Source: Mollicutes bacterium (GTDB taxonomy: Bacteria > Bacillota_I > Bacilli_A > Izemoplasmatales > Izemoplasmataceae). Taken from it: a stretch of DNA of 50,456 nucleotides. This document shows positions 1 through 50,456 of the stretch, in pieces; position 1 is the stretch's first letter, and each line of letters opens with the position of its first letter. The DNA is taken from contig PWMS01000088.1 of assembly GCA_003558105.1 (NCBI GenBank), positions 1-50,456 on the forward strand, written 5' to 3'. Under the pieces are notes generated by a model. That model saw only the letters and a program-made list of their open reading frames with translations. It made no database searches and was not told the DNA's origin. Both the position numbers and the translations under genes were made by a program.

Positions 1-396
1 GTCGAAGCGAGCAAGCTATCTAAAAATGATATCGTTATCGAGATTAGCGAAAAAACCTTTGTCGATAACGTTGAACACTCAATGAAACATCTCCACCGTC
101 TAAAAACCTTAGGCTTTGAAATCGCTTTGGATGATTTTGGTAAGGACTACTCATCGTTGGCTGTCTTAGAAAAAGTTTCTTTTGATATTATTAAAATCGA
201 TGCCTTATTTACCAAAAATATCGAACTTATCAAAAATCAAGAAATTGTAAAAATGGTTCGAAAAATCACCGATTTATCGCACAAGCGCTTGGTAATTGAA
301 GGGGTTGAAACCGAAGCTCAAAAAGATATATTATTGGATTTAGGTTGCGATTACCAACAAGGATTTTTATTCCATAAACCAGAAAAATTATGCTAA
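1..396 (+). CDS. EAL-domain protein, C-terminal part (cyclic-di-GMP phosphodiesterase), cut by window start
   Basis: The reading frame is open from base 1, so only about the last 131 residues of an EAL domain are present. Visible family signatures, in order, are an EISEKTF strand (the E-T-E type metal-binding region), DDFGKDYSSL (normally DDFGTGYSSL, with the metal-binding DD pair intact), IKIDALF, IEGVETEAQ and the closing QGFLFHKP. EAL domains hydrolyse cyclic-di-GMP to pGpG in the cytoplasm. The two metal aspartates and the catalytic loop look intact, so activity is plausible, but the EAL triplet itself and any GGDEF, PAS or membrane region lie outside the window. The gene ends at a TAA inside a strong bidirectional terminator shared with the convergent gene. 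Confidence 0.88.
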   Translation, partial: VEASKLSKNDIVIEISEKTFVDNVEHSMKHLHRLKTLGFEIALDDFGKDYSSLAVLEKVSFDIIKIDALFTKNIELIKNQEIVKMVRKITDLSHKRLVIEGVETEAQKDILLDLGCDYQQGFLFHKPEKLC

Positions 397-400
397 AAAA

Positions 401-436
401 AACGCCTTTTAAACAAAAAATTTAAAAGGCGTTTTA
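401..436. terminator. Bidirectional intrinsic terminator
   Basis: A perfect 13-bp stem (401-413 with 421-433) encloses a seven-base loop, with an A-run on the left and a T-run on the right. It can end both the EAL gene (plus) and the CDP-alcohol phosphatidyltransferase gene (minus), whose stop codon overlaps its right arm. Confidence 0.85.
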
Positions 437-955
437 ATATTTTTTATAACGTCTAGAACTCATCATCGCTAAACTGAGCAATAGCAATACAAACAAAAGC
501 AGTGGGTGAATCAAAATCGTGCCGATTAAGGATAATATGGTCGCCATCAGCAACAACAATGTTCCCGCCATGGTACTTGGTAAACCTTGTACAATCTCGG
601 CCTTATCGGCTTGATGTTGGAAACGATAGAGTCTATAAAACCCCGCGGCCAACCATAAAACCACCACAAAAATCGAGATAAAATCAAGCGGCAACCAGCC
701 CAAGATAAACAATAACACAATCGGGGCTAAAAGAAAACTAACCACATCGTTGCTGGTATCCAACCAAGCCCCAAGCATACTTTCAACGCGATACTTTCTT
801 GCCCATTTTCCATCGTAACGATCGATTAACGCCGAGAGAAAAATCATCGCAATGGCTAAACCAATATGACCTTTTATAGCCAAAATGACGGACCCAGCAC
901 CCAAAAAAAGCCCGAAAAGCGTTAAGATATTAATGAAAAGTTTATGTTTTGACAT
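434..955 (-). CDS. pssA: CDP-alcohol phosphatidyltransferase (probable CDP-diacylglycerol-serine O-phosphatidyltransferase)
   Basis: A 173-residue integral membrane enzyme. The complete CDP-alcohol phosphotransferase signature D-x2-DG-x2-AR-x8-G-x3-D-x3-D is present at residues 45-70 (DRYDGKWAR, then G62, D66, D70). All metal and catalytic aspartates are therefore intact. About five hydrophobic segments surround it, as usual for the family. The enzyme transfers an alcohol head group (serine, glycerol or glycerol phosphate) onto CDP-diacylglycerol at the cytoplasmic membrane. Short length and the absence of an obvious PgsA C-terminus make PssA the best guess, but substrate cannot be read from the sequence alone. 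Two methyltransferase-like genes lie immediately upstream. Confidence 0.8.
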   Translation of the reverse strand: MSKHKLFINILTLFGLFLGAGSVILAIKGHIGLAIAMIFLSALIDRYDGKWARKYRVESMLGAWLDTSNDVVSFLLAPIVLLFILGWLPLDFISIFVVVLWLAAGFYRLYRFQHQADKAEIVQGLPSTMAGTLLLLMATILSLIGTILIHPLLLFVLLLLSLAMMSSRRYKKY

Positions 956-1066
956 AAGCTTTTTTCTTTAACCCTATATTCAAAATTAATGCAAACGCCC
1001 CAGTGCGATAGAAATACCCAAAGTTCCCCTCAAAAGGGCGAAATCTTTTGATTATTTCATCGCTGA

Positions 1067-1585
1067 TCAAGCATGATATAAACATGTCGTCTTCGTCCAT
1101 CCGTTGGTGTGATAATAACAAAGTTTGGGTGAGCGATGTTTGTAAAAACGGTCGTTTTTTCCATACCTTACCAATATTTTAACCGTTGGTGCTAAGGCTA
1201 AAATTTTATCGATGATGGCGTTTTTATCGTTGACTTGTTTGGCGATGTAGATGACATCATAGTCTTCAAACGAACAATCCATCCCCGCTTTGTGCAAGTA
1301 ACTAATCGCTTTAATATGCTGGGTTCGCAATTTTTTTCGCGCGCTTTCAATCATGCTTTTATCATGGTCACACAACGTGATATGTGCCGTTGTATAAGCT
1401 TTAAGATTCAATGCGCTTAAAGGATCCGCCCCCGATCCAATAAATAAAATACGTTGGGCCTTTTTTAAATCAAGCAAGGTAACCTCACGTTTGATCAAGT
1501 TTTTATAATAAGCATGAAAAAACGTCGAAAAGGCATTAGAACGGGCCCCAATATATTCAGAATATTTAGTTAGTCGCATGAGCAT
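1067..1585 (-). CDS. Small SAM-dependent methyltransferase-like protein (nicotianamine-synthase-like motif), paralog 1
   Basis: A 172-residue protein with a Rossmann-type SAM-binding core. Motif I is ILFIGSGADPLSAL (residues 46-59), followed by an acidic strand end (LCDHD, 71-75) and a regular helix. GSGxxPLSAL resembles motif I of nicotianamine synthases more than the GxGxG of ordinary class I methyltransferases. The next divergent gene encodes a similar-sized protein with the same motif spacing, so the two look like paralogs. It is probably cytoplasmic and no membrane segment is seen. The start ATG (1585) follows AGGTG by five bases; a second ATG lies two codons later. The substrate is unknown. 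Neighbours are a phospholipid enzyme and iron-transport genes, so either a lipid head group or a metallophore-like product is conceivable. Confidence 0.55.
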   Translation of the reverse strand: MLMRLTKYSEYIGARSNAFSTFFHAYYKNLIKREVTLLDLKKAQRILFIGSGADPLSALNLKAYTTAHITLCDHDKSMIESARKKLRTQHIKAISYLHKAGMDCSFEDYDVIYIAKQVNDKNAIIDKILALAPTVKILVRYGKNDRFYKHRSPKLCYYHTNGWTKTTCLYHA

Positions 1586-1651
1586 TCTATCACCTAGTTT
1601 CTTGCCAATCCATCAATTTTAACGTACAATAAAAACCGTAAATCGTCTTTG

Positions 1652-1680
1652 ATTATACCGCAGGCTATTCGCGCTTTCAA
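1652..1680 (-). promoter_or_regulatory. Sigma-A promoter for the minus-strand methyltransferase-like gene
   Basis: Reading the minus strand, TTGAAA (1675-1680) and a perfect TATAAT (1652-1657) are separated by exactly 17 bases. The predicted start of transcription leaves a leader of about 60 bases before ATG 1585. Confidence 0.65.
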
Positions 1681-1728
1681 TGGTAGTTGTAAAATTTATA
1701 AATAATACTGTAAACAAGGAGCCCCCCC

Positions 1729-2274
1729 ATGTTAAAGAAAATAATCCAAATATTAGAAAAAGGTTTAAGTTATTCAAAATACACCATCATGCTATACGCG
1801 CGTCCTTACAAAGGTATCGTTAAAAAGGAGATGGCCCTAGCCAAACTAGTCTCCCAAAATGTTTTACAAATCGGCTGTGGTGCGATTCCATTTACCGCAC
1901 TTTTTATCGCCCAGTATAGTGATTGTCATATTACCGCCATTGATAAAGATCCGCGTGCGGTTAAGGCCGCCAAACGTACCATCAAAAAAATGGGTTTAAG
2001 CGATAGAATCACCGTTTTAAAAGGCGATGCTTTAAACTTCAAAAAGACCGACCATACCATTGTTTTTTTAGCTTTACAAGCGGCCCCATTAAAAGCCATT
2101 ATCAACCATTTAACCCGCCCCGATATCCAATTTATCGCGCGCATTCCAAACGTTAATTACCGTCATATCTATGACGCCTTGCCCCCTGAGATTGAAATCA
2201 TCGATAAAACAACCTATAAGATGAAAGCTTTTGACCAATCATGGCTATTTAAGGTAAAAGAAGACACTTTGTAA
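1729..2274 (+). CDS. Small SAM-dependent methyltransferase-like protein (nicotianamine-synthase-like motif), paralog 2
   Basis: A 181-residue protein with motif I VLQIGCGAIPFTAL (residues 46-59), acidic ITAIDKD (68-74) that would hold the SAM ribose, and a later GDAL segment (motif III-like). Motif I sits at the same residue number as in the divergent neighbour, and both have a short N-terminal helical region, which supports paralogy. AAGGAG (about 1717) precedes ATG 1729. The family is clearly of the class I Rossmann type; the G-x-G-x-x-P-(FL)-(TS)-A-L pattern recalls nicotianamine and staphylopine synthases, which transfer aminobutyrate rather than methyl groups. This protein is much shorter than those (about 270 residues). 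Function is not established. Confidence 0.55.
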   Translation: MLKKIIQILEKGLSYSKYTIMLYARPYKGIVKKEMALAKLVSQNVLQIGCGAIPFTALFIAQYSDCHITAIDKDPRAVKAAKRTIKKMGLSDRITVLKGDALNFKKTDHTIVFLALQAAPLKAIINHLTRPDIQFIARIPNVNYRHIYDALPPEIEIIDKTTYKMKAFDQSWLFKVKEDTL

Positions 2275-2301
2275 GGCTAATTATAATTATTTCAAGTTGC
2301 A

Positions 2302-2331
2302 TTGACATGTTCTTAAACCATGCGTTATACT
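2302..2331 (+). promoter_or_regulatory. Sigma-A promoter of feoAB with nearby palindrome
   Basis: TTGACA (2302-2307) and TATACT (2326-2331) are 18 bases apart. A perfect 12-bp palindrome (TAATTATAATTA, 2278-2289) sits 12 bases upstream of the -35. It could be a site for an iron-responsive regulator, but its AT-only composition makes it weak evidence. Confidence 0.6.
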
Positions 2332-2392
2332 AATAATGTATTCATATAACTATTTATATTTATTACAAATAAAAACAACGGAGCGAGATGCG

Positions 2393-2656
2393 ATGGGTCT
2401 AAGAAGAAGAAAACGTCTACAACACAGATACCTTCAACCAGAAATAGACCAAATGCATGGTTTGAATATTGGTGAAGAAGCGATTATTTATGATGTGCCC
2501 GACTTACGTTTGTTGGCTTCTTTAGGTATACGCATTGGCAAACCGATAAAAGTGATTACAAAAAGTTTTGCGAAAGGGCCCCTTGTTTTAAGCGTTCAAG
2601 ATAGACATGTGGTGATCGACCGTAAACTTGCAGAACAAATTATCATAAAAAGGTAA
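2393..2656 (+). CDS. feoA: Ferrous iron transport protein A (FeoA)
   Basis: An 87-residue cytoplasmic protein with the SH3-like FeoA fold. The conserved LGIRIGKPIKVI segment is followed by a PLVLSV strand and a final VVIDRKLAEQI, which corresponds to the usual RxxAxxI ending. FeoA is thought to modulate the FeoB GTPase permease. ATG 2393 was chosen because GGAG (2380-2383) lies nine bases upstream; an upstream in-frame extension lacks a ribosome site. The N-terminus before the domain is basic (MGLRRRKR). The gene is eight bases from feoB, so the two are certainly co-transcribed from the promoter at 2302. Confidence 0.9.
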   Translation: MGLRRRKRLQHRYLQPEIDQMHGLNIGEEAIIYDVPDLRLLASLGIRIGKPIKVITKSFAKGPLVLSVQDRHVVIDRKLAEQIIIKR

Positions 2657-2663
2657 CGATAGT

Positions 2664-4403
2664 ATGCACAACCACACGCAAAAACCCCACGTTAAAACGC
2701 AAAAGAAACTTTTATTAATGGGCTTACCCAATGTTGGGAAAAGCGCCATTTTTTCACGTTTGACGGGTCTTGATGTGATGGTTTCCAACTATTCTGGGAC
2801 CACGGTGGAATTCACCGAAGGACCCAGTCGGTTTGATCATGAGACCTATAGACTGATCGATGTACCAGGTGTCTACAATATTCAAAAGAGCCATGATGAT
2901 GCTGAGGCCATCGCCATCAAGATGTTAAATGATAACCCAGAAGGTATCATTTTTGTTTTAGATGCGATGAATTTGGAGCCTTCCTTGCATTTATTATTAC
3001 AAGTTTTAGAATACGATATACCGACCATCGTCGCGCTCAACCGCAATGATTTAAGTACCCACCGCGGCATTAAAATCGATCATGAGTTGATAGCCCGTCG
3101 CCTAAATGTACCCGTTGTTCCGACGATTGCTTTGCTTGGGGATTCTTTAGAACTTTTAAGAGAAAAAACAAGCGTGCTTTTAAATCACCCTAAGACCAAC
3201 CATCTCAAAGTACCCGATGAAAACGAACGCTGGAAAACCGTCGAAGTTCTTTTGAAGCGTGCGGTGATGTATCCAAAACCTAACGGGAAGGAAACACAGC
3301 AAGCGAGTTTTTTGGTCAAACCTTTCCCAGGCATCCCCATCGCGCTTTTGATCTTAGGTCTCGTATTTGGGTTTGTAATCGGGTTTGGTATGGGCTTGCG
3401 CCAATGGATTCTCTTACCTTTTTTTGATGGTCTAATTTTTCCTTGGATTGAGCTTTGGGTCCACCGTTTGATTGAATCGCCCATGTTGGTCGAAATGTTA
3501 ATTGGCGAGTACGGTTTTTTGATTAAGGGGATCGAATGGCCGTTTGCCTTGGTATTACCTTACGTAGTATCTTTTTATATCATGATGTCGATTTTAGAAG
3601 ACACCGGATATTTACCGAGACTAGCGGTTTTGTTGGATGGTATGTTTAAAAAGATTGGCTTGACAGGATCGTCGGTGATTCCTTTACTTCTTGGGTATGG
3701 CTGTGGCATTCCTGCGATTATGGCCACACGGTCATTGCCTTCGAAAAAATCCCGCCTTTCGGTGGCCGTCATGGTTTCTTTCGCGATCCCTTGTGTCTCG
3801 CAAACGGGCGCGTTTATTGCGCTTTTGGTCGAATATTCTTTGTTGGCATTGATCATGGTGTTTGCCGTCTCCATCATCGCGCTTATGATTGTCGGCTTTG
3901 TGATGGACAAAATTCAACCCAAAGCCATGCCCTTTACCTTGATGGAATTACCGCCGTTGTTGGTCCCCACGCCTAAGATTATCGCAAAAAAAATCTTTCT
4001 ACGCATCAAACATTATATTAAAGACGGTGCGGTTCCGATGATTATCGCCATTTTCTTTACCGCGATTTTTTACGAACTTGGCGCCCTAAGCTATCTTGGT
4101 GAGCGCTTATCGCCGCTGGTTTCGGGTTGGTTACGCTTACCTACTGAAGCGTCCACCCCTTTATTATTAGGTGTGATTAGACGCGAACTCGCGGTCTTGC
4201 CGTTGATCGATATGAATTTGACCACCTTGCAATTTTTCACCGCTTCGGTTGTCGCTTTGTTCTATGTGCCATGCATCGCCATGATTGCGACACTCGCGAA
4301 GGAATTTAATATAAAAACCGCGATAGGCGTTTTACTCTTCACCACCTTTACCGCTTTATTCCTCGGTGGTTTAATCGCACGTATCGGTGCTTTGTTCTTA
4401 TAA
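2664..4403 (+). CDS. feoB: Ferrous iron transport protein B (FeoB)
   Basis: A 579-residue GTPase-permease. The N-terminal G domain shows G1 GLPNVGKS (20-27), G2 around SNYSGTTVEF (41-50), G3 DVPG (66-69) and G4 NRND (126-129). The membrane part contains the two family gate motifs: ILEDTGYLPR plus GYGCGIPAIMATR in the first half, and GVIRRELAV plus YVPCIAMIATL in the second. Length is below the usual 650-800 residues, mainly because the linker between G domain and membrane part and the C-terminal tail are short. It imports Fe(II) across the cytoplasmic membrane. A hairpin terminator follows directly after the stop codon. Confidence 0.93.
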   Translation: MHNHTQKPHVKTQKKLLLMGLPNVGKSAIFSRLTGLDVMVSNYSGTTVEFTEGPSRFDHETYRLIDVPGVYNIQKSHDDAEAIAIKMLNDNPEGIIFVLDAMNLEPSLHLLLQVLEYDIPTIVALNRNDLSTHRGIKIDHELIARRLNVPVVPTIALLGDSLELLREKTSVLLNHPKTNHLKVPDENERWKTVEVLLKRAVMYPKPNGKETQQASFLVKPFPGIPIALLILGLVFGFVIGFGMGLRQWILLPFFDGLIFPWIELWVHRLIESPMLVEMLIGEYGFLIKGIEWPFALVLPYVVSFYIMMSILEDTGYLPRLAVLLDGMFKKIGLTGSSVIPLLLGYGCGIPAIMATRSLPSKKSRLSVAVMVSFAIPCVSQTGAFIALLVEYSLLALIMVFAVSIIALMIVGFVMDKIQPKAMPFTLMELPPLLVPTPKIIAKKIFLRIKHYIKDGAVPMIIAIFFTAIFYELGALSYLGERLSPLVSGWLRLPTEASTPLLLGVIRRELAVLPLIDMNLTTLQFFTASVVALFYVPCIAMIATLAKEFNIKTAIGVLLFTTFTALFLGGLIARIGALFL

Positions 4404-4429
4404 GCATATCAGAAATGGTATGCTTTTTA
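4402..4429 (+). terminator. Intrinsic terminator after feoB
   Basis: AAGCATA (4402-4408) pairs with TATGCTT (4419-4425) and is followed by a T-run. The left arm overlaps the feoB stop codon. Confidence 0.7.
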
Positions 4430-4476
4430 TTTTTAAAAATGCTATAATTAAATCGGTGTATGAAAGGAGGGTCACC

Positions 4477-5406
4477 ATGGATATATTTTTATTGATCGTG
4501 GGTATCATTGTTTTATTACAAGGTGCCAATATGTTTGTGAGTGGTGCCTCAGGTTTAGCCAAACACTTTAGGATTCCGACTTTCATCATCGGCCTGACGA
4601 TTGTGGCCTTTGGAACCTCGGCCCCCGAAGCCGCGGTTAGTATATCTGCGTCTTTAAGAGGGTTTGGCGACCTTGCACTGGGAAATATTGTAGGTTCAAG
4701 TTTGATGAATATTTTAGTTATATTGGGGCTGTCTGCGATCTTTATGCCCGTCATTATTAAAGAAAGCGTCATTAAAAGAGAACTGCCATTCGCGCTTTTG
4801 GCCACGCTTTTACTCATCGCATTTTATTACCTGGGTCATCAAGTTCTTGGGCGTTTAGAAGGCGCGATTTTTCTAACGATATTCGTTATTTTTATGTGGG
4901 TCCTCCTCAAAGGCAGTCGCAATACCGCCGCGGTCAATGATCCAAACGAGATTATTAAAAACCCTTGGTTAAGCACGCTTTTTTTAATCATCGGTGCGGT
5001 TGCCATCGCGTTTGGCGGTGATTTGATTACCAATAAAGCGTCAAATATCGCGGTTGACCTTGGTATGAGTGAGATGTTGATTGGTCTCACCATTGTGGCC
5101 ATAGGCACCAGCTTACCAGAATTGATGACTACCTTAGTCGCCGCATTTAAAAAAGAAACCGATATTGCGCTGGGCAATATTATCGGTTCCAATATTTTTA
5201 ATATTTTGTTCGTCTTAGGCATTACATCCGTCATTTCACCCATGCATCTATCCCGTGGTGCCCTCATGGATATGGTCTTGTTGTTTGTGATTACCTTGAT
5301 TACCTTTGTTTTTGCCTTCACTGACCGTGAGATTACCAAAAAAGAAGGGATTGTCATGGTTAGCATCTATTTTGTTTATCTCATTTTTATCATCATCCGC
5401 AATTAA
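4477..5406 (+). CDS. Calcium/sodium or potassium-dependent cation exchanger (CaCA family, YrbG-like)
   Basis: A 309-residue membrane antiporter with two inverted alpha repeats. The first carries GTSAPE (46-51) and GNIVGS (69-74); the second carries GTSLPEL (210-216) and GNIIGSN. These are the ion-binding signatures of CaCA exchangers, with both acidic residues present. About ten hydrophobic segments are visible. It would extrude Ca2+ or a similar divalent ion in exchange for Na+ or H+. ATG 4477 follows AAAGGAGGG by a good spacing; a longer frame upstream is open but would run through the terminator and promoter region. A TATAAT-like -10 (4443-4448) lies just upstream, so it probably has its own promoter. 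Confidence 0.88.
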   Translation: MDIFLLIVGIIVLLQGANMFVSGASGLAKHFRIPTFIIGLTIVAFGTSAPEAAVSISASLRGFGDLALGNIVGSSLMNILVILGLSAIFMPVIIKESVIKRELPFALLATLLLIAFYYLGHQVLGRLEGAIFLTIFVIFMWVLLKGSRNTAAVNDPNEIIKNPWLSTLFLIIGAVAIAFGGDLITNKASNIAVDLGMSEMLIGLTIVAIGTSLPELMTTLVAAFKKETDIALGNIIGSNIFNILFVLGITSVISPMHLSRGALMDMVLLFVITLITFVFAFTDREITKKEGIVMVSIYFVYLIFIIIRN

Positions 5407-5492
5407 ACTAACAAGAAAATTTATGTTTAAGGATGAAAACGCTTTTTCCTGCTTGCTTTTTGTTAGAAACTTGGGTAAACTAAAAACGGTTA

Positions 5493-5563
5493 GTATCGTA
5501 TAAAATCAGAAATAGGGTCTGATTGTTTCTACTTTGACACCTTAAATGTCAGGACTATGATAC
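5493..5563 (+). ncRNA. Purine riboswitch aptamer, guanine/hypoxanthine type
   Basis: All three helices can be drawn. P1 pairs GTATC (5493-5497) with GATAC (5559-5563). P2 is seven bp (AATCAGA with TCTGATT) with the loop AATAGGG. P3 is about seven bp with the loop CCTTAAA. The conserved joining segments TATAA, GTTTCTAC and ACTATG are present, and loop GG can pair with loop CC as in known aptamers. The discriminating base in ACTATG is C, which pairs with guanine or hypoxanthine; adenine aptamers have U. The downstream gene is a guanine/hypoxanthine-type permease, in agreement. Confidence 0.92.
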
Positions 5564-5580
5564 CACATAATATATTACTC

Positions 5581-5641
5581 AAAAGCCCTTATTTTTGTGT
5601 TTACGAATGTAGCCATAAAAAAATTACAGGAGGCTTTTTTT
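5581..5641 (+). promoter_or_regulatory. Expression platform of the purine riboswitch: hairpin overlapping the ribosome binding site
   Basis: GGCTTTT (5632-5638) can pair with AAAAGCC (5581-5587), and its GGCT with AGCC (5611-5614); a T-run follows directly. The AGGAGG ribosome site (5628-5633) shares its last two G with this stem, and the T-run ends one base before ATG 5642. Control could thus act by termination, by hiding the ribosome site, or both. The stem is weak or has a long loop, so the exact pairing is uncertain. Confidence 0.5.
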
Positions 5642-7009
5642 ATGGAGAAAGTAACACAGTTTTTCAAGATTCGTGAGCGTGGCTCGACGATGAAAACTGA
5701 AATTCTGGCTGGATTAACCACGTTCTTGGCGATGGCTTATATCCTACCAGTCAACTCACAGATGTTAAGTCAAACAGGCATGCCAATTGCGGGCGTCTTT
5801 TTCGCCACCGTTATGGCCAGTATGATCGCCGCTATGATCATGGGATTTGTCGCCAATTATCCCGTCGCACTCGCACCAGGAATGGGCATCAACGCATTTT
5901 TCACCTATACCGTTGTTTTTGGCTACGGACTTAGTTGGGAAGCCGCGTTGGCAGCTGTCTTCATTTCTGGTGTTTTATTTTTGATCTTATCGATCAGCGG
6001 TCTTCGCCAAATGGTCATCAACGCCATCCCACAAGCGCTAAAATATTCTGTTGGTGCCGGTATCGGTTTCTTCATCACGTTTATCGGACTAAAGAATGCG
6101 GGCATTGTCGTTAGTAACCCTGCGACGTTTGTGGCGCTTGGTGATTTATCACACCCTGCGGTTTTACTTGCTATCTTTGGGTTGATGTTGGTTGTTATCT
6201 TATTTGTCCGTGGTAACCGTTTTGCACTCATTATTTCAATCTTCGTGACGGCGGTTGTCGGTTTGCTTTTGGGCGCTATTGGGGTTGAGCATATGCCGGC
6301 CTTTGCTGCGAATCAAGAAGGTTTGTTCGCGGGCGCTGGGGAAACGTTCTTTGCGGCCTTTAGAGGTTTTGGAGAATTAGTTAGAACCCCACAAGCAATC
6401 TTTATCATCTTTACATTCTTATTTGTCGATTTCTTCGATACCGCGGGTACCCTCATTGCTGTGGGTAATCGCGCCGGTCTAATCGATGATAATGGGGACT
6501 TAGTCGATGGTAATAAAGCCTTATTAGCTGACTCTGTTGGGACCGTTGCTGGTTCACTTCTAGGGACCGCAACCGTTACCAGTTATATTGAATCATCAAC
6601 GGGTATCGAACAAGGGGGACGGACGGGTCTTACCGCTGTTACCACCGGTATTCTTTTCTTACTCGCTATTTTGATTTACCCATTGATTAGCGTTGTAACA
6701 GGCATTTATGATCCGGTGACCGATAAAGTGTATTCTCCCGTGACCGCGATGGCTTTGATTTTGGTCGGGGCGTTGATGGTCACCCAGCTTAAAAATATCG
6801 ACTTTGACGATAAACCTGTTTTAATCGCTAGCTTCCTTACCATTGTATTTATGATTTTCAGCTTCTCTATCGCCGAAGGGATTGCGGTTGGTTTCATTTT
6901 CTATCCTATCGCGATGTTTGCCTCTAGACGCCATAAAGAAGTTAATCCGGTCATGTATGTATTGATGTTCATCTTTATTCTCTATTTCGTATTAATGGCT
7001 ATCATTTAA
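5642..7009 (+). CDS. AzgA-type guanine/hypoxanthine permease (NCS2 family, PbuG/PbuO-like)
   Basis: A 455-residue permease with about 12-14 membrane segments. Family hallmarks are the N-terminal EILAGLTTFLAMAYI, NYPVALAPGMGINAFFTY, the DFFDTAGTL segment and the TVTSYIESSTGIEQGGRTGL segment that forms the substrate and ion site. These place it in the AzgA branch of NCS2 rather than the UraA branch. It imports purine bases, most likely hypoxanthine and guanine, by proton symport. ATG 5642 is chosen because AGGAGG precedes it by eight bases; upstream in-frame codons fall inside the riboswitch platform. Regulation is by the guanine-type aptamer in its leader. A strong terminator follows. Confidence 0.93.
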   Translation: MEKVTQFFKIRERGSTMKTEILAGLTTFLAMAYILPVNSQMLSQTGMPIAGVFFATVMASMIAAMIMGFVANYPVALAPGMGINAFFTYTVVFGYGLSWEAALAAVFISGVLFLILSISGLRQMVINAIPQALKYSVGAGIGFFITFIGLKNAGIVVSNPATFVALGDLSHPAVLLAIFGLMLVVILFVRGNRFALIISIFVTAVVGLLLGAIGVEHMPAFAANQEGLFAGAGETFFAAFRGFGELVRTPQAIFIIFTFLFVDFFDTAGTLIAVGNRAGLIDDNGDLVDGNKALLADSVGTVAGSLLGTATVTSYIESSTGIEQGGRTGLTAVTTGILFLLAILIYPLISVVTGIYDPVTDKVYSPVTAMALILVGALMVTQLKNIDFDDKPVLIASFLTIVFMIFSFSIAEGIAVGFIFYPIAMFASRRHKEVNPVMYVLMFIFILYFVLMAII

Positions 7010-7014
7010 TTATT

Positions 7015-7050
7015 AACACCTTTCGTCTTCAGACGAAAGGTGTTTTTTTA
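7015..7050 (+). terminator. Intrinsic terminator after the AzgA permease
   Basis: A perfect 13-bp stem (7015-7027 with 7032-7044) closes a TTCA loop and is followed by seven T. Confidence 0.88.
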
Positions 7051-7206
7051 GAAAAAAAATTTATAAAAAAGGAGCGATTCACAGATGCCAAAATTATGAT
7101 AAACGCACGAAACAATTTAAAGCCAATTCTAAAAAAGTCTTGATAAACCATTCATATCTAAAAAATTTTTGCACTTTTGAAAAAATGAGAGGAGATACAA
7201 AGATTT

Positions 7207-8481
7207 ATGGGAAATTTGAAAATTGGAATTAAAGAAAAACCAGAACTTGGACAATGGCTCTTATTGAGTTTGCAACATGTATTTGCTATGTTTGGCGCTA
7301 CGATTTTGGTACCTATTTTGACAGGCTTGGATATCGGTGTGGCCTTGGTTGCTTGTGGTGTGGGGACCCTCATCTACATTATCAGTACAAAGGGTAAAGT
7401 ACCGGTCTATTTAGGATCAAGTTTTGCTTATATCGCGGCGATATCCACCGCAGCCGCGGCGACTGGATTTGCGGCCGCTTATGTAGGGTTAATGGTTGTT
7501 GGTGCGATATATACCATTGTGGCATTGATTATTAAGTTCACCGGCAGTGGTTGGCTTAAAAAATTAATTCCACCGGTGGTTATCGGGCCAATGATTATCA
7601 TTATTGGCCTTGGATTAGCACCTGTTGCGATTGAGCAATCGGGCCTTTTGGAAAGTGGCATTGAGACGTTATACTATCCTCATGTCGCTGAATCGGTTTT
7701 AGTTTGGGCTGTGCCATTGGTCGCGGTCATCACCTTTTTAACCGTCGTTGCGGTGGCTTCATTTAGTAAAGGTTTTTTCAAAATCATCCCGTTTATTATT
7801 GCGATATTGGTAGGCTATGGCGCCTCAGCGGTTCTCGGTTTGGTAGACTGGGGCTGGTTTAGTGATGTTCAAATATTCCAGGTGCCTAATTTCACGTTTG
7901 TGGGAACTTACGCCATCGATTATACAGCCATTTTGATATTTGCGCCGATTGCGTTTGTAACGATTGCTGAACATATCGGCGATACAACCGTCATTGGAGA
8001 AATTTGTGAAGAAGATTTCATTACCGATCCTGGCTTGGATAAAACATTGCTGGGCGATGGTGTAGCCACTTTAGTTAGTGCTGCCATGGGCGGACCAGCC
8101 AATACGACGTATGGCGAAAACACGGGGGTTGTGGCTTTAACGAAAGTTGGTTCTGTGTGGGTTGTCGGCCTCGCCGCTGTCTTTGCAATTATTTTGGGAT
8201 TCCTTGGCTACCTGCAAGCCTTTATTGCCAGCATTCCTTGGGCGGTTATCGGTGGTATGACCATCGTATTGTATGGGCTCATCGCCGCCAACGGTGTTAA
8301 GGTCTTGATTAAAGATAGAACAGACCTTACCAACATTAGAAACATTATTATCATTGCTACCATGCTGGTGATTGGGCTTGGTGGAGCGATTATATCAGTT
8401 GGGTCTTTTACAATGACCGGTATGGCGTTAGCCGCCGTGGTCGGCATTATCCTCAATCAAATCTTACCTCAAGAGATTTAA
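7207..8481 (+). CDS. uraA: Uracil permease (NCS2 family, UraA/PyrP-like)
   Basis: A 424-residue permease. QHVFAMFGATILVPIL near the N-terminus, the AEHIGDTTVIGE helix carrying the substrate-binding glutamate, and GGPANTTYGENTGV are diagnostic of uracil:proton symporters. About 14 hydrophobic segments alternate with short loops. The start ATG follows GAGAGGAG at about 10 bases. It pairs functionally with the purine permease just upstream, giving a nucleobase-uptake pair, although a strong terminator lies between them. The 150-base leader holds no recognised pyrimidine riboswitch or attenuator; it contains a tiny AAAGGAG-led frame (7085-7099) coding only MPKL. A terminator follows. Confidence 0.92.
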   Translation: MGNLKIGIKEKPELGQWLLLSLQHVFAMFGATILVPILTGLDIGVALVACGVGTLIYIISTKGKVPVYLGSSFAYIAAISTAAAATGFAAAYVGLMVVGAIYTIVALIIKFTGSGWLKKLIPPVVIGPMIIIIGLGLAPVAIEQSGLLESGIETLYYPHVAESVLVWAVPLVAVITFLTVVAVASFSKGFFKIIPFIIAILVGYGASAVLGLVDWGWFSDVQIFQVPNFTFVGTYAIDYTAILIFAPIAFVTIAEHIGDTTVIGEICEEDFITDPGLDKTLLGDGVATLVSAAMGGPANTTYGENTGVVALTKVGSVWVVGLAAVFAIILGFLGYLQAFIASIPWAVIGGMTIVLYGLIAANGVKVLIKDRTDLTNIRNIIIIATMLVIGLGGAIISVGSFTMTGMALAAVVGIILNQILPQEI

Positions 8482-8501
8482 GCGAACAACGGTTTTATTA
8501 G

Positions 8502-8538
8502 ACACCGCCTTGGGAATGTTGCCCAAGGCGGTGTTTTT
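8502..8538 (+). terminator. Intrinsic terminator after the uracil permease
   Basis: A 13-bp GC-rich stem (8502-8514 with 8522-8534) with a seven-base loop is followed by TTTT. Confidence 0.88.
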
Positions 8539-8571
8539 GTATATCATATAATCATAAGTAGTTAAAATAAA

Positions 8572-8593
8572 AAATGACGCCTCGGCGTCATTT
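8572..8593 (-). terminator. Intrinsic terminator of the DUF1295 operon (minus strand)
   Basis: A nine-bp stem closes a CTCG loop. On the minus strand it is followed by a T-rich tract. The right arm overlaps the stop codon of the DUF1295 gene. Confidence 0.82.
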
Positions 8594-9400
8594 AATTTTT
8601 TTCGGCGGCAAAGGAAAGAAGATAGAAGTCTTTTTCGCGTAATCGCGAAATTCTTCTTTTTTTTGCATTTCAGCTTCTAAGAGCGGGACCCCAGAGATAA
8701 AGCGTACCAAGATGGTAATGACCAAAGGTCCGATTAAAGCGATATAATTATAGGGGACTTGTGTATTGCTCAGGGCGATTAGACCAAGGCCCCACCAAAG
8801 GGTGGCTTCCCCAAAATAATTGGGGTGCCTTGAGAAGCGCCACAAACCCGTTTTTAAAATACGGCCTTTCATTTCGGGTCGATGTTTAAAGTTTCTTAGT
8901 TGTTGGTCGCTAATGGCTTCAAAGATAAAACCGAACAAAAAAAGCATACTACCGATAAATAGTCCCAGGTTTTCATAGGTGGATAAGGTTGTTTTCGGAT
9001 AAGCATAGATCATGATGATGGGCAATGCGACGATCAACATAAAAACGCCTTGGGTCATAAAGACTTTGAAAAAAGCGTTGATTCTGACGTTTTTGCCCCA
9101 TTTTTTGCGCATGTTTTGATAGCGATAATCTTCGCCGCTTTTACGGTTGCGCTTGAAAATGTAGTAAAGTAAGCGCGCCCCCCACATCGCAAAAAATAAA
9201 AAGGTGAAGACGTGCATCAAGGTCATATCAATATCGCCGTAAAGACGTCTCAGGGCGATAAAGACGATGGTCATCCCGACAAAGCCCCCGCCCCACATGA
9301 TATCGGCGATGCTGTTGTCGTTGAGTTTTTGGGCGATGATAAAGCCTACTAAGAAATATAAAAAGACAAATACGATCGCACTGATAATAATTAAAAGCAT
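8588..9400 (-). CDS. DUF1295 family membrane protein (steroid 5-alpha-reductase/ICMT-like fold)
   Basis: A 270-residue polytopic protein with about seven membrane segments. The C-terminal half carries the family core: RILKTGLWRFSRHPNYFGE followed by WWGLGL, and a late PLLEAEMQKKEEFRDYAKKT. The RHPNYFGE element is shared with isoprenylcysteine methyltransferases and sterol reductases, where it contributes to cofactor binding. DUF1295 proteins are widely conserved but have no settled substrate in bacteria; lipid modification is a reasonable inference only. The ribosome site AGGAGGG overlaps the end of the preceding DAK2-DegV gene, nine bases upstream, so translation is probably coupled. It is last of a three-gene minus-strand operon. 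Confidence 0.85.
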   Translation of the reverse strand: MLLIIISAIVFVFLYFLVGFIIAQKLNDNSIADIMWGGGFVGMTIVFIALRRLYGDIDMTLMHVFTFLFFAMWGARLLYYIFKRNRKSGEDYRYQNMRKKWGKNVRINAFFKVFMTQGVFMLIVALPIIMIYAYPKTTLSTYENLGLFIGSMLFLFGFIFEAISDQQLRNFKHRPEMKGRILKTGLWRFSRHPNYFGEATLWWGLGLIALSNTQVPYNYIALIGPLVITILVRFISGVPLLEAEMQKKEEFRDYAKKTSIFFPLPPKKIK

Positions 9401-9409
9401 AAAACCCTC

Positions 9410-11191
9410 CTAATGTTTTTCCAAGTAAGCGATAGCAACGGTGCCAATCCCTGCGTTCATCGCCACAATGGTTGAGATGTCCATCGTATAAAGCGGCGCT
9501 TTACCGATGATATCGGTGTAGGTTTTTTCATAGCTTTGGGCGCGTTTCGGCGCCTTGGCATGGACGATAGCGTAGCGATCGATGCCACTTTTTTTAACGA
9601 TTTTTTCAATGTGCTTTTGGATTTTCTTGTTACTGGACGTAAGCGAAAGCCCTTTTGAAAAAATGATGCCTTCGCCGGTATCGTCAATACTGATCACCGG
9701 TTTTAGATTGGCGATTTTACCGACAATGCCGGTCACTTTCGATACCCGTCCAGAACGGACCATGTATTTTAAGGTTTTGACACTGACCAAGATTTTCACC
9801 TTTTGGCGCAGCGATTGCATGGTTTGTTCAATGGTATCTAGCTTCGCCCCAGCTTCGATCATTTCTTGTGCTTTCATAACCAAAAGCCCTTGTGCGCCGG
9901 AATTTTGCATGGAGTCGATGACTCTAATGTCGGCTTCTTTTATTTTTTTAGCGGCGTTATGGATAACATTATACGTTCCGCTCATCTTCGCAGAAACCGT
10001 TAAGATAACAATTTTTTTATAATAGGTTGAAACATACGACAGCAAGTTCTCCATTTGTTTTGGACTTGGCTGCGAAGAAGAAGGGTAGGTGTCGAGTTCA
10101 TCCATAAACTGATAAAACCGTTCTGAGGTAATCGTTAATTTATCGAAATAATTGGAATCTTCCATCATGATATTAAGCGGGATTTGATAGATTTGATGGT
10201 CGTCGATATAAGCTTGCGGCAAATCCGCAATCGAATCGGTAATCAACAAAGTATCGTGTTTACGCTGATGGACAAGCTCATATTGCCGTTTCATATCATC
10301 GACTTTTTGAAATTCGATATGCCCAAAATCGCGCAAACGATAAAAAATGTCTTGTGGCTTATCGGTGTGGATGTGTACGCGGACTTTGGTTTCATTACCC
10401 GCCACCACCAAAGAATCGCCCAAAGGATGCATCGCGACTTTGATATCTTTAGCTTTAAGGTTTTGTCCGGTAATCAACGCTTCGGTACAATAACGATAAC
10501 TTTCAGCTTGCCAATCGCCATCGTTTTTTGGAATCTTAGATTCTTCTTCAAAGGTATCGTCGTACAAATCATCCATCTCCCCAGTTTTCACAAATTTCAT
10601 AAACCCCTCAATAAAGTGGAAGAAGCCTTTCGCCCCAGCATCGACCACTTTGTTATCTTTTAAGACTTTTAAGGTGTCGGTGGTTTTTTCTAAACGTTCT
10701 TTTAAATAAGTGTGGGAACGCGATAAAACATCGGTAAAATCTTTGACATTGTCTTGGATTTTCACCACGAATTCGCCCCATTCACGCATCAATGTAATCA
10801 TCGTCCCCTCAACGGGTTGATTGATTGCTTCATAGGCATAAGGGACAGCTTCTTCGATGGAGGCGATAAATTGCTCTAAAGTGATGTCGTTTTCTTCTTT
10901 GCTAAGGGCGATAATAAAACCGTTTAAATACTGCGCAAAAATGATACCAGAGTTGCCGCGTGCCCCGATGAGCGCCGCATCGGCGATGCTTTTTAACGAA
11001 TTTCTTGTCGTATCATCGAGTTTGCTTTCGTTGAGAATCGTCTGCATCATGGATGCTAGATTCGTGCCCGTATCGCCATCAGCGACCGGAAAAACATTGA
11101 TTTCATTAAGTTTGTTTTTTTGTTTTAAAACTTCTTTGGCTCCAGCCATAAAAGAAAGGTAGAGCTTCTTGTTGGATAGGGTAGTGGCCAT
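9410..11191 (-). CDS. DAK2-DegV fusion: fatty acid kinase (FakA-like) joined to fatty-acid-binding DegV (FakB-like) domain
   Basis: A 593-residue two-part protein. Residues about 1-200 are a DAK2 domain with NVFPVADGDTGTNL (metal and ATP site) and GARGNSGIIFAQYL. About 200-310 is the FakA middle domain, with RYCTEALI and HPLGDSLVVAG. About 315-593 is a DegV domain with TDSIADLP, YPSSSQPSP and TVSAKMSGTYN, which bind the fatty acyl carboxylate. In the separate FakA/FakB system, FakB presents a fatty acid to FakA, which phosphorylates it to acyl-phosphate for phospholipid synthesis. Here both activities are in one chain. ATG 11191 has AGGAG nine bases upstream; the three codons before it are not needed. 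Neighbours are membrane proteins. Confidence 0.88.
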   Translation of the reverse strand: MATTLSNKKLYLSFMAGAKEVLKQKNKLNEINVFPVADGDTGTNLASMMQTILNESKLDDTTRNSLKSIADAALIGARGNSGIIFAQYLNGFIIALSKEENDITLEQFIASIEEAVPYAYEAINQPVEGTMITLMREWGEFVVKIQDNVKDFTDVLSRSHTYLKERLEKTTDTLKVLKDNKVVDAGAKGFFHFIEGFMKFVKTGEMDDLYDDTFEEESKIPKNDGDWQAESYRYCTEALITGQNLKAKDIKVAMHPLGDSLVVAGNETKVRVHIHTDKPQDIFYRLRDFGHIEFQKVDDMKRQYELVHQRKHDTLLITDSIADLPQAYIDDHQIYQIPLNIMMEDSNYFDKLTITSERFYQFMDELDTYPSSSQPSPKQMENLLSYVSTYYKKIVILTVSAKMSGTYNVIHNAAKKIKEADIRVIDSMQNSGAQGLLVMKAQEMIEAGAKLDTIEQTMQSLRQKVKILVSVKTLKYMVRSGRVSKVTGIVGKIANLKPVISIDDTGEGIIFSKGLSLTSSNKKIQKHIEKIVKKSGIDRYAIVHAKAPKRAQSYEKTYTDIIGKAPLYTMDISTIVAMNAGIGTVAIAYLEKH

Positions 11192-11203
11192 AAGTATCAA
11201 CTC

Positions 11204-11611
11204 CTATAAGATTAGCCAAGTTAAAATGAGATAGGTAACCGACGCACTTGAAGCCCCTAAGAAGGTGCCCCAAATAAGGTCGATGATGGTTATTTTTAGC
11301 GGCCAGTCTTTCATGGTCGCAAGGTTGGTTAAATCATACGTAGCATAAGCGATGAAACCATACATGCCTCCGTGCAAAAGGGCGATACTAAATGAAACAT
11401 CTTGGATGGCCGGTCTTAACGCAAAGAAGACAAGCCCGCCGATAAAAATAAAGTAAAAGATAATCGCGGCAATCCAGTTAACATTCTTTTTTAATAACGC
11501 GCCAATTTCTTTTTGGTAAAGATCTTTAGCGATAAAACCAAGCCAAACGATATCGATGAGGAAAAATACCAATAAGGCTATCAAAAACGCGAGTAAATAA
11601 GTCAAAATCAT
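11204..11611 (-). CDS. DUF2177 family membrane protein
   Basis: A 135-residue protein with four membrane segments. IDIVWLGFIAKDLYQKEIG near the N-terminus and LHGGMYGFIAYATYDLTNLAT in the middle are the DUF2177 signatures. Function is unknown. The start deserves care: AAAGGAGGG abuts ATG 11611 with a one-base gap, which is too close for efficient initiation, whereas the in-frame TTG two codons later (11605) is six bases from AGGAGG. The true protein may begin at 11605 and be two residues shorter. It is first in the operon with the DAK2-DegV fusion, 12 bases upstream of it. Confidence 0.82.
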   Translation of the reverse strand: MILTYLLAFLIALLVFFLIDIVWLGFIAKDLYQKEIGALLKKNVNWIAAIIFYFIFIGGLVFFALRPAIQDVSFSIALLHGGMYGFIAYATYDLTNLATMKDWPLKITIIDLIWGTFLGASSASVTYLILTWLIL

Positions 11612-11764
11612 CCCTCCTTTAAGCTAAGTCTATGATACCACAACTTATTTATAAAAGGCAGCTAATAAGCATTCCTTTTGTAAAACATAGGCGTATTTTT
11701 TGTTATCACTATCATTCTATATTAATTTATAAATGTTCGCAAGACTAACTAAAAGGAGATTATT

Positions 11765-12174
11765 ATGGATAAAATATTACAAAGAGGCATTACCATTAAA
11801 GGTGGTAGAGACGGTGAATTAAAAGAAGATAATAACGCGTTTTCTTTCGATTTAAAAACCCCGAAAGAAATGGGCGGCGACGGACAAAACGCGCCGAACC
11901 CAGAAGCCTTATTTGGCGCCGCTTACGCCAGTTGCTTTGCGCCTCTTTAGAACAGCTATTGAAAGTTGAAGAAGTCGCTTACAATGATATTAAGCTGCAT
12001 ACGCTGGTCAATTTAGTCCCCGATCCAAACGGTGGGTTTAAATTTGAACTTGAGGTTGAAGTGGCGATTCAAGGTGTCGATCAAACAACACAAGAAACGT
12101 TTATCAAAACGGCCGAACAATTTTTCCCAGTATCTAAAGCCATTGTAAACAATGTTGATATAACCTTTATATAA
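11765..12174 (+). pseudogene. Organic hydroperoxide resistance protein (Ohr, OsmC superfamily), frameshifted
   Basis: Two adjacent frames together make a normal Ohr of about 136 residues. The first (from ATG 11765, with AAAAGGAG upstream) runs to YASCFA and then hits a TAG at 11948. The second continues from about 11941 in the -1 frame with ASLEQLL to the stop at 12174. The break is one missing base near 11939-11943. KTPKEMGG and NPEALFGAAYASCF carry the first catalytic cysteine (Cys57). The second catalytic cysteine, normally in FCPYSKA, is phenylalanine here (FFPVSKA), so even the repaired protein would lack the thiol pair that Ohr uses to reduce organic peroxides. Either this is a decaying gene, a one-base sequence error in a divergent OsmC protein, or both. 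Confidence 0.78.
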
Positions 12175-12183
12175 ATTGAAAGA

Positions 12184-12208
12184 GACATTTTAAAATGTCG
12201 CTTTTTTT
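12184..12208 (+). terminator. Intrinsic terminator after ohr
   Basis: GACATT and AATGTC (within 12184-12199) form a short AT-rich stem around TTAA, followed by a seven-T run. Confidence 0.65.
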
Positions 12209-12209
12209 C

Positions 12210-12237
12210 TTGCGACTTTGGAAAGCTTTGATATAAT
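12210..12237 (+). promoter_or_regulatory. Sigma-A promoter of the DUF1576 operon
   Basis: TTGCGA (12210-12215) and a perfect TATAAT (12232-12237) are 16 bases apart. The AAGGAG ribosome site and ATG 12273 follow. Confidence 0.65.
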
Positions 12238-12272
12238 ATTGACAGCACAACAAACCATTTAAGGAGTTTATC

Positions 12273-13535
12273 ATGACGATCAAACAATTTTTACGTAAAA
12301 AAATGATAACCCCTATCATCTTTGTCATATTATTTACTTTAAGCTTTATCATTGATGATGTATCAACGCTTTGGTCTGGTTATCTTGCGATTTTAAAAAG
12401 CCCTTCACAGCTGATTACCGATTACTTGTATGTCGGGGGTCTAGGGGCAACGTTATTCAATGTATCGACAATTCTTCTTTTAAATATCGTGATGTTAAAC
12501 CGCTTGAAAGTTAAGATGAGTGGTCCGGTTTTCGCTGGGTTATTGACGATTGCAGGTTTTTCATTTTTCGGTAAGAACCTTTTTAATACCTTACCAATCT
12601 ATTTAGGGATCTATCTTTATGCGCGTAAACAACACTTGGAGTTTCGTTCCTTTATCATTGTCGTGTTGTTTTCAACCGGTATTTCTCCCTTGGTGAGTTT
12701 CTTGATTTTCGGCAATGGTTGGCCGCTTTATATCGGCATCCCCTTAGGCATCGTCGCGGGGATTTTGACAGGCTTTATCCTACCGGCTTTAAGTGCCCAT
12801 ACCACCCGTTTTCATAAAGGGTATAACTTGTATAACATCGGCTTTGCGATGGGGATTTTATCGATGTTTTATTCAGCGATTTTAACAGCCTTTGGTATCG
12901 ATTATTTTATCGATGGCTTAATTTCTAATGACTATCATGAGATTTTACTAATCTTAACCTTAATCTTAAGTGCCATTTTTATCATCAGCGCGTTTATTTT
13001 CGATCCCCGTGTTTTGCGAAGTTATCCTAATCTCATGAAAAGCACCGGCCGTTTGGTCAGCGACTTTATCCGCGATTATGGTCGCGCCCCAACGATGCTT
13101 AATGTTGGGATTATGGGTATTATCTCTACTTTAGCTTTAATGGTTTTAAGCATTGAAATCAATGGTCCTGTGATGGGCGGTATTTTAACCGTCATGGGCT
13201 TTGGGGCGTTTGGTAAACACCCAAAAAATTCCATCCCTGTGATGATGGGTGCTTTGCTTGGGGCGGCCTTAACCCCAGTATATAGTATCGACCAAGTCAG
13301 CATGGCTATTGCGGTTTTATTTGTGACAGCTTTGGCCCCAGTAGCGGGACGTTATGGTTTTTTCATCGGTGTATTGGCCGGCTTTTTACATATCATTATC
13401 ACCCCGCTCGCGTTCCGTTTTCAAGGCGGATTCGATCTTTATAACAACGGTTTTGCGGCAGGATTTGTTGCGGCCTTGTTGATTCCGTTTTTAGAAGCGA
13501 TATTTAAAGATGAACCAAAGGAGGAAACCACATGA
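12273..13535 (+). CDS. DUF1576 family polytopic membrane protein
   Basis: A 420-residue protein with about 11-12 membrane segments and internal duplication. AGLLTIAGFSFFGKNLFNTLPIYLG in the first half is echoed by a GGILTVMGFGAFGKHPKNSIPVMMGA type segment in the second, and GYNLYNIGFAMG is echoed by GFDLYNNGFAAGF. This repeat pattern (TxxGFxxFGK...P and LYNxGFA) is typical of DUF1576 and suggests a pseudo-symmetric transporter, but no substrate is known. AAGGAG lies seven bases before ATG 12273. Its stop overlaps the ATG of the next gene (ATGA), implying translational coupling. Confidence 0.8.
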   Translation: MTIKQFLRKKMITPIIFVILFTLSFIIDDVSTLWSGYLAILKSPSQLITDYLYVGGLGATLFNVSTILLLNIVMLNRLKVKMSGPVFAGLLTIAGFSFFGKNLFNTLPIYLGIYLYARKQHLEFRSFIIVVLFSTGISPLVSFLIFGNGWPLYIGIPLGIVAGILTGFILPALSAHTTRFHKGYNLYNIGFAMGILSMFYSAILTAFGIDYFIDGLISNDYHEILLILTLILSAIFIISAFIFDPRVLRSYPNLMKSTGRLVSDFIRDYGRAPTMLNVGIMGIISTLALMVLSIEINGPVMGGILTVMGFGAFGKHPKNSIPVMMGALLGAALTPVYSIDQVSMAIAVLFVTALAPVAGRYGFFIGVLAGFLHIIITPLAFRFQGGFDLYNNGFAAGFVAALLIPFLEAIFKDEPKEETT

Positions 13536-13900
13536 GCAATCAAGAATCAAGAATCGTGACAAAAATAATTCACGAATTGGTCCTGTTTTATCAAATGCAT
13601 GGCTATCAAAATATCGAATTGAAAACCAAAAAAAGCGAACAAGAATTTGTCATTATGATCTATTCGGCTATTTTGAGTGAAGATTTGTTAAAACAAATTC
13701 ATGAAAAAATCGATCGCGAACGCGATTTAGAAATTGAAACGTATGGTTGGCAGCTCGTCGGTGATATCGATGCGAAAAGCGAACTTGAAATCGTCGGCCA
13801 TTTAATCGATGAGATGATGGTTGAAAAACAAAAACAAGGCATGAAGTTGACGTTTATTAGAAAAAACCGCTATAAACAAAAAAAGACGCCCAAATCATAG
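13532..13900 (+). CDS. Hypothetical protein coupled to DUF1576
   Basis: A 122-residue soluble, highly charged protein that I do not recognise. It has an N-terminal amphipathic helix, a central region rich in beta-type residues (QEFVIMIYSAI), then a helical charged stretch and a basic tail ending KKTPKS. There is no signal peptide or membrane segment. It overlaps the DUF1576 gene by four bases and has AAGGAGG seven bases before its ATG, so it is probably made in step with the membrane protein and may be its cytoplasmic partner. That role is inference from the overlap only. Its stop lies inside a bidirectional terminator. Confidence 0.7.
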   Translation: MSNQESRIVTKIIHELVLFYQMHGYQNIELKTKKSEQEFVIMIYSAILSEDLLKQIHEKIDRERDLEIETYGWQLVGDIDAKSELEIVGHLIDEMMVEKQKQGMKLTFIRKNRYKQKKTPKS

Positions 13901-13914
13901 ATTTTGGCGTCTTT
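13882..13914. terminator. Bidirectional terminator between the DUF1576 operon and rnhC
   Basis: AAAGACGCC (13882-13890) pairs with GGCGTCTTT (13906-13914), with an inner AAATC/GATTT stem. It has A-rich and T-rich flanks and lies between two convergent genes. Confidence 0.82.
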
Positions 13915-13915
13915 A

Positions 13916-14836
13916 TTAATAGCTAGGATGGTTAGAATCTAAGAGTGCTTTCGCTTTTTCGGTGGTTTTGAAATGGACTTTGGCGTAGTGATTCAAGGCA
14001 TTCATCCCACCGGCTTTAATCAATTTTGAGGCGACTTGGTCCACTTGTTTAGAAGCGCCTTTGACTAAGGTAACCCCGATTTCTTTTTCCATCTTGTGGA
14101 AATGTCTTAAGAACGCATACCGTGCGATAATACTGGCCATCGCGACCGAAGCGTAATGACTCTCGGCTTGGGTGATAAATATCTCAGGGGTAATCGGGTC
14201 TTTAAAGGCTTTTAAATAGTTTTGATAACTCGCCTTAGAACAAAATTGATCGACGATGATCTTTGGTCGGTCCTTCGTTTTCATTAAAATCTTTTTATGG
14301 GTTTGCGCATGAAGGTAGGCTTTCAACGTATTGGCGTTATAACCCTTGGTGATAAGATCGTTGTATTTTTTATTGTTTAAGACCAATAAAGAATAAACAA
14401 AGCGTTTCATCAATAGCGGCGCCATTTCGTAAATTTGTTTATCGCTGAGATTCTTGGAATCTTGAACGCCCAGCTCGCGTGCGTATTCGACATCATCTTT
14501 ACTTAAATAAGCGGCGCAAACGGTCAAAGGCCCAAAATAATCGCCCACCCCAGATTCATCGCTGCCAATCGAAGGGGTGTAAAAATCATCGTTATAGGGT
14601 TTTTTATCGCCATTTTCTTCCACGGGTATATTAAAATTTTCAGACCAAAAGAAGAACGCCGATTCGGCATCCTTACCTTGAAAGACACATTTCCCACTTT
14701 TATAGATTGTCAGCTTTAACGTCTCATCAGAAATGGTCGCTTTGATATGGTTCTGTTGTGAAATTTTCACATTGTGACGGTAAAAATCCAGCACAGCTTC
14801 TATTTGTCGATCGTCTAAACGCATCACAAAATTCAT
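13916..14836 (-). CDS. rnhC: Ribonuclease HIII
   Basis: A 306-residue enzyme that cuts the RNA strand of RNA-DNA hybrids, removing R-loops and Okazaki primers. An N-terminal substrate-binding (TBP-like) domain of about 80 residues is followed by the catalytic domain, with IGSDESGVGDYFGP carrying the first Asp-Glu pair, LGVQDSKNLSD, IIVDQF and the AESHYASVAMASIIAR helix. This arrangement is specific to RNase HIII rather than HII. I place the start at ATG 14836, about ten bases after AAAGGG; a GTG three codons upstream is too close to that site. The gene faces away from mutS2 across a symmetric promoter palindrome. Confidence 0.93.
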   Translation of the reverse strand: MNFVMRLDDRQIEAVLDFYRHNVKISQQNHIKATISDETLKLTIYKSGKCVFQGKDAESAFFFWSENFNIPVEENGDKKPYNDDFYTPSIGSDESGVGDYFGPLTVCAAYLSKDDVEYARELGVQDSKNLSDKQIYEMAPLLMKRFVYSLLVLNNKKYNDLITKGYNANTLKAYLHAQTHKKILMKTKDRPKIIVDQFCSKASYQNYLKAFKDPITPEIFITQAESHYASVAMASIIARYAFLRHFHKMEKEIGVTLVKGASKQVDQVASKLIKAGGMNALNHYAKVHFKTTEKAKALLDSNHPSY

Positions 14837-14857
14837 CTTTTTCACACCCTTTCCTTT

Positions 14858-14882
14858 ATTTTACCACGAAATTTGGTAAAAT
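14858..14882. promoter_or_regulatory. Symmetric palindrome between rnhC and mutS2 with opposed -10 elements
   Basis: ATTTTACCA (14858-14866) and TGGTAAAAT (14874-14882) form a perfect nine-bp inverted repeat around seven bases. Each arm ends in a TAAAAT -10-like hexamer, one per strand, at a suitable distance from each start codon. It may be a back-to-back promoter pair, an operator, or both. Clear -35 boxes are not obvious. Confidence 0.5.
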
Positions 14883-14904
14883 AATAGTTTGAGGAGCGAT
14901 AATT

Positions 14905-17226
14905 ATGCGTTATGAACAAAAGCTATTAGAATACCCCAAGATTTTAACCACACTTAGTGGCTATGCAGAAACCAAAGCTGGGCAAGATGCGTGTCTATCC
15001 TTAGAACCTACCGATGCCCGAGCCACGCTCAAAAGTGCCTTTTTTGAGTTATCAGAAGCGCTAGAATACATCAAAGATGAAGCTACCCCCCGTTTCGGTG
15101 GGATTTTTAACATCAAAGAAGCGTTAAAACGCGCCGCCTTGCAAGCATCGCTTGATAGTAAGGATTTTATGAAAATCCATGCGCATATTGAAGCGGCGGC
15201 CCGTTTAAAAAAGGATTTGCATCGTTACCCCACAACCATCGACAAAACCTTTGAGATTGAAAAATACGCCGAAGACTTAATCGTGCTTGTGGAGTTAAAA
15301 AAAGAATTAGAGACGGTTTTTGATCTCCGTGGCAATATCAAAGATGACGCCACCGCTGAGCTTAAAAAACTGCGCCAAGCGATCAATCAAACCGAACGCC
15401 ATATCAAAGAAACCCTCGAAAAAATCTTAAACAAAGAAACGCAGCGGCTTACTGAAAAACTCTTTACCATTCGCTATGACCGCTACGTCATCCCCGTGAA
15501 ACTCAGTGAAAAAAACAACGTGAGAGGCACTATTTTGGATTACTCTTCTTCAGGCGAAACCGCCTTTATCGAACCGGAAAGCATCCAAAATTTGACCGCT
15601 AAGAAAATCCGATTAAAAAGCGAAGAAACCCAAGAGATTGAACGCATATTACAAACCTTAAGCTATGCGGTTGATAAAGAAAGTGCCACCTTAAAAGAAA
15701 ACACGCGCCGCTTTACCCATTTGGATATTTTATTTGCGAAAGCCAAATACGGCCATAAAATTGAAGGCACAATCCCAAACCTTAACAACCGTATTGAACT
15801 GATTAAAGCCCGCCATCCCCTACTCGAGAAAAAGAGTGTTGTGGCCAATACCATCGAGTTTGACCCAGGCAAAAAGATGATGGTCATCACCGGGTCAAAT
15901 ACGGGCGGGAAAACCGTAACTTTAAAAACCATTGGTCTTTTGACTTTAATGGCGCAAAGTGGCTTGATGATTCCGGCTTTACCGGGTTCATCGGTACGTC
16001 TTTTTAAATCTGTACGCGCCGATATCGGCGATGAACAATCGATTGAACAATCGTTATCGACCTTCTCATCCCATATGAGTAGAATCGTCGATATCATCAA
16101 ACACTACGATGATGACCAACTCATTTTACTCGATGAACTCGGCAGTGGCACCGATCCAAAAGAAGGCTCATCCTTAGCGATGAGTATCCTTAACGAACTA
16201 TCTCAAAAAGATAGCGTCGTCGTTGCGACCACGCATTATCCCGAATTGAAAGCCTACGCTTATACCGAAGATTTTATCATGAACGCGTCAGTAGAATTCG
16301 ATGAGAAGTCTTTAAAGCCAACCTACAAGCTTTTGTTAAGGACCCCAGGGGAGAGTCATGCCTTCTTGATTTCACGCCGCTTAGGCCTTAAAGAAAGCAT
16401 TATCGAAAACGCCAAAAAACAAGTGATCACCAATCGCGATGAGGTTAGTGAACTGATTGAGCGTTTAAAAGACGAAAGCAAACGATTAGATACCAAATTG
16501 AATGAATACGAAAACTTAAACCATACCCTGAAAAATGAAAAACAAAGTCTCAAGAAACAAAAACAAGATCTACAAAAACAAAAAGAAAAACTAAAAGAGA
16601 CCATCATGGCCGAACACGCCCAAGAGATGAACCGCTTGAAAAGCCGCGCAGAAACTTTGATCAAAGAATTAGATGACATGAAAACCACCTCGTTTAAAGC
16701 GCACGAACTCGCGGAGAAGAAGTACCGCGCCAAACAGCTCACCGAAGGGGAAGAAAAACAAACCTCCAGCACCAAAGACCACAGTTATCAACCTGGTGAT
16801 CGCGTCTATATCATAAAATACAACCGTTATGGTGAGTTAGCCAAAAAGCAAGCCGATCAGAAATGGTTGGTCAACATGGGAAGCTTAAGTTCTGTCTTCT
16901 CAGAAGCAGAATTTGAATACGTCGATCGCGAACCAAAAAGAGAAACCAAGCCAACAAAAAAAGCCATCACCCCAAGAAAAACGACCGCTCAAAGTCTGGA
17001 TTTACGTGGCATGCGCGTTTTAGAAGCCAAGGAAAGCTTGGATAAATATCTTGATGATTGTGCGATTTCCAAACAACCTTTTGCGACCATTATTCACGGC
17101 TTTGGCACCTTGGCGCTTAGAAAAATGGTCAAAGATGTTTTATCACAAAGCCCCCATGTGAAACGCCACAGAGATGGTGAAGGTAGTGAAGGCGGTAAAG
17201 GGGCAACCATCGTTTATTTTGAATGA
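14905..17226 (+). CDS. mutS2: Endonuclease MutS2 (anti-recombination and ribosome-rescue ATPase)
   Basis: A 773-residue protein of standard length. It begins with the clamp and lever region of MutS proteins. The ATPase has Walker A GSNTGGKT (around residue 330) and Walker B LILLDELGSGTDP (around 405). A long charged coiled coil spans about 510-610. A KOW-like region follows, and the C-terminal Smr nuclease domain (about 693-773) contains LDLRGMRVLEAKE and IIHGFGTLALR. The usual IIHGKGTGALR reads FGTL here, a mild variation. MutS2 suppresses recombination and acts on collided ribosomes in Firmicutes. It is preceded by GAGGAG and ends in TGA, used here as a true stop. Confidence 0.95.
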   Translation: MRYEQKLLEYPKILTTLSGYAETKAGQDACLSLEPTDARATLKSAFFELSEALEYIKDEATPRFGGIFNIKEALKRAALQASLDSKDFMKIHAHIEAAARLKKDLHRYPTTIDKTFEIEKYAEDLIVLVELKKELETVFDLRGNIKDDATAELKKLRQAINQTERHIKETLEKILNKETQRLTEKLFTIRYDRYVIPVKLSEKNNVRGTILDYSSSGETAFIEPESIQNLTAKKIRLKSEETQEIERILQTLSYAVDKESATLKENTRRFTHLDILFAKAKYGHKIEGTIPNLNNRIELIKARHPLLEKKSVVANTIEFDPGKKMMVITGSNTGGKTVTLKTIGLLTLMAQSGLMIPALPGSSVRLFKSVRADIGDEQSIEQSLSTFSSHMSRIVDIIKHYDDDQLILLDELGSGTDPKEGSSLAMSILNELSQKDSVVVATTHYPELKAYAYTEDFIMNASVEFDEKSLKPTYKLLLRTPGESHAFLISRRLGLKESIIENAKKQVITNRDEVSELIERLKDESKRLDTKLNEYENLNHTLKNEKQSLKKQKQDLQKQKEKLKETIMAEHAQEMNRLKSRAETLIKELDDMKTTSFKAHELAEKKYRAKQLTEGEEKQTSSTKDHSYQPGDRVYIIKYNRYGELAKKQADQKWLVNMGSLSSVFSEAEFEYVDREPKRETKPTKKAITPRKTTAQSLDLRGMRVLEAKESLDKYLDDCAISKQPFATIIHGFGTLALRKMVKDVLSQSPHVKRHRDGEGSEGGKGATIVYFE

Positions 17227-17269
17227 TTAATTCGTATACAAAAAATATCCGATAAGTTAAGCAAATCAA

Positions 17270-17298
17270 TTGTAATTATTACTGAAACTTTGTATAAT
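17270..17298 (+). promoter_or_regulatory. Sigma-A promoter of trxA
   Basis: TTGTAA (17270-17275) and a perfect TATAAT (17293-17298) with 17-base spacing precede the AAGGAGG site and ATG 17329. Confidence 0.7.
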
Positions 17299-17328
17299 AT
17301 GGATAGTTAAATATAAGGAGGTTCGCAA

Positions 17329-17637
17329 ATGGCAGTTTTATATGCAGATAGCACAAACTTAGATGAAAATGTAAAAGAAGGTCTTGTCTTACTTGATTTC
17401 TATGCAGATTGGTGTGGTCCATGCAAAATGATTGGTCCCGTTTTAGAACAAATATCTGATGAAAACGACGATATTAAAGTTGTTAAAGTTAACGTTGATG
17501 AAAACATTGGCTTAGCACAACAATATGGCGTTCAAGGCATCCCTAGTCTGTTTGTCTTAAAAGACGGCGAAGTCGTCAGTCAAAAAGCTGGTTTCATGCC
17601 TAAAGACGCGCTTGTCGATTGGGTAAGAAAAGCTTAA
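17329..17637 (+). CDS. trxA: Thioredoxin
   Basis: A 102-residue single-domain thioredoxin. The redox site is WCGPC (residues 28-32) within FYADWCGPCKMIGP. The buried aspartate (D23 in LLDFYA), the cis-proline loop (GIPSLF) and the final glycine strand are all in place. It reduces protein disulfides in the cytoplasm and would be recharged by thioredoxin reductase, which is not in this window. It has its own promoter and terminator and so is monocistronic. Confidence 0.96.
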   Translation: MAVLYADSTNLDENVKEGLVLLDFYADWCGPCKMIGPVLEQISDENDDIKVVKVNVDENIGLAQQYGVQGIPSLFVLKDGEVVSQKAGFMPKDALVDWVRKA

Positions 17638-17658
17638 AACCAACTGAAAAATCAGAAA

Positions 17659-17689
17659 GAAGCGACGTTAATGTCGTTTCTTTTTTTTA
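17659..17689 (+). terminator. Intrinsic terminator after trxA
   Basis: GAAGCGAC (17659-17666) pairs with GTCGTTTC (17673-17680) with one wobble pair, followed by a long T-run. Confidence 0.8.
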
Positions 17690-17698
17690 CAGTTCTCC

Positions 17699-17727
17699 TT
17701 GGGCATAACGCCCCTTTGATGTATAAT
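17699..17727 (+). promoter_or_regulatory. Sigma-A promoter of the truB-ribF group
   Basis: TTGGGC (17699-17704) and TATAAT (17722-17727) with a 17-base spacer lie just before the AAGGCGGTG ribosome site of truB. Confidence 0.65.
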
Positions 17728-17743
17728 AAAAGGCGGTGATAAT

Positions 17744-18430
17744 ATGGATGGCATACTCTTGTTAGAAAAACCGAAAGGCTACTCGTCACACGATTGTGTG
17801 AATCTTGCACGTATGGCTTTTAATACCAAAAAAGTGGGCCACAGTGGCACCTTGGATAAAGAAGCGTCCGGACTTTTGGTTTTAGGCATCAATAAAGGCA
17901 CAAAAATCATGGAATTTTTAAACCAAGACGATAAATGGTATCATTTTACGATTGTATTTAATGTTCAAACCGATACGCTTGATCATACCGGAAAAGTTGT
18001 AGATAAACAAAAACAACACGATTTCGCCAAACTCGATAAGGTGCTCAAAGCCTTTGAAGGTCCTTATATGCAATCACCACCCGCTTATTCAGCCGTCAAG
18101 GTAAAAGGTAAAAAACTCTATGAATATGCGCGCCGCCATGAAACAATTCCAGATGTGGCGAAACGGTCGTTGAAGATTTATCGTTTAAAACGGTTGAACA
18201 CCCTTGAAAAACTCGATGATGATACTTACCAAGTCACCTGCGAGGTGTATGGTAGTAAAGGTCTGTTCGTCCGCCAATTAGCCTTAGATATCGCTAAAAA
18301 ACTTGGCACCGTCGCTCATACTAGTAGCATTCACCGCGTGCAAGCCGGTCAATTTCATGTTTCAGATGCGTTTGGCTTACCAGATCTTAAAGCCAATAAA
18401 GCCCCCTTAATATCGTTGAACAACGCTTAA
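17744..18430 (+). CDS. truB: tRNA pseudouridine(55) synthase TruB, ended early by an in-frame TAA
   Basis: The enzyme isomerises U55 in the T-loop of tRNAs. The catalytic aspartate is D38 in GHSGTLDKEASG; the KPKGYSSHD start, SPPAYSAVKVKG and SKGLFVRQLA motifs are also present, so the catalytic domain is complete. At codon 229 a TAA (18428-18430) stops translation after SLNNA. The same frame then continues without interruption for another 62 codons and reads like the usual TruB C-terminal domain, up to a second TAA at 18617-18619 that overlaps the ribF start. The full gene would be 291 residues, a normal length. The residue expected at the stop is probably leucine (AL..LP pattern). A 228-residue enzyme might still act, because the tail only aids tRNA binding. 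Confidence 0.9.
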   Translation: MDGILLLEKPKGYSSHDCVNLARMAFNTKKVGHSGTLDKEASGLLVLGINKGTKIMEFLNQDDKWYHFTIVFNVQTDTLDHTGKVVDKQKQHDFAKLDKVLKAFEGPYMQSPPAYSAVKVKGKKLYEYARRHETIPDVAKRSLKIYRLKRLNTLEKLDDDTYQVTCEVYGSKGLFVRQLALDIAKKLGTVAHTSSIHRVQAGQFHVSDAFGLPDLKANKAPLISLNNA

Positions 18431-18619
18431 AAAAACCTCCCAGCCATGACCGTTACTCCCGAGATGCAGATGAAAATACAACACGGTCAAAAGCTTTTAA
18501 TCATCGCGCAAGACAGCCTATTAAAAATGGTTGATTCAACGCATCAAACGCTGTTGGCCATCTATGAGAAAGACCCGACAGAAAAAAATCTTTACCGCGC
18601 AAAGAAGGTGTTCATCTAA
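18431..18619 (+). pseudogene. C-terminal domain of TruB separated by the in-frame TAA
   Basis: This piece is in the same frame as truB and starts directly after its TAA. It encodes about 62 residues, including NLPAMTV, HGQKLLIIAQ, TLLAIYEK and a final AKKVFI, which match the TruB C-terminal PUA-like module in order and spacing. Its final TAA shares bases with ATG 18619 of ribF (TAATG), the kind of overlap expected of a functional operon boundary. That overlap argues that the long form is ancestral and that the stop at 18428 is recent, recoded or an error. Confidence 0.75.
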
Positions 18620-19542
18620 TGGAGGTCAAGACGATTGGACAAGAAAAAATCACCCCCCATACCGCCGCCGCCATCGGCTTTTTTGACGGGATTCACAAAG
18701 CCCACCAAAGCTTGATTAAACAGATGATTAAAGAAGCGGATAAACGCGGGTTAAACAAAGCCATCATCACGTTTGACAAACATCCTAAACATGTTTTATT
18801 TGATATGGATTATTACTACATCACCCCGCTTGAAGAAAAAATAAAACAACTCAAAGCCTATCCCATCGATACGGTTTATGTGATTGAATTTGATAAAGAA
18901 AAAGCTTCCATGAATCCCCGCGCCTTCATTCAAGATGTATTGAATCCTTTGGATGTCTTGGTATGCGGATTTGATTTTACCTTTGGCTTTCGCGCTTCAG
19001 GGAATGTCGATCTTTTAAAAAATCACGGCGATTTTGAGACCATCATCGTCGATGAGTTGAAATACTGTGGGTATAAAATAGGCTCTACCCATATTCGTGA
19101 TTTAATTCGTGGCGGCCATGTCGATGAAATCAAACCGATTTTAGGCGATTATTACCGCTTAAAAGGCACCGTCATCCACGGAAAGAAAAAAGGGCGTACC
19201 ATCGCTTATCCAACCGCCAATATCGATGTCAAGCAGTACTTGATTCCCAAAAAAGGAGTCTATGCGACTTTATCGAAAGTCAAAGGCCAATGGTACCGCT
19301 CGATGACGTCGGTTGGTTTTAATCCGACTCTAAACCGCAGTACCTCGATCAGTGTTGAGAGTTACCTCTTTGATTTTGCGGATACGATTTATGGTGAAGC
19401 GATTGAATTAGTCTTTATTAAGCGTTTGCGCGATGAGAAGAAATTTCCTTCCGTGCAGGCGCTAATTGACGCGATAAAAAACGATGAAACCAAGACCTTA
19501 AAAGTCCTAAAAGGAGTGAAGATTGATGGAAGAGATGTTTAA
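18619..19542 (+). CDS. ribF: Bifunctional riboflavin kinase/FAD synthetase
   Basis: A 307-residue enzyme that makes FMN from riboflavin and then FAD. The N-terminal nucleotidyltransferase has the IGFFDGIHKAHQ ATP site (the usual H-x-G-H is HKAH) and the STHIRDLI segment. The C-terminal kinase begins near residue 185 with GKKKGRTIAYPTANI and includes SVGFNPTL. Its ATG overlaps the final truB stop, and it overlaps the next gene by 17 bases, so it is in a tight operon. The truB-ribF-rpsO order is common in Firmicutes. Confidence 0.95.
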   Translation: MEVKTIGQEKITPHTAAAIGFFDGIHKAHQSLIKQMIKEADKRGLNKAIITFDKHPKHVLFDMDYYYITPLEEKIKQLKAYPIDTVYVIEFDKEKASMNPRAFIQDVLNPLDVLVCGFDFTFGFRASGNVDLLKNHGDFETIIVDELKYCGYKIGSTHIRDLIRGGHVDEIKPILGDYYRLKGTVIHGKKKGRTIAYPTANIDVKQYLIPKKGVYATLSKVKGQWYRSMTSVGFNPTLNRSTSISVESYLFDFADTIYGEAIELVFIKRLRDEKKFPSVQALIDAIKNDETKTLKVLKGVKIDGRDV

Positions 19543-20527
19543 GCGTTACCCCGTGCGCACATTTTTAATGCTCGCATTTTCGATTTCATGGTTGATTTGG
19601 GCGCTTTCACCTTTGCTTTCGATGGGCGATCCGCAAGTTCAAACGATGCTTGATATCATCGGTCTTTTCACAAAAGCCTTTTTTGCGCTCATCATCATGT
19701 TAAGACAAGCTGATATTCCCTTGATGCCGCCTTTGCGTCGCCATTTTAGTTTATTTGGTATCTTTACAGCGATTTTACTCTTTGTGATGAGTACGGGATT
19801 TATTGAGATCCGTGTTATCACGGTGTTTTTAGCGTTACTGATGGCCGATTTCCTAGCTTATATGGCAGGGATGCTTTTTGCGCACCGCCATAACACTGAT
19901 TTTTTTGGCGGGGCGCTTAGCCTTCTTAAAACCCCATGGGTGATTCTACCGGTACTTGTATTTCCTATCATGTTTGCCATTAGTAATCTTTTATCGTATC
20001 TTTATGGTGGCCACATCTTTTTGCCCTTTTACATGGGCGAGGTTGCCATTTATCAAGTCTTTTATGTTCTTTTGTTTATCTTTTTCATTTTCTTCGGCAG
20101 CGCCTTAATCATCGAACCGGCCTACCGTGGGTTTTTAGCGCCTTATTTGATTAAAAAAATGTCCCCGCTTTTCACCGGCCTTGTGCTTGGGGTCTTAATG
20201 ACGGTTTGGTTAGCCCCACTTTTTATCAACGGCTTTTTTGGCGAAGCCGGCCTTGGCTTAGAACAATTACAAGCGACCTTTAATGTCTTGCTGTGGGTTG
20301 TCCCATTAAATGTTGTCTTAATGTGGTTTTACCTGCGTTTTAAAGGGGTGCTGTGGTTTGCTTATTTGGCGCATGGTAGCTTTTTTGCCAGTTTGATCTT
20401 GTTGCCGATGAGTACCGAGAGAGGTATTTATGTTCCTGTGATGCTTTGGGGCTTAGCCTTGCTGTTAAGTATTTTTGATAGACGTATGGCCAACGCTCAG
20501 CAAGCACGTTTTTATTTGTATAAATGA
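19526..20527 (+). CDS. CPBP/CAAX-protease-like membrane protein lacking catalytic residues
   Basis: A 333-residue protein with about eight to ten membrane segments. The region IIEPAYRGFLAPYLIKKM aligns with CPBP motif 1 (EExxxRGfl), but the second glutamate is proline. The following VWLAPLF corresponds to WHLPLF with the histidine lost. The last motif reads AYLAHGSFF, keeping the histidine but not the asparagine. The fold is therefore recognisable while the metal-type proteolytic centre appears lost, suggesting a non-peptidase role. It starts at ATG 19526, well placed after AAAGGAG, and overlaps the end of ribF. It ends with TGA. Function is unknown. Confidence 0.65.
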   Translation: MEEMFKRYPVRTFLMLAFSISWLIWALSPLLSMGDPQVQTMLDIIGLFTKAFFALIIMLRQADIPLMPPLRRHFSLFGIFTAILLFVMSTGFIEIRVITVFLALLMADFLAYMAGMLFAHRHNTDFFGGALSLLKTPWVILPVLVFPIMFAISNLLSYLYGGHIFLPFYMGEVAIYQVFYVLLFIFFIFFGSALIIEPAYRGFLAPYLIKKMSPLFTGLVLGVLMTVWLAPLFINGFFGEAGLGLEQLQATFNVLLWVVPLNVVLMWFYLRFKGVLWFAYLAHGSFFASLILLPMSTERGIYVPVMLWGLALLLSIFDRRMANAQQARFYLYK

Positions 20528-20528
20528 T

Positions 20529-20556
20529 TTGCATTCAGATAAAATTATGCTATAAT
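20529..20556 (+). promoter_or_regulatory. Sigma-A promoter of rpsO
   Basis: TTGCAT (20529-20534) and TATAAT (20551-20556) are 16 bases apart. About 75 bases of leader follow. It contains an AT-rich hairpin (TTAC...GTAA, about 20596-20613) that could serve in S15 autoregulation, though it is not a recognised consensus. Confidence 0.65.
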
Positions 20557-20638
20557 AACTATCGCGCCTATCACTCGGTTTAACGATCTCCGACGTTTTA
20601 CTTAGTCTTAGGTAAGAAATGAATTTAAGGAGGAAACT

Positions 20639-20908
20639 ATGTCTATTACAAAAGCTGAAAAACAAGCGCTCGTCGAGAAGTATCGCATTAAAGAGGGCGA
20701 TACCGGCTCACCAGAAGTGCAAGCTGCGATTTTAACCAAAGAGATTGAAAGCTTAAACCAACATTTGAAAGTGCATAAACATGACCATCATTCGCGTCGT
20801 GGATTACTACAAAAAGTTGGTCAACGCAGACATCTCATGCGTTATTTAGCGGCACAAGATGTCGATCGCTACCGCAAGCTAGTCAAAAGCCTCGGTTTAA
20901 GACGCTAA
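20639..20908 (+). CDS. rpsO: 30S ribosomal protein S15
   Basis: At 89 residues the protein has the exact usual length. [17 protein letters not shown], the [11 protein letters not shown] segment and RLMRYL-like HLMRYL close to the end are conserved S15 elements that bind the 16S three-way junction. AAGGAGG precedes the ATG. It has its own promoter with a leader of a size suited to feedback control, and a terminator with a duplicated 3' arm. The upstream ribF group and downstream pnp place it in a typical Firmicutes neighbourhood, although here four genes separate rpsO from pnp. Confidence 0.97.
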
Positions 20909-20919
20909 CAACATTAAAA

Positions 20920-20971
20920 AACAAGTACATTTCATTTGGTGCTTGTTTTTTTATTTGGTGCTTGTTTTTTT
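20920..20971 (+). terminator. rpsO terminator with tandemly duplicated 3' arm
   Basis: AACAAGTAC (20920-20928) pairs with GTGCTTGTT (20939-20947), followed by a T-run. A perfect 19-bp unit containing this arm and its T-run (20934-20952) is repeated immediately (20953-20971), so either copy can complete the hairpin. Confidence 0.8.
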
Positions 20972-21037
20972 ATTTTCTTGGTAGATTTATGAAAAGGCAT
21001 GTTAAAATGAATTTGTAATCTGAAAGAAGGTGGTTGG

Positions 21038-22174
21038 ATGCAAAAAAACGCCAAATTGATTCGTTGGCTCATGTATTTAGGCATCATCGCGTTGGTGCTT
21101 GTGATTTTTTATTTGTCAAACTTGCTTTTTGGAAATTTTTTCACCCGTTTTGGTAAGGCGGCCAATTCCATTATTTTGCCGTTTTCCATCGCGCTTTTTT
21201 TAAGTTATCTTTTAGCCCCTGTCTTTAAACTCTTAGAGCGTAAGCTCAAATTTAAATTCCGTTTTTTAAACACCGTGATTATCTTTTTAGGGACAAGTTT
21301 GGTGCTTTTTTTGTTTGGCCGCTATGCTTTTTCATTGATTTATGAACAAGGCGTTGCGTTTTTTCAAAATGACTGGCCAAATGTTAAAGATACCATCGAA
21401 GTGACGATAGAAGATTATGCTTTTTTATACAACCTTTATGATCGCACCATCAATTTACTTACCCTCGACAATCTTTTGGATAGTGATTTGGATCTCTTCG
21501 GTGTGTTTGAAAGTGTCACAACCGTCGTCATCACAATTGTCCTTGTACCGGTCTTTTTATTTTTTATTCTTAACGATACCAATAAAATATACGATGCGAC
21601 TATCATGATTGTTCCAAAGAAATTTCAAAAGCATGCGGTTGAACTCTTAAGCCGTGCTAATCGCGTCGTGGAACAATATTTCAACGGTCGGTTTGCGACG
21701 ATGTTTGTGATGGCCATCATGTTTACCATCATGTTTTTCATTCTAGGCTTTCGGGAACGAAGCTTGTTATTTGGCTTTATGCTAGGCTTTTTCGATATCG
21801 TACCGTATGTTGGGCCGTTTATCGGCATGCTGTTGCCGGTGCTTTATAGTCTTACCGATGAGACGTTGATGTTCGGTGCCTACGCACCGTTGGTCATTAC
21901 CATCGCGGTGGTGGTGGGGCAAATGATTCAAAACAATGTCGCCCAACCGCTTATCATGGGTAAAGAGACAAAACTACATCCAATGCTGGTCCTCAGTGCC
22001 TTTGTGTTCTTTGGGTATTTATTTGGCGTTGTCGGTATCATTTTAGCGATTCCCATTACCGGGATGATTCGCACCTCGGTTAAATATTTTACAGAGCTCA
22101 ATGAAGAAAAATTACAAAAACAAAAAGAAGAAGTGAAGAAAATCAGAGAGGATGTTCAAAGTGAAAGTGATTAA
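21038..22174 (+). CDS. AI-2E family transporter (PerM/YtvI-like)
   Basis: A 378-residue membrane protein with about eight membrane segments, an extracytoplasmic helical region after segment three, and the conserved core LGFFDIVPYVGPFIGMLLPV near residue 250. The C-terminus is a charged cytoplasmic helix. AI-2E family members range from quorum-signal exporters to sodium/proton antiporters, so substrate cannot be assigned. AGAAGGTGG precedes ATG 21038. The end overlaps the start of the amidohydrolase gene. Confidence 0.87.
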   Translation: MQKNAKLIRWLMYLGIIALVLVIFYLSNLLFGNFFTRFGKAANSIILPFSIALFLSYLLAPVFKLLERKLKFKFRFLNTVIIFLGTSLVLFLFGRYAFSLIYEQGVAFFQNDWPNVKDTIEVTIEDYAFLYNLYDRTINLLTLDNLLDSDLDLFGVFESVTTVVITIVLVPVFLFFILNDTNKIYDATIMIVPKKFQKHAVELLSRANRVVEQYFNGRFATMFVMAIMFTIMFFILGFRERSLLFGFMLGFFDIVPYVGPFIGMLLPVLYSLTDETLMFGAYAPLVITIAVVVGQMIQNNVAQPLIMGKETKLHPMLVLSAFVFFGYLFGVVGIILAIPITGMIRTSVKYFTELNEEKLQKQKEEVKKIREDVQSESD

Positions 22175-23336
22175 AAATGCACAGTTGTTCACGATGGAAT
22201 CATTGAACAACGAAACAGGGTACGTCGCCTTTAAAGACGGAAAAATCGAGGCTGTAGGTCGTGATTTCGACCCCGCAGCTTTCAAGGACTACAAGATAAT
22301 CGATGCCAAAGGTAAGATTGTAACGCCTGGTTTGGTCGACCCACATTGTCATATTGGGATTATGGAAGAAGGCATTCAATTTGAAGGCAACGACACCAAT
22401 GAAACCACCAATCCAATCTACCCAGAATTACGTGGTATCGACAGTTTTTATCCTAACGATAGCGCCTTTAGATATGCCTTGAACGCCGGGGTTACCAGTG
22501 TCGTCAGTGGCCCTGGTAGCGCGAATGTTATCGGGGGGACTTTCGATGCTTATAAAACGATGGGTAAAACCGCCGATGAGATGGTCTTTCAACGCGATGT
22601 ATGTATGAAGATGGCGCTTGGGGAAAACCCAAAACGTGTCTATAGTTCCCAAAAGAAAAACCCTTCCACGCGTATGGCTTCTGCGGCCTTAATGCGGGAG
22701 TGGCTTATCAAAGCAAAAGAGTATCATGAAGCGATGCAAAAATATTTAAACAAAGAAGAAGAGGCTAAAAAACCGACTTTTGATATGAAACTCGACAGTC
22801 TCGCCCGCGTCTTTGATGGTATGAAGATTAAAATTCATGCGCACCGAAGCGATGATATCATGACCGCTATTCGCATTGCAAAAGAATTTGATCTTGATAT
22901 CACCATCGATCACGGCACCGAAGCGCATTTAATTGTCAAGACGCTTAAAAAGACCGATACAAAAGTCATTTTAGGCCCAACCTTAGGCACAGGCACTAAA
23001 TACGAAACGAAACACCGCAGCTTTAAAAGCGCCAAAATATTAGCCGACCACGGCGTTGAATTTGCGGTCATGACCGATCATCCTGTGATTTCTTTGGAAA
23101 ATACTTTGGTCCAACTGGCGCTTTTTGTTAAAGAAGGTCTTGACCGCTTTAAAGCACTTGAAGCGGTCACATCAAATGCCGCAAAACTTAATGGCATTGA
23201 ATCCCGCGTCGGTTCGCTTAAACAAGGCAAAGATGCTGATATCGTTATTTGGGATGGCGATTTATTCGATATCATGACTCGGCCTCAATCGGTCTATATC
23301 AACGGTGAATGCATCACCGATAAAGCGGCATCATAA
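22161..23336 (+). CDS. Amidohydrolase (imidazolonepropionase/dihydroorotase-like metallohydrolase)
   Basis: About 391 residues. The metal-binding GLVDPHCHIG sits at the end of the first barrel strand, followed by the barrel with IKIHAHRSDDI and ITIDHGTEAH, and the late catalytic aspartate in VMTDHPVIS. The composite-type beta-sandwich is formed by both ends; KQGKDADIVIWDGD is the usual closing element. It hydrolyses an amide or ring bond in the cytoplasm, substrate unknown. GAGAGG abuts ATG 22152, which is too close, so GTG 22161, nine bases away, is the more likely start. The next gene begins on the base after its stop. Confidence 0.85.
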   Translation: MKVIKNAQLFTMESLNNETGYVAFKDGKIEAVGRDFDPAAFKDYKIIDAKGKIVTPGLVDPHCHIGIMEEGIQFEGNDTNETTNPIYPELRGIDSFYPNDSAFRYALNAGVTSVVSGPGSANVIGGTFDAYKTMGKTADEMVFQRDVCMKMALGENPKRVYSSQKKNPSTRMASAALMREWLIKAKEYHEAMQKYLNKEEEAKKPTFDMKLDSLARVFDGMKIKIHAHRSDDIMTAIRIAKEFDLDITIDHGTEAHLIVKTLKKTDTKVILGPTLGTGTKYETKHRSFKSAKILADHGVEFAVMTDHPVISLENTLVQLALFVKEGLDRFKALEAVTSNAAKLNGIESRVGSLKQGKDADIVIWDGDLFDIMTRPQSVYINGECITDKAAS

Positions 23337-23876
23337 ATGTCTTGGTTTTTGAGTTTACCCCCGCTCATCCTTTACAGTGTCATCTTCATTGTGAAGATTA
23401 TTGAAGTAGGGATGTCAACGGTTAGAATCGTCTTGATTACCAAAGGGGAAAAAGTTAAAGGCTCGATTATTGGGTTTGCGGAAGTCCTAATCTGGGTGGC
23501 TTTAGCCGCAACCGTGTTGATTGATGTTACACAAGATCCGATGAAAGTCGTCGTTTATGCTTTAGCGTTTGCCTTTGGGAACTATTTTGGCAGTATCGTT
23601 GAGAGTAAAATGGCGATTGGCACGGTAAAAATTGAAGCCGTCATCAAAAAAGTCCACGGTAAACGCGTCTCGATCGCCTTGCGTGAGATGGGTTATGGTG
23701 TCACTGCGATTGATGCTTATGGGAAAGAAGACCGAAAAGAAATCCTTTATATGCATGTACCAAGGAAACAAATCCATACCGCGGTAAAACTCCTGCGCTC
23801 CTTTCAAAGCGATGCGATGATTACGATTAACGATATTCGTCCTATGTACGGTGGTTATGGTATTTTACGAAAATAA
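23337..23876 (+). CDS. UPF0316 / DUF2179 family membrane protein
   Basis: A 179-residue protein with about three N-terminal membrane segments (DUF5698 region, including STVRIVLITKG) followed by a cytoplasmic DUF2179 domain of about 75 residues with GYGVTAIDAYGKEDRKEILY and a late RPMYGGYG. DUF2179 domains occur at the end of many membrane proteins and are proposed ligand sensors; no activity is proven. It follows the amidohydrolase with no gap (TAA then ATG), so the two are coupled. A terminator follows. Confidence 0.85.
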   Translation: MSWFLSLPPLILYSVIFIVKIIEVGMSTVRIVLITKGEKVKGSIIGFAEVLIWVALAATVLIDVTQDPMKVVVYALAFAFGNYFGSIVESKMAIGTVKIEAVIKKVHGKRVSIALREMGYGVTAIDAYGKEDRKEILYMHVPRKQIHTAVKLLRSFQSDAMITINDIRPMYGGYGILRK

Positions 23877-23877
23877 G

Positions 23878-23906
23878 AAAGGTGCTTATCAAAAGCGCCT
23901 TTTTTC
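23878..23906 (+). terminator. Intrinsic terminator after the DUF2179 gene
   Basis: AAAGGTGCTT (23878-23887) pairs with AAGCGCCTTT (23893-23902) with one wobble pair, then TTTT. Confidence 0.75.
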
Positions 23907-23986
23907 ATTAAAACGCTATACGTTTAGGGCGATTTATGATATGATACTTTAATAGATAAATAGAATATAAGAAAAGAGGAAAAAAA

Positions 23987-26152
23987 ATGTCAGAAGCCAA
24001 AGTGTATACGATGGACTTCAACGGAAGAGAATTGCGCGTAGAAATTGGCGAAGTCGCCAAGCAAGCGACGCAAGCGGCCTTGGTTTACTATGGTGATACC
24101 TCAGTATTAACCGTCACACAAGCCGCCACTGAACCCTCAAGTATGGGTTTTTTCCCGATGATGGTCAACTACACAGAAAAACTTTATGCGGCTGGAAAGA
24201 TCCCGGGGGGATTTTTCAAACGTGAAGGGAAACCTTCAGAATTAGAAACATTGACGGCGCGTCTCATCGACCGTCCGCTCCGTCCTTTATTTCCTGATGG
24301 CTTTCAGTATGAAATTCAAGTCATCAATACGGTCATGAGTGGGAATACCGACCACTCACCACCGATGACGGCGATGCTTGGGTCTTCACTTACCTTAGCC
24401 TTGTCACCCATGCCTTTCAGCGGTCCGATTGCCGGTGTGCAAGTTGGGCGTGTAGAAGGCGAGTTCGTCTTAAACCCCAGTGAAGAGGATATGGAAATCT
24501 CCGATATCGATTTGATTGTCGCTGGGACTAAAGAAGCCATTAATATGGTTGAAGCTGGCGCCAAAGAGGTCGACGAAGAAACCATGTTAGACGCGATTGA
24601 ATTCGGCCATGGCTGGATTAAAAAACTATGCGAATTCCAAGAAGAAATCGTCAAAGAATTGGGACAAGAAAAAATCGACTATGAAATTGATGTCCTCGAT
24701 GAAGCGGCCGTGTCTTTTGTAAAAGAAACGTATGGTCAAAAGATTATCGATTCTGTGCAAGTTTATGACCGTGAAAAACGCGGTGAGGATATTCGTGAGA
24801 TTAAAAATGCGATTGAAGAAACCTTTGAAACCAAATACGCTGAGTTGGACGATAACGATTTCAAAACAAAATTAAAGAGTGCGAAAAAAACCGTGGATAA
24901 TTTGGTCTCAAGCGAAATCCGTCGCGGTATCGTTGAGGATCAAAAACGTCCCGATGGTCGCACCTTAAATGAAATTAGAGCTTTAAACAGTAAAATCGAT
25001 CTATTTGAACTAACCCACGGTTCAGCGATGTTTACCCGCGGACAAACCCAAGCGGTTTCCATTACAACCTTGGGCGCCTTAGGCGAACATCAAATCATCG
25101 ATGGTTTAGGTGAAACCGATAATAAACGCTTTATGTTACATTATAATTTCCCACCTTACAGCGTTGGTGAGGTAGGCCGTTATGGTCCACCAAAACGCCG
25201 TGAAATCGGTCATGGGGCTTTAGGCGAACGCGCCTTGGCGCAAGTCTTACCCGATGAAGAAGATTTCCCTTACACGATTCGAATCGTCAGTGAAATCCTA
25301 GAAAGCAACGGTTCAACCTCACAAGCCAGTATTTGTGCTGGTTGTATGAGCTTGATGGCGGCTGGTGTGCCAATCAAAGCACCCGTCGCAGGTATTGCGA
25401 TGGGACTCATTCATGATAATGGCACCAACCGTGTCTTATCGGATATCCAAGGTTTAGAAGATCATATCGGCGATATGGACTTTAAAGTGGCGGGCACGAA
25501 AGATGGTATCACCGCCCTTCAAATGGATATCAAAATTGAAGGTCTTTCCAACGATGTATTAAAAGAAGCCCTCGCAGAAGCGAAAAAAGGCCGCTTAACC
25601 ATCTTGGATAATATGCTTGCAACGATTGAAACCCCACGTAAGGAAGTCTCTAAACATGCACCAAAAGTGAAAATCATGTTGATTGATCCCAATAAAATCC
25701 GGGACGTTATCGGCCCAGGTGGTAAGCAAATCACCAAAATTGTCGAAGATAACGATGATGTTAAAATCGACATTGAACAAGATGGGCGTGTCACCATTAT
25801 GCATACAGAGATGGCCCCAATTGAACGCGCTTTAAAACAAATCGAAGATATCGTCCGCGTCGCAAAAGTTGGCGAAATCTACGATGGTAAAGTGGTCCGT
25901 ATTGAAAAATTTGGCGCCTTTATCGAACTATGGCCTGGCACCGATGGACTCTGTCATATTTCCAAAATGGCCCATGAGCGTGTTGGAAAAGTTGAAGATG
26001 TCTTAAAAATGGGTGAAATCGTCAAAGTCAAAGTCATCGGTATCGATGATCGTGGCCGTATCGATTTATCGAGAAAAGCCACCTTAGCCAAACCCCAACA
26101 AAACAAAACAAAATCATCTTCAGATAAATCGTCTACAGATAAAAAATCCTAG
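23987..26152 (+). CDS. pnp: Polyribonucleotide nucleotidyltransferase (PNPase)
   Basis: A 721-residue exoribonuclease that degrades RNA 3' to 5' with phosphate and is central to mRNA turnover. The order is RNase PH domain 1 (FFKREGKPSE, LIDRPLRPLFP), an all-helical linker, RNase PH domain 2 (the catalytic half, with RRGIVEDQKRPDGR, RREIGHGALGERAL and DIQGLEDHIGDMDFKVAGT), a KH domain with the VIGPGGKQI loop, and an S1 domain starting around GEIYDGKVVRIEKFGAF. The tail is lysine- and serine-rich. Length and motifs are fully normal. The ribosome site AGAGGA precedes the ATG. rnpB follows only a few bases after the stop. Confidence 0.97.
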   Translation: MSEAKVYTMDFNGRELRVEIGEVAKQATQAALVYYGDTSVLTVTQAATEPSSMGFFPMMVNYTEKLYAAGKIPGGFFKREGKPSELETLTARLIDRPLRPLFPDGFQYEIQVINTVMSGNTDHSPPMTAMLGSSLTLALSPMPFSGPIAGVQVGRVEGEFVLNPSEEDMEISDIDLIVAGTKEAINMVEAGAKEVDEETMLDAIEFGHGWIKKLCEFQEEIVKELGQEKIDYEIDVLDEAAVSFVKETYGQKIIDSVQVYDREKRGEDIREIKNAIEETFETKYAELDDNDFKTKLKSAKKTVDNLVSSEIRRGIVEDQKRPDGRTLNEIRALNSKIDLFELTHGSAMFTRGQTQAVSITTLGALGEHQIIDGLGETDNKRFMLHYNFPPYSVGEVGRYGPPKRREIGHGALGERALAQVLPDEEDFPYTIRIVSEILESNGSTSQASICAGCMSLMAAGVPIKAPVAGIAMGLIHDNGTNRVLSDIQGLEDHIGDMDFKVAGTKDGITALQMDIKIEGLSNDVLKEALAEAKKGRLTILDNMLATIETPRKEVSKHAPKVKIMLIDPNKIRDVIGPGGKQITKIVEDNDDVKIDIEQDGRVTIMHTEMAPIERALKQIEDIVRVAKVGEIYDGKVVRIEKFGAFIELWPGTDGLCHISKMAHERVGKVEDVLKMGEIVKVKVIGIDDRGRIDLSRKATLAKPQQNKTKSSSDKSSTDKKS

Positions 26153-26157
26153 TTTTT

Positions 26158-26507
26158 AACTTTAGCGTTTGGGCAACCGAGCCTAATGACCTTAGGTTAG
26201 GAAAGTCCATGCTGGCACATCCTGTGATGGATGTAGTGTTTGTGATGGCGGAAAACATAACGCCATGCACCTAAGGGTGACGGCTGGGTACGCGTCTTTC
26301 TAAGACGTTATGCCCTTTAAAAGTGCCACAGAGACGAGCTAAAGCGGCGACGCTTTAGGTGGAACGGGTAAACCCCACAAGCCAGCAACCCAAAATATGG
26401 TAGGGGCACGCTTAGAAGGGAATAAAACCGACTAAGCGGCGCGTTTGCGCAGATAAATGGTTGCCGCCCGAAAGGGTACAGAACATGGCTTATAAAACGC
26501 TAAAGTT
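26158..26507 (+). ncRNA. rnpB: RNase P RNA, bacterial type B
   Basis: The ends pair: AACTTTAGCG (26158-26167) with CGCTAAAGTT (26498-26507), forming P1. Internal landmarks in order are AGGAAAGTCCATGCTGG, TAGTGTT, GAAAGTGCCACAGAGACG, TGGAACGGGTAAACCCC, AACCCAAAATATGGTAGGGG, GGTTGCCGCC and GAACATGGCTTATA. The AAAGTGCCACAG element and the 5' landmark match the B. subtilis (type B) RNA rather than type A. It is the catalytic subunit that matures tRNA 5' ends. Length of about 350 bases is within the usual range for type B. Confidence 0.96.
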
Positions 26508-26510
26508 ACA

Positions 26511-26543
26511 AAGACGCTTTTTTCTAAAAGCGTCTTTTTTTTA
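26511..26543 (+). terminator. Intrinsic terminator of rnpB
   Basis: An 11-bp stem (26511-26521 with 26526-26536) with a TTCT loop and a run of T directly follows the RNase P RNA. Confidence 0.87.
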
Positions 26544-26617
26544 TAGTTTTTGCTATAGTTATAGGCAAAAAATGATTTTCTTGTTATACTAAAATCAAAC
26601 ATATAGGAGGCGCTGAT

Positions 26618-27463
26618 ATGACTTATAAAACCATCCTTAAAAAAGCCCTTGATTATGGCGTCAAAAATCTTAAAGACGATGTTGATATCGCCGCATTTTT
26701 TAACGACTTACCCATCCCTAAAGGCCATTTTTCAAGATTATTTTATACCGCTTATGGGATGACATTTTCTCACTATATTCGCAAGCTCAAACAAAGCCAT
26801 GCGGCAGATGATTACTTAAAAAAACATGACTTAAACGCCTTGAAAGCCTATGGATTCGAATCCTTGAAGGCTTTAAAAAACAGTTTTAATTTAGCCGATC
26901 AAGATGAACTTAACGACGCCTTTTTACAAGCGCAAAGACGCATGCCAAGAATGGTTTTACCCAAGCTTATGAAGCTGGAAAAACCCATCTTAAAAACGCT
27001 TGAAGCGAAAGATTTTGTCGGGGTTCCTTATCATGGTCATAATCCTAAGCAAGCGATTCAGAGAAATTGGGAAAGGCTTGAAGCAAGGATGCCGGAAGAA
27101 AAAACCAATTTTATCCAAGATACCACGTATGGTTTGATGGCCCCCATCCGCGATGAGGGATTCGACTTATTAAATCCTAAAACCGGCGTTTTTTCTTATA
27201 TGTGTGCCAAAGAAGTGATTGAATTCGGCCATTTACCAAAAGATTTTAAATACCGCATGTTGCCAAAAAGACGTTATGCTATCTTCGTGCATAAAGGTTC
27301 ACTTGAAACCTTGCGACATAGCTACTTTACAATCTATGCCAACGCGTTGATTGAAGAGGGTCTTACGTATGACGAGGATTACGTTTTTGAAGCTTACGGC
27401 CCCGATGCTGATTTAGACAAAGATAAAGCGCATATTAAAATTTATGTGCCCATCAAACCCTAA
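26618..27463 (+). CDS. AraC-like HTH protein with GyrI-type effector-binding domain
   Basis: A 281-residue protein. Residues about 1-100 look like a diverged AraC/XylS double helix-turn-helix (GHFSRLFYTAYGMTFSHYIRKLK matches the second helix pair; AYGFESLKALKNSF resembles the second motif). Residues about 125-281 form a GyrI/SoxS-effector-like domain, with FVGVPYHGHN as its first strand, YAIFVHKGSLETL in the middle, and a closing HIKIYVPIKP that matches the usual ending of this domain. Such proteins sense small hydrophobic compounds and control drug efflux or stress genes. The HTH part is reordered relative to standard AraC spacing, so DNA binding is not certain. It has its own TATACT-type -10 (26586-26591), AGGAGG and a terminator. 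Confidence 0.72.
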   Translation: MTYKTILKKALDYGVKNLKDDVDIAAFFNDLPIPKGHFSRLFYTAYGMTFSHYIRKLKQSHAADDYLKKHDLNALKAYGFESLKALKNSFNLADQDELNDAFLQAQRRMPRMVLPKLMKLEKPILKTLEAKDFVGVPYHGHNPKQAIQRNWERLEARMPEEKTNFIQDTTYGLMAPIRDEGFDLLNPKTGVFSYMCAKEVIEFGHLPKDFKYRMLPKRRYAIFVHKGSLETLRHSYFTIYANALIEEGLTYDEDYVFEAYGPDADLDKDKAHIKIYVPIKP

Positions 27464-27469
27464 CGCTTT

Positions 27470-27498
27470 AAAGTCCCCGTTTTCATGGGGACTTTATT
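27470..27498 (+). terminator. Intrinsic terminator after the AraC/GyrI-like gene
   Basis: AAAGTCCCC (27470-27478) pairs perfectly with GGGGACTTT (27487-27495), followed by a T-rich stretch. Confidence 0.82.
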
Positions 27499-27579
27499 TG
27501 TTTTTAGATATGATAATAAGATTGAAAAAACCCCGCAGATAGTGTAAAATAATTTAAGCATTCCCGGAAGGAAGATTAC

Positions 27580-29409
27580 ATGAAAACCATAGACCAAAAA
27601 GCCGCCCGAACCCGGCAAAAATCGATTCGAAATTTTTCGATCATCGCGCACATCGATCACGGAAAATCTACCTTAGCGGATAGGATCCTAGAAAAGACAA
27701 AATCTATCAACGCGCGCGAGATGAAAGCACAGCTTTTAGACTCCATGGATTTAGAGCGCGAACGTGGGATTACCATCAAGTTAAACGCCGTGCAAATCGA
27801 ATACGTACACAGCGACAATCAACCTTATATATTTCATCTCATCGACACGCCAGGGCATGTCGATTTTACCTATGAAGTTTCCCGTTCTTTAGCCGCGTGT
27901 GAAGGCGCCATTTTAGTGGTCGATGCGGCCCAAGGTATCGAAGCCCAAACCTTGGCCAATGTCTATTTGGCCATGGATAACGATTTGGAGATTTTACCCG
28001 TCATCAATAAAATCGATTTGCCCAACGCCAACATTGACAAAGTTAAGCAAGATATTGAAGATGTGATCGGTCTTGACCAAGATGAGATTGTTTTAATCAG
28101 CGCCAAAGATGGTCTTGGCATCGATGAAATTATCGATGCGATTATTCAGCGTTTCCCCGCTCCACAAGGCGAGGTTGATGCACCGCTTAAAGCGTTGATT
28201 TTTGATTCTATCTACGATCCTTATCGCGGGGTGATTCCCTCGATTAGAGTTATGGATGGAACCCTTCAAAAGGGCGATGTCATTAAGATGATGGCTACAG
28301 GTAAAACGTTTGAAGTCAGTGAAGTCGGTGTGACCACCCCAAAACAACAACCAAAAGCCTACCTTGCCCCTGGGGATGTCGGTTACGTGGTGGCTTCGAT
28401 TAAAACGGCCAAAGACGTCCGTGTTGGCGATACCATCACGAAAAAAAATCATCCAGCCCAAGCCGCTTTGCCTGGGTATCGCGCTTTAAACCCGATGGTA
28501 TATTGCGGTCTTTTCCCAATTGACTCAAGTCGCTATAATGATTTAAGAGAAGCGCTCGACCGTTTACAGTTAAATGACGCTTCGCTCATTTATGAACCGG
28601 AAAACTCCAAAGCTTTAGGGTTTGGTTTCCGGACCGGTTTTCTCGGCATGTTACATATGGAAATCGTCCAAGAGCGTTTAGAAAGAGAATTTAACTTAGA
28701 CCTTATCGCCACCGCGCCTTCGGTTATCTATCACGTGAGCTTGCCCGATGGGACGGTAAAGAAAATTGATAACCCCTCCGATATGCCTGAAAACCAAGAT
28801 ATCGAAACGATAGAAGAACCATTTGTCAAAGCAACGATTATGTGCCCCAAAGAATTTGTTGGAAACATCATGGAACTTTGTCAAGATAAGCGGGGTCAAT
28901 TTGTTGATATGACCTATTTGGGCGAACACCGTGTCCAACTCAATTACGATTTACCGCTTTTAGAGATTGTCTATGACTTTTTTGATAAATTAAAAAGCCA
29001 ATCTAAGGGCTATGCTTCTTTGGATTATGAAATCAAAGGGTATAAATCCTCAAACCTCGTCAAAATGGATATCTTAATTAACGGCGAAATTGTCGATGCC
29101 TTATCGATGATTGTGCATCGAGAATTTGCGTTTACCAGAGGTAAAGCCATCACTGAAAAACTTAAAGATATCATTCCTAGACATATGTTTGAAGTCCCCA
29201 TCCAAGCTTCTATCGGAAACCGCATCATCGCTAGAAGCACCATTAAAGCCCACCGTAAAAACGTCATATCCAAATGTTATGGCGGCGATATTTCCCGTAA
29301 GAAAAAACTGTTAGAAAAGCAAAAAGAAGGTAAAAAACGCATGAAAAATGTCGGCAATGTCGATGTGCCTCAAGAAGCATTTTTAAGCGTTTTATCCCTA
29401 GATGATTAA
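27580..29409 (+). CDS. lepA: Elongation factor 4 (LepA)
   Basis: A 609-residue ribosome-associated GTPase. G1 [10 protein letters not shown], the G2 region with RERGITIK, G3 DTPGHVDF and G4 NKID appear in order. The C-terminal half has the LepA-specific [13 protein letters not shown] and the unique C-terminal domain ending [17 protein letters not shown] and [10 protein letters not shown]. It back-translocates or remodels stalled ribosomes and helps 30S biogenesis. GGAAGGAAG precedes the ATG. In Firmicutes lepA is typically followed by hemW, as here. A terminator overlaps the stop codon, so hemW has its own start. Confidence 0.96.
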
Positions 29410-29432
29410 CACGCTTAAAAGCGTGTTTTTCC
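29408..29432 (+). terminator. Intrinsic terminator after lepA
   Basis: AACACGCT (29408-29415) pairs with AGCGTGTT (29420-29427), then a T-run. The left arm overlaps the lepA stop. Confidence 0.78.
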
Positions 29433-29487
29433 TTAAGGCATTGCTTTTTAAACTGACCACTCAATATGGTATAATGAGGTGTTAAAG

Positions 29488-30591
29488 ATGGAAAGTCTTT
29501 ACATACACATCCCTTTTTGCACACAAATTTGTAGTTATTGCGATTTTCATCGTGAAATCGCGAATCCGCAGAAAAAAAAGGCTTATATTAACGCGCTTAA
29601 ACACGAATTATGGTACTTTAAACCAAGATTGAACAACCTCAAAACGATCTATATCGGCGGGGGCACACCAACGGCCTTATCGCCCGCAATGTTGGCGGAT
29701 TTTTTAGCCTTCTTAAACGAACATATAAACATGGCGCAAATTAAAGAATTCACCATCGAGGCCAATCCCAAAGACATCACCGAAACGATGGCAATCTTGT
29801 TTAAAAAATATCACATCAACCGTATTTCACTAGGGGCTCAAAGCTTTGATGATGCGTTATTAAAATTGTTAAGACGTAACCACGAAGCGAAGGATATTTT
29901 TCATGCTATCGATATGTTAAACCGCCACGAACTTCATAATATCTCTTTGGATATGATTTTTGCCTTACCGACGCAAACGATGAACATGCTGAAAAAAGAC
30001 CTCAAGACCTTGATGCATTTAAAGATTAAACACATATCGTATTAAAGTTTGATATTGGAACCAAAAACGAGACTTTATCACGCCGTTCAAAAAGGCCAAC
30101 AAAGACTGCCGGGTGAAGAAATTGAAGCGGCGATGTTTGAAGAAATCATCGAAAGTTTATCAAACGCTTCTTTTAAACAATATGAAATTTCTTCTTTCTC
30201 CAAGGCTTCTCCCTCCTTGCATAACACCTTAATTTGGCAAGATGGCGATTACCTTGGTATCGGTAGTGGGGCGCATTCTAAATATGATAACACGCGCTAT
30301 GGCAATTTGCCGCGCCTTAAAACCTATCTTGAAGTTATGACAGAAGCGCGCCTTCCCCCAAGAGAAAGCTACCCTTATGAAGATAAACGCGATTTTTTAT
30401 TGATGGGGATGCGCCTTTTAAAAGGCGTCAGTCTAAAAACGTATCAGACGCGTTATCATTGTGATTTTTTCACGGATTATCCGAACTTAAGACCGCTTTT
30501 AGACCAAGGTTTCTTGGTTTTAAAAAACGACCACCTAGCTTTAAGCCAAAAGGGCATGATGGTCGGCAACGAAATCTTTAAACTATTTTAG
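29488..30591 (+). pseudogene. hemW: Heme chaperone HemW (radical SAM, coproporphyrinogen-III-oxidase-like), interrupted by in-frame TAA
   Basis: Read through, this is a 367-residue HemW of normal length. The radical SAM iron-sulfur motif is CTQICSYC (residues 11-18) after YIHIPFC, followed by IYIGGGTPT, TIEANPKD, RISLGAQSFDD and, in the second half, GDYLGIGSGAHSK. Codon 186 is TAA (30043-30045) between HISY and SLILEP. The family almost always has tyrosine just before SL in this segment, so one base change from TAT or TAC explains the stop. Both halves are in one frame and show no other damage. The downstream half could restart at TTG 30049 but lacks a clear ribosome site. HemW handles heme delivery to membrane enzymes. 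The start ATG follows GAGGTG. Confidence 0.88.
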
Positions 30592-30600
30592 GTGAGTGCG

Positions 30601-31500
30601 ATGTTAAAACAGCTTTTAAAAGAATACGAATATGAATTAAAAGCTTCTTCACATCTGGGTAGACAGAGCAAAGTAGCTTATTTAAGCGACTTAAAACAGT
30701 ACCTTGCCTATTTGACACAAAAGGGCATCAACGATCCTAAAGCGATCGATAAAAGCATCGTGAAACAATATCTGATGGTTTTAAGAAAACATCATATCGC
30801 CGCTTCGAGTGTCTCAAGAAAACTCAGTGCGTTAAAAGGTTTTCACCAATTTTTACTCGATGACAAGCTGGTTGATGATAATATCATCTTGAAGATTCAC
30901 CGGCCGAAAACGCAAAAAAAATTACCCGAAACCTTAAGGATTGAAGAAATCGAAACCATTTTAAAAGCCGCCACCGGTGGTACGCCTTTACAACAACGTA
31001 ATCTTGCGATGCTGGAGTTGCTTTATGGCAGCGGCCTTAGAATCACTGAGTTACTCAGTTTAAAAACGGCTGATTTACATATCAATCAAGGGTTGATTAA
31101 TGTGACCGGCAAAGGCGAAAAAGAACGGATTGTACCGATTGGCTCTATAAGCGCACAAGCCCTTAAGTCGTATTTAGAGAATGGGTGGTTGAAGCTGAAA
31201 AAACAACCGACATCCTTCGTGTTTTTAAATAAACACGGCAACCCCCTCAGTCGCGTTGGTTTCTTCAAAATTTTGAAGAATTTGGCTTTAGAAGCCGGGA
31301 TTGAGAAAAACGTCTCCCCCCATACTCTAAGACACTCGTTTGCCTCTCACTTGCTTGAGCGCGGTGTCGATTTAAGATACGTGCAAGAGTTGCTCGGACA
31401 CCAAAGCATTGCCACGACTGAACTTTACACCCATATACACAAACAACAACTGATTGCGGTTTATGATCAATTTCACCCGCATGCTAAAAGGAGCGAATAA
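30601..31500 (+). CDS. xerD: Site-specific tyrosine recombinase XerD
   Basis: A 299-residue recombinase that resolves chromosome dimers. The N-terminal SAM-like core-binding domain covers about residues 5-85. The catalytic domain has the full set of residues: Arg in [12 protein letters not shown], Lys in [12 protein letters not shown], His-x-x-Arg in [15 protein letters not shown], His in LGHQS and the nucleophile Tyr in TELYTHI. It overlaps the end region of hemW and is followed one base later by deoB; xerD next to deoB is also the B. subtilis order, which favours XerD over XerC. ATG 30601 is chosen because AGGTGAG lies just upstream; a GTG three codons earlier is possible. Confidence 0.9.
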
Positions 31501-31501
31501 T

Positions 31502-32677
31502 ATGTATAAACGCACATTTTTAATTGTTATTGATTCTGTTGGGGTTGGGGCCTTACCCGATGCCAAAGCGTTTGGTGATGAGGGCGCGAACACGATCGCC
31601 AATATCGCTAAAAGTGAAGGTGGTATTACGCTGCCCAATATGGAAAAACTAGGGTATGGAAATCTCACCGATATTCAAGGCATTAAACCGCTTAAAAATA
31701 CCCTTGGTTACTATACCAAGATGGGCGAAATCAGCAACGGTAAAGACACCATGACGGGTCATTGGGAATTGATGGGCTTAAAAGTAGAAGAGCCTTTCCA
31801 AACGTTTACAGAAACGGGCTTTCCAAAAGAACTGATTCAAAGCTTAGAGGCCAAAACCGGTCGCAAGGTTGTCGGCAATAAAGCGGCGAGTGGTACCGTC
31901 ATTTTAGATGAACTTGGCGAACATCAACTCAAAACCGGCGATTTAATCGTCTATACCTCAGCCGATAGCGTCTTACAAATTGCGGCGCATGAGGAAAAAA
32001 TAGGTCTTGATAATCTGTATGAAGCTTGTGAGATTGCCCGCGACTTAACGATGCAGGAAAAATACAAGGTAGGCCGCGTCATCGCCAGACCATTTCTTGG
32101 CCGTAAGATAGGCGAATTTGAAAGAACGCCAAACCGTAAAGACTACGCTTTAAAACCTTACGATAAAACCACGCTTAACCATCTTAAAGACAACCACTAC
32201 GATGTGATCGGCTTTGGTAAAATTAGCGATATTTACGATGGTGAGGGCATAACAAAAAGCATCAAACAAAAAGATAACGAGGAAGGCATGCAACATTATA
32301 TCGCGTATGCGCAAAAAAATTTCCACGGACTAGCTTATTTGAACTTGGTTGATTTTGATGCCAAATACGGTCACCGCCGTGATCCTAAAGGCTATAAAGA
32401 AGCCTTAGAAAGTTTTGATAAGCAACTCGGTGAACTGATGCCTTTTATCAAAGAAGACGATCTTTTAATCATTACCGCTGATCATGGTAATGATCCGACG
32501 CACCCCGGTACCGATCACACTAGAGAATATGTCCCACTTTTGGTTTATAATCCAAAACTTGAAGGTGGCGCATTACAACAAAGAAAAACGTTTGCGGATA
32601 TCGCCGCGACACTCGCAGAAAACTTTTCGGTACAAGCGCCAAGATGGGGCCAAAGCTTTTTAGGAAAATTGAAATAG
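31502..32677 (+). CDS. deoB: Phosphopentomutase
   Basis: A 391-residue alkaline-phosphatase-superfamily mutase that interconverts ribose (or deoxyribose) 1- and 5-phosphates in nucleoside salvage. [11 protein letters not shown] holds the first metal aspartate, [10 protein letters not shown] the phosphorylated threonine, and [18 protein letters not shown] the second metal cluster. ATG 31502 follows AAAAGGAG; the frame is open further upstream but that part lies inside xerD. It links with the nucleobase permeases earlier in the window in nucleoside use. A bidirectional terminator follows. Confidence 0.95.
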
Positions 32678-32685
32678 CATAAGAA

Positions 32686-32723
32686 AAAACACTTTAAATC
32701 CTTCGTGGGCATTAAAGTGTTTT
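32686..32723. terminator. Bidirectional terminator between deoB and the coiled-coil operon
   Basis: A 12-bp stem (32686-32697 with 32712-32723) closes a 14-base loop, with A- and T-runs on either side. It lies between two convergent genes. Confidence 0.78.
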
Positions 32724-35604
32724 ATTTATATTGGATGCGTAAGTTTTTAATCGCTTTATCGCGTTCTTTGAAAAGTTCTTTTTTCACTTGTTGACTGCGT
32801 TTATGTTGCGTTAAATTGGTTTGTTTAAGATACGATTGATAGGCTTTGATGGTTGGTTTTAAGGCATCATCTAAACGCGATCTTTTTTGCATGAGGGCTT
32901 TGGAATGTTTCGATAATTGTTCTTTTAATACGTGGATTTGATCTTGTTTCATGGTGCTTAGGTTTTTCTCCCATTGCGTTGCGGTTTTTTTCAAGCGCGC
33001 TTCTAAGGCTTGGATATCTTTTTTATAGTTGGGCGCTTTGATTTTGGCTTCTAAAGCATCGTGTTCTTCAAGATACGCTTTTTGTTCGTCTTTGATTTGA
33101 CTTAAGGCCTGATTCAAGGCTTCATCTTGATTCGAGGTATCTTTTTCAAAGGCTTCTTTTAGTTCTGCTTTCTTAGCTTCCAAAGCTTTGATGGCCTCAC
33201 TTTGTTTGGTTTCATCGCGAATATTTTCAAGCTGTTCGTCTAGGCTTTTTAATTTGTCTTTTGGGGTAGAAATCTTGTCTTGATAAAGGTTTTTTGCTTC
33301 CTCAATCGCTTCGTCTAAGCGGTCTTTAGCGGTTGTAGAAGCTTCGCTTTCAATATAAGGGGCCAAAGTGGAGGTCATGTTGTTATCTTTGTACTGTTGT
33401 AATTTTTCTTCGCTGTTTTGCAACATATATTCGAAGGTTTCTACGCTTTTTTCTTTGATTTTAAGCGCATCTTCTTGAGCTTTATCGGCTCTGTTTTCTG
33501 CTTTTTCAATCTGGCTTTTATAGCGTTTTACATAAGGATCACTAGCCGCTTTTTCTTCGATTTGATTGATTTTATGGGCGTAGTTTTCTTTAATTTTATT
33601 TTCTTGTTCCTTGAGTTCTTTTTTATCTTTTTCCTCCCGGAACAAAGCTTGTTTATACGATAAGTCTTCTAGTTTACGATCGCGTTCTTTTTCTAGTTCC
33701 AAAGTGTCAGTTTTATAGGGGCGTTGGTGTTGCGAGAGTTTTTCTTTCGCGTAATCAAGTTCCCGTTTTAAAGATTGCTCGATGTTTTGTAAGCGCAGTT
33801 GATATTCGCTTTCGGCGTATTTCATCTGTTGTTTGGCGAAATTGATTTGACTCTCAAGGGTAGTAGATACCATTGCCTCATTGACATCGTGTCCAACATT
33901 GAGACGTTCAGCTTGAGCTTTGGTTAAGGTGATTTCACTATCGTATAGGGATTCGATTTTTAAAAGTTGTAACTCGTATTCCTTATCGGCTAAAGAAATG
34001 AGGGCATGTTGGTATATCTTCTCATTTTGGATATCTTCTTCCATACCGAGACGCTCGATTTCACCATGCCTATCATAATCGAGGTGTTGCTTGTCGAGTT
34101 TGGCTAAAGCTTGGTTGAGTTCAATTTGTTTTTCGTGTTGTTGTACGGCTTGTGTAATTTGCACCCCGAGGGCTTTTTGGTTTAAATGTTTAACCTTAAC
34201 GTTTTTCAAAAGTGCCATATAAAGTTTTTTGAATTCTACTTTGAGCGGTAGTAGTTGTTCGACGAGTTTGATTTCCGCTTCTAAGAATTGTTTTTTGCGA
34301 AGATTTAAAAGTTTTTGAATTTCTAAGGCGAATGTGATCGCTTTTTGAATGAACTCTTCGTAGTTATGCAAGGCTTGATTGAGTTGTTCAATCCAGTCTT
34401 TGTTTAAGGAAAGATCGTTTTCTAAGGCGTTTAGATCCTCACGTAGTTTAAAGACCTCTTTTGAGTCGCCTTTTTCAATGGCCGCTTTGGCTTGGCGGTA
34501 TTTTAAGTCGTATAAAGCTTGGAGATATTCTTTTTCGCGATGCATCTGCGCTTTTTTTAGTTTTTCGGTTTCGGATTTGACCTTTTTGGTGGCTTTTCGT
34601 TCGAGTTTTTCTTCAAATAAATTAAGGGTGAATTTTTGTTTACGGTCAAAGGCTTTTAATAAGTTATTCAGTTTTTCAAGGTCGTTTTTCTTTTCTGCGG
34701 CGATAATCTCTAAGCGTAAGGTTTTCATATCCTTGGCGAGATTTTCTTTTGTGGTCCGTTCTTTGTCTAAACGTTCTTGATGTTTGGCTTTCAAATTGTT
34801 AAGGGTATCGGCATGCACGGAAGCGATTTTATCATCTAAAGCTTGCATGTCGGCTTCAAAGGTCTCTTTAAGCTTTTTTTCTTCAGCCTCAAGCGCGGTT
34901 TGTCTTTCATCCATCGTGGTTTGGATCCGCTCATCGAGAGACAAGTCTTTTTGTGCATCTAAAAACATATGCGTGCGTTTGTCAAACAGCTCTTCAAAGC
35001 TCGCTAAAAAGGTTTTAAAGGCTTCGTTGAAACTTAAGGTATCGTCGTTAAAGGCGGCTAAGGAAGATTCCAATGTACTTTGAATCTCGCTGTTACTTTG
35101 AAAGTGTGTATCCGTGGCTTGGATGGTGGCTTTGATAAAGGTTTCGATATGTTCGTGGACGTTTTGGATAAAGGGTTTGACACCGGTTTGAACCACCAAG
35201 GCTTCTTCTAAAATCTCTTGGAGGGTTTCTTTTAAGTTATTAAGATCAACATGAAGGTCGCCTTCTTGATAGGCTCGCATATTTTCTTTGCGCATCTGGC
35301 GCAAGTTTTCATAAATTTGGTTTTTAGCATCTAGTAGGTAATTGAGTTGTTTAAGGGTGGTTTCATGGTCCTTTTCGTTGATATCGGTCTTAAGTCTTTC
35401 AATTTCGGCGTTTAGGATTTTAAGTTTTTCTTGGGTTTCTTCTAAGCGTTCTTGGTGCGAAGCCTTCAGTTTTTGGTTGGCATCAACCACTTCTGAAATA
35501 AGGTTTTGTAGAAGTTTACTTTCCTTCTGCAAATCCTCATCAATTAAGGCGGCAAGACTTTTTTGTGTTTTATCTTCGGTGGTGAGGTCATATTTTTTTG
35601 CCAT
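32722..35604 (-). CDS. Giant coiled-coil protein of unknown function (960 aa), second of a pair
   Basis: A 960-residue protein that is almost entirely charged heptad-like helix, with Leu, Ile or Ala in regular a/d positions between Lys, Glu and Gln. I see no cysteine, very few glycines, no signal peptide, no membrane segment and no Walker or other nucleotide motif. A region around residues 110-220 is less charged (GVKPFIQNVHEHIETFIK, FKTFLASFEELFDK) and might be a helical globular part; the region around 410-470 (LLNLRKKQFLEAEI, LPLKVEFKKLYMALL) is more hydrophobic. The C-terminus is basic (ELFKERDKAIKNLRIQYK). It lies 15 bases after the 1163-residue gene and its ribosome site AAAGGAG is in that gap. 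A cytoskeletal or scaffold role is plausible but unproven; SMC-type ATPases are excluded by the missing ATP site. Confidence 0.8.
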   Translation of the reverse strand: MAKKYDLTTEDKTQKSLAALIDEDLQKESKLLQNLISEVVDANQKLKASHQERLEETQEKLKILNAEIERLKTDINEKDHETTLKQLNYLLDAKNQIYENLRQMRKENMRAYQEGDLHVDLNNLKETLQEILEEALVVQTGVKPFIQNVHEHIETFIKATIQATDTHFQSNSEIQSTLESSLAAFNDDTLSFNEAFKTFLASFEELFDKRTHMFLDAQKDLSLDERIQTTMDERQTALEAEEKKLKETFEADMQALDDKIASVHADTLNNLKAKHQERLDKERTTKENLAKDMKTLRLEIIAAEKKNDLEKLNNLLKAFDRKQKFTLNLFEEKLERKATKKVKSETEKLKKAQMHREKEYLQALYDLKYRQAKAAIEKGDSKEVFKLREDLNALENDLSLNKDWIEQLNQALHNYEEFIQKAITFALEIQKLLNLRKKQFLEAEIKLVEQLLPLKVEFKKLYMALLKNVKVKHLNQKALGVQITQAVQQHEKQIELNQALAKLDKQHLDYDRHGEIERLGMEEDIQNEKIYQHALISLADKEYELQLLKIESLYDSEITLTKAQAERLNVGHDVNEAMVSTTLESQINFAKQQMKYAESEYQLRLQNIEQSLKRELDYAKEKLSQHQRPYKTDTLELEKERDRKLEDLSYKQALFREEKDKKELKEQENKIKENYAHKINQIEEKAASDPYVKRYKSQIEKAENRADKAQEDALKIKEKSVETFEYMLQNSEEKLQQYKDNNMTSTLAPYIESEASTTAKDRLDEAIEEAKNLYQDKISTPKDKLKSLDEQLENIRDETKQSEAIKALEAKKAELKEAFEKDTSNQDEALNQALSQIKDEQKAYLEEHDALEAKIKAPNYKKDIQALEARLKKTATQWEKNLSTMKQDQIHVLKEQLSKHSKALMQKRSRLDDALKPTIKAYQSYLKQTNLTQHKRSQQVKKELFKERDKAIKNLRIQYK

Positions 35605-35619
35605 CTGAAGGCTCCTTTC

Positions 35620-38600
35620 TTAATCGGTTATATCTTTGATGGTGCTTTCAATAAATTTGTCGATTTGCTCAAGGTTTAAATTTTCAACTTGGGCTAAGGC
35701 CTCTAGGTTTAATTCTGCGTCAAAGCTTTGCGCTTTGATGGTTTCTTTGATATCTTTCCCAAGGCGTGCATGCGCTTTTTTGTAATCGTCGTAAAGGCCG
35801 TATTCTTTAACTTTAATGGCTTCTTCAAGATGTTTTTGTCGGGCTTGTTTGATGCGGATTTTATCGTTGATCTCGCGTAAAGCGGTCTCAATTTGGCTTT
35901 CAAGCCGGGCTTTCGAGGTTAAAATTTGTTCTTCGTAATCGTCTAGGGTTGCCTTTAAGGCGTTGTTTTCTTTATCGATGGCTTTGGCTTTTTCTTGTTT
36001 CAAGCTATCGATGGCTTCGGTCTCAGTTTGTTTTATATAGTTATAATTTTCTTGTGTGGTCTCGCTGTAATCCTCTAAACTTGAGGCGATATCCTCGGCT
36101 GTGCGTTTGCTGTTGGAAAGCGCGTGGTCATAGATTTGTTTCGCATCTTCCAAACGTTCTTTAATCACGTTGTGGCGGGTTTCAAAACGTTCGATGATCG
36201 CATTTTTCTTACGTTCGTAAGTTTCTTTTTCATGGGTGACGGCTTCATTTTTGTTTTGAGCGGCGGCTGTGATGCTTTCTTGATAGTTTTCAGAAAGCGT
36301 GTCGATTTGACTTTGGTAACTTGTAATTTGTTCTTTGAGTTTCGCTTGCGCGTCGTAGGAATCCTTTAAGTTTTCGTCTTTGGCATCCTGCAATGCTTCT
36401 TCGATCGCTTCGATATCTTTTTGGTAGGATTCTTCTAAACCTTCTAAACTGATTTCAAGCGGTCTTTTTACTTCTTCGTAGCGATTTTTCTCTTCATCAA
36501 TCGCTTGATGGTAGGAGCGCTTTGCTTTATTCAACCGCGTAGAATCTTCTTCATAAAGTGGTTTGAATAGTTTGTCTAGGGTTTGTTCACCTTGGTCCTT
36601 AAATTGTTGTAAGAATTTTTTTAATTGTTCAAGTGCTTCTAAAACGTCATCTTTTAGCGCGTTAAGAGGCACGTGTTCTTGGCTTTTAAAGGTTTCAAGC
36701 GGTTTTTTATAGATTTTGTGTAAGGTGGTCATGGTGCTTTTTTTATAGGTGTCGAGTTGATCATGTGATCGTTTTAGGTTTTGATCCAACTTATTTTTAA
36801 GTTGGTTTTTCTTGCGGGTATTCTTTTCGTTATTCAACGCTTTAAGATCAATCCTATATAAGAACTCGTAAGCTTCTTCAAGTCGTTTAATGGTAGCTTC
36901 AATATGTTCGGTAATCTGATCTTTTTGGCTTTCTTTGAGCGGATTTAAAACGGTTTTTAAGGTTGTATCTTCTGACTTAATCGCTTCTTTGTCTTGTGCG
37001 AATTGGGTTAAAATACGCGCATGGGTTTCTTCAATCGGGTTTAATCTGGCTTCGATCATACTTTTAACATCGCGAATGTTTTCTTGCGCGTCGGCACTTT
37101 CGCGTTCAAAGGCTTGTTTGATGAAGTTGATGTTGGCTTCGTGGGTTTTATCTTCATTTTCTAACGCTTGTTTTAAGCGATGTTTTTCACTAACGTAATT
37201 TCTTTCGGCTTTCTTTTTCTTGCGATCGGCCCCTTGATTAAGTTTGGCCTCTTTTTTACTGATTTGACTCTCCAGCCGTTGCAAAGCGCTTTGATGTTCT
37301 TCCATGGCGAGTTGGATCCGAGTTTTTTCGCCATCTAAACGATGTTTTTCTTCCGCGATTTTTAAATCATAGTCTTTTTCAGTATTGAGCTGATTAATGG
37401 CGTGATCGTGTTTTAACATCTCGATTTCAATCTCGCGGCGAGTGTTTAATTGTTCTAAATCGGTAGCGACATGGGCTTGACGCAATTCGTATACCGCTTT
37501 AGCTTCTTCGCTATTGCGGTCGTTTCTGATGTGTTCAAGCGCGGCTTTCTTTTCTTGCTTGCGGTCGCTTAAGCGTTTATCTTCTAAAGCTTCTTCGATG
37601 GTTTGATGATGTTTCAAGGTTTCTTTAGCGTGGTTAAATTCAATCGATTCCGTTGTTTTTTCATGGCTGGTTTGGCGAATTTTCATCTCTTGACGCAAAG
37701 CCGCATCTTTTTTCTCTGACGTGATTTTTTCTTTGTGTGTCCGGATTTCTTTTAAGGCATCTTTGGTATCTAAAAAGGCCCGAATTTCGTCGATTTCTTT
37801 ATATTGTGGTTTTAAGTTTTTCGTGGTTTCATAAAGCCGGTCCAAACGAGACAGTTCAAAATGATAAAAATGACTGAAGAGACTTTCAAAAAAGTCTTTA
37901 AGTTTTTTTAGATGTTGCTTCGGATGCGTCTTTGTTAAAAATGTCTCGAGTGCCGCTTCGCGTTCAGGATTGATCTTTTGGAAAATATCGAATTTTGCTT
38001 TTAGTTGATTGAGTTGTGATTTTAAAAGCGCATCGTGTTGATCGAAAGAAGCCTTCAAAGACCCTAAAGTGTTATCGGCGACATTTTGAATGGCTTTGGT
38101 GGTCTCTAAGATGGTCTCTTCTAATAAATCGATATGGTTGTTTAGCGCGGTTTCACGTTTTTGGTTGAGATCAATTTGTTGTTGAATCGTTTTGGCTTTT
38201 TGGGTATCTAAGGTGTCATTTTGTTCGACTTCAAGCGCTTTTTCTAAACGGTGAATCTCGTTTTTAAGGTCGAAATCTAATTGTTGGGTAAAGTGCGCTT
38301 TTGTCGTTTTAATTAACGCGTTTAATTCATGTAAAACCGCGGTCGTGTAATCAAAAGGTTTTTTGAGTTCATCACTTAATTCAGACATATGATTGGATAA
38401 AACTTTGGCGGCTTCGTTATAGTTTTTTCGAACGGAGTTAAGTCGATAATCCAAGGTGTTCTTTTCATTTTTTAAGGCATGGATGGTATCATCGGATAGT
38501 TTTTGAAAGTTATTTTGCGTTTCAAAGAAACGTTCATCAAAACTACCTTTGACTTGGTTTAGACGTTTTTTTGTATCTTTGTAAGCTTTTTGGATTTTGC

Positions 38601-39111
38601 TTAACAGTTGATCGAGGTCGGCTTCGATTTTTTCTTGATTTTCTTTTAAGTTTTCTTCATGTAGGCGAACTTTTTCTTCGTACATCTCGCTGTTTTGAGC
38701 GTGTTTATCTTCAATTTCGGATAAGGTTTTTTCTTTTTCATGCTCGAGGTGAGTCAAACTGTCGCTGAGTTCTTCTAAACGGGCGCGATGGTTTTCTTCA
38801 TGGTTTTTAAGTTGTTTTTGATGTTCCTTTTTGACTTTGGTTATATTTTTCTCTTGATTTTTTATGGCTTCTTCATGTGTTTTTAAAGCGTCGCGTTCTT
38901 TTTGTGTATAGCTTTTTTTAATATCTTCTAAGGCTTTATAATAAGCCGTTTCATTATCTTCAAACGCATTTTGGGCATAAGAAAGAACCCGGTCAATGTC
39001 TTTTTTCAACGACTGGATATTGTTTTGATGAGGGTCAATTTTGGCTTGTATGGCTTGTTCTATCGTGTAAAGCGATTGTTCTAGGGTATCGCGTTTGGCG
39101 GTTTTGGCCAT
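35620..39111 (-). CDS. Giant coiled-coil protein of unknown function (1163 aa), first of a pair
   Basis: A 1163-residue, very charged, nearly all-helical protein with no visible cysteine or tryptophan, no membrane segment, no signal peptide and no nucleotide-binding motif. Heptad-like runs are interrupted around residues 370-430 by a less charged part (FDIFQKINPEREAALETF, DFFESLFSHFYHFELSRL) and again around 760-800. Both coiled-coil proteins begin MAK followed by a short polar lead, and share similar stretches such as AI..L...K.Y.L.I.E in the middle, so they may be distant paralogs. The ribosome site AGGAGG and a good minus-strand promoter lie directly upstream. Size and composition recall bacterial filament scaffolds and mollicute cytoskeletal proteins. 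Function unknown. Confidence 0.8.
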   Translation of the reverse strand: MAKTAKRDTLEQSLYTIEQAIQAKIDPHQNNIQSLKKDIDRVLSYAQNAFEDNETAYYKALEDIKKSYTQKERDALKTHEEAIKNQEKNITKVKKEHQKQLKNHEENHRARLEELSDSLTHLEHEKEKTLSEIEDKHAQNSEMYEEKVRLHEENLKENQEKIEADLDQLLSKIQKAYKDTKKRLNQVKGSFDERFFETQNNFQKLSDDTIHALKNEKNTLDYRLNSVRKNYNEAAKVLSNHMSELSDELKKPFDYTTAVLHELNALIKTTKAHFTQQLDFDLKNEIHRLEKALEVEQNDTLDTQKAKTIQQQIDLNQKRETALNNHIDLLEETILETTKAIQNVADNTLGSLKASFDQHDALLKSQLNQLKAKFDIFQKINPEREAALETFLTKTHPKQHLKKLKDFFESLFSHFYHFELSRLDRLYETTKNLKPQYKEIDEIRAFLDTKDALKEIRTHKEKITSEKKDAALRQEMKIRQTSHEKTTESIEFNHAKETLKHHQTIEEALEDKRLSDRKQEKKAALEHIRNDRNSEEAKAVYELRQAHVATDLEQLNTRREIEIEMLKHDHAINQLNTEKDYDLKIAEEKHRLDGEKTRIQLAMEEHQSALQRLESQISKKEAKLNQGADRKKKKAERNYVSEKHRLKQALENEDKTHEANINFIKQAFERESADAQENIRDVKSMIEARLNPIEETHARILTQFAQDKEAIKSEDTTLKTVLNPLKESQKDQITEHIEATIKRLEEAYEFLYRIDLKALNNEKNTRKKNQLKNKLDQNLKRSHDQLDTYKKSTMTTLHKIYKKPLETFKSQEHVPLNALKDDVLEALEQLKKFLQQFKDQGEQTLDKLFKPLYEEDSTRLNKAKRSYHQAIDEEKNRYEEVKRPLEISLEGLEESYQKDIEAIEEALQDAKDENLKDSYDAQAKLKEQITSYQSQIDTLSENYQESITAAAQNKNEAVTHEKETYERKKNAIIERFETRHNVIKERLEDAKQIYDHALSNSKRTAEDIASSLEDYSETTQENYNYIKQTETEAIDSLKQEKAKAIDKENNALKATLDDYEEQILTSKARLESQIETALREINDKIRIKQARQKHLEEAIKVKEYGLYDDYKKAHARLGKDIKETIKAQSFDAELNLEALAQVENLNLEQIDKFIESTIKDITD

Positions 39112-39121
39112 ATGTAAGCCT

Positions 39122-39181
39122 CCTCGTTGAGGGTATAATCAACTTTTATTTTATCACATGCAGTGCTTAATGACAACGAGG
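39122..39181. repeat. Inverted repeat flanking the coiled-coil operon promoter
   Basis: CCTCGTTG (39122-39129) and CAACGAGG (39174-39181) are perfect eight-bp inverted copies 44 bases apart. One lies just before the ribosome site, the other overlaps the -35. They could be a looping operator. Confidence 0.4.
39148..39176 (-). promoter_or_regulatory. Sigma-A promoter of the coiled-coil operon
   Basis: On the minus strand TTGTCA (39171-39176) and TAAAAT (39148-39153) are exactly 17 bases apart, giving a leader of about 30 bases before ATG 39111. Confidence 0.65.
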
Positions 39182-39196
39182 ATAAGCGTTAAAGTT

Positions 39197-39229
39197 AAAG
39201 TTAGCTTGTTGTAAAAGTTAGATTGTTGT
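39197..39229 (+). repeat. Two 16-bp direct repeats in the ruvB promoter
   Basis: AAAGTTAGCTTGTTGT (39197-39212) and AAAGTTAGATTGTTGT (39214-39229) differ at one base and have a 17-base period. They cover the -35 and the spacer of the ruvB promoter, a typical place for repressor sites. Confidence 0.6.
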
Positions 39230-39236
39230 GTATAAT
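39209..39236 (+). promoter_or_regulatory. Sigma-A promoter of ruvB-queA
   Basis: TTGTAA (39209-39214) and TATAAT (39231-39236) have 16-base spacing, overlapping the tandem repeat. Confidence 0.65.
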
Positions 39237-39259
39237 TTTTATTGAAAGAAGGTGTGGTT

Positions 39260-40267
39260 ATGCCCAACGATGTTTTTAGTAAGGATTCTTTACAAGAAGA
39301 TGTTGAACAAATTGAGTTAAGACCTAAATATTTAAGTGAATATATCGGCCAAGATCACGTCAAAGAAATGATGCATATTTTTATTACGGCTGCGAAGCAC
39401 CGCAATGAGAGTTTAGACCATGTCTTGCTCTATGGTCCACCGGGGCTAGGTAAGACAACACTGGCTAATATTGTGGCCAATGAAATCGGCGCCAACATTA
39501 AAGTTGCCAGCGGACCTTCGATTGAAAAAAGTGGGGACTTAGCGGTCTTATTAACCTCTTTAGAACCAGGCGATATTTTATTTATCGATGAGATTCATCG
39601 CCTCCCAAGAGTGGTCGAAGAAGTGCTTTATCCCGCGATGGAAGATTTTGCGATCGATCTTATCGTCGGCAAAGATGAAACTTCAAAATCGATTCGGGTT
39701 GACCTGCCGCCTTTCACCCTGATTGGGGCGACCACGCGATATGGGGATCTAACCGCGCCTTTGCGCGATCGTTTTGGTGTGGTGCATAAGTTGGAATATT
39801 ACGATCAAGCGGCTTTAGAAGCCATTTGTAAGAGAACCGCGAAAATATACGACGCGAAAATAGAAGCCAAAAGTGTTATAGAACTCGCGAAACGCTCGCG
39901 GGGCACCCCGCGGATTGTGAACCGGCTCTTTCGCCGCATCCGTGATTTTGCGGATGTCTTAAACGACGGTATTATCGATTTAAAGATTACCAAAACAGCC
40001 CTTGAAAAACTTCAAATCGATGCGATGGGGCTTGATCAAAAAGACCACGATTATCTTCGTGGCTTGATTGAAAATTATGGCGGTGGGCCTGTCGGGGTTG
40101 AATCTTTAGCCAGTTCCATCAGCGAAGAAGTGACGACCATCGAGGATGTTTATGAGCCGTACTTGTTAAAAATGGGGTTTATCAAGCGCACCCCTAGAGG
40201 TCGTCAAGCTACAGAAAAGGCCTATAAACACTTAGGAAAGACCTATCAAGGTGGGTTGTTTGAATGA
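39260..40267 (+). CDS. ruvB: Holliday junction branch migration ATPase RuvB
   Basis: A 335-residue AAA+ motor. [16 protein letters not shown] opens the ATPase; Walker A is GPPGLGKTT, Walker [12 protein letters not shown], sensor 1 [10 protein letters not shown] and the arginine-finger region [10 protein letters not shown]. The C-terminal winged helix contains [20 protein letters not shown] and [13 protein letters not shown]. It drives branch migration with RuvA, which is not encoded next to it here. ATG 39260 is chosen after AAAGAAGGTG; codons upstream in frame lack a better site. It overlaps queA by four bases (ATGA), as in many Firmicutes. Confidence 0.95.
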
Positions 40268-41295
40268 AAACCAAGGATTTCAACTACGAATTGCCTAAAG
40301 AACTGATCGCGCAAACCCCTTTGAAAAACCGTTTAGAAAGCCGTTTGTTGGTGATGGATAAAAACCAAGGTTTCTTAAAACATGAAACCTTCAGTGCGCT
40401 CGATCGGTATTTAAAAAAAGGCGATTGTTTGGTTTTGAACAACACCAAGGTTTTGCCCGCGCGTTTGATTGGCAAAAAAGTTGCGACGGATGCGACGATT
40501 GAAGTGTTGCTTTTAAATACCGAGGGCGATGATATTTGGGAAACCCTTGTGAAAAAAGCCAAGAAAATAAAAAAAGACACCATCTTATCCTTTGGCGATG
40601 GGCGTCTTAAAATGCGCTGTGTCAACGTAAAACCAGAGGGTATTCGGGACATGCAGTTGATGTATGACGGTGTTCTTTATGAAATTTTGGACGAACTGGG
40701 GCACATGCCTTTGCCCCCTTATATCCATGAAAAATTAGAAGATGCCTCGCGTTATCAAACCGTATACTCAAAAGAAAAAGGCTCCGCTGCAGCGCCAACA
40801 GCCGGCCTTCATTTCACCGAAAATTACTTAGAACAACTAGAACATCAAGGCATTGAGATTGTCTATATTACCTTGCATGTGGGCTTAGGTACCTTCCGCC
40901 CCGTCGCGGTAGACGATGTGACAAAGCATAAAATGCATGCTGAATATTACAGCATTGATCAAAAAGCGGCCGCGACTATCAACCAAGCTAAACAAGAAAA
41001 CCGCCGAATTGTAGCGGTGGGGACGACCTCGGTCAGGACATTAGAAACCGCACACGAAAACGGCATCGTCCAAGCCAAAACGGGGTTGTCTGAACTTTTT
41101 ATTTATCCAGGTTTTGACTTTAAAATTATCGATGCGATGTTAACCAATTTTCACTTACCTGAATCGACGTTATTGATGTTGGTCAGTGCCTTTAGTTCAA
41201 AAACGCACATCATGCACGCTTACCAAGAAGCTGTGAAAGAGAAGTACCGTTTCTTTTCGTTTGGCGATGCGATGTTTTTGACCGATCTAAGCTAA
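40264..41295 (+). CDS. queA: S-adenosylmethionine:tRNA ribosyltransferase-isomerase
   Basis: A 343-residue enzyme that adds the ribosyl part of SAM to preQ1 at tRNA position 34, making epoxyqueuosine. [16 protein letters not shown] at the start, [44 protein letters not shown] and [17 protein letters not shown] are all present and in order. It works after Tgt, which lies 5.6 kb downstream in this window, so the queuosine pathway is split over two loci. It is translationally coupled to ruvB. Confidence 0.96.
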
Positions 41296-41297
41296 AA

Positions 41298-41325
41298 AAA
41301 ATGCACGCAAAGTGGCGTGCATTTT
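41298..41325. terminator. Bidirectional terminator between queA and the SHOCT-like/DUF2089 operon
   Basis: AAAATGCACGC (41298-41308) pairs perfectly with GCGTGCATTTT (41315-41325) between convergent genes. Confidence 0.85.
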
Positions 41326-41706
41326 CTATTCAATATAGATTTGTACGGTATCGCCATCACCGGATTCGATGTCAACGATTTTACCGTCGGTGCCTTGTTC
41401 GATGAGATCAAGGATTTGCTCGAAATCGATATCAACATCCATGTTTTCCATCTTTTTACTTAAATTAGGAATGCCTTTTTGTGATCTTAAAGCGACTTTT
41501 GCAAATTCAAGGGGAATTTGTACGTTGACTTTGTCGCCATCGCTTGATTTGATGCGAATTTTAAACATTTTAAAGGCTTCTTTTTTCTTGATTTTAAGGT
41601 CGTTGCCTTTAGGATCTTCTAAGGCTTTGAGTAATTCAGCGCCTTCTTGTGGGGTAATGGTCTGACTTTGAATCATTTCTAAAATTTTAATTTTTTCTTG
41701 GTTCAT
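41326..41706 (-). CDS. SHOCT-like (YvlB/LiaX N-terminal type) protein, soluble form
   Basis: A 126-residue protein. The N-terminus IQSQTITPQEGAELLKALE is the short helix-turn-helix element common in SHOCT-like and YvlB/LiaX proteins. A beta-rich part follows (MFKIRIKSSDGDKVNVQIPL), then VDIDFEQILDLIEQGTDGKIVDIESGDG and a final VQIYIE. The C-terminal half aligns well with that of the first gene of this operon (VDLEEIKMLMKHARGTKIHIVSDD). There is no membrane segment. Function is not established; relatives in Firmicutes associate with envelope-stress responses. The ribosome site GGAGAG overlaps the end of the DUF2089 gene, so translation is coupled. Confidence 0.7.
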   Translation of the reverse strand: MNQEKIKILEMIQSQTITPQEGAELLKALEDPKGNDLKIKKKEAFKMFKIRIKSSDGDKVNVQIPLEFAKVALRSQKGIPNLSKKMENMDVDIDFEQILDLIEQGTDGKIVDIESGDGDTVQIYIE

Positions 41707-41710
41707 AACT

Positions 41711-42088
41711 TCACTCTCCCAACATCTTTAAGGCTTCTTCAGAGGTGATTTCACCTTTGTGAAGTTTTTCTAAGATATCATCGCGCGTTTTTTGATGTTC
41801 CTCTTCATCCTCTTCGTCTTCAACTTTGTAGCCAAGACTTTCAGTGACTTCTTTCATCATCTTTTTCACCGTTGGATACGATACTCTAAGTTCTTTTTCC
41901 AACTTTTTGATGCTACCTTTGTTTTTGATAAACAGCTCGATGAAATATAAATGATCCTTGGAGAGATAATTGAATTTTGATAATTGGAATTTGCCACTGA
42001 TCTCAGTGTGACAGTTGCTACATTCTAATTTAGTAACAAATAAATCATGATTACAAATTGGACATTCGCCAATCACATACTTTTGCAT
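41711..42088 (-). CDS. DUF2089 family zinc-ribbon/HTH protein
   Basis: A 125-residue protein. A four-cysteine zinc ribbon (CPICNHDLFVTKLECSNCHTE) is followed by LSKDHLYFIELFIKNKGSIKKLEKELRVSYPTVKKMM, a clear helix-turn-helix of the sigma-like type, then an acidic linker and a C-terminal GEITSEEALKMLGE. The last element is the same EIT-xx-A helix found at the N-terminus of both neighbours. DUF2089 proteins are probable DNA-binding regulators; here the likely target is the operon's own promoter, which carries an inverted repeat. AAAGGAGG lies seven bases before ATG 42088; the frame is open upstream but lacks a ribosome site. Confidence 0.85.
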   Translation of the reverse strand: MQKYVIGECPICNHDLFVTKLECSNCHTEISGKFQLSKFNYLSKDHLYFIELFIKNKGSIKKLEKELRVSYPTVKKMMKEVTESLGYKVEDEEDEEEHQKTRDDILEKLHKGEITSEEALKMLGE

Positions 42089-42101
42089 GATAAAGCCTCC
42101 T

Positions 42102-42470
42102 TTAACTGATATCGATGCGTACAATCGCATCGTCGCTAACAATATGAATTTTTGTACCTCTTGCGTGTTTCATGAGCATCTTGATTTCTTCTAAATCGAC
42201 GTCTTCGCCTAGCTTTTCGTTCAATTTTGCAAACTTGTTCGTAAAATTAAAGGAAAAACTAAACAACCATAAGGGAATCGGAAAGATAAAAAGCATCCGT
42301 AAAAAGGAGTTTAACGCCGCCGATTCATCGGGTAAGGTGATCCGCATTCTTAGATAACGCGCTCTTCTTAGTTTCTTGATCGATGGCTTGCTTTTATACA
42401 TGGCATCATAAGCATCTTGTGTGGTTATCTCACCATGATACAGTGTACTTAAAATTTCATTTTCCGGCAT
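42102..42470 (-). CDS. SHOCT-like protein with hydrophobic segment, first gene of the operon
   Basis: A 122-residue protein with LYHGEITTQDAYDAMY at the N-terminus (the SHOCT-like helix), a basic stretch (IKKLRRARYLRMRI), a hydrophobic run of about 20 residues (FLRMLFIFPIPLWLFSFSF) and a C-terminal part aligned with the 126-residue neighbour. It appears to be a membrane-attached paralog of the third gene, with the middle strand region turned into a membrane segment. The ribosome site GAGGTGAT precedes ATG 42470. It might hold the complex at the membrane while the DUF2089 protein binds DNA, but this is inference. Confidence 0.68.
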   Translation of the reverse strand: MPENEILSTLYHGEITTQDAYDAMYKSKPSIKKLRRARYLRMRITLPDESAALNSFLRMLFIFPIPLWLFSFSFNFTNKFAKLNEKLGEDVDLEEIKMLMKHARGTKIHIVSDDAIVRIDIS

Positions 42471-42480
42471 TTTATCACCT

Positions 42481-42531
42481 CACAAAGGGGTGTAGGTTAA
42501 TTTGATAGGCTCATTATACACCTTGTTTGTG
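42481..42531. promoter_or_regulatory. Inverted repeat over the SHOCT-like/DUF2089 promoter (probable operator)
   Basis: CACAAAGGGGTGTA (42481-42494) and TACACCTTGTTTGTG (42517-42531) are inverted copies with one small mismatch region. They lie on either side of the predicted start of transcription, one arm covering the -10 edge and spacer. An autoregulatory site for the DUF2089 protein is the simplest reading. Confidence 0.55.
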
Positions 42532-42541
42532 ATAAAGTCAA
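42513..42541 (-). promoter_or_regulatory. Sigma-A promoter of the SHOCT-like/DUF2089 operon
   Basis: On the minus strand TTGACT (42536-42541) and a perfect TATAAT (42513-42518) are 17 bases apart. This is the best-matching promoter in the window. Confidence 0.75.
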
Positions 42542-42725
42542 ATATATAGTAATAAAAATCAATTTATTTTATATAAAAGTTAATGAAAACTTAAATTAAA
42601 ATCATAAATATTAATAAAACCTTATTTGTAATCTATTACAGATAGTCAGTTTTGATTGAAAAGGTAGAAATTCCCTTTGTTTTAAGGTATAATAGGTAAG
42701 AAATTAGCGAAGTAAGGTGATTTTA

Positions 42726-45692
42726 ATGGATGCATATCGCGTGGGGATAGATATTGGTTCAACCACTATAAAAGTCGTTGTTTTAGACCGCAATCATACC
42801 ATAATCCATAAGACATACGACCGCCATATGAGTAGTATATCCGCTTCTTTGAAGCGGATGTTTGAGGATTTGAAGCTGCATTTTGGCGCGCAAAAAATGC
42901 ATATTAATTTTACCGGTAGCGCAGGGCTTAGTCTCGCGAAAAATATTGGGGCGCAGTTTACCCAAGAAGTCATCAGTGCTACCAGCGCTTTAAGGCATCA
43001 TGTCGATGACATCGATGTTTGTATCGAACTCGGTGGTGAGGATGCGAAAATTATGTTTTTCGATGGTGCGAACGTCGAACAACGTATGAATGGGACTTGT
43101 GCTGGGGGCACAGGGGCTTTTATCGATCAGATGGCTTCGCTTTTAAATACCGATGCCGCAGGCGTCAATGAACTGGCTAAAAACGCGGAAAAACTGCACG
43201 ATATCGCTTCGCGTTGTGGTGTCTTTGCAAAAACCGATATTCAACCACTGCTCAATCAAGGGGCGCGGAAAGAAGATATCGCCGCTTCAATCTTTCAAGC
43301 GATTGTCAACCAAACGGTGGGCGGTCTTTCCCAAGGTCGAAAAATTCAAGGTAGGGTTGCCTTTTTAGGCGGACCGTTGAGTTTTGCTTCGGAACTTAGA
43401 AAACGGTTTATCGAGTTTTTGCATTTAAAGAATGTTTTCATCCCGGAAAACGGCGAAGTTTTTGTCGCTTTTGGGGCCGCTTTAGAAGCGCAAGAGACGC
43501 CTATTGATATCGTATCGATTATCGACCGCATTAAAGCGTACCGTAAAGCAGGAAAACACAATACCACGCAAACCATCGCGCCCTTATTTGAAGATAAAGC
43601 GGCGTATCAAGCATTTAAAAAACGACATCAAAAAGCGTCTTTGGACCGCACGCCCTTGCAGCAGTATAAGGGCAATGCTTACTTGGGCATCGATGCTGGT
43701 TCAACGACGACAAAAATGGTGTTGATGGGTGAAAATCATGAGCTATTGCATGAATATTACGCCCACAACCGTGGCAATCCCGTAGAGTTGGTCAAACAGG
43801 CCTTGCTCGCTTTATACGCTGAATTGCCCGCGGGGATCGTCATTAAAAAAGCGTATTCCACCGGTTATGGTGAAGCGCTTATTAAAAACGCTTTTCATCT
43901 GGATGGTTCTGAGGTTGAAACAATCTGTCATTACAATGCGGCTAAATTTTTTAATGAGGATGTTTCCTTTGTCGTCGATATCGGCGGACAAGATATGAAA
44001 TGTTTTAAAGTTGAAAACGGGGTTATCACCTCGATTGTCTTAAATGAAGCTTGTAGTAGTGGTTGTGGCTCGTTCATCGAAACATTTAGTGAGTCTTTAG
44101 GCTATTAAATAAAGGATTTCGCAAAGCTCGCCATTCGCAGTAAAGCGCCGGTTGACCTTGGTTCGCGTTGCACGGTGTTTATGAATTCTAGTGTCAAACA
44201 AGCGCAAGCCGATGCGGCTAAGACCGAAGATATTTCTGCGGGTTTGGCGATTAGTGTGGTAAAGAATGCGCTTTATAAAGTGATTCGTGCCCACGATGTT
44301 ACAGAAGAATACGGCGATAAAATCTTGGTTCAAGGTGGGACCTTTAACAACGATGCGGTTTTAAGAGCTTTTGAAAGAGAAACCGGTGTGATGGTTACCC
44401 GTCCGGAGATTGCCGGTTTGATGGGGGCCTTTGGCGCCGCTTTGCTGGCACAAAAAGAAAGTACAAAAGAAAACCATACCAGCCTACTCTCCCCACACGC
44501 CTTAAAAACGTTTACCTACGATACCCGCCGCGCGATTTGTAATAAATGTGAAAACCGGTGTCCTTTAACGATAAATATGTTTAACGACGGTAAAAAATAT
44601 ATCAGTGGCAACCGCTGTGAGAAGGGCGCAAATTTAAATGTGTCGTTTGATGAACTACCGAATTTATATCTTTATAAATATCAAAAGTTACACAACTATC
44701 AAAACTTACCAAAGAAAGATTATCAAGGCACGATAGGCTTGCCTTTGGTTATGAACATGTATGAAAACATTCCTTTTTGGGTGCCGTTTTTTAGCGCTTT
44801 AAAGCTTCGAACCATCTTTTCGGATCGTTCCAGTAAAAAGCTGTATGAAAAAGGGCAAGATACGATTCCCAGCGACACGATATGCTATCCCGCAAAACTA
44901 GCCCACGGTCATATCGAATCGCTTTATGAGAAAAAACCCGATATTATCTTTTATCCCAATATCCCTTATAACATCTTGGAAAAGGTGCATGCCGATAACC
45001 ATTATAACTGTCCGGTGGTGGCGCATTATCCCGAGGTTGTCGAGGCGAATATGACGCATTTAGATTTGGATAATTTCTTACAACCCTATCTCACCATGAA
45101 CGATAAAAAACGGTTTGTCGATGAAGTGCATACCATGTTAAAACCGTATTTCAACGTTAGTAAACATACGATGAAAATGGCTTTTGACCAGGGCATGGAA
45201 AGTTACCAAGCGTTTCGAAAAGAGGTTCAAGAAGAAGGCGAACGCGCTTTGGCTTATGCTAAAGCGCATAATCTTAACACCTTGGTACTGGCGGGAAGAC
45301 CTTACCATATCGATCCTGAAATCAACCACGGCATCCCGAAACTTATCCGCTCTTTAAACGTCGTTGTGATCAGTGAAGATGCCATCAACCATTTACACGA
45401 TGAGAAAGACGTCGATGTGTTAAATCAGTGGACATATCATACCAGGTTATATGATAGTGCCCGCGTTGTGGCGGGCTTGAACGCGCGGGTTAATATGGTC
45501 CAGTTGGTCAGTTTTGGTTGTGGATTGGATGCCATTACCAGCGATGAAGTTAAACTGATCTTAGAAAAAGAAGGCAAGTTATATACCCAAATTAAAATCG
45601 ATGAAATCAGCAATCTTGGTGCGGTTAATATCCGTTTAAGAAGTTTGCTCTCAACGATGAATGAAGAGGCGAAAGACCATGGCAGAACTTAA
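42726..45692 (+). pseudogene. 2-hydroxyacyl-CoA dehydratase activase with DUF2229 domain, interrupted by in-frame TAA
   Basis: Read through, this is a 988-residue protein. Two ASKHA ATPase (BcrAD/BadFG) units are seen: [15 protein letters not shown] with [14 protein letters not shown], and [18 protein letters not shown] with [11 protein letters not shown] and [11 protein letters not shown]. After the ATPase comes a DUF2229 part with the cysteine cluster CNKCENRCPL and CYPAKLAHGHIESL. Codon 461 is TAA (44106-44108), between SLGY and IKDFAKLA. The sequence beyond it (DLGSRCTVFMNS) is the normal continuation in the same frame. Activases use ATP to push one electron into the dehydratase, or act in an uncharacterised Firmicutes branch. 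The AT-rich 250 bases upstream hold a TATAAT (42689-42694) but no clear -35. The next gene overlaps its end. Confidence 0.85.
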
Positions 45693-46950
45693 ATACGACC
45701 GAGGTGGGCGCTTGCTTTTTACCGAAGCGATGCGCAAAGAATATACCATCTTAATCCCGCAGATGGCTCCGTATCATTTTGAGTATTTTGTCCAAGCGTT
45801 CAATACCGAAGGCTATCAAGCAGAATTGTTAAAAACCACCGACTACAGCCTCATCCACGAAGGGATGAAATATGCGCACAACGATATTTGTATCCCAGCG
45901 ATGCTGGTGATTGGCCAATTTATCGATGCGATTAAAAAACGAAAGCATGACCAAGATAAAGTGGCGCTGATCATCACCCAAACCGGGGGTGGGTGTCGGG
46001 CGAGCAACTACATCAATTTGCTTCGAAAAGCCTTGAAAAAAGCGAAACTCGAATTTGTCCCGATCATATCTTTAAACGCCGGCGGCCTTGAGAAAAACCC
46101 TGGGTTTAAAGTATCGCCGCGGTTATTACATAAATTGCACGATGCGATGATTATCGGCGATTTGGTCATGACCCTGGTCCACCAAACCAGACCTTATGAA
46201 GCCTACGCAGGCCATGTCGATCAGTTAAAAGTGAAAATCGATAAGGATCTAGAAACCTATTTTAACCATAAAACACTTTTTAGCTGGAAACGCAGCAAGA
46301 AAAAGATGTTAGAAATTTTAAAAGCGTTTCAAAAGGTTAAAACCATTGATCAAGTCAAACCAAAAGTCGGTATTGTCGGTGAGATATATGTTAAGTATTC
46401 ACCCCTTGGCAACAATCACTTAGAAGAAACCTTGGAAAAAGAAGGGGTTGAGGTGGTTGTCCCGCCTTTATACGATTTCTTTTTATACAGCTTTGACTCG
46501 CGCGCCCATGATATCAAACGCTACGGCGGCCGCAAGGCAGAAAGATGGCTTTTAAAAGCGATTGTTTGGTATGTCGAGATCCGTCGCGAAAAAATTCGTA
46601 AAGCGATTAAAAAACACGGCTTTGAAGCCGCGATTTCTTACAAAAAATTAAAAAGTCTCGTCCACAAGGTTATCGATGTTGGGACCCACACGGGTGAAGG
46701 TTGGCTTTTAACCGCTGAGATGATCGATCTCATTCACCATGGCGCGCCCAATATTGTATGTACCCAACCCTTTGGGTGCTTGCCCAATCATATCGCCGGC
46801 AAAGGGATGTTTAAGAAACTGAAAAGCCTCCATCCAGAAAGCAACATTGTTGCGATTGATTACGATACCTCCGCCTCACGCATCAATCAACTAAACCGAA
46901 TTAACTTAATGGTTTCCAACGCCTTTAGAAAATTAAAGGAAGGAAAATAA
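45679..46950 (+). CDS. 2-hydroxyacyl-CoA dehydratase (HgdB-type) component paired with the activase
   Basis: A 423-residue protein. Signatures of the dehydratase D-component branch are ILIPQMAPYHFEYF, NDICIPAMLVIGQ, TGGGCRASNYINLL, VGIVGEIYVKYSP, GTHTGEGWLLTAEM and CTQPFGCLPNHIAGKGM. Cysteines in CIPA, GGGCR, CTQPFGC are likely ligands for a [4Fe-4S] cluster. In many Firmicutes this part is fused to the activase in one long protein; here it is a separate gene overlapping the activase by 14 bases. ATG 45679 is chosen because GAAGAGGCG precedes it. Substrate unknown: the branch lacks a proven reaction although the chemistry would be radical dehydration of a 2-hydroxyacyl-CoA. Confidence 0.85.
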   Translation: MAELKYDRGGRLLFTEAMRKEYTILIPQMAPYHFEYFVQAFNTEGYQAELLKTTDYSLIHEGMKYAHNDICIPAMLVIGQFIDAIKKRKHDQDKVALIITQTGGGCRASNYINLLRKALKKAKLEFVPIISLNAGGLEKNPGFKVSPRLLHKLHDAMIIGDLVMTLVHQTRPYEAYAGHVDQLKVKIDKDLETYFNHKTLFSWKRSKKKMLEILKAFQKVKTIDQVKPKVGIVGEIYVKYSPLGNNHLEETLEKEGVEVVVPPLYDFFLYSFDSRAHDIKRYGGRKAERWLLKAIVWYVEIRREKIRKAIKKHGFEAAISYKKLKSLVHKVIDVGTHTGEGWLLTAEMIDLIHHGAPNIVCTQPFGCLPNHIAGKGMFKKLKSLHPESNIVAIDYDTSASRINQLNRINLMVSNAFRKLKEGK

Positions 46951-46951
46951 T

Positions 46952-48064
46952 ATGCGATTCAAAACAAATTTTACCGCCCAAAACAGCGACGCTAGATGTG
47001 GCGAAATACATTTACCGAGTGGGACTTACAAAACCCCGCTTTTTATGCCTGTTGGTACGCAAGCGACCGTCAAGACACTGGATGTTGAGGAAATTGAGGC
47101 GGTCTCTTCTGGGGTTATCTTGGGCAATACTTACCATTTGTGGTTAGAACCGGGCGCTGATATCGTCGCCAACCACGGTGGCATTAAAGGTTTTATGCAT
47201 TGGCATAAAGGGCTTTTAACCGATAGTGGGGGCTACCAAGTCTTCTCTTTGGCCAACAACCGTAACATTGCAGAAGAAGGGGTTTATTTTAAACACCACA
47301 AAAGTGGTGATGCCTTATTTTTAAGCCCTGAAAAAAGCATCGCAATCCAAGAAAAACTCGGTGCTGATATGATTATGAGTTTTGATGAATGCCCACCTTT
47401 CGATGCCTCGTATGCTTATATGAAAGACAGCGTTGAACGTACCACGCGTTGGGCACAGCGCGGTAAAGCCGTCCATCAAAAAGAAGACCAAGCGCTGTTT
47501 GGTATCATTCAAGGCGGTCCTTTTGAAGATTTACGCATGGCGAGTTTAGAAGCTTTAAAGAAGCTTAACTTCGCTGGGTATGCGATTGGGGGCTTAAGCG
47601 TAGGCGAAAGTAAAGCAGAAATGTATAAAATCCTACAGTATATCACCCCAAAAATGCCTAAGGATAAACCGCGTTATCTGATGGGCGTTGGCACGCCCGA
47701 TGATATTTTTGCGGCCATCGAAGCGGGCATCGATATGTTTGATTGTGTCAATCCAACAAGGTTAGCCAGACACGGTAGTGCTTATACTTTGGATGGGCAA
47801 ATACCAATCAAAGCGGCGCGTTATAAAGAAGATTACCGCAAGCTTGATGAAACCTGTGATTGTAAGGTTTGTTCGACTTATACGAGAAGTTATCTTCGCC
47901 ATTTATTTAAAGCGCAAGAAACCCTCGGTCCGCGTTTGATTACCTACCATAACCTATATTTTTTGAAACGCTTAATGGAAAATATCCAAAAATCGATTGA
48001 AGAAAATCGATTTTCTACTTACAAAAATGAATTTTTAGCACGCTTTTATGCAAAAACTCCTTAG
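46952..48064 (+). CDS. tgt: Queuine/preQ1 tRNA-guanine transglycosylase
   Basis: A 370-residue barrel enzyme that exchanges guanine 34 for preQ1 in tRNAs with GUN anticodons. TPLFMPVGTQATVK opens the barrel; LTDSGGYQVFSL holds the general-base aspartate, IIQGGP and AIGGLSVGE bind the base, and GIDMFDCVNPTRLARHG holds the nucleophile aspartate. The zinc site is CDCKVC followed by a histidine in YLRHLF. It starts one base after the dehydratase stop with AAAGGAAGG in front, so it is probably in the same transcript. It pairs with queA in the queuosine pathway. Confidence 0.96.
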   Translation: MRFKTNFTAQNSDARCGEIHLPSGTYKTPLFMPVGTQATVKTLDVEEIEAVSSGVILGNTYHLWLEPGADIVANHGGIKGFMHWHKGLLTDSGGYQVFSLANNRNIAEEGVYFKHHKSGDALFLSPEKSIAIQEKLGADMIMSFDECPPFDASYAYMKDSVERTTRWAQRGKAVHQKEDQALFGIIQGGPFEDLRMASLEALKKLNFAGYAIGGLSVGESKAEMYKILQYITPKMPKDKPRYLMGVGTPDDIFAAIEAGIDMFDCVNPTRLARHGSAYTLDGQIPIKAARYKEDYRKLDETCDCKVCSTYTRSYLRHLFKAQETLGPRLITYHNLYFLKRLMENIQKSIEENRFSTYKNEFLARFYAKTP

Positions 48065-48085
48065 TTTTTGCGTGCTTTGTATTTT
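48037..48085 (+). terminator. Terminator after tgt
   Basis: CAAAAACT (48051-48058) pairs with AGTTTTTG (48063-48070), extended by an outer AGCACG/CGTGCT pair, then a T-rich tail. Confidence 0.7.
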
Positions 48086-48110
48086 ATTATCCTAGATAAT
48101 ACGTTATAAT
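48085..48110 (+). promoter_or_regulatory. ftsZ promoter with palindrome in the spacer
   Basis: TATTATC (48085-48091) and GATAATA (48095-48101) form a perfect seven-bp palindrome around three bases. It sits directly before TATAAT (48105-48110). The -35 is weak and would overlap its left arm, so a bound protein would block the promoter. Confidence 0.5.
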
Positions 48111-48139
48111 AACGGTAAAGATTTGATGGAGGTCATACT

Positions 48140-49321
48140 ATGTTCGAAGACAACGATCAATTTCACCAAAAACCCTCAATTAAAGTCATCGGCGTTGGTG
48201 GTGGTGGGGGTAACGCCGTCAACCGCATGATTGAAAATGAAGTAAGAGGCGTCGAATTTGTTGCCATTAATACCGATGCACAAGTCTTGCGCCTATCGAA
48301 GGCCGACATCAGACTTCAAATCGGTAAAATGTTGACCCGCGGTTTAGGCGCTGGGGCTGATCCTGAAATTGGCCGCCGGGCAGCTGTGGAAAGTGAAGAT
48401 GAAATTCGTGAACTTTTACAAGATACCGACATGGTATTCATCACCGCTGGTATGGGTGGTGGCACCGGTACAGGCGCTGTTCCGGTTATCGCGAAAATCG
48501 CCCGCGAAGTCGGATGTTTAACCATTGGTATCGTTACAAAACCCTTTAAATTCGAAGGCCGTCGTCGTGTGGCGACCGCACTAGAAGGTTTAGATGCGCT
48601 GAAACCTTACGTTGATACCATGATTATCATCCCTAACGATCGTTTGTTATATGTCGTCGATCGCAATACTTCCATGCTTGAGGCGTTTCGTGAAGCCGAT
48701 AATGTCTTACGTCAAGGGGTGCAGGGCATCGCAGAAATTATCACCGTCCCTGGTTTGATCAACGTTGATTTTGCGGATGTAAAAACGGTTATGAAAGACA
48801 AAGGAACCGCCCTTATGGGTATCGGAATTGCCTCTGGTGAAGACCGTGCCGTAGACGCCGCGAAAAAAGCGATTGAATCGCCCTTATTAGATGCCAATAT
48901 CGATGGCGCAACCGATGCGATTGTCAATGTTACAAGCGGCACAGGCATCGCGCTTTGGGAAGTGACCGAAGCGATTGAAAGCATTCAAGCTGCATCCAGC
49001 ACTGAAATCAACATCATCCATGGCGCCACCATCAACCAAGACCTCGAAGATGAGGTCATTGTTACGGTGATTGCGGCGGGCTTCGATGAAAACCGCCATA
49101 TCGAAATCGAAACCTTAGGCGAAAGCGATTATGTCGAAGTTAAAGACGCCCCTGAGGTGAACGATGACAATGATATCCCTGAGACAAAAGCGAAGAAAAA
49201 AGGCAAGAAAAAAGCCAAAAAACAAAAAGCGATAGAAGAACTTAAAGAAAAAGAAGAAAAAGAAGACGATGAGACCCGTAAATCCACGATACCATCGTGG
49301 TTAAAGAGTCGCTTTAAATAA
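48140..49321 (+). CDS. ftsZ: Cell division protein FtsZ
   Basis: A 393-residue tubulin-like GTPase that forms the Z-ring. [18 protein letters not shown] begins the GTP site, the tubulin signature is [15 protein letters not shown], and the T7-type [10 protein letters not shown] segment supplies the catalytic aspartate. After residue about 320 comes a lysine/glutamate-rich linker, and the tail ends [10 protein letters not shown], the conserved peptide that binds SepF or FtsA. GATGGAGG precedes the ATG. Its stop overlaps the start of yggS. No ftsA is adjacent, consistent with SepF being the membrane anchor. Confidence 0.97.
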
Positions 49322-49953
49322 TGGTTAACCAAACCCTCATCAAAGAACTCCAAACCAACCATCCCGATGTTACCATCGTCATGGCCTCAAAATATATTGA
49401 GGTGAAAGATTATCAGCCTTTTATCGATGCGGGTATTAAAGATTTTGGCGAATCCCGAGTGGAAAGCTTTATCGAGAAATACCCATCGCTTAAAGCCTAT
49501 CCCATCACCCACCATTTTTTAGGGACCTTGCAGACAAAAAAGGTGAAAAAGTGTATCAACGAAATCGATTGTCTCCATAGTTTAGACCGTTTGAAACTGG
49601 CCAAGGAAATCCAAAAACGACGGGATAAACCCTTGCCTTGTTTCATTCAAGTGAATATTTCCAATGAAGACCAAAAACACGGGATAACCCCAACGAGAGT
49701 TCCTGGATTTTTAGAGGAACTTAAAGCTTACGATAACATTAAAGTTATCGGCCTGATGGGCATGGCTGAACTCACCGATGATCGCGATCAGATTGCGGAT
49801 CAATTCGATACTTTAAAGCAATTATTAACCCGCTTGAAAAAAGCCTATCCCGAGATTAAATACTTATCGATGGGCATGACCAATGATTATCCGATTGCCT
49901 TAGAAAAAGGCGCAACGCACCTGCGTTTAGGGCGCGTTTTACTGGGAGGTTAA
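49321..49953 (+). CDS. yggS: YggS-family pyridoxal-5'-phosphate homeostasis protein
   Basis: A 210-residue single-domain PLP-binding barrel. The PLP lysine is in VMASKYIE (usually VAVSK), followed by DFGESRVESFIEK, HFLGTLQTKKVKK, PCFIQVNISNEDQKHGI, VIGLMGMAE, LSMGMTNDYPIAL and LRLGRVLLG. It has no known catalysis and buffers free PLP. It begins in the ftsZ stop (TAATG) and is followed directly by sepF, as in the ylm cluster of Gram-positive bacteria. Confidence 0.95.
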   Translation: MVNQTLIKELQTNHPDVTIVMASKYIEVKDYQPFIDAGIKDFGESRVESFIEKYPSLKAYPITHHFLGTLQTKKVKKCINEIDCLHSLDRLKLAKEIQKRRDKPLPCFIQVNISNEDQKHGITPTRVPGFLEELKAYDNIKVIGLMGMAELTDDRDQIADQFDTLKQLLTRLKKAYPEIKYLSMGMTNDYPIALEKGATHLRLGRVLLGG

Positions 49954-50255
49954 TGATGAAATCCTCAAAGAAAAAAATAAAACCGGCATACGACCGTACC
50001 GAATTCATCAAGGTTGATGCAGAGACCAACGTTTTTGACTTGGCCGATAAACTGCTTTACCGCCAACCGTTGATATTAAATTTTGAAGATTTTGATGTGA
50101 TCGAATCAAACCGCATCATCGTCTTTTTATCGGGCGTTATCTACGCGCTTGATGGGAATGTGGAAGTCATCCGTGATAAAATCATGGCCTTTGCGACAAA
50201 AAAAGATTTAAAAGATAAATCACTACGAAAATTTATTAACAAATATAAGGAGTAA
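49953..50255 (+). CDS. sepF: Cell division protein SepF
   Basis: A 100-residue protein, shorter than B. subtilis SepF (about 150) because the N-terminal membrane-binding helix and linker are reduced to a basic lead (KSSKKKIKPAYDRTEF). The globular core is complete: VFDLADKLLYRQPLILNFE, RIIVFLSGVIYALDGNVEVI. SepF tethers FtsZ to the membrane by binding the FtsZ tail. Without a clear amphipathic N-terminal helix, membrane binding may use the basic lead or a partner. GGGAGG is closer to optimal for the second ATG (49956) than the first. Confidence 0.9.
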   Translation: MMKSSKKKIKPAYDRTEFIKVDAETNVFDLADKLLYRQPLILNFEDFDVIESNRIIVFLSGVIYALDGNVEVIRDKIMAFATKKDLKDKSLRKFINKYKE

Positions 50256-50260
50256 TCATC

Positions 50261-50456
50261 ATGCTCGTGACCCTTTTAACGATCCTATACTATATCTTAC
50301 AAATATATTTTTACATCTTGATTGGCTATGTGCTCCTCTCTTGGGTACCTGAACTTAGGGAAAGTAAATTTTATTATTACCTTCATTTGATCGCCAATCC
50401 ATACATGCGTTTATTCCGTGGCTTCCTCGTTTTTGGCGGGATGGACTTCACCCCGA
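50261..50456 (+). CDS. yggT: YggT family membrane protein, N-terminal part, cut by window end
   Basis: At least 65 residues are present and the frame is open to the edge. A first membrane helix (LLTILYYILQIYFYILIGY) is followed by LLSWVPELRESKFYYYL, IANPYMRLFRGF and GGMDFTP, which match the YggT repeat pattern SWxPxxR...PxLxxFR...DxSP. YggT proteins are small two-helix or four-helix membrane proteins of the ylm/division cluster with an unclear role, possibly in osmotic balance or division. AAGGAG precedes ATG 50261, overlapping the sepF end. Confidence 0.88.
   Translation, partial: MLVTLLTILYYILQIYFYILIGYVLLSWVPELRESKFYYYLHLIANPYMRLFRGFLVFGGMDFTP

Follow-up and report, generated by a model that had tools for sequence, protein, structure and literature searches.

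Genes A and B of a wall-less marine bacterium of the order Izemoplasmatales (genome 1.56 Mb) encode a real, old and uncharacterized pair of giant helical rod proteins that is constrained in length rather than in sequence. The two genes lie in the window, i.e., the whole stretch of 50,456 nucleotides that was analyzed. Our preferred reading, to which we give nearly an even chance, is that A and B are a cytosolic, non-enzymatic structural scaffold whose straight-bundle rods would provide a length-fixed internal framework. Neither the rod pair nor its Acholeplasma counterpart was found described in literature searches.

A is located upstream of B in a two-gene unit between deoB and ruvB (Table 1), and the locus map shows housekeeping genes as the neighbors of the pair. 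The two adjacent reading frames of 1163 and 960 amino acids noted in a sequence-only reading of the window, both starting with MAK, were recovered, as was the gap of 15 bases between them, which also holds the ribosome-binding site of B. A single shared promoter had been proposed as well, and one well-placed, extended -10 promoter-like site with a TG before the -10 element was identified just 5' of A; this site is a consensus match only, and such matches are not more common around the pair than in shuffled sequence. The shared promoter and the short gap suggest that the synthesis of A and B may be matched. In both proteins D+E+K+R amount to 37% and P+G to ~1.5%, and the claim that they are free of cysteine is correct (0 in A, 0 in B). 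The maximum 19-residue hydropathy of only 0.73 (A) and 0.30 (B) implies that neither contains a membrane segment, in agreement with the earlier statement that a membrane anchor is absent.

Table 1. Positions of the rod genes, their parts and other features (window coordinates unless a genome is named).
Feature	Position	Strand	Basis or remark
Gene A, giant helical rod protein, 1163 aa	35620..39111	-	ORF; N-terminus MAKTAK
Gene B, giant helical rod protein, 960 aa	32722..35604	-	ORF; N-terminus MAKKYD
Promoter-like site TTGTCA-17-TAAAAT, TG before -10, ~37 bases 5' of A start codon	39148..39176	-	Consensus match only
Ribosome-binding site of A, GAGGAGG	39119..39125	-	Sequence reading
Ribosome-binding site of B, AAAGGAG, within the 15-base A-B gap	35612..35618	-	Sequence reading
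A N-terminal arm, residues 10-298, straight amphipathic helix	38218..39084	-	Period 3.620; AlphaFold2 helices 10-140, 142-298
A central segment, residues 450-605, helical without clear hydrophobic period	37297..37764	-	Spectra, AlphaFold2
A C-terminal arm, residues 765-1080, period 3.63-3.66	35872..36819	-	Spectra; AlphaFold2 helices 765-810, 816-914, 916-1080
B conserved N-terminal patch, residues 28-79	35368..35523	-	Homologue alignment
B conserved core, residues 536-618, densest conserved run across three families	33751..33999	-	Homologue alignment
Break in the helix of B, residues 568-574 (G571); predicted helices on either side 381-567 and 575-654	33883..33903	-	AlphaFold2, low confidence here
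A. laidlawii rod, 1182 aa	G176:C1:385196-388744 (L214:5197-8745)	-	Beside ruvAB
hemN/hemW-like gene, split	29479-30591		One in-frame TAA
Large CoA-enzyme-activase-like gene, split	42717-45692		In-frame TAA
Three small genes (DUF2089 group)	41326-42470	-	

Elsewhere in the window, the in-frame TAA that splits the hemN/hemW-like gene stands where relatives with an intact gene have Tyr, and the split is either a sequencing or assembly error or marks a broken gene. The TAA in the CoA-enzyme-activase-like gene, which is a single reading frame of ~985-992 aa in several relatives, stands where relatives have Asp or Glu; a simple recoding of TAA would not readily explain two such interruptions in 50 kb that fall on different residues. 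The three small genes include one for a DUF2089 zinc-ribbon/HTH protein and one for a SHOCT-like DUF2089-C protein, are kept adjoining queA in much of the window's own family, and possibly form a regulator system.

In searches of Pfam and NCBIfam with A and B no model reached the cut-off, which bears out the view that the proteins contain no known domain. Pfam, NCBIfam, hydropathy and motif scans revealed no catalytic, membrane or DNA-binding domain in A or B, and the Walker A motif GxxxxGK[ST] was found in 0/46 B and 0/43 A homologues, so that the reported lack of an ATP site extends to the whole set. Likewise, a confident match to a known family such as SMC, SbcC or a phage tail protein was not obtained. 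Membership in the SMC/Rad50/MukB group was rejected, given that the Walker A motif and a Pfam SMC match are missing and the hydrophobic period is 3.62 rather than 3.51; a profile comparison of the rods with SMC gave noise level. The Foldseek matches of both AlphaFold2 models (top MukB, Wadjet and Smc5/6) were discarded, with TM-scores of ~0.08 and rmsd values near 90 A. A phage tail or tape-measure protein was likewise dismissed on account of the housekeeping neighbors and the lack of a match to a structurally annotated phage family; PHROGs gave weak matches only (phrog_17020, function unknown).

Izemoplasmatales is an order without a cell wall (PMC10868615), and the assumption of a wall-less host holds at the level of the order (PMC8397711, PMC10470597, PMC10868615). 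B was found in 39/49 genomes of the window's own family (f1) and, by profile searches, also in families f2 and f3, and the pair together with its location beside ruvB recurs in each of the three Izemoplasmatales families (f1, f2, f3). Absence from all close relatives, which had been raised against the pair, is not what we observed, as most relatives carry it. The named relatives matched by the B profile are mostly Candidatus Izimaplasma/Izemoplasma and Mollicutes/Tenericutes bins. Among the genomes carrying the pair are those taken as the cultured strains Xianfuyuplasma coldseepsis zrk13 (G045, 1,958,905 bp; PMC8397711), wall-less non-motile cocci of 300-800 nm without flagella, and Hujiaoplasma nucleasis zrk29 (G054, 1,808,583 bp; PMC10470597), wall-less cocci of 300-500 nm without flagella. 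The gene order in f1 and f2 is xerD-deoB > < B < A ruvB-queA >, sometimes with a few extra genes inserted adjoining deoB. The predicted conserved order was thus found in these two families, while f3 (931 + 1113 aa, locus L155) keeps the ruvB side only and has deoB elsewhere. Class-wide searches for B outside Izemoplasmatales yielded nothing beyond weak helix-type matches.

The lengths of both proteins are nearly fixed across the three families. B measures 918-989 aa (965 +/- 17, 46 homologues) and A 1113-1213 aa (1170 +/- 22, 43 homologues), with start codons called mechanically, corresponding to a variation of 1.8-1.9%. The median identity to the window protein within f1 is only 24-29%, compared with ~75% for RuvB, and falls to 10-17% in f2 and f3; B is better conserved than A. 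A steady length despite sequence drift argues for selection on geometry, a behavior that fits a spacer or frame. Deep homology was judged by the difference from reversed-sequence controls, in which composition and periodicity are preserved; raw profile-profile E-values were not used alone, since these controls showed them to be inflated by shared periodicity. The f1 and f2 proteins compare at E 3e-13 for A (reversed 4e-3) and 7e-41 for B (reversed 0.02), which firmly indicates homology. The f3 proteins appear related to these through a weak but collinear signal (f1A-f3A, E 3e-4, reversed 0.3; f2B-f3B, E 1e-3, reversed 0.2) combined with locus and length. In one f2 genus (g19, including G054, G056 and others) B is shorter, at ~925-946 aa, and its profile match is broken at about profile positions 287-333, i.e., one segment of B is shortened.

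The sequence-only reading also held that A and B share similar mid-regions and may be paralogs. In f1 the two profiles match at E 5e-11 (reversed 3e-3) over profile positions 590-818 of A and 534-755 of B, and the full sets of A and B at E 1e-13 (reversed 1e-6); no signal was obtained in f2. An origin of A and B from a duplication is therefore plausible, but not proven.

The pair has been lost in some genomes. In G029 (f1) ruvB and deoB lie 11 bases apart with nothing between them, and in G018 (f1) they enclose only a 462-aa gene that also adjoins deoB in its genus. This clean loss with intact flanking genes implies that the pair is dispensable in some lineages. In G031 the pair is replaced by a single 702-aa gene (L145:8680-10788) whose product matches A (E 1e-23, profile positions 531-1027) and not B; here, B has been lost and A shortened.

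The two proteins had been described as coiled coils. AlphaFold2 predicts almost only helix for A and B, which supports long all-helical rods, but the term does not apply in the heptad sense. In hydrophobicity spectra averaged over the homologues, the greater part of A and the N-terminal third of B have their maximum at 3.58-3.66 residues. With one pipeline, 75% of the strong windows of A and 42% of those of B fell into the 3.58-3.70 band, compared with 1% for SMC arms from the same class, whose period was 3.51. In the N-terminal arm of A the stripe remains in phase over 289 residues (interquartile range of the period 3.618-3.622, 43 homologues). Only residues 337-588 of B approach the heptad, weakly, at 3.51-3.55, and past residue 575 B shows mixed periods with components near 3.75. 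Since an undistorted helix has 3.63 residues per turn (PMC9858780), a stripe with a period of 3.62 follows the helix without winding around it, and hardly any supercoil is to be expected. A canonical heptad coiled coil, with a period of 3.50, was rejected for this reason, and heptad coiled coils should not be assumed for long helical rods of bacteria.

The stripe is bulky, with 54% ILVFM and ~4% Ala at its center in the A N-arm and B 36-208, and 9% Ala in A 816-1080. In repeats of this hendecad type, bulky cores require higher oligomeric states, and a two-stranded rod of the Scy or FilP type depends on a core of alanine (PMC9858780). Applied to the alanine-poor stripe, this rule suggests that A and B form straight bundles of three or more helices; two A chains folded back, N-arm beside C-arm, would be one such arrangement. 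The AlphaFold2 monomers reached a mean pLDDT of 78 (B, 23 sequences) and 80 (A, 20 sequences) with a pTM of 0.34, so that we take the predicted helix boundaries as usable and the overall arrangement as not. The most conserved residues of B (K541, E557, Q564, R567, Q586, F589, A590, Q593, E600, R604 and E615) lie to either side of its predicted break. The break could be a hairpin tip or hinge, and as a joint or docking site this region is the strongest candidate.

We propose that A and B would be two subunits of one cytosolic scaffold. Their very long alpha-helices, with the stripe straight along the axis, would pack into straight bundles of at least three strands rather than into a twisted two-stranded heptad coil. 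A would contribute two long arms of ~43 and ~47 nm (residues 10-298 and 765-1080) flanking the aperiodic center, the helix-break-helix core of B may act as joint or docking site, and both may assemble into a length-fixed framework beneath the membrane or around the nucleoid of the wall-less cell. This reading is supported by the fixed length, the in-phase 3.62 period, the bulky stripe, the lack of a catalytic, membrane or DNA-binding domain, the wall-less order, and the shared promoter with the short gap. It is also supported by a profile search of PDB, in which mainly apolipoproteins and designed helix bundles were matched and not heptad rods. Counting against it are the losses in G029 and G018 and the reduction to a 702-aa A in G031, the low pTM, by which no fold is established, and the prospect that walled lineages carry the single rod described below.

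It is also conceivable, if unlikely, that the amphipathic helices lie flat on the inner membrane face and stiffen or curve it in the manner of apolipoproteins. A period of 3.62-3.67 is that of surface-lying helices, the host is wall-less, and apolipoproteins A-I, A-IV and E were among the best matches of the PDB profile search together with designed helix bundles. However, helical wheels show a narrow hydrophobic stripe, lysine and glutamate mixed over the polar side and no enrichment of lysine at the interface, and the net charge of the rods is mostly slightly negative. These features are bundle-like, and the missing charge arrangement and the narrow nonpolar face speak against a class-A membrane helix or an exchangeable apolipoprotein type.

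Outside Izemoplasmatales, the sister families f12, f16 and f22 carry a single giant rod of ~1000-1230 aa at ruvAB on the opposite strand, i.e., unlike in Izemoplasmatales the locus holds one rod gene instead of two. One of these genomes (G176, f12, 1,496,992 bp) is taken as Acholeplasma laidlawii (CP000896; PMC2408644), whose rod is likely the counterpart of the pair. Two 3.6-period arms around a central part are common to all ten single rods examined. Their profile match to the pair, at E 1e-11 with a reversed control of 2e-8, does not prove a sequence relationship, and an HMM search of the single rods with the pair models gave no match; position, orientation, length and periodicity favor orthology of the single rod to A. 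The single rod may also occur in lineages with a wall, as wall genes are retained in some Anaeroplasmataceae (PMC10868615), a family that f16 or f22 may represent. Shorter rods of 596-614 aa with a period of 3.63-3.64 were seen by ruvAB in f18 (L193:7095-8939, L194:6979-8805, L213:7153-8943), with no HMM match to A or B, and f5 has a 1279-aa helical protein with a period of 3.64 several kb from ruvB (L211:2040-5879).

The SMC model had no match in 88/90 Izemoplasmatales genomes, single-contig ones included. The sole full-length SMC above the cut-off occurs in G042 (G042:C29, L168), a bin with 3% estimated contamination, on another contig than the rod pair, and possibly is contamination; G089 gave a weak sub-threshold match. 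A search of all candidates returned only shorter SMC_N proteins (ORFs of 267-574 aa, RecN/RecF-like or other) in nine genomes. Across the class, with the top two candidates per genome scored outside the order, 185/395 genomes passed the cut-off. The families without passing genomes include f2, f3, f5, f7, f9, f12, f16, f18, f20 and f22, and a loss of SMC specific to Izemoplasmatales was accordingly rejected.

These data bear on a rather unlikely alternative, namely that the rods take over the spacing or bridging role of SMC condensin in chromosome organization, perhaps close to ruvAB at sites of replication or recombination. The families in which this rod was seen beside ruvAB (f1, f2, f3, f12, f16, f22) show no SMC, G042 excepted, a full-length SMC is found in just 1/90 genomes of the order versus 185/395 of the class, and in a small sample of loci from seven SMC-bearing families (f8, f10, f13, f14, f15, f19, f21) no rod was seen beside ruvB. 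An SMC substitute is nevertheless at odds with the missing ATPase and DNA-binding domain and the mostly slightly negative charge. Moreover, SMC has been lost more widely than the rod is found (f7 showed neither in a small sample), both traits may simply mark one clade, and G018 and G029 do without both the pair and SMC. We regard the tracking of SMC absence by rod presence as a pattern to test and not as a result. In its widest and improbable form, an SMC-less clade of Bacilli would use giant non-ATPase straight rods by ruvAB for organizing the chromosome or linking it with the membrane, with one rod in Acholeplasma-type lineages and a duplicated pair in Izemoplasmatales.

HMW proteins scaffold the terminal organelle of Mycoplasma pneumoniae, and organelles of this sort in other wall-less bacteria are built from giant helical proteins that have no catalytic parts. 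By analogy, A and B could serve a special cell structure as its tether or as its scaffold for adhesion or motility, which we consider quite improbable, as zrk13 and zrk29 are cocci without flagella, zrk13 is non-motile (PMC8397711, PMC10470597), and no adhesin or organelle genes were recognized adjoining the pair. A defense or phage-derived element such as a ZorA-like tail or a MukB/JetC-like arm is very improbable: in PADLOC, A matches ZorA (E 2e-4) and JetC (E 4e-4) weakly, but these and the weak PHROG matches are of a type that a helical composition produces. Conservation at a single locus throughout the order is not what defense islands show, and Zorya ZorA and Wadjet JetC were rejected because no motor, nuclease or ATPase domain or partner was recognized in the proteins or locus maps.

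How wall-less bacteria control shape, division and DNA arrangement is an open field, and free-living Izemoplasmatales are barely studied. As a putative scaffold, the rod pair offers a definite target for tagging or deletion in strains that are in culture and has a likely counterpart in A. laidlawii, and the link between SMC absence and rod presence is a testable evolutionary pattern.

Taken together, A and B resemble several known systems in part. With SMC, MukB and Rad50 arms they share the length class of 1000-1200 aa and a nearly all-helical composition, whereas those proteins have ATPase heads with Walker A and arms with a period of 3.51. Apolipoproteins A-I, A-IV and E have a straight hydrophobic stripe as well, but A and B are several times longer and their stripe is narrow and without the class-A charge pattern; this likeness is physical and not one of descent. 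In Scy and FilP (Actinobacteria, DivIVA-like superfamily; PMC9858780) the core is alanine-rich, in A and B alanine-poor; phylum and context differ, no relationship was detected, and the N-terminal motif GYDxxEVD occurs in none of the A, B or Acholeplasma-type rods. Since this defining motif is missing, we describe A and B as working like the Scy/FilP rods without being members of that group: both systems have a hendecad-type periodicity near the pitch of the undistorted helix, and both comprise two rods of unequal length, in A and B plausibly paralogous, with a structural role that for A and B is a putative one.
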